Below, piece by piece: positions 1 through 33,039 of a stretch of 33,039 nucleotides of DNA (position 1 is the stretch's first letter; each line of letters begins with the position of its first letter). Origin of the DNA: a virus; the IMG/VR virus record IMGVR_UViG_3300020195_000756, positions 1 to 33,039 of that record. One strand, given 5' to 3'. The notes below the pieces were generated by a model. It saw only the letters and a program-made list of their open reading frames with translations. It was not told the DNA's origin and did not search any database. Made by a program: the position numbers and the translations under genes.

Positions 1-144
1 ATAGAACAAGAAATAACTAAGGTATGCAAATATGCCGAGGATTATAGGAATTATGATATGAGAGGTGTTGATTGGCATAGTATTCTACATCCAACCGACA
101 TCCTCTCCTCCCTAGACAAACCATTAACAGATAAAGATATATGA
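1..144 (+). CDS. 3' end of an unknown phage gene (partial)
   Basis: The first 47 codons of the window are open in frame 1 and stop at TGA 142-144, which overlaps the next start in an ATGA junction. The 5' end lies outside the window. The tail of the protein has the motif ILSSLDKPLTDK, which closely matches ILSSLDPLTEK in the next gene, and the two DNA stretches (about 97-137 and 468-508) are also alike. This suggests that neighbouring small genes in this part of the phage share a C-terminal module by duplication or recombination. I do not recognise a function. Confidence 0.6.
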   Translation: MEQEITKVCKYAEDYRNYDMRGVDWHSILHPTDILSSLDKPLTDKDI

Positions 145-665
145 AAACAAAACTAACAGCAGGCGAAATTACAACAGCAGGATCATTACCACACGATGAA
201 GTGATTACTGTTTCCCAAGACTACACACAAAGACGATTAGAGGAGTTTGAGAAAATCCTAAGAGATGGACTAAGTGAAGATTGGTATGATAGAACGCCAC
301 TGGAAAAGCAAAGAGCCATTGATGCATTATCCTCCACCTCAATCAACCAAGCCATAGCAGAAGAGAGGGAGAGGGTGAGGGGGGAGATAGATGAGGTACT
401 CGATATTGTAAAAAATAACTTATACCCGTTTCAAGATGACAAAGAAAGATTGGAAATAGTGATTGCTCACATCCTTTCCTCTCTAGACCCATTAACAGAG
501 AAAGAAAAGAATATAAATAAAAGAAACATTGGGATGTTGAGACAATGGTTGAACGAGGACAGAATCACAGACCCGAATAAAATGGTCACAGACAAACAGT
601 TAGAGTTTTGGCTGAAAGATGTAATTAAAATGACCTCAAAAGAATGGTCACAGACAAACAGTTAG
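141..665 (+). CDS. Unknown phage protein, C-terminus altered by a tandem duplication
   Basis: A 174-residue, highly charged, probably helical protein with no membrane segment and no family I recognise. It starts at ATG 141 inside an ATGA overlap with the preceding gene. Residues near 108-118 carry ILSSLDPLTEK, shared with the end of the upstream partial gene. The last 15 or so codons come from a 62-bp tandem duplication (copies of 51 bp at 581-631 and 643-693). Because 62 is not a multiple of three, the second copy is read in a different frame and stops at TAG 663-665. With a single copy the frame would continue to TGA 707-709 and end in an ATGA overlap with the next small ORF, as elsewhere in the window. 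The present end is therefore probably a recent change. Confidence 0.7.
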   Translation: MKTKLTAGEITTAGSLPHDEVITVSQDYTQRRLEEFEKILRDGLSEDWYDRTPLEKQRAIDALSSTSINQAIAEERERVRGEIDEVLDIVKNNLYPFQDDKERLEIVIAHILSSLDPLTEKEKNINKRNIGMLRQWLNEDRITDPNKMVTDKQLEFWLKDVIKMTSKEWSQTNS

Positions 666-693
666 AGTTTTGGCTGAAAGATGTAATTAAAAT
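581..693 (+). repeat. Tandem direct repeat, 51-bp copies, period 62 bp
   Basis: The 51-bp stretch at 581-631 is repeated without mismatch at 643-693, with 11 bp between the copies. The first copy is coding in the upstream gene; the second is out of frame and introduces its stop codon. The perfect identity indicates a recent duplication, or possibly an assembly error. Confidence 0.9.
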
Positions 694-705
694 AAAAAAG
701 AATAT

Positions 706-771
706 ATGAAAAAAACAATGTTAATTTTACTAGCCCTAGCCCTGACATATATATATTTAGTTAGGGGGTGA
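706..771 (+). CDS. Very small hydrophobic peptide, 21 residues
   Basis: ATG 706 opens a 21-codon frame ending at TGA 769-771. The peptide begins MKKTMLILLALALTYIYL: a positively charged N-terminus and one hydrophobic stretch long enough to cross a membrane. Its start forms an ATGA overlap with the stop that the upstream gene would have without the tandem duplication, which favours a real, once translationally coupled gene. Its end holds the GGGGGTG ribosome binding site of the next gene. Possible roles are a membrane microprotein or a coupling leader. It is too short to assign. Confidence 0.4.
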   Translation: MKKTMLILLALALTYIYLVRG

Positions 772-778
772 ATAATTT

Positions 779-1147
779 ATGAACAAACAAACAAAAATAT
801 TTTTAGTGGTGATAGCGGTTATTGTTGGGTTCTTTGCTTTGGTGCTAATGTCCGACAGTAAACCTACGGCTAATGTGCCAACCAATCCTTTAGTTTATCC
901 AACAACCGCACCAAGAGTTAAGCCTACAAAAGTAGTAGACAGGCTGCCTGATGCTTATTCAAGAGAATTTATGGCGAATTGTAACGCTGATGGAACAGTA
1001 GGAAACTATTGCCAATGTGCACTTGATTATATGCACGACGCATTAGGAACAGAGGGATTGGTTAGAATATCAATGCAGTATTTAGAGACAAAAGTTATGC
1101 CTGAAATTATGGTAAAAGCAGCTACAAACTGCCTAGACAGATTGTAA
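779..1147 (+). CDS. Membrane-anchored protein with a four-cysteine outer domain
   Basis: A 122-residue protein that starts at ATG 779, eight bases after a GGGGGTG ribosome binding site. Residues 7-24 form a hydrophobic segment, so it is a single-pass membrane protein or has an uncleaved signal. A Pro/Thr/Val-rich linker (about 28-53) leads to a compact domain at 55-122 with Cys68, Cys78, Cys80 and Cys118 and a YCQC motif. Outside the membrane these cysteines could form disulfides. Such a protein could act in the cell envelope, for example in superinfection exclusion, but nothing in the sequence proves it. I do not recognise the family. It stands apart from its neighbours, with 43 bases before the next gene. 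Confidence 0.7.
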   Translation: MNKQTKIFLVVIAVIVGFFALVLMSDSKPTANVPTNPLVYPTTAPRVKPTKVVDRLPDAYSREFMANCNADGTVGNYCQCALDYMHDALGTEGLVRISMQYLETKVMPEIMVKAATNCLDRL

Positions 1148-1190
1148 AAAACACTGCTGGGCATCAGTCTAAACTACCCAGAAAAATAAT

Positions 1191-2081
1191 ATGAAAATAG
1201 CTGTAATTGGAGCGACAGGAATGGTGGGCAAAACCATAACCGAATATTATGAGGGACAAAACAATGTTGTCGGATATTCTCTTGAAAACATCAATGATGA
1301 TTTTGGTAAATTAGTTCAAGGTTCAGAGGTTATTTTTATCTGCGTTCCCACTCCTTTTGACTGGGATAATGATAGTTACGATTTAAGTCTGATTGAAGAA
1401 TCTTTGGGAAAAATTGACCAAGCTCACGGAGACGACAAACTTCTTCCCGATACGCTTGTTGTTCTTAAATCAACCGTTCCTCCGACTACAACCGAAACAC
1501 TGCAGAATAGATTTGTTGGTTTGAATCTCTTCTTTAATCCAGAGTTTTTGAGTGAATCAACTCACGACAGCGACTTTGCTTATCCCGACAGACAAATAAT
1601 TGGAGTTACTAAAAAAGAGGGTTTTTATACCGAAATGAAACTTGCTAAAAAACTTCTTTCAATTCTTCCTTATGCTCCATATCGAGCAATCGTTAAATCC
1701 GAAGAGGCGGAGATTATTAAATATGTCAATAATTTCTGGGGAGCCTTGAATGTTTGTGTTGGAAATTTTATTGATGATATTTGCGAGATGACCAACTCAA
1801 GAACCTTAGAGGTTAAAAATGCCTCAAGAGCTTCGGGAACAATTGGCAGAAGAAATGTTGATAGGTGGTGGAATGTTGAACACAAGGGCTTCAGAGGTTA
1901 TGGTGGCAAGTGTTTTCCGAAAGATATGCACACACTTAACAAATGGTTACAGGAAAAAGGTTATGCAAAGCCGTCTTTAATTCAAGGAGTTATTAAATTT
2001 AATGAGGACCTTTTAGCAGAGCAAAATTTGACCGAAATGAGCGTGGAGGGTATTTTGCCTGTTGATAACAAACAAGACTAA
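1191..2081 (+). CDS. Shortened UDP-glucose/GDP-mannose 6-dehydrogenase family protein
   Basis: This family oxidises C6 of a nucleotide sugar to the acid (UDP-glucose to UDP-glucuronate) with NAD. The 296-residue protein has the Rossmann loop GATGMVG (8-14), VPTP near 52-55, the KSTVPPTT stretch, NPEFLSES, the helix with AEIIKYVNN and the catalytic GGKCFPKD with Cys241. Family members are usually about 390-460 residues. This one ends about 55 residues after the catalytic cysteine and lacks the C-terminal nucleotide-sugar binding domain. It may be a minimal enzyme, use a different substrate, or work with a partner. It lies upstream of the chaperonin and presumably feeds the glycan genes further on, where a UXS-like decarboxylase/dehydratase is the logical next enzyme. 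Family confidence is high; exact substrate is not. Confidence 0.85.
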   Translation: MKIAVIGATGMVGKTITEYYEGQNNVVGYSLENINDDFGKLVQGSEVIFICVPTPFDWDNDSYDLSLIEESLGKIDQAHGDDKLLPDTLVVLKSTVPPTTTETLQNRFVGLNLFFNPEFLSESTHDSDFAYPDRQIIGVTKKEGFYTEMKLAKKLLSILPYAPYRAIVKSEEAEIIKYVNNFWGALNVCVGNFIDDICEMTNSRTLEVKNASRASGTIGRRNVDRWWNVEHKGFRGYGGKCFPKDMHTLNKWLQEKGYAKPSLIQGVIKFNEDLLAEQNLTEMSVEGILPVDNKQD

Positions 2082-2114
2082 AAGGTAAAATTAAACTAAT
2101 AAATAACAGAGAAA

Positions 2115-3728
2115 ATGACACAGGCAAAAGATATTATTTTTGGTAAAGAAGCAAGAAATAAGATTATCGAGGGAGTCAAAATTCTAAGCCAAGCAGTCAC
2201 AACAACACTTGGTCCAAGAGCGAGAAATGTCATCATAAAAAGAGAATACGGTGGTCCGCTTGTGGTGCACGATGGTGTCACGGTGGCAAAAAATGTCATT
2301 CTCAAAGACCCTGTTATGGACATTGGGGCTCAACTTCTTCTTCAAGCAGCTTTTAACACCAACAGCGAGGCGGGCGATGGTACAACAACTGCGACTCTTT
2401 TGGCTTCCAATCTAATTATTGAGGGAGAAAAAATCACCAGCAAGGACATAATGAATGGCAAACTGGGTTCGGTTAATCCGATGGAGCTCCAAGTGAAACT
2501 TAACGATTATGCTGAGAAAATCTGTCAAAAACTTGCTTCCATTTCAATTCCTGCTAAAACAAGAAGAATTTATGAGCGAGTGGCGGTTATTTCTTCTGCT
2601 TCTGAAAAGATCGGCAAAATGGTTGCCGATGCGGTGGAGGCGGTTGGTGTTGATGGAGTGATTATGGTTGAGAAAAACAGAGGAATTCCCGATGAGTTAG
2701 AAATTAAAAGAGGTTTTGATTTTGACAGAGGATATTTGTCCCCATATTTTGTGACTAACCTTGACCGATATACTGTCGAGTATGACAATACTTTGATTCT
2801 AGTTTGCGACTACACAATAAGAAACGCTGACCCAATTGCAAATTTAGTTCAATCGGCTTTTGATTTAGGCAAGTCAGTTTTGATAATTGCTGAAACAGTT
2901 GAGGGAGCCGCTTTGGCTGCACTTGCCAACATCAATCTCAAAACTCCTCATCGAATTGCTGCGGTTTCTGCTCCTGAATTTGCCGACACTCGCAGACAAA
3001 TGCTTGAAGACATTGCTCTGGCAACTGGTGCAAGGTTTATTTCAAGTGAGCTGGGGGATAAGCTTGAGGATGTAACTATCAGCGATTTAGGCAAAGCTTC
3101 ATCTGTCTTTATCACACAAACCGAAACAAGAATTGCTCCAGAGATTATGGATGATGATTTGAAAGAAAGAGTTTTGACAATCAAACAGCAAATCAAAGAC
3201 GAAACAAATGACATTAAAAAAGGCAAACTCGAAAAAAGACTTGGAATGTTATCCCAAACCGTGTCAATCATCACTGTGGGCGGTTCTAGTGACGCAGAAG
3301 TCCACGAAAGGTATGAGAGGTACATTGATGCCGTTAATTCTACAAAGGCAGCCATAAGAGACGGAATATTGGCTGGTGGTGGCGTTGCTTTAATGAGAGT
3401 GGCTCGGGATATGTTTTCGGGTGACTCTCCTGAAGAAGTGTTGGTTGCAAACGCTCTGACTGCTCCCATAAAAACCTTGATAACCAATTCAGGACTTGAG
3501 TTGTCTATTTTGGACAAAATTGATAATAAAAATATCAACTACACCTCTGGAGTTAATGTGGTCACTGGAGAGATTGTGGATATGCTTGAGGCGGGCATTA
3601 TTGACCCTGTTAAAGTCACTTCTTCTGCTGTCAGGAACGCTTTTTCAGTGGCAGGAATTACTCTTACAACTGAGGTAACAATTACGGATTTAGAATCTGA
3701 TGTGCAGAAAATGGAGATTGTAAAATGA
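2115..3728 (+). CDS. groEL: GroEL-type (group I) chaperonin, phage-encoded
   Basis: Chaperonin 60 forms double rings that fold proteins in an ATP-driven chamber. The 537-residue protein is full length (E. coli GroEL has 548). It keeps the ATP site: LGPRARNV (32-39), the Asp in VHDG (Asp53), GDGTTTAT (87-94), Asp405 in the segment matching the catalytic Asp398 of GroEL, and AGGGVAL (420-426). The apical substrate/GroES contact motif GYLSPYF is present at 206-212. The Gly-Gly-Met tail of bacterial GroEL is missing. It has diverged strongly, for example SAPEFADTRRQ instead of the usual APGFGDRR. No GroES-like gene is in the window, so it may use the host co-chaperonin or act without one, as reported for some phage chaperonins. 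It is joined to the next gene by ATGA. Confidence 0.96.
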   Translation: MTQAKDIIFGKEARNKIIEGVKILSQAVTTTLGPRARNVIIKREYGGPLVVHDGVTVAKNVILKDPVMDIGAQLLLQAAFNTNSEAGDGTTTATLLASNLIIEGEKITSKDIMNGKLGSVNPMELQVKLNDYAEKICQKLASISIPAKTRRIYERVAVISSASEKIGKMVADAVEAVGVDGVIMVEKNRGIPDELEIKRGFDFDRGYLSPYFVTNLDRYTVEYDNTLILVCDYTIRNADPIANLVQSAFDLGKSVLIIAETVEGAALAALANINLKTPHRIAAVSAPEFADTRRQMLEDIALATGARFISSELGDKLEDVTISDLGKASSVFITQTETRIAPEIMDDDLKERVLTIKQQIKDETNDIKKGKLEKRLGMLSQTVSIITVGGSSDAEVHERYERYIDAVNSTKAAIRDGILAGGGVALMRVARDMFSGDSPEEVLVANALTAPIKTLITNSGLELSILDKIDNKNINYTSGVNVVTGEIVDMLEAGIIDPVKVTSSAVRNAFSVAGITLTTEVTITDLESDVQKMEIVK

Positions 3729-4024
3729 GAAAAATAAGCTTTAATAAAATAGAAGAAATGGTTGTTTGTCGGATTTGTCGAACAACCAAAGTCCCGAAGA
3801 TAAAAGCAATGATTAAGTGTGAAAATTGCAAGTCAAAAAGAACGGTAGATGCTGGTATAGGAATCTCTAATCGACAACCCGCAGCAATTATCCAAACCGA
3901 ATCGGGAGAAAAAGTGTTTGTTGATGCTCACGGTAAGGAAGTTGAGGGTCACGGATATGATCTTAAAAACGACCCAAAAGGATATAAAAAACAGGGTTTA
4001 ATTAAAGAAAGGACAATTATCTGA
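3725..4024 (+). CDS. Small zinc-ribbon protein of unknown function
   Basis: A 99-residue protein whose ATG overlaps the chaperonin stop (ATGA). CRIC near 15-18 and CENC near 32-35 make two C-x2-C knuckles spaced as in a zinc ribbon. The rest is polar, with a short beta-rich stretch around ESGEKVFVDAHGKEVEGHGY. Its position right after groEL invites the idea of a co-chaperonin, but there is no GroES mobile loop or beta-barrel pattern. A nucleic-acid or protein-binding ribbon is the safer reading. Translation is probably coupled to groEL on one side and to the CTG-started small gene on the other. Confidence 0.7.
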   Translation: MRKISFNKIEEMVVCRICRTTKVPKIKAMIKCENCKSKRTVDAGIGISNRQPAAIIQTESGEKVFVDAHGKEVEGHGYDLKNDPKGYKKQGLIKERTII

Positions 4025-4182
4025 GACACTATATTTTCAAAAGTCCAAGAAAGCCGAACGATATTGCCATTGAGGTCTTGGAATTTGAGCCGATGCAATT
4101 AATTATTGAATCTAAAGCTAAGAAATACGGACCAATAGAAATTGTTTCCGAAGAAGATTTTATAAAGGAGCAAACAAAGTGA
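4021..4182 (+). CDS. Small gene with probable CTG start, 53 residues
   Basis: The gap between the zinc-ribbon gene and the first glycosyltransferase is fully open in one frame, ending at TGA 4180-4182. No ATG, GTG or TTG lies at its beginning, but CTG 4021-4023 overlaps the preceding stop as CTGA, exactly like the ATGA and GTGA junctions used all around it. An AAAGGA ribosome binding site at 4008-4013 sits 7 bases upstream. The product would begin MRHYIFKSPRKPNDIAIEV and be a charged alpha/beta peptide. An ATG at 4093 would give only 29 residues. The downstream gene starts GTG 4179 inside this stop. Function unknown. Confidence 0.6.
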   Translation: MRHYIFKSPRKPNDIAIEVLEFEPMQLIIESKAKKYGPIEIVSEEDFIKEQTK

Positions 4183-5009
4183 GGCTGACCGTTGCAGTTC
4201 CAGTGATGAATCAGCCAGAACTCACACAAAAGTTTTTGGATACCCTTAGAGAGAATGAGGGAGAAGCAAAATTGCCATTGTTAATCGTGGATAATGGCTC
4301 AACTCCTCCTGTCAGGGATTGGTTAATTGGTCTAAGAGATGGGGATTTTGTTATCCATAATCAAGAAAATGTTGGTGTGATGCCAGCACTAAATCAAGCT
4401 TGGCAAGTCTTAAAAGATAATTCTGATTATATTTTTTATACCCATAACGATGTTTTGATTCACGAAAAAGGTTGGGATGACAAGATTGTTGATTTGCTTG
4501 AGAAGATGCCGAATTGTGGAGTGGCTGGTTTTTATGGAGCAAAAGGAATTGGTGCTCCTAATCTTTACAGAGCACCTTACGCAATTCACCAGCTTATCAG
4601 ACTTGAAAATGTTTCTAATTGCAATCGAATGAGTGCTTCTATTCACGGATTCCGACCAATTAGAGGAGAGTTTGAAAAGGTGGCGGTGATGGATGGCTTC
4701 TCTTTGATAGTTAAAACAGACTTATTAAACAAGCTCGGAGGTTTTGACCGAACTTATCCTCAACACCATATGTACGACAATGACCTTTGTATGGAAAGTT
4801 TAGACAAAGGCTATGACAATTATGTGATTCCGATGGATGCAGACCACATTGGAGGGCAAACAGATGTCAAAGAAGATTGGGCTAAAAACTTTGGTCGCAC
4901 AAAAGCTGAGATTCACTCTGATGCTCATCCGATTTTTTACGAAAAATGGTCACCGTCTAATGTTGAAAATGGGAAACACAATATAAGTCTGCCAATTAGA
5001 ATCCAATGA
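4179..5009 (+). CDS. Family 2 glycosyltransferase (GT-A fold)
   Basis: GT2 enzymes transfer a sugar from a nucleotide sugar to an acceptor glycan or lipid. The 276-residue protein begins at GTG 4179 in a GTGA overlap. It shows the GT-A order: strand TVAVPVMNQ (4-11), VDNGST (37-42) for nucleotide binding, HND at 89-91 as the metal-binding DXD equivalent, and GGFDRTYPQHHMYDNDLCM in the acceptor half, where DND is the likely catalytic/acceptor acidic cluster. No membrane segments are seen, so it is cytoplasmic. It is coupled by ATGA to the cupin gene, which places it in one glycan operon. Donor and acceptor cannot be read from the sequence. Confidence 0.9.
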   Translation: MRLTVAVPVMNQPELTQKFLDTLRENEGEAKLPLLIVDNGSTPPVRDWLIGLRDGDFVIHNQENVGVMPALNQAWQVLKDNSDYIFYTHNDVLIHEKGWDDKIVDLLEKMPNCGVAGFYGAKGIGAPNLYRAPYAIHQLIRLENVSNCNRMSASIHGFRPIRGEFEKVAVMDGFSLIVKTDLLNKLGGFDRTYPQHHMYDNDLCMESLDKGYDNYVIPMDADHIGGQTDVKEDWAKNFGRTKAEIHSDAHPIFYEKWSPSNVENGKHNISLPIRIQ

Positions 5010-5374
5010 AAATAATAAAAGAAGAAGATTTGTCGGTATATATTGACGAGAGAGGCAAGATTGTCAATCTTACTCCCGAACTAGATATTAAGGATGTCTT
5101 ATATATTACTGGCAAAAAAGGTGCAGTCAGAGGCAATCACTATCACAAAACAGACTTTCATTATTGTTATGTGGTCAGCGGTCAAATTAGGTATGAATCG
5201 CAGTCAGCCGATGGGAACAAAGATGTTGTTTTGGAAGCAGGAGATACGGTTTTTTCACCTGCTCTTGAGAAGCATAGATTTACATTTCTTACTGATGGTG
5301 CATTTATTTCGCTTGCCAAAAATAATAGAGCAACTGAAAAATATGAGGAGGACACTGTTCGTGAAGAGTTTTAG
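5006..5374 (+). CDS. Cupin sugar-modifying protein (WxcM/FdtA-like)
   Basis: A 122-residue single-domain cupin starting in an ATGA overlap. The first cupin motif is GNHYHKTDFHY (His45, His47, with His52 following) and the second GDTVFSPALEKHRF (79-92, His90). Similar small cupins in sugar clusters are WxcM/FdtA-type 3,4-ketoisomerases or relatives of dTDP-4-dehydrorhamnose 3,5-epimerase, which act on 4-keto nucleotide sugars. The next two genes, a C-methyltransferase and a 4,6-dehydratase-like SDR, also belong to 4-keto-sugar chemistry, which supports this over a general cupin role. Size and motifs support the family well; the exact reaction is inference. Confidence 0.8.
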   Translation: MKIIKEEDLSVYIDERGKIVNLTPELDIKDVLYITGKKGAVRGNHYHKTDFHYCYVVSGQIRYESQSADGNKDVVLEAGDTVFSPALEKHRFTFLTDGAFISLAKNNRATEKYEEDTVREEF

Positions 5375-6581
5375 GAATAAAATATGCCGTCTTTGTGGCA
5401 ACAAGAAATTTGATAGATGGCTCAATTTGGGCAGACAACCTCTTGCCAATGAACTCTTGGAGTATTCTCCTGTTTTTGGACAAAAGAAATTTCCTCTAAA
5501 TGTAGTCCGATGCAAGAGCTGTGGACTGTTTCAGCTCAACTATGTTGTTTCACCAGAAAGATTGTTTGCTAACTATAAATATTTTTCCTCGACTTCTGAG
5601 GTCTTTGTAAAGCATTTCAAAGATTTGGCAGACGAATTAATGGCAGAGAAATTTGTCAAAAAAAATGATTATGTTATCGACATTGGTTCTAATGATGGAA
5701 TTTTGTTGAAGCCTTTTAAGAAACTTGGGGCTAATGTTTTGGGGATTGAGCCATCGACCAATTTGTCTGATCTTGCCAACGCACAAGGAATTCCAACAAT
5801 CAATGACTGGTTATCTCCTGAGCTTGCTCTAATTATCAGAGAGAGCATTGGAAATAAAGATGTCAAGCTGGTCACGATGACCAATGTGTTTGCTCACATT
5901 CACGACTCAGAGAGTGTTCTTGAGGCTGTTAAAATTTTGATTGGCAAAACTGGAACTCTTATGATTGAAGTTCCTGATTTGGAAGAGATGATTAAGCAGG
6001 GTACTTTTGACCTTATTTATCACGAACATTTGAGCTATTTCTCCAAACAAACGATTGATTTAATGCTTATTCGCTATGGTTTGTTGATGGATTTGTCACA
6101 GAAAGTTAATGTTCACGGTGGTTCACTTCGGGCTTTTGCAAGAGTTTTTGATACCGACATTGCTCTTGAAAAGTTTTACAAAAACAACATTCGTTTTGAG
6201 GATAGGGTCAATGTTTATGGGTTTATTGAGAACATTCAAAAGAACAAAGTAAAAACAGTTTCTCTTGTCAATAAGTTGGCAAAAGATAAAGTTATTGTCG
6301 GGTATGGTGTTCCGGCTAAGTCATCGACCATTTTTAACTTTTACAAAATAGGCAAGAAACAAATTAAGTTTATGATTGATGATTCCCCTGCCAAGCAAGG
6401 TCTTTACACGCCAGCAACTTATTTGAAGATTTATGCACCAGAGCAGGTCAATTTTGCAGAAATTGATTATATATTCATTTTTGCTTGGAATTTTGCCGAA
6501 TCACTTAAACAAAAAGCTAGAGATAGAGGATTCAAGGGACAGTTTATTATCCCCTTTCCAGAAGTGAGGGTTGAAAAATGA
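5361..6581 (+). CDS. Sugar C-methyltransferase (TylCIII/NovU/TcaB9 type)
   Basis: These enzymes add a methyl branch to carbon 3 of a 4-keto nucleotide sugar using SAM. The start is taken as GTG 5361 because GAGGAGG lies at 5346-5352, nine bases upstream; an ATG at 5094 in this frame would lie inside the cupin gene. The 406-residue protein has the three expected parts: N-terminal zinc domain (Cys9, Cys12, Cys51, Cys54), SAM-binding domain with VIDIGSNDG (105-113) and the EHLSYFS motif, and a C-terminal domain with VGYGVPAKSSTIFNF, DDSPAKQG and FAWNFA, all signatures of this family. It overlaps the cupin by 14 bases and the following SDR by ATGA. This gene is the best evidence that the pathway makes a branched sugar. 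Confidence 0.9.
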   Translation: MKSFRNKICRLCGNKKFDRWLNLGRQPLANELLEYSPVFGQKKFPLNVVRCKSCGLFQLNYVVSPERLFANYKYFSSTSEVFVKHFKDLADELMAEKFVKKNDYVIDIGSNDGILLKPFKKLGANVLGIEPSTNLSDLANAQGIPTINDWLSPELALIIRESIGNKDVKLVTMTNVFAHIHDSESVLEAVKILIGKTGTLMIEVPDLEEMIKQGTFDLIYHEHLSYFSKQTIDLMLIRYGLLMDLSQKVNVHGGSLRAFARVFDTDIALEKFYKNNIRFEDRVNVYGFIENIQKNKVKTVSLVNKLAKDKVIVGYGVPAKSSTIFNFYKIGKKQIKFMIDDSPAKQGLYTPATYLKIYAPEQVNFAEIDYIFIFAWNFAESLKQKARDRGFKGQFIIPFPEVRVEK

Positions 6582-7630
6582 ATATAGTTCAGGAAGATAT
6601 TAAGACAATTATTAAAGCAATTGACTGGAAGCGGTTTGATGATAAAGAAGTAATTATTTCGGGTTGTTCTGGATTTTTAGGCAGTTGGTTTATGGCGGTG
6701 TTTGCTGAGCTAAACAAGAACTATTTGGACAAACCTGTCAAGGTTTGGGGTATTGATTCTTTTATTGCTGCCGACAAGCCTAATTCCATTGTTGGTTTGA
6801 GTGACAACAATCTTGTTCTGTGGAAAGGGGACATTGCCAAATTTCCTCTTCAGGGAACGGTTGATTTTATTATTCACGCTGCTGGGATTGCCTCCCCTAT
6901 TTTTTATCGACAATTCCCCATTGAAACAATTGAAGGAATGGTGCTGGGGTTAAATAATTTATTAAAGTTTTCAATCGACAATAAAGTGGAGAGTTTCTTA
7001 AACTTTTCATCAAGCGAGATTTATGGCAATCCGCACGAGGATGAAGTGCCAATTAAAGAATCATATAACGGGAATGTTTCCTGTACTGGCCCTCGTTCGT
7101 GCTATGACGAGAGCAAGAGAATGGGAGAGGCAATGTGTGTCGCTTATCACAAAATCCATAAGATTTCAGTCAAATCAGTCAGACCTTTCAATGTCAGCGG
7201 TGCCGGAATGAGAATCAATGATGACAGGGTTGTTCCTAAGTTTATATTTTTAGCCTTGCAAGGCAAACCAATCACTGTTCACACACCAGCAACTCAAACA
7301 AGGACTTTCACTTACATTACCGATGCAATGATTGGGTTTTTCAAAGTCCTTTTGAATGGCAGAGATGGAGATGTTTACAATATTGGCAGAGATAAACAGG
7401 AGGTCACAATATTGGAGCTGGCAAATATGGTCAAAAAAGAGGTTGCTGATGTCGAAATTCAGACAGTTCCTGTCCCGCAAGAATACCCACAAGACCAAGC
7501 CAACCGCAGATGTCCAGATATAACCAAAGCTAAAACAGATTTGGGATTTGACCCTCTTGTGGATTTGGAAACAATAGTTAAAAGAACCGCAATATGGGCA
7601 AAGGAGGCATTAAATGAAAAAGCTAACTGA
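6578..7630 (+). CDS. NAD-dependent sugar epimerase/dehydratase (UXS/RmlB-like SDR)
   Basis: An extended short-chain dehydrogenase of 350 residues. The Rossmann motif GCSGFLG is at 29-35, HAAG near 100-103, the SSSEIYG motif at 144-150, and the catalytic YDESK at 176-180 (Tyr176, Lys180). GPRSCYDESKR and the RPFNVSGAGMR...DDRVVPKFI region are very like UDP-glucuronate decarboxylase (UXS) and also dTDP-glucose 4,6-dehydratase. Both reactions pass through a 4-keto sugar. With the dehydrogenase at 1191, a route from UDP-glucose through UDP-glucuronate to a 4-keto-pentose is possible. The protein is complete and cytoplasmic. It overlaps the C-methyltransferase by ATGA. Confidence 0.9.
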   Translation: MNIVQEDIKTIIKAIDWKRFDDKEVIISGCSGFLGSWFMAVFAELNKNYLDKPVKVWGIDSFIAADKPNSIVGLSDNNLVLWKGDIAKFPLQGTVDFIIHAAGIASPIFYRQFPIETIEGMVLGLNNLLKFSIDNKVESFLNFSSSEIYGNPHEDEVPIKESYNGNVSCTGPRSCYDESKRMGEAMCVAYHKIHKISVKSVRPFNVSGAGMRINDDRVVPKFIFLALQGKPITVHTPATQTRTFTYITDAMIGFFKVLLNGRDGDVYNIGRDKQEVTILELANMVKKEVADVEIQTVPVPQEYPQDQANRRCPDITKAKTDLGFDPLVDLETIVKRTAIWAKEALNEKAN

Positions 7631-8321
7631 TGTGGTAATCCCTGTTTTTAACCGACCAGAGCACACCAAACAAACGCTTGATTCTCTGTTTGAAAACACT
7701 GCTCCTGAATTGTTTAATCTTTATATGGTCAATGACAAGTCCGACCAACAGACCTCCGATTTGTTAATAAAACTCAAAGCCTTGTATCCATTTGTATTAA
7801 TTGAAAATGAAAAAAATATTGGTCCTGCTGCTTCAAGAAACATTATCTGTAATCAGGTTATAAAACCAAACGAGAGGTCTGAATATCTTTATCACTCGGA
7901 CAATGATGTATTTTTCACTGACGGCTGGCTTGAGAAGCTTGTCAAGGCTTTCAAACAATGTTCAGAAGAAGTGAAACTTCTGGGTGGTAGTTGTCATCCA
8001 TATTTGCAAACATCAAAGATTCTTTATATCGGTGAAAATTATAAAATTGGCGAAAAGGATGCCGTGTCGGGCTATTCTCAGTTGATGACTTGGGACACTT
8101 GGATAAAATATGGACCATTTGACGAGAATCAGGGCACTCAAGACCAAAAAATAATGGGAAGTGAGGACTGGGCGTTTTGTCAAAGAATCATCAAAGACGG
8201 CTTCTTGGTGGGTTCGATTGAGCCAGAGGTTGTTATTGCGACTGGCAAGACCAACACTTATGGTGACCAAGCCACTGGAAGCGAAACATTCAAGGAAGTT
8301 GAGGGAGTGAAAATACTATGA
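7614..8321 (+). CDS. Family 2 glycosyltransferase
   Basis: A 235-residue GT2 enzyme. It starts at ATG 7614, eight bases after GGAGG, and overlaps the SDR gene by 17 bases. Visible motifs are the first strand DVVIPVFNRP (6-15), the nucleotide site around VNDKSD (39-44), KNIGPAASRN (68-76) and the DXD motif DND at 96-98. A conserved acidic pair, GSEDWAFCQR, comes late in the protein as in many GT2s. There is no membrane segment. It probably adds one sugar of the same glycan as the other two GT2 genes. It joins the HNH gene by ATGA. Confidence 0.9.
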   Translation: MKKLTDVVIPVFNRPEHTKQTLDSLFENTAPELFNLYMVNDKSDQQTSDLLIKLKALYPFVLIENEKNIGPAASRNIICNQVIKPNERSEYLYHSDNDVFFTDGWLEKLVKAFKQCSEEVKLLGGSCHPYLQTSKILYIGENYKIGEKDAVSGYSQLMTWDTWIKYGPFDENQGTQDQKIMGSEDWAFCQRIIKDGFLVGSIEPEVVIATGKTNTYGDQATGSETFKEVEGVKIL

Positions 8322-8668
8322 CAATTTCTTTGAGAGACGATAAAGGAAGATTTATAAAGGGTCATTTGCAATTAAATAGTGGAAAAACCCATTTCAAAAA
8401 GGGACAATTTTCAGATGAAAAACATTTTAAGTGGAAAGGTAATAATGTGGGGTATTATGCATTACACAATTGGATATATAGGAAACTTGGAAAAGCCTCA
8501 AAATGTATAAATTGTGGAACTTTTGAAAATGTTCAATGGTCGAATGTTAGTGGAAAATATAAAAGAGATTTAGAAGATTGGCAAGAATTATGCAGAAAGC
8601 ACCATCAAAAATATGATAATTGGGTAAATAAAGGTTGGAAAACAAGGAGGGCAACACAATTACTATAA
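8318..8668 (+). CDS. HNH homing endonuclease-like protein
   Basis: A 116-residue protein of the small phage HNH type. A basic N-terminus (RFIKGHLQLNSGKTHFKKGQ) resembles DNA-contact segments of free-standing homing enzymes. ALHNWIYRKLGK leads to a zinc-binding core CINC (Cys63, Cys66) and LCRKHH (Cys92, His95/His96), with WSNVSGKYKRDLEDW between them. In relatives the last part is usually LCxxCH; here His replaces the fourth cysteine, which can still bind zinc. The gene sits between a glycosyltransferase and a gene whose start is unclear, as expected for an inserted selfish endonuclease. The ATG 8318 is in an ATGA overlap. Confidence 0.8.
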   Translation: MTISLRDDKGRFIKGHLQLNSGKTHFKKGQFSDEKHFKWKGNNVGYYALHNWIYRKLGKASKCINCGTFENVQWSNVSGKYKRDLEDWQELCRKHHQKYDNWVNKGWKTRRATQLL

Positions 8669-9027
8669 GCTTCGATTGGATAAGTTACCAAAATTATAAT
8701 CCCTTTTTTGACCTGATTGTTCCCTTGTTGCAAAAAGAGGGACACAGGGTCGGGATAATAGCATCTCTGAGAGATAAGGAGTACAGCAGGCAAAATGTTC
8801 TGATTGATAACAAAGAAATGATTGAGAACCAGCTTCCTTTCAAATTAGATTTTATGTTTTTGTGGGGGGAAAGTGAAACCATTTCAAACGGTGCTCTTTG
8901 GAAAGCTCAAAAAATGGATCAAGAAAATGTTCTTTTCCACTTTGATGTTGATGCAACTGATATGAAGAAAATGACTGAGCGGTGGATTTTTAAGACCTTA
9001 GACAACACAAGCATAAACAAATTTTAA
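8635..9027 (+). CDS. HAD-like protein with degenerate active site; start disturbed by HNH gene
   Basis: The frame is open from TTG 8635, but a strong AAGGAGG (8644-8650) suggests initiation a few codons later, at ATT 8659 or ATA 8665, after which the protein reads ITISFDW. The layout resembles a small phage HAD hydrolase: strand ending in FDW (usual DFDGT), LLQKEGHRVGIIASL (motif II region), a Lys-containing LWKAQKM, and FHFDVDATD (motif IV region). The nucleophile motif DxD is not kept, so phosphatase activity is doubtful. About 130 residues. It overlaps the HNH gene by 34 bases, unlike its neat neighbours, and may have lost its original ATG when the HNH gene arrived. Fold assignment is tentative. 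Confidence 0.5.
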   Translation: MENKEGNTITISFDWISYQNYNPFFDLIVPLLQKEGHRVGIIASLRDKEYSRQNVLIDNKEMIENQLPFKLDFMFLWGESETISNGALWKAQKMDQENVLFHFDVDATDMKKMTERWIFKTLDNTSINKF

Positions 9028-9059
9028 TATGAAATACAGTAGAGCACAAATAAAATAAA

Positions 9060-9623
9060 ATGATTAATTTAACTGATATTTGGGAAAAAGTAGAAGAATC
9101 AAGTCACGAAACGGCTTTTAATTATGGTGAGGTCGAGGGACTATTTAATTTATTGTCTAGTTTGCAAGACCGCTCAACTGTTCTTGAAATTGGTGTTCAG
9201 TTTGGCAGAAGCACAACCGTTTTTGCTGAGGTTGCAAAGGATAAGAGTTTTGATTTAACTGCGGTAGATAACTGGGGTGAAGCTAATGGAGAAGAGGCCC
9301 ATTCTCATATTCTTTCACAGGTTAAAAAATACAATTGGAAATTCACTCTCTTGTCTGTAGATTCTGCTGATGCTGGAGAAATTCTAAGAGGTAAAACATT
9401 CAATTTAATTCACATTGACGGTGACCATTCTTATGCTGGAGTGACGGCTGATTGTAAAACTTGGCTTCCAAGAATTAAAAAGGGTGGGTATGCTTGTTTT
9501 GATGACTATGGACACGCTGGGCTAGAAGGAGTCAAAAAAGCGGTAGATGAATATATTGACGACAAGTGGGAAAATATAGCTTTGTACGGCAACAAATTAC
9601 AAGTTTTTAAGAAAATAAAATGA
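9060..9623 (+). CDS. Class I SAM methyltransferase (Methyltransf_24 type)
   Basis: A 187-residue enzyme. SAM motif I is VLEIGVQFGRST (41-52), the acidic motif II region is LTAVDNWG, and LIHIDGDHSYAGV is the signature of the Methyltransf_24 family found in many sugar and cell-surface gene clusters. GGYACFDDYG follows as in relatives. It probably methylates a hydroxyl of a sugar, but proteins or small molecules are possible. No close ribosome binding site is seen before ATG 9060; a ten-codon minigene (ATG 9029 to TAA 9058, peptide MKYSRAQIK) precedes it and might couple translation. It ends in an ATGA overlap. Confidence 0.85.
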   Translation: MINLTDIWEKVEESSHETAFNYGEVEGLFNLLSSLQDRSTVLEIGVQFGRSTTVFAEVAKDKSFDLTAVDNWGEANGEEAHSHILSQVKKYNWKFTLLSVDSADAGEILRGKTFNLIHIDGDHSYAGVTADCKTWLPRIKKGGYACFDDYGHAGLEGVKKAVDEYIDDKWENIALYGNKLQVFKKIK

Positions 9624-10300
9624 ATAAAAATTTATATACATTTGCTGAAGCACAAGAGAAAGTTAAAATAAACCACTTTACAAAGAAAGGGTTTGACATT
9701 TGTGGTGTGGTTCACATTGGGACAAACTATTGGTACGAGCTCCCTTTTTATATGCAAATGGGCATTGAAAACATTGTAGGGTTTGAGCCACTTGGTTGGG
9801 CAGTTGAAAAGGTGCTCAAAAAATATGGAGACACTGAGGCTTTTATGAGTGGAAAAGCTGGAATTTATAATTTTGCACTAGGCGACTTTAACGGTTATAT
9901 GGATTTACATTTAGCTAATGGGGATGGACAAAGTTCGACTTTTCTTGAATTAACTCCCGAATATAGAGAAACATTCAAAGAGATTGAGTTTATAGGAGAT
10001 AAATCCTGTATGGTTATGACATTTGAAAAATTTATGAAAACTCACAAGGAGTTCAATATTGCAGACTTTAATTGTTTAGTTTTGGATGTTGAGGGAATGG
10101 AGCTGAGGGTCTTACAAGGAATGGGCAACAAGATTAAAAAATTTGATTTCTTAAACATAGAACTTTCTGGTGAGCCGACATATATTGATGGTCCTGATGC
10201 TCAAACCGTGATTGATTATTTGAAAACTTTCAACTTCATTCAAGACTCCCCAATTGAACCTCACAATGATGTGATTTTTATCAGAAAGGACTTGCTATGA
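9620..10300 (+). CDS. FkbM-family methyltransferase
   Basis: FkbM enzymes are SAM-dependent O-methyltransferases, common in polyketide and surface-glycan clusters. The 226-residue protein has GVVHIGTNYWYELPFYMQMG (29-48) as the variant motif I, NIVGFEPLGW for motif II, ALGDFNGYMDLHLAN and the diagnostic LVLDVEGMELRVLQG (153-167). It is a complete domain without membrane segment. ATGA overlaps on both sides tie it to two other methyltransferases, so three sugar positions or three sugars may be methylated. Confidence 0.9.
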   Translation: MNKNLYTFAEAQEKVKINHFTKKGFDICGVVHIGTNYWYELPFYMQMGIENIVGFEPLGWAVEKVLKKYGDTEAFMSGKAGIYNFALGDFNGYMDLHLANGDGQSSTFLELTPEYRETFKEIEFIGDKSCMVMTFEKFMKTHKEFNIADFNCLVLDVEGMELRVLQGMGNKIKKFDFLNIELSGEPTYIDGPDAQTVIDYLKTFNFIQDSPIEPHNDVIFIRKDLL

Positions 10301-10860
10301 AAAAAGGGCTTCATATTGGTGCTGGTCCAGTTCACCTCGACAATTCTTTTGATATAGACTGGGAAAATTCAGACGGAGCGGAAACAGAAAGTTCACGCAG
10401 TTGGAGTCTTGAAAAGCATAGGGATTTTACCAAACCATTTGAGGATATTGTGGATAACTCTGTGGATTATATTGTTTTTTGGCACTGTGTTGAACATCTA
10501 GGATTGCACGAAAAAGACGATGTTTTGAAAGAATTTAGTCGTATATTAAGAGCTGGCGGAAAACTTTTCATTGCTTGTCCGGATATGACAAAAATAGCTA
10601 GGCATATTGTGGACAGAGATGGTCCTTGGGCTGATTGGTTTATTTGTGCGGTCAATGTTATGGGTCCTTACAATGGGTATGTTGGTGACTTTCACAAATG
10701 GATTTATAATTTTGAAGAACTGTCAAAAGTCTTAAAAGAGAACGGATTTTCTGAAACCAATGAACTTTCGCAAAATGTTTTGGCTCATCATATTGGGATT
10801 GAAAATACAAACAAGCTTGGATTTGCGGATTTTAATATCCAAATGGAGACAACTAAATGA
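10297..10860 (+). CDS. SAM-dependent methyltransferase (type 11-like)
   Basis: A 187-residue protein with a compressed SAM fold: LHIGAG (5-10) is motif I, the segment around NSFDIDW (16-22) supplies the ribose-binding acid, and YIVFWHCVEHLG (58-69) is the motif found in type 11 methyltransferases and predicted sugar-cluster methyltransferases. RILRAGGKLFIACPD is motif post-II. It starts in an ATGA overlap with the FkbM gene. Substrate unknown, probably the same glycan. Confidence 0.85.
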   Translation: MKKGLHIGAGPVHLDNSFDIDWENSDGAETESSRSWSLEKHRDFTKPFEDIVDNSVDYIVFWHCVEHLGLHEKDDVLKEFSRILRAGGKLFIACPDMTKIARHIVDRDGPWADWFICAVNVMGPYNGYVGDFHKWIYNFEELSKVLKENGFSETNELSQNVLAHHIGIENTNKLGFADFNIQMETTK

Positions 10861-10866
10861 AATTAT

Positions 10867-11736
10867 ATGGCACAAAATAATCAATCACGGCTATATATTG
10901 TAATTCCTGTCATTAACTGCTTTGAGATGACCGTTGAGGCTATAAATTCAATTAAGACCCCTTGTACGGTCATTTTGATTGATAATGCTTCTGATGATGG
11001 AACTCAGCAATGGGGAAAAGACAATGACGGAAAAGACATTGGAGATGGCAAGAATTTGATTTATATCCGCAACAACGACAGAAAAGGTGTTGCTGAGAGC
11101 TGGAATTGGGGTATTAAAAGGGCTTTTGAGGATGAAGAGTGTCAGTATGTCGGAGTGCTTAATAATGATGTTGTTTTGCACCCTAAAACCCTTCCACACT
11201 TAATGGCTTTTATTGACAAAACAAACTATTTAATGGTCACGGCTGACAATATTAAAGACCGAATGAGCAAAGAAACAATGTTGATGATGGAACTGCCCGA
11301 ACCTTTTACTGATTACGATTGCAATAAAATAACTGATTGGAGAGCTGAGGGTCCTGATTTTTCTTGTTTCCTCATCACTCGAAAGACTATTGAGGTTATT
11401 GGCTGGTTTGATGAGAATTTTCACGGTGCATATTGTGAGGACCAAGATTTTCACGCAAGATGTCAGAGAGCTAGGGTTTGGGCTGAACAGTATAACGACC
11501 AAAATATTAAACCTGAATATATCCACTTTAAGAGGCTTTCAACCGCTCCTTTTTTTCACTATGCTAGTCAAACAATAGCTCAAAATACAAAATTAAGAGT
11601 AGAAATATCCGTCAGTCACAGGAATAACCAAAATTATTATTTAGAAAAATGGGGATTCGACCATCCTGAAGTGATGGATGGACAGGGAAACATCCAACCA
11701 TTTGGAAACGCAGAAAAGAACTGGAGAATGTGGTGA
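10867..11736 (+). CDS. Family 2 glycosyltransferase
   Basis: A 289-residue GT2 enzyme with YIVIPVINCFEMT (10-22), LIDNASDDGT (37-46), the DXD-equivalent NND (99-101) and FHGAYCEDQDFHARC in the acceptor region. In this gene the ribosome binding site GGAGA (10846-10850) points at an earlier ATG (10857), which reads only MKLYGTK before a stop; the glycosyltransferase ATG at 10867 lies inside that minigene in another frame. Translation is therefore probably by reinitiation or coupling, or the start region was shifted. It ends in a GTGA overlap. Confidence 0.88.
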   Translation: MAQNNQSRLYIVIPVINCFEMTVEAINSIKTPCTVILIDNASDDGTQQWGKDNDGKDIGDGKNLIYIRNNDRKGVAESWNWGIKRAFEDEECQYVGVLNNDVVLHPKTLPHLMAFIDKTNYLMVTADNIKDRMSKETMLMMELPEPFTDYDCNKITDWRAEGPDFSCFLITRKTIEVIGWFDENFHGAYCEDQDFHARCQRARVWAEQYNDQNIKPEYIHFKRLSTAPFFHYASQTIAQNTKLRVEISVSHRNNQNYYLEKWGFDHPEVMDGQGNIQPFGNAEKNWRMW

Positions 11737-12101
11737 AAATAGGTTGCAAAAATTGCGGTATTCATTTCCCTGAAGATTATGTTGTTTCTTTGACTCCAGT
11801 TTGTAATTTTTGGGGAGAACACGGAATTGGAAACTTGCCTGACAAATACAAATTACAACTTTGGGATTGGATTTTCTCCTTGCCAACTGATGCAATTTTT
11901 ATTGACACTGGGATTAGTATGTTGATTGATTTTGCTGGAATCGTTGTTCCTAAAGATAAACTGTTTGAGAACAAAATTCCCAACTGGAACAAATTTTCTG
12001 AGGCAAAAAGGAAACAAATTGAGCGTGACCATTTTAAGAACATTGTTTTCAAAACAGACATAAAAAAACCAATTCAATTAATAAGTGAGGTTAAAAACTA
12101 A
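11733..12101 (+). CDS. Unknown protein with N-terminal Cys-x2-Cys
   Basis: Two GTG codons are adjacent (11730 and 11733). I choose 11733 because it forms the GTGA overlap typical here and leaves five bases after GGAGA. The 122-residue product begins with KIGCKNCGIHF, a CxxC pair, with a third cysteine at LTPVCNFWG. The middle (FIDTGISMLIDFAGIVVPKD) is hydrophobic but not clearly transmembrane, and the C-terminal half is charged. I do not recognise the family. Its place between two glycosyltransferases suggests a glycan role. It joins the next gene through TAATG. Confidence 0.65.
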   Translation: MKIGCKNCGIHFPEDYVVSLTPVCNFWGEHGIGNLPDKYKLQLWDWIFSLPTDAIFIDTGISMLIDFAGIVVPKDKLFENKIPNWNKFSEAKRKQIERDHFKNIVFKTDIKKPIQLISEVKN

Positions 12102-13648
12102 TGAATAGAAAAATTAGAGTACTAGCATTGTGTGATGCTCCAACATCTGCAACAGGGTTTGCACAAGTTTCTCGCAACATTCTTAATGGTTTGGCAAAGA
12201 CTGGTCTATATGAGATTGATGTTATTGGAATCAATTACAACGGTGACTACTACGACAGAGAAAAATTCCCTTACAACATCTATCCCGCCTGTCCTGCTAA
12301 TTACGCTGATATGTATGGCAGAGGTAGATTGCTTGATGCCATAAATGGTGTTGAAGTTAAAAACAATTTGATTCCCTCTTGGGATATTATTTTTACCATT
12401 CAAGACCCTTTTATCATCGAGGGTGCTGGTGTTAGTTTCCCACTCGCTGTCCATATAAAAACACGCAGAGAGATGTTCGTGCGAACACTTCCAAAAGAAA
12501 ACTGGTTCAAATGGATAGGTTATTTCCCTGTCGATTCTGATTTGAAAGAAAATTGGGTTACAAAGTCAATTGCTCTTGCTGATGTTCCTGTTGCGTATTG
12601 TGATTATGGAAAAAAAGAAATGCTTAAATTTGACCGCAAAGAGTTTGATGTGACATTCCAAATGAAGCTTGATACTAACGGCAGTCCTCAAAAAGTAACA
12701 ATGAAAGTTCCAAACCTCAAAGATAGACTCAAAGCAATTCCTCACGGTGTTGATACAAATGTCTTTAAGCCTCTATCTAAAAGCGAAATAACAAAATTCA
12801 GAAAAAACTATTTTAACGGAATCGTCAAAGACGATACATATCTTGTCGTAAACATATCCCGAAACCAACCGAGAAAGGACTTAGCAAGGACATTAAAAGT
12901 TTTTGCTGACTTCAAGGCTCTTGTTCCCAACTCCTTTTTATATCTACACTGCAAAGATGATGACTTGGGTGGATCAATTCACGAGTTGGCAAGAAATTTT
13001 GGCTTAATTTTAGGAGAAGATTATTCTGTTCCAAAAGAGTTTGACGCAGGGATAGGTTTTGCTGTTGATATAGTCAATATGATTTATAACGCTGCTGACT
13101 TGTGTATAACCACCACTCTTGGTGAGGGTTGGGGGTTTATAAACACAGAAGCAATGGCAACCAAGACTCCAATTGCTGCTCCTTACATCACCTCAATGAT
13201 AGATATTTTTAGCAATTATGACCCGACTCTTCCATTAGAAAAACAATCACTGAGAGGAATTCCGGCAAGAGCAGGAACAACTTCATCTGAGTGGACCTGT
13301 CTTGGATTTACCGATAACGAAAGAATAAGACCGCTGACCAATGTTAGTGATATGGTCAATAAAATGTTCTGGGCTTACTCTAATCCTGATGAGGTGAAAA
13401 AAATAACCGACAGAGCTTATGAGTGGGTACAAAATCTTGATTGGACCAATGTGGTTAAACAGTGGAATGACTTATTCTTAAGGACATTTAATGAACTAGA
13501 GGAAGAAAGAAAAAAAGGAACTCTGATTGATACAACTAACAGAAACGACCCTTGTCCTTGTGGTTCTAAATTAAAGTTCAAGAAGTGTCACGGTGGTCCT
13601 CTAGCAACTGATAAGTTTAGAGATTGGTTTGTTGAAGAAAAAAAGTAA
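12101..13648 (+). CDS. GT4-family glycosyltransferase fused to a SEC-C zinc motif
   Basis: A 515-residue GT-B enzyme. The N-terminal Rossmann half starts VLALCDAPTSATGFAQVSRN with the glycine turn for the acceptor. The donor half has IPHGVDTNVF, NISRNQPRKDL and the GT4 Glu-x7-Glu motif in LGEGWGFINTEAMATKTP. At the very end, after a charged linker, lies NDPCPCGSKLKFKKCHG (residues 482-498; Cys485, Cys487, Cys496, His497), a textbook SEC-C zinc motif known from SecA and many unrelated proteins. In SecA this motif binds SecB, so here it may recruit the enzyme to a partner. It is the last gene of the glycan block; a 166-base gap follows. Confidence 0.92.
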   Translation: MNRKIRVLALCDAPTSATGFAQVSRNILNGLAKTGLYEIDVIGINYNGDYYDREKFPYNIYPACPANYADMYGRGRLLDAINGVEVKNNLIPSWDIIFTIQDPFIIEGAGVSFPLAVHIKTRREMFVRTLPKENWFKWIGYFPVDSDLKENWVTKSIALADVPVAYCDYGKKEMLKFDRKEFDVTFQMKLDTNGSPQKVTMKVPNLKDRLKAIPHGVDTNVFKPLSKSEITKFRKNYFNGIVKDDTYLVVNISRNQPRKDLARTLKVFADFKALVPNSFLYLHCKDDDLGGSIHELARNFGLILGEDYSVPKEFDAGIGFAVDIVNMIYNAADLCITTTLGEGWGFINTEAMATKTPIAAPYITSMIDIFSNYDPTLPLEKQSLRGIPARAGTTSSEWTCLGFTDNERIRPLTNVSDMVNKMFWAYSNPDEVKKITDRAYEWVQNLDWTNVVKQWNDLFLRTFNELEEERKKGTLIDTTNRNDPCPCGSKLKFKKCHGGPLATDKFRDWFVEEKK

Positions 13649-13687
13649 TTAACACTCAAACAACTAGATTGCTAAGAGAACAAGGTC

Positions 13688-13693
13688 TATAAT
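13688..13693 (+). promoter_or_regulatory. Candidate -10 box of a late promoter
   Basis: The 166-base gap 13649-13814 is the longest intergenic stretch in the window and separates the glycan block from packaging genes. It contains a perfect TATAAT at 13688-13693. A -35 match is poor: TTGCTA is only 13 bases upstream, and TAGATT is at 17 bases. A 6-bp hairpin CTTCTT-AAA-AAGAAG (13719-13733) and a GGGGAGG (about 13777-13783, too far from the start to be the terS ribosome site) also lie here. A phage-controlled sigma-70 promoter is the simplest reading, unproven. Confidence 0.4.
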
Positions 13694-13814
13694 AAAAAGA
13701 GTAGCTCTCCCTTGCTCTCTTCTTAAAAAGAAGATTCTCATTAATTGAGCCTAAAACACCACAAGTAAGAAAAAGAGGGGAGGAAATAGTTATCTTTGAA
13801 CAAATTTATACATT

Positions 13815-14303
13815 ATGTCAGTCATAAATCAAGAACAACTCAGAATGATTCAGCTCAGGTATATGGGCAAGACTTATCAAGAGGTTGCCAATACTATTAA
13901 TCGTGAATTTAACAAAACATACACAGCAGCAAATATGCGGGTTAGGTTCTCAACAAGTGGCTCACTATATATTGCTTATCACGAGTATTCCAACAAAGAA
14001 GAGGAATTTGCAGAAGAGAAAGTCAGAGCACGATATAAGCAAATGGCAAATTGGGCTGACAAGGTGGTCAGAGATATTGTCAAATTAGCAATGAAGAAAG
14101 GTGATTTTGCTACTGCTCTTAGAACTATCCAAGATATAAATGACAGGGCAGGTGTTGTTGTCATTCGCAAATCTCAAATTGATGTAAAAGACAATAAAAA
14201 AACAGACCTTTCTGATGAAGAATTCTCCAAGGAGCTTGCCAGATTTGGAATTGACTCCCGCACAGGCATTAGAGTGGGAACGACTGAGCAGACTAAGAAC
14301 TAG
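13815..14303 (+). CDS. terS: Putative small terminase subunit
   Basis: Small terminases recognise the phage packaging site and hand DNA to the large subunit. This 162-residue protein lies directly before the large subunit and begins with a helix-turn-helix-like segment (EQLRMIQLRYMGKTYQEVAN, about 7-26, then INREF). The middle is helical and charged (oligomerisation region) and IQDINDRAGVV resembles the conserved segment of many small terminases. The C-terminal tail overlaps the large subunit by 89 bases. There is no close ribosome site. Position is the main support, with moderate motif support. Confidence 0.7.
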   Translation: MSVINQEQLRMIQLRYMGKTYQEVANTINREFNKTYTAANMRVRFSTSGSLYIAYHEYSNKEEEFAEEKVRARYKQMANWADKVVRDIVKLAMKKGDFATALRTIQDINDRAGVVVIRKSQIDVKDNKKTDLSDEEFSKELARFGIDSRTGIRVGTTEQTKN

Positions 14304-15876
14304 GGCTTGTAAAAACAATTTCAGGCTTTTTTGTTACACATATTTTCCTCAGTATTTTTATGCTGCTCCGTCAATAATGCACAAGCAGATGTTTGGGGAG
14401 ATTGAGGAAGCCATTGAAAATAAAGAGATGGATAATATTGCCAACGCTGCTCCTCGTGGTAATGCTAAATCAACTATTGTTTCTTTTGCTCTTCCAATTT
14501 GGGCTGCTGTTTATAAAAAGAAGCATTACATCGTAATTGTCTCCGACACTACGGATCAAGCAACCGACTTTCTAGCTAACATAAAAACAGAGTTTGAGGA
14601 TAATGATTTATTAATTGACGATTTTGGTGACTTAGAGGGGATTGTATGGACTTCTCACGATCTTGTTCTTAGAGATGGTGATGTCAGGATTCAGGCTCTT
14701 GGAGCTGGTAAGAGGATTCGAGGAAGAAGATTTAAGCAATGGAGGCCAGATTTAATCATTGCTGATGACTTGGAAAATGATGAGAACATCCAATCAGCCG
14801 ACCAGAGAAAGAAATTAGAGCTTTGGTATTATAAAGCCTTGTCTAAAGCGGGTGATGAGAGAACGGATAAAATTATTATTGGCACGATTCTGCACTATGA
14901 TTCGTTGCTCTCGAAGTTACTTGTAAATCCAACATTCAAATCTAAAAAATATCAGGCCGTCATTCAATGGTCCGCCTGTCCTCTCTGGGTAGATTGGGAA
15001 AGAATAATCACCGACTTGGATAATCCCAAAAGAATGATGGATGCCTATAATTTCTTCAGAAACAACCAGCCTGAGATGTTAGCAGGAACAAAAGTCTTGT
15101 GGGAAGAAAAAGAGAGCTATTACGCTTTAATGGTACAGAGGATTGCTGACGGTCCAGCAGCCTTTTCTTCTGAGAAACAGAATGAGCCACTGTCTGATGA
15201 GGATAGGAGATTTTTCCCTGAATGGATACAGTATTTTGATGATGAGATGATTAAGGGCAAGGATTTGAGGGTTGTTGGTGCTCTTGATCCATCAATGGGC
15301 AAGGCGGGTGGTGACTATTCAGCCATTATTACACTGGGGATAGACACTAACTTGCAGATTTATGTCCTTGATGCTGACATATCCAAGAGACACCCTGATG
15401 TTATTGCTGCCGATGTTATTAATAAACACAGGCAGTATAAATATCAGCAGTTTGTTGTGGAAACCAATCAGTTCCAAGAATACTTCAAAGACACACTAGT
15501 AAACAAAATGAATGACTTGTGGATAAATGATGGAGAAAGGTTAAATATCCCTATTGTCGGTAAGCGTTCTCATTCAGATAAAATTCTTCGAATCCAATCT
15601 CTGCAACCTGATATTAAAAATGGTACGATTAAATTTAGAAGAGAGCAACAAAAACTTATTGAACAGCTTGTTAATTTTCCATCTGCTGCTCACGATGATG
15701 GGCCTGATGCTTTGGAAATGGCAGCAAGCCTTGTCAGAAGAGATGGCGTTGCCGACTACTATAAGTCAATAAAAAATGAATCTACCGAAACCACTGCGGA
15801 AACGCTTATACAAAACCCAAATATTCAACGGATTGTTGAGGCAGTTTCAGACGGAAAACAATTCAGAGTTGGTTGA
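14215..15876 (+). CDS. terL: Large terminase subunit (packaging ATPase and nuclease)
   Basis: TerL pumps DNA into the prohead and cuts it. The 553-residue protein has the ATPase P-loop variant PRGNAKST (80-87), Walker B DLIIADDLE (179-187, with catalytic Glu187), a coupling region near IIGTILHYDS, and the RNase H-like nuclease with ALDPS (Asp358), VVETNQFQ (Glu416) and HDDGPDAL (493-500). These three acidic sites match the two-metal nuclease. The start is uncertain: ATG 14215 has no ribosome site, while AAGGAG at 14228-14233 could serve TTG 14245. The overlap with terS looks truly coding because residues before ACKNNF still look like a TerL N-terminus. Confidence 0.95.
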   Translation: MKNSPRSLPDLELTPAQALEWERLSRLRTRACKNNFRLFCYTYFPQYFYAAPSIMHKQMFGEIEEAIENKEMDNIANAAPRGNAKSTIVSFALPIWAAVYKKKHYIVIVSDTTDQATDFLANIKTEFEDNDLLIDDFGDLEGIVWTSHDLVLRDGDVRIQALGAGKRIRGRRFKQWRPDLIIADDLENDENIQSADQRKKLELWYYKALSKAGDERTDKIIIGTILHYDSLLSKLLVNPTFKSKKYQAVIQWSACPLWVDWERIITDLDNPKRMMDAYNFFRNNQPEMLAGTKVLWEEKESYYALMVQRIADGPAAFSSEKQNEPLSDEDRRFFPEWIQYFDDEMIKGKDLRVVGALDPSMGKAGGDYSAIITLGIDTNLQIYVLDADISKRHPDVIAADVINKHRQYKYQQFVVETNQFQEYFKDTLVNKMNDLWINDGERLNIPIVGKRSHSDKILRIQSLQPDIKNGTIKFRREQQKLIEQLVNFPSAAHDDGPDALEMAASLVRRDGVADYYKSIKNESTETTAETLIQNPNIQRIVEAVSDGKQFRVG

Positions 15877-17584
15877 TAAGACACAGCTTGAGTATTTGCA
15901 GGAGCAAGTCAAAGAGTCTGTTAGTCTAAAGGCTGAAATCCCTGTTCTGGTTCAAGATGAATTGAGCAAGGTCCAAGTGATGCGAAGTAATGAAGCTCGC
16001 AGGTTTAGAGGTGTGGCTAGGGTTAATGCTCAAACCAATCCTGATTGGAAAGTTGGTGCGTCAATTCCTTTTGCATATATGAGGAGATTGTCGGAGGTTT
16101 ATCCTATTGCTAGAGCTTGTATAAATAGCAGAGTCCGACAAGTGACTCAATTAGAGTGGGACATTACAACTGTTGATGATAAAAAAGACGAAAAGGGTTA
16201 CGAATCACAGATTAAATTAGTCAAAGAATTATTCAAACAACCTGTCGGACATAAGAGCAAATTTTCCGAGATGCTTACAACAATGGTCAATGATATTTTG
16301 ACAATTGATGCTGTTTCTTTTGAGATGAGAAAGACCAGAGGTGGGAATTTTATGAACCTTGTCCCTGTAGATCCTGCAACTCTCGTTCTAAGGGTTACTG
16401 AGTTCGGTGGTATTCCAGAGCCTCCTGAGCCCGCTTACGAGCAGATAATTGATGGGCAGGTGTTGGCAAGGTTTACCACAGACGAGATGATTTATGAGTC
16501 AATGAACTCCCGCTCATACACTCCTTATGGTTTATCCCCTCTTGAGTCGTTAATTATTCAAGTTGAATCAGCTTTAAGAGGAGATTTATACAATCTTGAT
16601 TACTTCAGAGAAAACAATGTTCCGGAGGGATTTTTGACTCTTCCTGAGTCCGCTGCCACAACTAAAGACCAAGTTGAAGAGTGGCAGGATTGGTTTGATG
16701 CTATTTTATCAGGAGACAGGCGAATGATTCACAGATTAAAGATTCTTCCTGCTGGTTCTGAGTATATTCAGACTAAGAAGCCTGAAGATATGAGTTTTGA
16801 GAAGTTTGAATTGTGGTTGGCAATGCTAACTTGTGCAATGTTCGAAGTTCAGCCTCAAGACATAGGACTGACAATGGATGTAAACAAGGCAACAGGTGAA
16901 TCACAGAATCAAATTGGCAAAGAAAAAGGATTGATTCCCCTTGCTAACTTCCTCAAACAGATATTTGACGAGATAATTCAAACAGAATTAGGTTTTGTTG
17001 AGCTCCAGTTCCAGTGGGTAAATATCAGTCCTGTAAATCGCAAAGAAGAGATTGAAGTCGCAGAGAAAGAGATTGCAATGGGAGCGTTGTCTGTTGATGA
17101 ATATAGGATGGAACACGGCAGAGAGCCTCTTGGTCTTAATCCCTACATCAGAACAGGCAATCAGATTGTTATGGTCGATGATGTTGTTGCTGGTAAATTC
17201 CAAGAGAGACAAGATATGGCACTTCAAGCCAAGAACCAACCAACAGAGGTTCAGCCTAAAAAGCCGAAAGAAAAACCTGCTGAGAAACCAAAGGAGAAAC
17301 CAAAAGCTAAGAATTATGAGATTGATGACTTGCGAAAGTGGAGAAAGGCAGTCTTAGCAGATATTAAATTTGGTAGAGAGGTTAGGACAAGGTTTCCATC
17401 AGACTATATAGATGAAGAGATTCACAAGGCTATTAGCTTGGCACTGGTCAAAGTTCACGACAGGCTTCAAGCGAAGTTGTTGTTTGACCAATTTATTGAC
17501 CCTGAATTACGAGCTTCGTTTTCTCTTTTAGAGTACGCAGAAAAACAGAAACAAGCTCAAAATGACAGACAATTGGACAACTAG
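15776..17584 (+). CDS. Portal protein (HK97/lambda-like)
   Basis: The portal is the 12-subunit ring through which DNA enters the head. Up to 602 residues are open; the first 33 overlap terL, so the true start may be ATG 15776, TTG 15869 or ATG 15980 (AAGG eight bases upstream). Portal features: YPIARACINSRVRQVTQLEWDI (wing entry), YGLSPLESLI with ALRGDLYNLDYFRENNVPEG, the stem/crown region KPEDMSFEKFELWLAM, and FEVQPQDIGLTMDVNKATGESQNQ. A Lys/Pro-rich linker (about 485-507) joins a C-terminal helical domain IDDLRKWRKAVL that many such portals carry. Placed between terL and the Mu F-like gene as usual. Confidence 0.92.
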   Translation: MNLPKPLRKRLYKTQIFNGLLRQFQTENNSELVDKTQLEYLQEQVKESVSLKAEIPVLVQDELSKVQVMRSNEARRFRGVARVNAQTNPDWKVGASIPFAYMRRLSEVYPIARACINSRVRQVTQLEWDITTVDDKKDEKGYESQIKLVKELFKQPVGHKSKFSEMLTTMVNDILTIDAVSFEMRKTRGGNFMNLVPVDPATLVLRVTEFGGIPEPPEPAYEQIIDGQVLARFTTDEMIYESMNSRSYTPYGLSPLESLIIQVESALRGDLYNLDYFRENNVPEGFLTLPESAATTKDQVEEWQDWFDAILSGDRRMIHRLKILPAGSEYIQTKKPEDMSFEKFELWLAMLTCAMFEVQPQDIGLTMDVNKATGESQNQIGKEKGLIPLANFLKQIFDEIIQTELGFVELQFQWVNISPVNRKEEIEVAEKEIAMGALSVDEYRMEHGREPLGLNPYIRTGNQIVMVDDVVAGKFQERQDMALQAKNQPTEVQPKKPKEKPAEKPKEKPKAKNYEIDDLRKWRKAVLADIKFGREVRTRFPSDYIDEEIHKAISLALVKVHDRLQAKLLFDQFIDPELRASFSLLEYAEKQKQAQNDRQLDN

Positions 17585-18362
17585 GCTTCGCATCTTCAAA
17601 AATGCTTATTCAAAGGGCATTAATACCGCTATACATAATGCCGAACAATCGGAGACATATAAGTCTTTTGAGACAAAGGTTAATTCTGAACTTAAAAAAC
17701 AGATTGAATTTGTTGCCTCAGACATTGAAATGCTTTATACACTCTCTAAGGTTGCAAGCGTTGAGTTATTGGCTCAGGTTGGTGCTTGGGTGTCGAAATA
17801 TGAATTGAACAAGAAGCTGGGGCTAAATATTTTTCTCTATTGGGCAGGAGAACAAGGTGGACAGGCTGCTCTTGATAAGTTGGAGATAAATTCGATATTT
17901 GGACTGACTAACCCACGATTTTTGGAGTATTTTGACCAATCGGCTAATTTAACCATCTCATCAGTTGACAACACAACAAAAGAATGGATAGCAAACAAGA
18001 TTAGAGAGGGGAAGGCCAATGGTCTTAATCCGTTCCAAATCTCTAACTCTCTTGTTGATGACGGTGGATTCTCTAAAATCAGGGCTGAAAGGATAGTTTT
18101 AACGGAGACAGCCAAAGCGATGACCACAGTCGAACTAGAAGCCTCTAAGGGGTATGGAATTCAGGAGATAATTTGGAGAACCTCAAGAGATGACCGTGTG
18201 GACGCAATATGCCTTGATTTAGAGGGAAAACAAGTTAAGATTGGGCAGTTATTCAATAATAGTTACAATGGGCCTCCAGCCCATCCATCTTGTCGTTGTT
18301 TTATCGAGCAAGTTATCCCTCCAGAATGGCAAGCTCCTGCAAATATTTGGCTTGGCAATTAG
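17562..18362 (+). CDS. Minor head protein (Mu F / SPP1 gp7-like head morphogenesis)
   Basis: A 266-residue protein. The C-terminal half is the Mu F-like domain: helix WIANKIREGKANGLNPFQIS, the conserved ERIVLTETAKAMTTVELEA, then WRTSRDDRVDAICLDLEGK and the end motif PPAHPSCRCFIEQV. Cys, His and the CRC pair are probably structural metal ligands. Such proteins associate with the portal and are packed in the head in small number, where they help assembly or DNA ejection. The start overlaps the portal gene by 23 bases. Confidence 0.92.
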   Translation: MTDNWTTRLRIFKNAYSKGINTAIHNAEQSETYKSFETKVNSELKKQIEFVASDIEMLYTLSKVASVELLAQVGAWVSKYELNKKLGLNIFLYWAGEQGGQAALDKLEINSIFGLTNPRFLEYFDQSANLTISSVDNTTKEWIANKIREGKANGLNPFQISNSLVDDGGFSKIRAERIVLTETAKAMTTVELEASKGYGIQEIIWRTSRDDRVDAICLDLEGKQVKIGQLFNNSYNGPPAHPSCRCFIEQVIPPEWQAPANIWLGN

Positions 18363-18371
18363 AATATAATT

Positions 18372-18548
18372 ATGAACGAAGAAATTGATTTGATTAAAAA
18401 AGAGGGTGAAGCTTTGATGTTAAAACCTGACATTGATAATCTGCCGAAAAAAACTCCAACAAGAGAGCAAAGGGTAAGAAATGTTATTGTCCGTTTTCCT
18501 GAGAAGCAGAAAGTTTTTGAACACCAAAGCCACTCAAATCAATGTTGA
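18372..18548 (+). CDS. Small ORF, 58 residues, between head protein and protease
   Basis: ATG 18372 opens a charged 58-residue frame starting MNEEIDLIKKEGEALML and ending ...EHQSHSNQC. It lacks a good ribosome site but lies ten bases after the head gene stop. Its last 68 bases overlap another ORF (18481-18663) in a different frame. REQRVRNVIVRFPEK looks like genuine folded sequence, so I think it is real. Function unknown; a minor head or regulatory role is conceivable. Confidence 0.5.
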   Translation: MNEEIDLIKKEGEALMLKPDIDNLPKKTPTREQRVRNVIVRFPEKQKVFEHQSHSNQC

Positions 18549-18663
18549 TCAATTAAAGGCAGACAAGAAAACCCTTGAAGCTCAGTTGGTGGATATTAAT
18601 GATTTAATTGCTGACTTTGAAACCCTTGTTTCAGAGAATATTGACAAAACCCCTGTAAAATAG
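18481..18663 (+). CDS. Small coiled-coil ORF, 60 residues
   Basis: ATG 18481 is preceded by AAAGGG (18469-18474), six bases away, a good ribosome site. The C-terminal 45 residues (QLKADKKTLEAQLVDINDLIADFETL) form a clear amphipathic coiled coil, the kind found in small head-assembly proteins of many phages. The first 68 bases overlap the previous ORF in another frame. The N-terminal part (MLLSVFLRSRKFLN) may be a by-product of that overlap, with a later true start. The pair may be two genes or one gene split by a frameshift. It ends 28 bases before a terminator. Confidence 0.55.
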   Translation: MLLSVFLRSRKFLNTKATQINVDQLKADKKTLEAQLVDINDLIADFETLVSENIDKTPVK

Positions 18664-18690
18664 TTATATAAGAAGAGAAGAGCGTCTAAT

Positions 18691-18726
18691 GACTGCTAAC
18701 CATTTTTTATGGTGGCGGTCTTTTTT
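18691..18726 (+). terminator. Rho-independent terminator or attenuator inside the head operon
   Basis: GACTGCTAACCAT (18691-18703) pairs with ATGGTGGCGGTC (18709-18720) in a 12-bp stem with one bulged A and two G-U pairs, followed by TTTTTT at 18721-18726. The shape is that of an intrinsic terminator. It lies within the head operon, between the small coiled-coil ORF and the protease gene, so it may reduce transcription into the protease/capsid genes or be read through by phage antitermination. Confidence 0.85.
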
Positions 18727-18737
18727 ATGCAAAAAAT

Positions 18738-20003
18738 ATGAAACACTTTGAACGGTTTGCAAAAATAACTAAGATTGATGAGGATGAACGAATGGTCTAT
18801 GGATGGGCTTCCACCCCTGATCTTGATTCTGATGGAGAGATAATCAAACTGTCCGCTATTGAGAAAGCACTTCCAGAATATATGAAATTCCCTACTCTAA
18901 GGGAAATGCACCAAGCTAAAGCAGCAGGCAAAACAATTGAGGCAACAATTAAGAATGGTGAACAAAAAGGACTATATGTTGGAGCAAAGGTTGTTGCTGA
19001 CGATACTTGGAAGCTAGTCAAAGAGGGTGTTTATACGGCTTTTTCAATTGGTGGCAATGTCATAAAAAGAGTTGGCAATGTCATTGAGAGTCTTGAATTG
19101 GTTGAAATCTCTTTGGTTGATGTTCCTGCTAACAAAAAGGCTGTTGTTGAACTCTGGAAAGCTGGAAAAATAAGCAAAGATGCTGAAACTGCTTATTCAA
19201 TGGCTAATTTGATGATTCAGGTCAAGGAAATGATGAATTATTGTGAATATTTAGGTAAGCCAACTAAAAAACTAGCTAAGATTCTTGAGCTTATTAAACA
19301 ATTGGTTGTTGAAGAAGCTAGTGGAGAAGAAGTGCAAATGTCTGCCAATGTTTTGAATACTAAGGATAAGATTGCTGTCTTGGAAAAGATGGATTTATCC
19401 GACAATGTGCTCGCTGATGCCTTGCGATTGGGGGTGATTGCATTAATGAAAGACAAGAAACTAAAAAAGGTTGAGGATGTCAAAGAAGAAGAGCAGGTTA
19501 CACCCGCTGAAGCTGAGACAACTGAAACTGAAGAAGTAATTGAGGAAGAAGTCGAGGAAACAACTGAAGAGGTAACTGAGGAAAAAGAAACCTCCGAAGA
19601 TGTTGAAATGACTAAAATTTCCACAATTACAGACAAATTGACCAAAATTCTTGGAACTAAGGTTGAGCCTGAAGTAGCCGAGAAAATGAATTTGTCAAAA
19701 AAGATTAGTGGCTTGGTAGAATCTTTCGAGAAAGTTGCTGGTGTTTTAGAAGCAATTGATGAAAGATTGAAAAAAGTTGAAAGTACTCCTGCTGAAATAA
19801 AGTCAAAAACAGTAGCCGTGCACAAAACTAATGCTGAAGTTGCAGAAATCAAAGAATCGTCTGAGCTTGACCTAATCAACAAAAGACTGGAAGAGCTAGA
19901 TGGCGAACACTCGAAACTAGGAGCTTCGAATTTCTCGAAGATATATAGCTCTGAGGTTTCAATTCTATTGTCCCAAAAGGACAAAATAACTGGAAACAGT
20001 TAA
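18738..20003 (+). CDS. Prohead protease with acidic scaffold tail (XkdF-like)
   Basis: This protein probably trims head proteins during assembly and may serve as scaffold. The 421 residues begin with VYGWASTPDLDSDGE (20-34), typical of phage XkdF-like serine proteases. His58 in REMHQ and Ser103 in AFSIGG are the likely catalytic pair, and ISLVDVPANKKA marks the end of the domain near 135. Residues about 250-300 are an unbroken acidic stretch rich in Glu and Thr, then a helical region that could be the scaffold/delta part. There is no separate scaffold gene, which fits a fusion. It begins right after the terminator. Confidence 0.88.
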   Translation: MKHFERFAKITKIDEDERMVYGWASTPDLDSDGEIIKLSAIEKALPEYMKFPTLREMHQAKAAGKTIEATIKNGEQKGLYVGAKVVADDTWKLVKEGVYTAFSIGGNVIKRVGNVIESLELVEISLVDVPANKKAVVELWKAGKISKDAETAYSMANLMIQVKEMMNYCEYLGKPTKKLAKILELIKQLVVEEASGEEVQMSANVLNTKDKIAVLEKMDLSDNVLADALRLGVIALMKDKKLKKVEDVKEEEQVTPAEAETTETEEVIEEEVEETTEEVTEEKETSEDVEMTKISTITDKLTKILGTKVEPEVAEKMNLSKKISGLVESFEKVAGVLEAIDERLKKVESTPAEIKSKTVAVHKTNAEVAEIKESSELDLINKRLEELDGEHSKLGASNFSKIYSSEVSILLSQKDKITGNS

Positions 20004-20017
20004 AAAAATCTTAAATT

Positions 20018-20028
20018 AAAGGAGGTGA
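20018..20028 (+). promoter_or_regulatory. Very strong ribosome binding site of the capsid gene
   Basis: AAAGGAGGTGA complements the anti-Shine-Dalgarno end of 16S rRNA over its full length and is spaced seven bases from ATG 20036. It is the best site in the window, which fits the need for hundreds of capsid copies. Confidence 0.85.
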
Positions 20029-20035
20029 ACAAAAA

Positions 20036-21073
20036 ATGGATAATAAATTCGATGTAATTGATAGTTTCGATGACGAAACAAGACAGTCTTTGATGAAAGC
20101 TGCTGAGCTTCTTGCTACACAGCCTTTTTCACCTCCGTCTCGTTCAGTTTTCGCACCTCAAAACATAACTGAAGATATTAAATTGGTTGTGCCAATTGAT
20201 TCTCCGCTTCGCAACAGGCTTTCTGTTGTTCAAGGTTATGGACAGGCAGCAGTGTTTAAGAAGCTTACTTCTAGGCTTCACTCTAATACTGGTGCTGGTG
20301 GTGTTGGAACTAACACGACAATCGCTTTTGCGGATGCTGGTGCTCCTAACGAAACTACTCAAACCTATACAACCGTTTCTTTCCCTTTCAAGCTTCTTGG
20401 AAGAAAAGTTGAGGTTGGTGGTTTGGCAATTGCTGCGACTGCAAACGGTATGGGTGCAAGTGGTGATCCTCGAATAAACGGTGAAAATATGCTTTCAGCA
20501 AGAGAGCGTGTCAAAGCTGTCGAGGTAATGTTGGGTGAAGAGGAACTTATTATTGGTGGTGATGTTGATACTTCAGCTCTTCAATTTGATGGGCTTGGTA
20601 AACAAATCGTTACTAATTCAGGTAACGCTTCACTTCTAACTGCATCTGGAATTAGTGCTTTCTGTAACACAGCTTACTTGGCTGGTGGAAATCCGACAGT
20701 GCTTGTTCACAATGCTCGTCAAGGTCGTGCAATATCAGACAATCTCGAATGGTCTGGTTCTATTCAAAGAATCGCAATCGCTAACAGCACAGGCGTTACT
20801 GCAGGTGCAAGAGTGACTGAAGTTATAAACTCGGTTACTGGGAGTGTTATTGACCTTGAAGTATCACGATATGTGGGCGGAGACGCTTACTTACTTCAGG
20901 AAAGAACTTCTGCTGGTGAAAATTGTATTCAGCTGGAAGAACTCATTCCAATGAGTCGAGTGGATGTTGCTTCAAGTAATTTTTCACAGATAAAATTCGT
21001 TCTCGAATCTCGTGTCTTGGAAGTTATTTATGAGCCGTTCCAAATGAAAATCGGAGGTCTAGCAATAGGCTAA
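20036..21073 (+). CDS. Major capsid protein (HK97 fold)
   Basis: 345 residues, without signal or membrane segment. It shows the usual course of HK97-like capsid proteins: a short N-terminal helix region (DDETRQSLMKAAELLATQ), the E-loop with Gly/Thr-rich GAGGVGTNTTIAF, the long spine helix region LSARERVKAVEVMLGEEELIIGG, and the A domain at the end with LIPMSRVDVASSNFSQIKFVLESRVLEVIYEPFQMK. There is no separate scaffold and no decoration gene. The strong ribosome site and its position directly after the protease leave little doubt. The mature N-terminus cannot be predicted. Confidence 0.93.
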   Translation: MDNKFDVIDSFDDETRQSLMKAAELLATQPFSPPSRSVFAPQNITEDIKLVVPIDSPLRNRLSVVQGYGQAAVFKKLTSRLHSNTGAGGVGTNTTIAFADAGAPNETTQTYTTVSFPFKLLGRKVEVGGLAIAATANGMGASGDPRINGENMLSARERVKAVEVMLGEEELIIGGDVDTSALQFDGLGKQIVTNSGNASLLTASGISAFCNTAYLAGGNPTVLVHNARQGRAISDNLEWSGSIQRIAIANSTGVTAGARVTEVINSVTGSVIDLEVSRYVGGDAYLLQERTSAGENCIQLEELIPMSRVDVASSNFSQIKFVLESRVLEVIYEPFQMKIGGLAIG

Positions 21074-21075
21074 AG

Positions 21076-21134
21076 GTTTTGAAGCTTGCCTCGTCGTTCT
21101 CTGTTAAACGAGGCAAGTACAGAGACTTCAAAAC
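21076..21134 (+). promoter_or_regulatory. Compact structured RNA candidate after the capsid gene (A-B-C-B'-C'-A')
   Basis: Three perfect complementary pairs are interlaced in 59 bases: A GTTTTGAAG (21076-21084) with A' CTTCAAAAC (21126-21134); B CTTGCCTCGT (21085-21094) with B' ACGAGGCAAG (21108-21117); C TCTCTGT (21098-21104) with C' ACAGAGA (21119-21125). A and B make a continuous 19-bp stem with C' as bulge; C in the loop can then pair with C'. All three together involve 52 of 59 bases. There is no T-run after it, so it is not a plain terminator. One base between B' and C' makes simultaneous pairing of B and C sterically hard, so a switch between two folds is possible. Confidence 0.7.
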
Positions 21135-21149
21135 TGATAAGATTAAGTT

Positions 21150-21800
21150 ATGGATTACAATTTGATTACTCCTGCTGACTTTGCTAGTTATGCACCAGAG
21201 GTCGTTACGACTGGATATACTGCACCGACAATTTCTGGAATGATTGCTCAAGCCTCAAGACGAGTGTCTGATTATCTCGAATACACACCTATTGTTGAGG
21301 TCATTGTTGATGAGGTAAAAAAAGGGATTGTTAAGTCTAATGGCGATTTGTATATTAAACCCGCCAAAGTTCCAATTGTGTCGGTTAGTGCAATAAATAT
21401 CTTCAAAGGGTCTGAAACTATAGCTTTAACCTTGCTGACCAGTACTGGTGTAAAAAAATACAACATTGATTTTAGGTCAAGGTCAATCGTCTATCCTTAT
21501 TATGAATTTAACGGTTCAAGCGGAACTCTGGTTTTGACAGATTTTCTTTCGTTAAGATATTCTGATTTTTATATTAAGTTAAGCTATACAGCGGGATGGC
21601 AACCAGATCAGCTTCCAGCTACGATTAAACAGGCAACTGTTCTTTTTATGCGGGATATTATATCCCAAGCTAATAATCCTCTTGGTGCAACATCATTCTC
21701 ACAGGGTTCAATCTCAATGAGTTTTGGTAATGCAAGATATGGGTCAAAGTTTATTCAAGATGCCGTGAGACTTCTTGCTCCATATAAGAGAATTGGATAA
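21150..21800 (+). CDS. Head-tail connector (gp6-like adaptor)
   Basis: A 216-residue protein right after the capsid gene. The N-terminal helices (ITPADFASYAP, ISGMIAQASRRVSDYLEY) and the late segment IKLSYTAGWQPDQLPATIKQATVLFMRDI are typical for adaptors that add the first ring beneath the portal. GSISMSFGNARY near the end is also usual in this family. ATG 21150 lies 16 bases after the structured element and has no strong ribosome site of its own. Confidence 0.82.
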   Translation: MDYNLITPADFASYAPEVVTTGYTAPTISGMIAQASRRVSDYLEYTPIVEVIVDEVKKGIVKSNGDLYIKPAKVPIVSVSAINIFKGSETIALTLLTSTGVKKYNIDFRSRSIVYPYYEFNGSSGTLVLTDFLSLRYSDFYIKLSYTAGWQPDQLPATIKQATVLFMRDIISQANNPLGATSFSQGSISMSFGNARYGSKFIQDAVRLLAPYKRIG

Positions 21801-21802
21801 TT

Positions 21803-22120
21803 ATGTTTTTTGAAAGAAAAGCCTCGGTCCAAAGATTAAGTCCAACTACTAATGATACTGACAAAGAAAAATACACTCAGGTCGGTAATTATGAAAGTAT
21901 TCAAATCAACATCCAACCCGCCACAGCAGAACTGACAGCCGTTTCAAACGGTGCTTATGGTCTGACCTTTCAGGCATTTGTCTCTGTCTCAGGAATATTG
22001 ATTGGGGATAGGATAACTGACTTGTCTAATAGTGAAATTTATATTGTTAAAGGTCGAAGTAATTGGGACTATTTACCCATTCCTCATTTGGAGCTAGTTC
22101 TTTTCAAAGGAGATGCTTAA
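21803..22120 (+). CDS. Head closure / stopper-like neck protein
   Basis: 105 residues, beta-rich, beginning MFFERKASVQRLS. It follows the adaptor by two bases. Its size, its place and the pattern of a small beta-barrel (NIQPATAELTAVSNGAYGLTFQAFVSV and LIGDRITDLSNSEIYIVKG) match head-closure proteins of the SPP1 gp16 type, which seal the head before tail joining. No sharper motif; assignment rests on gene order and fold pattern. Confidence 0.65.
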   Translation: MFFERKASVQRLSPTTNDTDKEKYTQVGNYESIQINIQPATAELTAVSNGAYGLTFQAFVSVSGILIGDRITDLSNSEIYIVKGRSNWDYLPIPHLELVLFKGDA

Positions 22121-22596
22121 TGTATTTCAACATTCAAATAAAAGGTCTTGACGAGCTGGAGCGGAGTTTTGGCAAGTTTGCTGGAATGGCAAGGACTGAG
22201 TTTGGAAGAGCTATGGTCATTTCAACCAATAAAATTAAAACTGATGTTCAAAACACCATCACTTCAAAGGGTATTTCTAATACTGGACAGCTTAGGCGTT
22301 CTGTGCAGGTATTAAAGGCATCATTTGACGAGGGAAGAGTTGGAGTGGGTGAAAGATATGGATTGTATGTTGAGGGCGGAACAATGCCTCATTTCCCGCC
22401 TGTAGCAGCACTTGAGAGATGGGCACAGACTAAGCTTGGAATTTCTGGCTTGGGATTTGTGATTGCTCTGAAAATATCTAGAGAGGGAACAAAAGCACAG
22501 CCATTTGTTGAGCCTGTATTCAAGAAAGATGTTGATTTTGTGCTAAAACAGTTTGATAATGCTAATCTTAAATTAGTAAGAGCAATGGGAGATTAA
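22120..22596 (+). CDS. HK97 gp10-like neck/tail completion protein
   Basis: 158 residues from ATG 22120, chosen over an ATG at 22063 because AAAGGAG (22106-22112) is seven bases upstream and the start overlaps the previous stop by one base (TAATG). The sequence IQIKGLDELERSFGKF, the middle part ITSKGISNTGQLRRSV and YGLYVEGGTMPHFPP are characteristic of the HK97 gp10 family. These proteins act at the head-tail junction. Confidence 0.87.
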   Translation: MYFNIQIKGLDELERSFGKFAGMARTEFGRAMVISTNKIKTDVQNTITSKGISNTGQLRRSVQVLKASFDEGRVGVGERYGLYVEGGTMPHFPPVAALERWAQTKLGISGLGFVIALKISREGTKAQPFVEPVFKKDVDFVLKQFDNANLKLVRAMGD

Positions 22597-22597
22597 A

Positions 22598-23023
22598 ATG
22601 ACTGATATTGTTGATATATCCGCTAAAATAGCATCTGAATTATCTAACATCACTGGACTTCACGATGTTTATGCTTATGAACCCGACAAGCCGACAGACG
22701 GCAAGTATCCATTCGCTTCGGTAAGCTTGAGTAATTTTGAGGGTAAGTTCGGTGACACAATCCGCAACGAAAGAACTTATACTTTTACGATTAGGGTTTA
22801 CCAAGAACGCACAAAGGTCGGCAATCTAATGGCTGAAAGGCTTTTGAGAGAGATTTGTGACGAGATTCTAACCAATTTTGATAATAACACTACACTTGAT
22901 GGAATGGTTAAGTGGGTCAAGCCTGTCTCTGGTACTTTTGTTTATGTTGATAGGGAGATTGGAGACACAAGAGTTGCCGAAATTGACCTTGAGTGCTTCA
23001 ATGTTGTACCATCGCTCGCTTAA
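22598..23023 (+). CDS. Putative tail terminator protein
   Basis: 141 residues. The gene sits between gp10-like and tail tube genes, where tail terminators (lambda gpU type) are found. TYTFTIRVYQERTKVGNLMAERLLREICDEI and the final WVKPVSGTFVYVDREIGDTRVAEIDLECF give the alpha/beta pattern of that family. The terminator ring stops tube growth and docks the tail. ATG 22598 follows GGAGA by six bases. Function rests largely on position. Confidence 0.7.
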   Translation: MTDIVDISAKIASELSNITGLHDVYAYEPDKPTDGKYPFASVSLSNFEGKFGDTIRNERTYTFTIRVYQERTKVGNLMAERLLREICDEILTNFDNNTTLDGMVKWVKPVSGTFVYVDREIGDTRVAEIDLECFNVVPSLA

Positions 23024-23055
23024 TGATATAACTAAACTAAGAAACAAATAATTAA

Positions 23056-24039
23056 ATGGCAGAACTCATAGGTAGACTGGGATATTTGGGATTAGCAATT
23101 GAAGCTTCGCAAGGAGTGGCTGAGGGCACGCCTGATATATTTATTCCTTTTAACGAAAATTCACTTCGAGGGCATCACGAACCAATTATGGACAATGCTG
23201 TTCGTACTTCTCGTATCAAAGACGGTGGTGCTGTATTAGGCAAACAATGGGGAGAGGGTTCAGTTCAGATGTACTTAGATTCCAATAACTGCGGTTATCT
23301 CCTGAAAATGGCTCTTGGTCTTGAATCAAATACAGTCAAAAATGCCAGTCCAAATATCAATGACCACTTGTTCACTCCAACTGTATCGGGAAACCTACCT
23401 ATAACTGCAACACTCTGGAACAATCAAGGTGTCGATACTGAACTCTATACTTTTTCAGCAATAGACCAGCTAGAGATTGAGGTCACAAATGACGGAATTG
23501 CAACTATTAATGCTTCGTTTATGTCCAAACTCCCGACTGTAACCACAGCTCCCACACTAACAACTCCGTCTGGAACTCTCTACACTTGGAAAGATATGAA
23601 TGTCAGACTTGGAGCAACAGTCCCGCTTGCTACAGTTGCAACTCCAACTAAAGTCACTAATTTCAAATGTCAAGTCAGTAATGCAGTTGAGCTTGCCTAC
23701 AAATCAGGCTCTAGTTCTCCGGATACCGTGCTTCTTGGTTCTCTTGAGGTCACAGGTTCGTTCACAATGTATTTTGAAAGTATCACTGAGAGGGTCAATT
23801 ATCTGACTCTACAAAAGCAGACAGTCATTGTTGGACTAACTGGTGCAGGTCTTGGTGCGGGATTCACAGAACAATTGAATTTGGTTTTCAAAAAGGTTTC
23901 TTATGAGGATGTCGATATGGAAACAGGTGTTGATGACTACTTTGCCATTACTTGTAATTTCCGAGCTGAATTAGACCGTGCACAAGCAGGGTTTGTTGAA
24001 GCTACTCTCAGAAACGGCAAAACTTCCTTATACGCTTAA
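23056..24039 (+). CDS. Major tail tube protein
   Basis: 327 residues, beta-rich and almost free of cysteine. It starts with a tail tube-like N-terminus (RLGYLGLAIEASQGVAEGTPDIFIPFNENSLRG) and contains repeated beta-hairpin stretches (FSAIDQLEIEVTNDGIATINASFMS, VELAYKSG, GSLEVTGSFTMYFES). It comes just before the frameshift chaperone pair and the tape measure, the classical order. It builds the hollow tube of the long tail. At 327 residues it is larger than the simplest tube proteins, so an extra surface domain is likely, perhaps within 175-240. Confidence 0.85.
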   Translation: MAELIGRLGYLGLAIEASQGVAEGTPDIFIPFNENSLRGHHEPIMDNAVRTSRIKDGGAVLGKQWGEGSVQMYLDSNNCGYLLKMALGLESNTVKNASPNINDHLFTPTVSGNLPITATLWNNQGVDTELYTFSAIDQLEIEVTNDGIATINASFMSKLPTVTTAPTLTTPSGTLYTWKDMNVRLGATVPLATVATPTKVTNFKCQVSNAVELAYKSGSSSPDTVLLGSLEVTGSFTMYFESITERVNYLTLQKQTVIVGLTGAGLGAGFTEQLNLVFKKVSYEDVDMETGVDDYFAITCNFRAELDRAQAGFVEATLRNGKTSLYA

Positions 24040-24044
24040 AAAAT

Positions 24045-24404
24045 ATGGATAGATCAACAACAGAGATTATTTTACCTAAGTCAGGTTCAAAGGTTGTGTT
24101 GTACGAATATCTAACCACTGCTGAACTTAGAGCGGTTAAAAATGTCGCTCTCAAAAACATTCATTATGATTCCAGTAGTGGAATTGTTGATAGTTCAACG
24201 ACTGCTGAGTTTATGACTGAGGGAGAAGATGTTGCACTTAAAAGCCTTGTCAAGCAAATTTTTACTAAAGAGGGTGAAGAGATAAAAGAAAACCCATTTG
24301 ATTATATTGCCAATCTTCACCACTTAGACGGTACGGCAGTTTATGATAAAGTCAACGAACTCACCAGAGGCACTGAACTAACCCAAGAGGCTAAAAAAAA
24401 ATAG
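24045..24404 (+). CDS. Tail assembly chaperone, short form (gpG-like)
   Basis: 119 residues translated in the zero frame and ending ...EAKKK at TAG 24402-24404. It is helical and acidic, as gpG-like chaperones are. It is made in excess over the frameshifted long form, and together they hold the tape measure protein during tail assembly. The last nine bases before the stop are all A (24393-24401), giving the slippery site for the long form. It begins five bases after the tail tube gene. Confidence 0.85.
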   Translation: MDRSTTEIILPKSGSKVVLYEYLTTAELRAVKNVALKNIHYDSSSGIVDSSTTAEFMTEGEDVALKSLVKQIFTKEGEEIKENPFDYIANLHHLDGTAVYDKVNELTRGTELTQEAKKK

Positions 24405-24604
24405 CAAATATTGCTCATAGGGCGATAATTTTAGGAGAGGGAGTTTATTCAGACGATTTTTTAAGATATATTATTTGCGAAAAATTCCATTGGAACTATT
24501 ACACTTATGAGGCTCAACCGCCTTTTTTTATCGAGCAAATCAAGCTGTTTATGATACAACAGGCAAACAAGGCGAAAATGAGTAATAATGGAGTTAATAA
24601 CTAA
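24045..24604 (+). CDS. Tail assembly chaperone, long form by -1 frameshift (gpGT-like)
   Basis: At the run of nine A's (heptamer A AAA AAA at 24395-24401) ribosomes can slip back one base. The -1 frame continues ATA GCA AAT ATT and stays open for 67 codons to TAA 24602-24604, giving 186 residues. The extension contains EKFHWNYYTYEAQPPFFIEQIK, typical of gpT-like C-terminal parts (helix with Trp/Tyr and a Gln-Pro turn). It occupies exactly the gap before the tape measure gene and has no start of its own. A 5-bp hairpin AGCAA-ATA-TTGCT lies at 24403-24415, and AAGAGG just upstream could also promote slipping. Confidence 0.88.
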
Positions 24605-24606
24605 TA

Positions 24607-26412
24607 ATGGCTGATTCAACAAAAACTCTCGAAATTGTAATTAATGCAAAGGATAATGCCTCGAAAGAAGTAAACAAATTCAAAGGCAGTTTTGCTTCTG
24701 CGGTCAAAGATTTGACTATGGGCTCAGCTATCATCACTGGTGTTCTTGGACTCGTCTCTAAAAGTGTTGTTGGAATTGGAATTGATATGGAATCGGCTCG
24801 GACTTCTTTTGTTACTTTTTTGGGAAGTGGTGAAAGGGCAGGTAAATTGCTTAAAGAATTAAGCGATTTTGCTGTTAAAACGCCATTTGATTTACCTCAA
24901 GTTGTTGATGGTTCAAAAAGATTATTGGCTTATGGACTGGCTGCTGAAAGCATTATCCCGACTTTTAGGATGCTTGGTGACCTTTCCAGTGGAAACAAAG
25001 ACAAATTTAATGCTTTAACTTTGGCTTTTGGTCAGGTCAGGGCTGCAACAAAATTGACTGGTGCAGAACTTCGTCAATTTACGGAGGCCGGAATACCGCT
25101 TTTGGATGCTCTAGCTAAGCAGTCTGGAAAAACAGCGGGTCAAGTAAAGGAGGATATGGAAAACGGGATTGCTCCATCGTTTAAGGATGTTGAAAAGGCT
25201 TTGCAGGGTTTGACTTCGGAGGGTGGAATGTTTTTTAACAATATGGATAGCCAATCCAAAACTTTGGGTGGAACTCTGTCTAATGTTAGAGATGAATTTT
25301 CAAGATTTGCTCTGTCTGTTTTGGGATTTACTAAAGAGGGAGAGATAAGAGCTGGAAGTATTTTTTTCTATCTCAAAGAGGGTGCAACTAAGCTGTTGGG
25401 TGCTTTGCAAGAAATAAGACCTGAAGTGACAGCGTTTTTTGATGGATTTATGCGAAATACTCCTGCTGTTATAGGGCTAATAGCTGCTCTGACTGCAATG
25501 ATGCTTCCGTTGGCCATTGCAACGATTGCTGCGACTTGGCCTATTTTGGCTGTTGGAGTGGCTGCTGGAATTGCAGGATTTGAAGTGGCAACGATGGCTG
25601 ATAGATTTATGACCCTAAAAGACAATACTACTCTTTTTGAGAGTGTATTGGCTTTGCTTTTTCCAAGTATGGACACACTTGTCAGTAAAAACTTAGATGT
25701 AAAATATGCAACAGAAGCGAATGAAAACGCTCAAAGAAATCTTAAAGCTCAAATTGATTTGGTCAAGGATTCTGAAGATGCTTTGGTTGGAAAAAATATT
25801 GATTTAGAGGGTGCAAACTTGCGAGTAGAAAGAGCAACTATAAATTATACTGATGCTCTCAAAAAACACGGTGAGAAGTCGCTGGAAGTCAGAGAAGCAG
25901 CTCTTAATCTTAAAAGGGCTAATGAGGGTGTTGAAACGGCTACAAAGGCGGTTTGGGACCAAGTTGATGCAAATACTAAGCAATTCAATGAGGATTACAT
26001 TCCTGCTACTAAAAAAGCTCAAGAAGCTGGTAAAAATCTCGAAACGGCAAATAATGGTATAGCCGGAACATTTGACAGGGTTAGGGATGCCATTGGCGGT
26101 GCTCTTGCAAAACTTGGTGAATGGCTTAAACAAAAAGCAAACGAAAGTGGTGGGGGTCGTACCTATCAACACGGAGGTTTTATTTCTGGTCCTGTCAATC
26201 AAGCCGTTCCTGCCATTCTACACGGTGGAGAGAGGGTTGTGCCGAGAACTGGTGTGGATGTTAATTCTGGTGGCAGTGGTGGTGCTGTAAGTATTAATAT
26301 TTCAGGTAACTTTCAGCTAGATTCTGACTCTCGGATGCAATCATTTGCGGATATGGTTATTGACAAGCTCAACAGGCAAAACGAGCTTGCTTCGAGAGGG
26401 GTGTCTGTCTAA
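24607..26412 (+). CDS. Tape measure protein
   Basis: 601 residues; its length sets the tail length (about 0.15 nm per residue, roughly 90 nm). Residues about 60-240 are the conserved tape measure N-terminal region (MESARTSFVTFLGSGERAGKLL, FGQVRAATKLTGAELRQFTEAGIPLLDAL). A hydrophobic part at about 287-330 may enter the host membrane during ejection, and 360-470 is coiled coil. The C-terminus YQHGGFISGPVNQAVPAILHGGERVVP is a signature of siphovirus tape measures. It is short compared with many, so the tail is moderate in length. Start ATG 24607 is two bases after the frameshift stop. Confidence 0.95.
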   Translation: MADSTKTLEIVINAKDNASKEVNKFKGSFASAVKDLTMGSAIITGVLGLVSKSVVGIGIDMESARTSFVTFLGSGERAGKLLKELSDFAVKTPFDLPQVVDGSKRLLAYGLAAESIIPTFRMLGDLSSGNKDKFNALTLAFGQVRAATKLTGAELRQFTEAGIPLLDALAKQSGKTAGQVKEDMENGIAPSFKDVEKALQGLTSEGGMFFNNMDSQSKTLGGTLSNVRDEFSRFALSVLGFTKEGEIRAGSIFFYLKEGATKLLGALQEIRPEVTAFFDGFMRNTPAVIGLIAALTAMMLPLAIATIAATWPILAVGVAAGIAGFEVATMADRFMTLKDNTTLFESVLALLFPSMDTLVSKNLDVKYATEANENAQRNLKAQIDLVKDSEDALVGKNIDLEGANLRVERATINYTDALKKHGEKSLEVREAALNLKRANEGVETATKAVWDQVDANTKQFNEDYIPATKKAQEAGKNLETANNGIAGTFDRVRDAIGGALAKLGEWLKQKANESGGGRTYQHGGFISGPVNQAVPAILHGGERVVPRTGVDVNSGGSGGAVSINISGNFQLDSDSRMQSFADMVIDKLNRQNELASRGVSV

Positions 26413-27191
26413 TGGCAAATCCAACTTTCAATGCGTTCAGTTTGCAGGACGACAATTTTATATCCGAAAGGATAATTTTCAAGGGTTTCCCAACTCGTGA
26501 GGTTATTACTGCCAATGTCAATCGAAGAGAGGGAATTAAACTGCTTGCAACGGAGTTTGGAGAAAAAACAATTGAGGTTAGTGGAAGAGTGATTGCAAGT
26601 ACAGCACTGGAGCTCCAGTCTTTGCTTGATGGAATGAAAAAGGCTTTGACCGCAGAAGAGTCTGATTTGGAAATCGAAACAGGTAGGACATTTTCAGCCA
26701 CAGTCAAATCAATTCAAATTCCTGATGAACACTATAGTCAATCAACTGCCAAATATATAGTTAGCTTTATCTGTTCAGATCCTTTTGCTTTGGGTGCTCT
26801 ACAAACAGTTACAATCACTGTTCCGTCAGGAATAGTTACCATTTCTGGTCAAGTAACTATCTCAGGAACACTTTTTGCTAGACCGATTATTACCTATATT
26901 CCTCCGACTAACACTGGAAATACTCTGATAAACAGGCTTGATTTGTACCATATTCAATCTGGTCAAACAACGACTATTTCAGGGTTTGGAAGTGGTGCTG
27001 GTTTGCAGTATCAAAATTCTGTTGTTATTAATCTTGACGATTTTTCTTCGCTGCAGGGTGGAACTGTAATTAATAATTCTGGTTCTTTCCCAAGATTTGA
27101 GGTTGGAACGAATAACTTTACACTAACGGCTTCTGGAAGAAGATTTTCTGGAGGGGCTATTCAGCTTTCTTATCAGCCTAGATATTTATAA
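26412..27191 (+). CDS. Distal tail protein (Dit)
   Basis: 259 residues. Dit makes the hub ring at the tail tip. The N-terminal half shows the Dit course: NVNRREGIKLLATEFGEKTIEVSGRV, then a helix LQSLLDGMKKAL, and EHYSQSTAKYIVSFICSDPF leading to the galectin-like C-terminal half (TVTISGTLFARPIITYIPP, FEVGTNNFTLTASGRR). Direct TAATG junctions with the tape measure and the following adhesin show tight coupling. Position and fold pattern agree. Confidence 0.85.
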   Translation: MANPTFNAFSLQDDNFISERIIFKGFPTREVITANVNRREGIKLLATEFGEKTIEVSGRVIASTALELQSLLDGMKKALTAEESDLEIETGRTFSATVKSIQIPDEHYSQSTAKYIVSFICSDPFALGALQTVTITVPSGIVTISGQVTISGTLFARPIITYIPPTNTGNTLINRLDLYHIQSGQTTTISGFGSGAGLQYQNSVVINLDDFSSLQGGTVINNSGSFPRFEVGTNNFTLTASGRRFSGGAIQLSYQPRYL

Positions 27192-29143
27192 TGCTTACCG
27201 CAGTTAGAGCATCAAGTAGCAACTCTGCAACATCAGGAACAGCCATCTCAGTCTCAGCCCCTACAGGTACAACTACAGGCGACTTGGTGGTTTGTATTGT
27301 TCATGCAAACGGACAGACAACATTGGTAGACAATAATTCTACGATAGCAACTCCAGTAAATTTAACATCAGGCTCAAAAACGGCAGATGCCACAAGTGCA
27401 ACAACTGCTTCAATTACAACTGTTTCAGGTAGACTTTATCTGTTGTCTGTAACGAGCAAAACAGAAATAACGGCAAACCCTAATCAACCTACTGCAACGG
27501 GTACTGGTTTAGCTTTTATTACGCCGTCTGGTGGAACTGTTGTGAACGATGACTCAAGTTCAAGCAGACGAAGAATAACCTATTTTTATGCTATAGCAAC
27601 CGTAAGCGGAAGTACTACTGTCGTGGTAGACTTTGCAAGTCAAACACAAGTTACCTCTGTTTGGTCAATTGAGGAAATAGCGTACGGATTCAATACTACA
27701 ACGCCCATTGTACAGGCAGCAAATAATTCCTCACCCACTGTTGCGGTAACTTCAATAACAGCAACACTTGGTGCTTTTGGGGCTTCTAGTAATATAACTT
27801 TTGGATGTGGGGCAATAGGTAATGGTACAAATACTATAACTGTGGGAACTGGATTTACACAACTTTCTCAAACTAAAGATACAGTAGAGAACAACCTCAA
27901 CTTAATAACACAATATAAATTATCAAATGATACTACTGTTGATATTAGTTTTGTCTCACAATCAGAATGTGGAATTATTGGAGTAGAAATACAAGCCTCA
28001 ACAGCCACTTTCACCGAGGATTTAAATGATTATCAACCAAATCCAACTTATGGACATACTGTCTCTGTATTTTCACGGAGAATACTAGCGGGCGACCCAG
28101 CGACATATAACTTTACATCAGGAGGCACAGGGAGATGGTCAATAGTTGCGGTCACAATTTCAGATCCTAACCCAGACACTATCTTTGATGCAGCTCTTGT
28201 ATCGTCCAATTCAAGTGATGCAACTGCTGACCCCTTTACCGTAACAGGCATTACCACCGCAACTGATAATGCTATTCACATTGTTATGGGTGCATTAGAT
28301 GATGGAGTGGTAACGGTGGCTAATAATCCTGCGGGTTACACTACAATACAAAACACAGCTAATCAACCAATGGGGGTGTCATATAAAGTTATTACACCAG
28401 CTGGAGCTACGGGGGGAAAAGATGTAGACTTTTCTGGTGCAGGTGCGTGTATAGGAGTTTCATTGGCAATCAGGTCAAATCTAGCATCAATTGCACTCAC
28501 AGGCACAGCAACCGCCTCAATTACTGAAGCTGATATTGTTACTGGTGGAAAAACTATAATTTTAACTCTGACCAATGATACTTGGGTTGCAGTAGGGGCA
28601 ACATTTAACGCTCAAAGACAAAATATTATTAATGGTATTGATTCGGCTCAAGCTGAGGGAACAGGTTGGGATGCGGTTGTCAAAGCTCTTCAAGGCGTTG
28701 CTGGAGTAGTTCGAACATCTAACACAGTGGTCACTATTACGCTTGATCCACAAGCATCGTATAACATCACTTCCACAGAGACAATCACAACAACCATTCC
28801 CTCAACCGCTTTGACTGGTGCTGTGGCTATTGTTGCTTCTCCAACTTTTGCCATTACAGCCACATCTGCATCCAACGCTCCAGTTGTGGTCAATGGTGTT
28901 GCTAGTTTAATTACAAAAAATTCTGTTATTGTGACTGGTGAAGTGACAGATATTGGAGGCTCGGCAATTATCGAAAGGGGTTTTGTTCTCTCAACTTCTC
29001 CCACTCCGACAATTAATGGCACAAAATATGTTGTTGGTGGTGGATTAGGACAATTCTCTTTGCAAATTACTAAACTTAAAGCAGGTAAAACATATTATAT
29101 AAGAGTATTTGCAAGCAACAGTTTGGGGGTGTCTTATGGCTGA
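27191..29143 (+). CDS. Mosaic tail adhesin of beta modules
   Basis: 650 residues, rich in Thr, Ser, Ala and Val, poor in Lys. Roughly: module 1 (1-267), module 2 (270-430), a module with LTGTATASITEADIVTGGKT (about 435-553) seen in many phage tail proteins, and an Fn3-like domain (563-650) with ITKNSVIVTGEV and YYIRVFASNSLGVSYG. Modules 1 and 2 end alike (IIGVEIQAS versus IGVSLAIRS), and module 2 starts abruptly in the middle of its fold after EIQAS, as if two copies had recombined. It lies between Dit and the hub-like gene, so it is probably displayed at the tail tip and contacts carbohydrate or the cell surface. Exact receptor unknown. Confidence 0.75.
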   Translation: MLTAVRASSSNSATSGTAISVSAPTGTTTGDLVVCIVHANGQTTLVDNNSTIATPVNLTSGSKTADATSATTASITTVSGRLYLLSVTSKTEITANPNQPTATGTGLAFITPSGGTVVNDDSSSSRRRITYFYAIATVSGSTTVVVDFASQTQVTSVWSIEEIAYGFNTTTPIVQAANNSSPTVAVTSITATLGAFGASSNITFGCGAIGNGTNTITVGTGFTQLSQTKDTVENNLNLITQYKLSNDTTVDISFVSQSECGIIGVEIQASTATFTEDLNDYQPNPTYGHTVSVFSRRILAGDPATYNFTSGGTGRWSIVAVTISDPNPDTIFDAALVSSNSSDATADPFTVTGITTATDNAIHIVMGALDDGVVTVANNPAGYTTIQNTANQPMGVSYKVITPAGATGGKDVDFSGAGACIGVSLAIRSNLASIALTGTATASITEADIVTGGKTIILTLTNDTWVAVGATFNAQRQNIINGIDSAQAEGTGWDAVVKALQGVAGVVRTSNTVVTITLDPQASYNITSTETITTTIPSTALTGAVAIVASPTFAITATSASNAPVVVNGVASLITKNSVIVTGEVTDIGGSAIIERGFVLSTSPTPTINGTKYVVGGGLGQFSLQITKLKAGKTYYIRVFASNSLGVSYG

Positions 29144-30368
29144 TATTACAGTCACAACACTAAAATCAATCTTAAAACATTACATTTATAGGGTTTTTGA
29201 CAATGGTGTTTATATCAAGACTTGGACAAAAGAGGTTCTATCTTCTCCAGACTTTCGCTCCAATATCAACGGTGGTGCCGGAGAGTTGATTATTCAGCTC
29301 GGCAGACCATTTGACGATTTTGGGGAGGATGTTGATGTAAAACTTAATAATACTGTTGAGGTTTATGTTGTGGACAACGATAGTCCAAATGGAGTGCTTT
29401 TTTATTCAGGATTTATTGTCGGTTATGAGCCAACAATCAACGAGGCTTCTGAAACTGTCAAAATAACCTTGTTTGGGTTTGCCTCAAAACTTCAAGATAT
29501 TATTCTCAGAGATGGCTCTGGAGTGACAACCATCACATATAATTCTTACGACCCATCAGCTATTTTGAAAGATGTGATTGATAAATTAAGAGCACAAGGG
29601 CTTTCGCTCACTTACACCGCCAGTTCTGTCCAAAATACCAACACAGTCGTTTCTTACACTTTCAACACCAACACTGGCAAAGAATGTTTTGACAAAATTA
29701 TTGAACTCTGTCCTGTTGGTTGGTTTTGGCGTGTTGATGCTGATAATGTTGTTTATCTCCAATCAAAGAATGTTTTTGCTGACCACACTTTCACTCTTGG
29801 ACTAGATGTCGAGAAACTCAGAACACACAGGAGAATTGAGGACATTGTAAATCAAGTTTTAGTCGTTGGTGGTGGTGTTCCAGCTCTTTTTCGAAAGTAC
29901 AATAATAGTGCATCAATTGCAACTTATGGGCTAAGAGAAAAAAAGATTGTGGACCAGCGTGTGACAGTGGTGGCAACTGCTGCAATTATGGCAAACAGAG
30001 AAATTGACACTAAAAAAGACCCTGAAATCCGCTCAATATTTGAAATTATTGACAATAACGGACCATCCTCAAGAGGATATAATATTGAGACAATTAAGGC
30101 TGGACAGACTTTGAATGTTAAAAATTTAAGAACAGCTTCAAAAACAGTGTCAAATTGGGACATTGCTTTTTGGGATGTTGATGTGTATGACCAAACACTA
30201 GCCACTTTGGCTGCTGATGTCATTCAAATACTATCGGTTCAATATACTCCCGATTCAGTTATTTTAGAGGCTTCTTCGAGACTTCCTCAAATTGCTAAGA
30301 GAATTGAAGATGTTTCAAGAAATTTGGAAGTTACACAATTATTGGATGTTCCAGCAAGTCCAACTTAA
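29136..30368 (+). CDS. Tail hub / baseplate-like protein (Tal-like)
   Basis: 410 residues from ATG 29136, chosen because GGGGGTG lies just upstream and the start overlaps the adhesin stop by eight bases; an in-frame start at 29109 is less likely. The early part (YIYRVFDNGVYIKTWTKEV, GGAGELIIQLGRPFDDFGED) and the central ITLFGFASKLQDIILRDG and YDPSAILKDVIDKL resemble gp27/Tal-like hub proteins of siphovirus tips. CFDKIIELCPVGWFWRVDADNVVYLQ is also characteristic of that domain. It lacks a visible lytic domain. It would form the closed end of the tail tube. Confidence 0.8.
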   Translation: MADITVTTLKSILKHYIYRVFDNGVYIKTWTKEVLSSPDFRSNINGGAGELIIQLGRPFDDFGEDVDVKLNNTVEVYVVDNDSPNGVLFYSGFIVGYEPTINEASETVKITLFGFASKLQDIILRDGSGVTTITYNSYDPSAILKDVIDKLRAQGLSLTYTASSVQNTNTVVSYTFNTNTGKECFDKIIELCPVGWFWRVDADNVVYLQSKNVFADHTFTLGLDVEKLRTHRRIEDIVNQVLVVGGGVPALFRKYNNSASIATYGLREKKIVDQRVTVVATAAIMANREIDTKKDPEIRSIFEIIDNNGPSSRGYNIETIKAGQTLNVKNLRTASKTVSNWDIAFWDVDVYDQTLATLAADVIQILSVQYTPDSVILEASSRLPQIAKRIEDVSRNLEVTQLLDVPASPT

Positions 30369-30388
30369 AAAAATGATATTATAAAAAT

Positions 30389-30847
30389 ATGGCACTAAAT
30401 AGCTTCGCTCCAAATACAAAAATTGAATCCGCAAAGGTTAATGCTAATTTTACCAATCTTTCGGACCACAGTCGATGGATCACTCTCCAGTGGTTGTTTT
30501 CTGGTCAATTAACACTCCAAACCTCATTAGATTACAAAACCCTTCCTGACAACTTTGTTTTTGAAAGGGCAGATTTGGTGGTCGATACTGCACCAACTGG
30601 GGCAGCTTTAATTGTAGATATTGAACGCTCAACTGATTCTGGTGGAACTTGGGTGACAATTTTTACTAATCAAGCTAATCGACCTCAAGTCGCTATTTCA
30701 GCCAAAGCAGGTAACTCAACCACAGTTGATGTGGCGACTGGAACGGCTAACACTCATCTCTACAGGGCAAAAATTGAACAAATTGGTTCAACTATCGCTG
30801 GTGCTAATTTGTCGGTAATGTTAAAAGGTAAAGCTACTCTTGACTAA
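30389..30847 (+). CDS. Small tail tip protein, beta-sandwich type
   Basis: 152 residues. It begins with FAPNTKIESAKVNANFTNLS, a motif that opens many phage tail tip and fibre proteins, followed by a compact beta-rich domain (FVFERADLVVDTAPTGAALIVDIERS, WVTIFTN, LYRAKIEQIGS). It joins the glycine-rich adhesin by TAATG. The short N-terminal motif probably attaches it to the tip; the rest may bind sugars or other fibre proteins. Confidence 0.7.
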   Translation: MALNSFAPNTKIESAKVNANFTNLSDHSRWITLQWLFSGQLTLQTSLDYKTLPDNFVFERADLVVDTAPTGAALIVDIERSTDSGGTWVTIFTNQANRPQVAISAKAGNSTTVDVATGTANTHLYRAKIEQIGSTIAGANLSVMLKGKATLD

Positions 30848-31998
30848 TGAACTATTCAGGTAGAGGAAACGGCTCAGATGGAGTATTAACGGTTTCTTCT
30901 GACACAACCGATGTTATTTCCGCTTCGGCTATTACAATAAGTGCTGCAAGTAGCTCTACAACCATTGATGCTGGGCTTGCTTGGGCTGTTGGCGATCTTA
31001 TTTATATTCATCAGTCCAAAGGTACAGGTAAGAACAAAAAGGAGACTCTACAGGTTCTCACATACGATAACGGAACTGGTGCAATTACTTTTGTAACTCC
31101 ATCAACTTATGCTTTTTCCAGCTCTGGTGCTAACAAAGCTCAAGCAATTCGCAGAAAACAATATTCTGAAATAATCTTTTCTTCAAATGCTAATAGATTT
31201 ATTCAAGCGTGGAATACCTCAACTGGCTTGGGAGGTCTTTGGCCTCATCTTGTTTTAGGCAAGATAAGTGGTGCGGGAACAATAAACGGAAAGGGTCGAG
31301 GGTTTATTGGTGGTTTGGGTGGAATTAATTACGGCAATAACCAAACTGGACAACAAGGAGAAAGCTCAACTGCCACGGGTGTTCAATCAACTTCAGCCAA
31401 TGGAGCTGGTGGGGGTGGGGGTGGAATACGCCAAGCCAGTGAACAAGGTCACGGTGGAGGTGGTGCAGGAAGCAAAGATGCTGGAACAATTGGAGCATTA
31501 AATGCAAGCGGTCCCAACTCTGGCTCTGCTGGTGCTGCTGGAGCAGCAGAGGGTGATGATGCTCTTGACGAACTGCCAATCGGTGCTGCTGGTGGTGGAG
31601 GAGGACACGGTGACACTGCTGGTGCTAACCCGCAAGGAAGTGGTGGAGATGGTGGAGCTTCGGTTGATTGTAACTTTCAAGAAATTGAGGAAACTGTTTT
31701 ACTTGATTTAAGAGGTGATGTTGGTGAAGGTACATCAGTTGGCAATGCTGACCAAGGTGGTGGTGGTGGAGGAGCTTCGGGCAATGCACTAATGAATGGA
31801 GCAATTTCAGATGTTGGAACTTGGCAAGCACAATCAATGGCTGGCGGAACACTAAATGTGTCCGCAAATGGTGGAGCTTCTTCTTTGGCAAGATTTGTTG
31901 TCAAAACTTGTTCTCTTGACTCCAATCTTTCAAATCCTGCTGCTACAACCACAGTCGGTGGACACGAGTGGTGTACTATTGGGGGGTCAATATATTAA
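30847..31998 (+). CDS. Glycine-rich tail fibre adhesin
   Basis: 383 residues. An N-terminal beta domain (about 1-130, with VGDLIYIHQSKG) is followed by a long glycine-rich region (about 140-315) with several Gly runs of four to six separated by Ala, Ser and Asn. This recalls adhesins whose glycine motifs pack as polyglycine II helices and present short variable loops, such as gp38 of T-even-like phages. The C-terminal 60 residues form another beta part with two cysteines. Receptor-binding is the most likely role. The stop lies inside a strong hairpin. The G-rich DNA may also fold on its own. Confidence 0.75.
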   Translation: MNYSGRGNGSDGVLTVSSDTTDVISASAITISAASSSTTIDAGLAWAVGDLIYIHQSKGTGKNKKETLQVLTYDNGTGAITFVTPSTYAFSSSGANKAQAIRRKQYSEIIFSSNANRFIQAWNTSTGLGGLWPHLVLGKISGAGTINGKGRGFIGGLGGINYGNNQTGQQGESSTATGVQSTSANGAGGGGGGIRQASEQGHGGGGAGSKDAGTIGALNASGPNSGSAGAAGAAEGDDALDELPIGAAGGGGGHGDTAGANPQGSGGDGGASVDCNFQEIEETVLLDLRGDVGEGTSVGNADQGGGGGGASGNALMNGAISDVGTWQAQSMAGGTLNVSANGGASSLARFVVKTCSLDSNLSNPAATTTVGGHEWCTIGGSIY

Positions 31999-32015
31999 GA
32001 TAAATATATGACCCC
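31983..32015 (+). terminator. Strong hairpin at the end of the tail genes (no T-run)
   Basis: GGGGTCAATATATT (31983-31996) pairs with AATATATGACCCC (32003-32015) in a 13-bp stem with one bulged A and a six-base loop AAGATA (31997-32002). The adhesin stop codon (31996-31998) lies at the top. No T-run follows, so it may be an RNA-processing or protection hairpin, or a weak terminator, before the lysis genes. Confidence 0.55.
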
Positions 32016-32040
32016 ACCTAAACAATCCAATTAACATATT

Positions 32041-32325
32041 ATGGAAGGCCTTATTACACAAATTCCAACAACTCTAGCTGGTTTATTTGGCCTCGGATTG
32101 TTTGCCGTTTCTGGTGTCATTTGGCTAGTTAATCGAACAAAGAGTGGTGAGTTACAAATTCTCAAAGAAACAAACAAAACCCTCATAGAAGCTCACGATA
32201 TTAATAGCCAAAAGATAACTCAACTGATTGCAGATGTGGGGTGTCTAACCGACAAGGTGCTCAAACTTGAAACAGAAAAAAAAAGCCTTCAAGACTTGGT
32301 AAACGAAATCCTAAAGAAGCCTTGA
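32041..32325 (+). CDS. Holin-like protein with one membrane segment and coiled coil
   Basis: 94 residues. Residues about 10-30 (TTLAGLFGLGLFAVSGVIWLV) form one transmembrane segment; the rest is a charged, amphipathic coiled coil (ETNKTLIEAHDINSQKITQL through KVLKLETEKKSLQDLVNEIL). Small proteins with this shape next to a peptidase are commonly holins or holin-like partners. A single cysteine near residue 62 could allow dimers. The gene follows the hairpin by 25 bases and lies 13 bases before the M23 gene. Another view is a membrane-anchored tail or antiholin protein. Confidence 0.65.
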   Translation: MEGLITQIPTTLAGLFGLGLFAVSGVIWLVNRTKSGELQILKETNKTLIEAHDINSQKITQLIADVGCLTDKVLKLETEKKSLQDLVNEILKKP

Positions 32326-32338
32326 AAATAAAAAATAA

Positions 32339-33039
32339 ATGAATGTTATCCGACCAACAAGGTCAGCTCAAACGGGCGACCCTACCACACACGGCTACAA
32401 TGCTTATGACTTTTCAGGCAAAAGTTATTTCACGCTAACAGCTAAATACAACGGCAAAGTAATATCCTCAAAGACAACCGAAACTAGAAATTGGTTAGCA
32501 TTCTCAGCCAACGACCCTTACAAAGATACTCGAATGGGTAAATTGCTAACAGCGGACTATGGCAATCATATTTTAGTCGAATACGAGGGAGGGTTAAGGC
32601 ATTTAATTGCTCACCTTGAACCCGCTACATCAGTCACAGGAGCTTTTTCAAAAGGAGCGGTACTAGGAGTAGTTGGAAACACAGGAAACTCCACGGCTAG
32701 ACACTCACATCACGAGTATCGCTCTGGTGGTAAAAATATTGTTGTTGATTTTGTAGATGATGATATAATATCGCCAATAGAAAATATGTCTCAATATACC
32801 GAGCAAGTTTTTAATCAGTCAAAAGATATCCTCCCCGACCAATCATATAATTTCAACGACCAACTCGACAAGTCTAAATTCAAAGACGAATTAGCAGTAA
32901 TTAAATTCAACTCTCTTGACGAAGAGAGGCGATTTAGAAGCGACAGAATCAAGGAGATTGATAGTCTTAAAAACGAAAACCGTGACCTTAAACACAAAAT
33001 TAATTTTTTGACTTTTAATCCCTCAATAGTTTCTTACCC
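32339..33039 (+). CDS. M23 (LytM-type) peptidoglycan endopeptidase, 3' end cut by the window
   Basis: ATG 32339 opens a frame of 233 codons that runs off the end. The zinc metallopeptidase M23 fold is clear: HGYNAYD (His18...Asp24), GNHILVEYEGG and HLIAHL (His92), then GNTGNSTARHSHHE (113-126) with the HxH motif His122/His124. In the family, the first His, the Asp and the last His bind zinc and cut peptide bridges of peptidoglycan. No signal peptide is seen, so export depends on the holin or on being part of the virion. After the domain, a charged linker leads into a coiled coil (EERRFRSDRIKEIDSLKNEN). It is probably the lysis enzyme. Confidence 0.9.
   Translation, partial: MNVIRPTRSAQTGDPTTHGYNAYDFSGKSYFTLTAKYNGKVISSKTTETRNWLAFSANDPYKDTRMGKLLTADYGNHILVEYEGGLRHLIAHLEPATSVTGAFSKGAVLGVVGNTGNSTARHSHHEYRSGGKNIVVDFVDDDIISPIENMSQYTEQVFNQSKDILPDQSYNFNDQLDKSKFKDELAVIKFNSLDEERRFRSDRIKEIDSLKNENRDLKHKINFLTFNPSIVSY

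Follow-up and report, generated by a model that had tools for sequence, protein, structure and literature searches.

The described RNAs that come closest to the element reported here are of several kinds. The name of Mu-gpT-DE RNA (Rfam RF03012) denotes an element downstream of a phage capsid gene. Intrinsic terminators such as Tphi of phage T7 stand directly behind the gene for the major capsid protein (MCP). RNase III signals of the T7 R1.1 type lie between genes of the phage message, R1.1 itself being a 60-nt stem with an asymmetric internal loop (PMC6121014). H-type pseudoknots form when bases of a hairpin loop pair with the sequence just 3′ of the hairpin. Among viral exoribonuclease-resistant RNAs (xrRNAs), a pseudoknot able to block Xrn1 was found to block bacterial RNase J1 in vitro as well (PMC5760640).

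The element lies in IMG/VR virus record IMGVR_UViG_3300020195_000756, whose 33,039 nucleotides make up the window analyzed here. The gene order around it is a protease-like gene (18738–20003), the MCP gene, a head-tail adaptor gene and a neck protein gene. The MCP gene (20036–21073, plus strand) encodes a 345-residue protein that matches Pfam SU10_MCP at 1.6e-8. Its AlphaFold2 model (mean pLDDT 66, pTM 0.64) matches HK97-fold phage capsids, the best PDB match being the phage Pa223 capsid (E 1.3e-12). The adaptor gene (21150–21800, plus strand) was assigned through phrog_442 (2.7e-13), and no Shine-Dalgarno (SD) match was found upstream of its start. The stretch 1191–13648 of the window, ahead of the terminase, also contains a cluster of genes of the sugar-nucleotide, methyltransferase and glycosyltransferase kinds, together with a chaperonin of the Cpn60/TCP-1 family (2115–3728).

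The element itself occupies positions 21075–21135 of the plus strand, starting 1–2 nt past the MCP stop codon, and was defined by a pattern finder, by folding and by homologous sites in relatives. It is made from three helices in the order A-B-C-B′-C′-A′. The closing stem pairs A (21075–21084) with A′ (21126–21135); it is perfect over 21076–21084 and 21126–21134, to which a G-U pair adds 21075/21135. Inside it, B (21085–21094) forms a 10-bp hairpin with B′ (21108–21117), and C (21098–21104), in the loop of this hairpin, makes 7 bp with C′ (21119–21125), which lies in the 3′ bulge between B′ and A′. The linkers are 3 nt (B-C), 3 nt (C-B′) and 1 nt (B′-C′), with none between A and B or between C′ and A′.

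A first-pass annotation, made from the letters alone, had described this order, with perfect pairs of 9, 10 and 7 bases at 21076–21134, C in the loop of the A+B hairpin, C′ in its bulge and one base joining B′ and C′. These positions proved exact, and its placement of the element between capsid and neck genes agrees with the HK97-fold MCP upstream and the head-tail adaptor downstream. By itself, the A+B hairpin has a folding energy of −22 kcal/mol (z = −4.4), which 0 of 200 shuffles equaled. When A and B were kept constant, the complementarity of loop and bulge (C/C′) alone had p = 0.005 in the window, and the corresponding values in 28 relatives range from <0.0004 to 0.035.

The relatives were drawn from IMG/VR and from genome contigs and comprise 57 distinct MCP 3′ regions, which were searched with a finder written for A-B-C-B′-C′-A′ with short linkers. 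The three-helix pattern was found at the MCP 3′ end of 30 of them: directly 3′ of the MCP gene in 29, and in the last (L012) as a copy beyond an inserted HNH gene. The letters are almost wholly different among elements that share the layout. For every one of the 29 positive loci, all 300 dinucleotide shuffles scored lower in the finder than the true sequence. Across 397 kb of these loci, both strands, scores of at least 44 were confined to MCP 3′ ends (and their mirror images on the minus strand), the second copy in L012 and one tail-gene site. In 1.08 Mb of other viral contigs, scores of at least 50 came solely from contigs that carry the L008 element itself, the background otherwise reaching no more than 49; in the unrelated viral DNA, about 1.05 Mb, no such score was found. 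The background loci came from an IUPAC pattern scan and are unrelated hairpins, a hairpin-like selection that makes them a conservative control.

Pair counts within the finder's own matches are circular, and the independent evidence comes from these background scans and from an alignment test. The alignment comprised 12 elements of one clade neighboring that of the window, with a single gap position and with the structure taken from L013; the window's own clade was too small and too diverged to enter the count. In this alignment, 93.8% of cells were paired, against 68.9% when shuffled, and the covariation score was 0.773, against 0.276 for shuffled alignments and at most 0.20 for slid structures. 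Compensatory changes, i.e., changes on both sides, were found in 25 of the 29 base pairs. Helices A and B tolerate G-U pairs and a few mismatches. Helix C was paired in 100% of cells, with eight of its nine pairs co-varying and zero G-U in the 12 sequences; compensatory changes in C/C′, whose lack in relatives would have spoken against the element according to the first pass, were thus present. RNAalifold finds only A and B, being unable to draw the crossing helix. Strict Watson-Crick pairing in helix C goes together with a purine-rich C′, a character that A and B do not share (alignment columns 24–32 with 46–54; e.g., L013 6033–6041 with 6054–6062).

The element is thus a conserved RNA structure with all three helices under selection, and its shape has been kept by evolution while nearly every letter changed. 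When G-U pairing was disallowed, many elements were destroyed or weakened, and allowing A-C instead rarely helped. This need for G-U, and not for A-C, indicates that selection acts on the sense RNA. It also bears on the reading of the site as a DNA-level palindrome for recombination or packaging with no RNA role, which is very improbable: inverted repeats are necessarily present on both strands and homing-endonuclease genes adjoin the element in four phages, but for many elements sense-strand G-U pairs matter much more than A-C mismatches do, letter conservation is absent and the site is always sense-oriented behind structural genes.

No relatives among deposited phages were found by nucleotide search or tblastn, nor any for the MCP, and a terminase query gave no confirmed relatives. 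MCP relatives are numerous in IMG/VR, and three were found in bacterial genome contigs, namely a Patescibacteria MAG, a Candidatus Woesebacteria MAG and one other bacterium, two of the three being Patescibacteria. These bins, read with the caution due to binning, suggest that the hosts are Patescibacteria (CPR). PNPase, RNase J, RNase Y and RNase III are encoded in the two hosts with identifiable enzymes; in the third genome, the matches to PNPase and RNase III are weak or broken and RNase R is present.

The pattern is unevenly distributed. C and C′ are absent in 27 of the 57 relatives, most of which keep a hairpin at the site, so the first-pass argument against the element, its absence from relatives, applies only in part: to C/C′, but for most of these relatives not to the hairpin. 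In two relatives (L022 and L028), A+B is retained while C and C′ are missing together, as read from the sequence. Placing the three-helix label on the MCP tree takes 13 changes, of which at least 12 are forced, and the label occurs in two deep branches, which implies that it is old or was repeatedly gained, and was often lost. Five relatives (L002, L074, L075, L147 and L150) have a hairpin and then a T-rich stretch at the homologous position. In L147, L150, L074 and L002, these look like intrinsic-terminator hairpins with T-runs that replace the element just after the MCP stop; L002 belongs to the window's own clade.

Whether helices B and C can coexist was addressed with a coarse model of rigid A-form helices, in which linkers were treated as maximal P-P distances and clashes as simple beads. 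In this model, a full set of 12 + 9 bp is strained, with violations of 2–5 Å. Fraying of about 3–4 of the 21 B/C pairs (e.g., to B12/C6 or B10/C7) satisfies all constraints, and unknotted solutions exist. B and C may thus form together with slight fraying. The first-pass annotation had held that the one-base linker was too short to span helix B, so that either B-B′ frays or the RNA switches between two folds. As an argument against simultaneous B and C pairing this was too strong, the modeled strain being relieved by that small loss, and mutually exclusive folding was dropped as the sole possibility.

Helix lengths vary among the elements (B, 7–15 bp; C, 6–10 bp), and the B′-C′ joint is 0–2 nt, most commonly 0. 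The overall dimensions are nearly fixed: from C to C′, most elements span 30 ± 1 nt (27–33 overall), and the stretch that begins with B and ends with C′ is mostly 43–46 nt long (range 41–49). These near-fixed lengths argue for one compact fold over a free two-state switch. A+B and A+C are each stable folds, A+B usually being the more stable by 5–10 kcal/mol in energies computed for these two folds.

The element starts a median of about 8 nt past the MCP stop (stop-to-element distance about 0 to 60 nt), and the next gene begins anywhere from −8 to +175 nt relative to the element end. Being close to the MCP stop while the next start is variable, the element goes with the MCP gene. In L008, L012, L013 and L016, genes for homing endonucleases (NUMOD3 combined with either HNH or a DUF559 nuclease domain) have been inserted directly 3′ of it, and in L008, L013 and L016 it stays beside the MCP gene despite the insertion behind. 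In these last three, the endonuclease genes start within or right behind the element (L008 3203, L013 6064, L016 6120). At L012 1838–2592, an HNH/NUMOD3 endonuclease gene lies between a degenerate and an intact copy, a pattern that could reflect joint movement of endonuclease and element or a rebuilding of the element behind the endonuclease. Stop-codon readthrough was rejected, because further in-frame stops come immediately and because the distance from stop to element varies so widely.

Behind the major tail gene, L009, L023, L119 and L166 have a hairpin with a loop that pairs with the bases immediately 5′ or 3′ of the stem; the window has no such hairpin at that place. Tail-gene hairpins of this kind (L009 8132–8175, and after 9932 in L119, 9894 in L166, 10359 in L124 and 10099 in L125) make up a second family of linker-poor pseudoknots.

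The MCP is presumably the most abundant structural product of such phages and the major tail protein the second, judging by the nature of capsid and tail-tube proteins. The position behind the MCP gene and, in some phages, the major tail gene, the replacement by hairpins or terminators, and the joint absence of C and C′ where A+B is kept lead us to infer, tentatively and with slightly less than even confidence, that the element is a cis-acting RNA that marks the 3′ boundary of the MCP message within a polycistronic late transcript. At its core would be the A+B hairpin, long and bulged, with C-C′ loop-bulge pairing reinforcing it in many of these phages to give a compact three-helix pseudoknot. 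It would halt PNPase on its way into the MCP segment from the 3′ side and RNase J on its way into the downstream segment from the 5′ side, and ribosomes leaving the MCP gene would be kept from running on into the adaptor gene. The outcome would be an MCP output in large excess over that of the adaptor, with the abundant MCP message protected and uncoupled from the weakly needed adaptor. In relatives without C/C′, hairpins or intrinsic terminators could serve the same job.

Three observations count against a boundary role. The absence of C/C′ in so many relatives, with at least 12 gains or losses, means that the pseudoknot is not essential. The A+B hairpin alone is already stable. In addition, about six of the 29 elements (L005, L008, L009, L010, L011 and L013) carry SD-like motifs (AGGA, GGAG, GAGG or AAGG) in C′ or at the C′/A′ junction, shortly before the next ATG, which a pure 3′-end role does not require.

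Among the other readings, an RNase III processing signal is one of the two serious ones; it is improbable but fits several features. As happens in T7 mRNAs, host RNase III would cut A+B and so detach the MCP message from the genes that follow, and C-C′ would shape or shield the cut site. Both identifiable hosts encode RNase III, and A+B totals about 15–25 bp (around 20 bp) about an asymmetric 8–11-nt 3′ bulge, which matches the T7-type succession of stem, asymmetric internal loop and stem between genes. However, T7 RNase III sites are ruled out as the same topology by the same finder: they lack the loop-bulge pairing, and their maximum score of 34.5 is at background level. Strict C/C′ conservation is likewise not a known need of RNase III.

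The SD-like motifs would find a use if, in the clade whose C′ holds them, the element were a translational switch; this second serious reading is slightly less probable still. B-B′ and C-C′ would then be alternatives, and C′ would carry or overlap the ribosome-binding site of the next gene, hidden by C-C′ pairing and left in the bulge by A+B, which would link adaptor translation to RNA folding or to MCP translation. The stability of both A+B and A+C is in keeping with this, but the energy gap favors one fold, A+B. Furthermore, an SD is absent from C′ in most elements, including that of the window, with the start 11–44 nt downstream of C′. A switch would not need near-fixed lengths either, and the helices are sterically compatible in the model with slight fraying.

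It is quite unlikely that the hairpin acts on transcription, by pausing or partly terminating RNA polymerase without a U-tract and so reducing transcription past the MCP gene. The terminator-like hairpins at the same place in L074, L147, L150 and L002, the last from the window's clade, point in this direction. However, no T-run follows the window element, as the first pass had noted, or any of the 29 scored three-helix sites, in contrast to the five other relatives above, and a hairpin acting on RNA polymerase would have no need of C/C′. For lack of the T-run, an intrinsic, rho-independent terminator, i.e., a G+C-rich hairpin followed directly by a T-run, was rejected at the 29 sites.

Rfam 15 gave 0 matches in the window at the gathering score and chance matches only when relaxed to E up to 10. 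Mu-gpT-DE was rejected: in seven of these phage records, the RF03012 model matched nothing above its cut-off, nor did it match at the element. Literature searches returned no description of the element in the papers within reach, many subscription papers lying beyond it. The first-pass statement that no family with this layout is known agrees with these searches, and the element can be described as a cis-acting structure in phage mRNA, with no curated relative and with a fold that is unusual and tightly interlocked. Speculatively, and with low confidence, it may represent a new class of RNA fold, in which two helices of about one turn interlock with virtually no linkers, a third stem closes the whole and shape alone is conserved. 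In phages of ultra-small bacteria, such a fold would bring RNases or ribosomes to a mechanical halt behind the highest-output genes. The RNA is strongly supported as a structure, and the phage group in which it occurs has no relatives among the deposited phages searched. It allows one to test directly how a large excess of capsid over neck proteins is set in phages that lack an obvious terminator, and its tight geometry tests how short pseudoknot linkers can get.

Compared with the known systems, the element resembles signals of the T7 R1.1 type in being a stem of about 60 nt with an asymmetric internal loop between genes of a polycistronic phage message. Unlike them, its bulge of 8–11 nt is on the 3′ side only, is complementary to the hairpin loop and co-varies with it, a pattern that the T7 sites do not have. 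It shares with intrinsic terminators such as Tphi the place directly behind the MCP gene, but has no U-tract and has the additional C-C′ pairing. xrRNAs are likewise compact pseudoknots; the topology of the element differs from theirs and it has no conserved nucleotides. Exonuclease resistance is a candidate property of the element. As in H-type pseudoknots, a hairpin loop pairs outside the hairpin, as the covariation of helix C shows, but the element has a closing third stem, stems of 7–15 and 6–10 bp, and a B′-C′ joint of 0–2 nt that is shorter than classical linkers.
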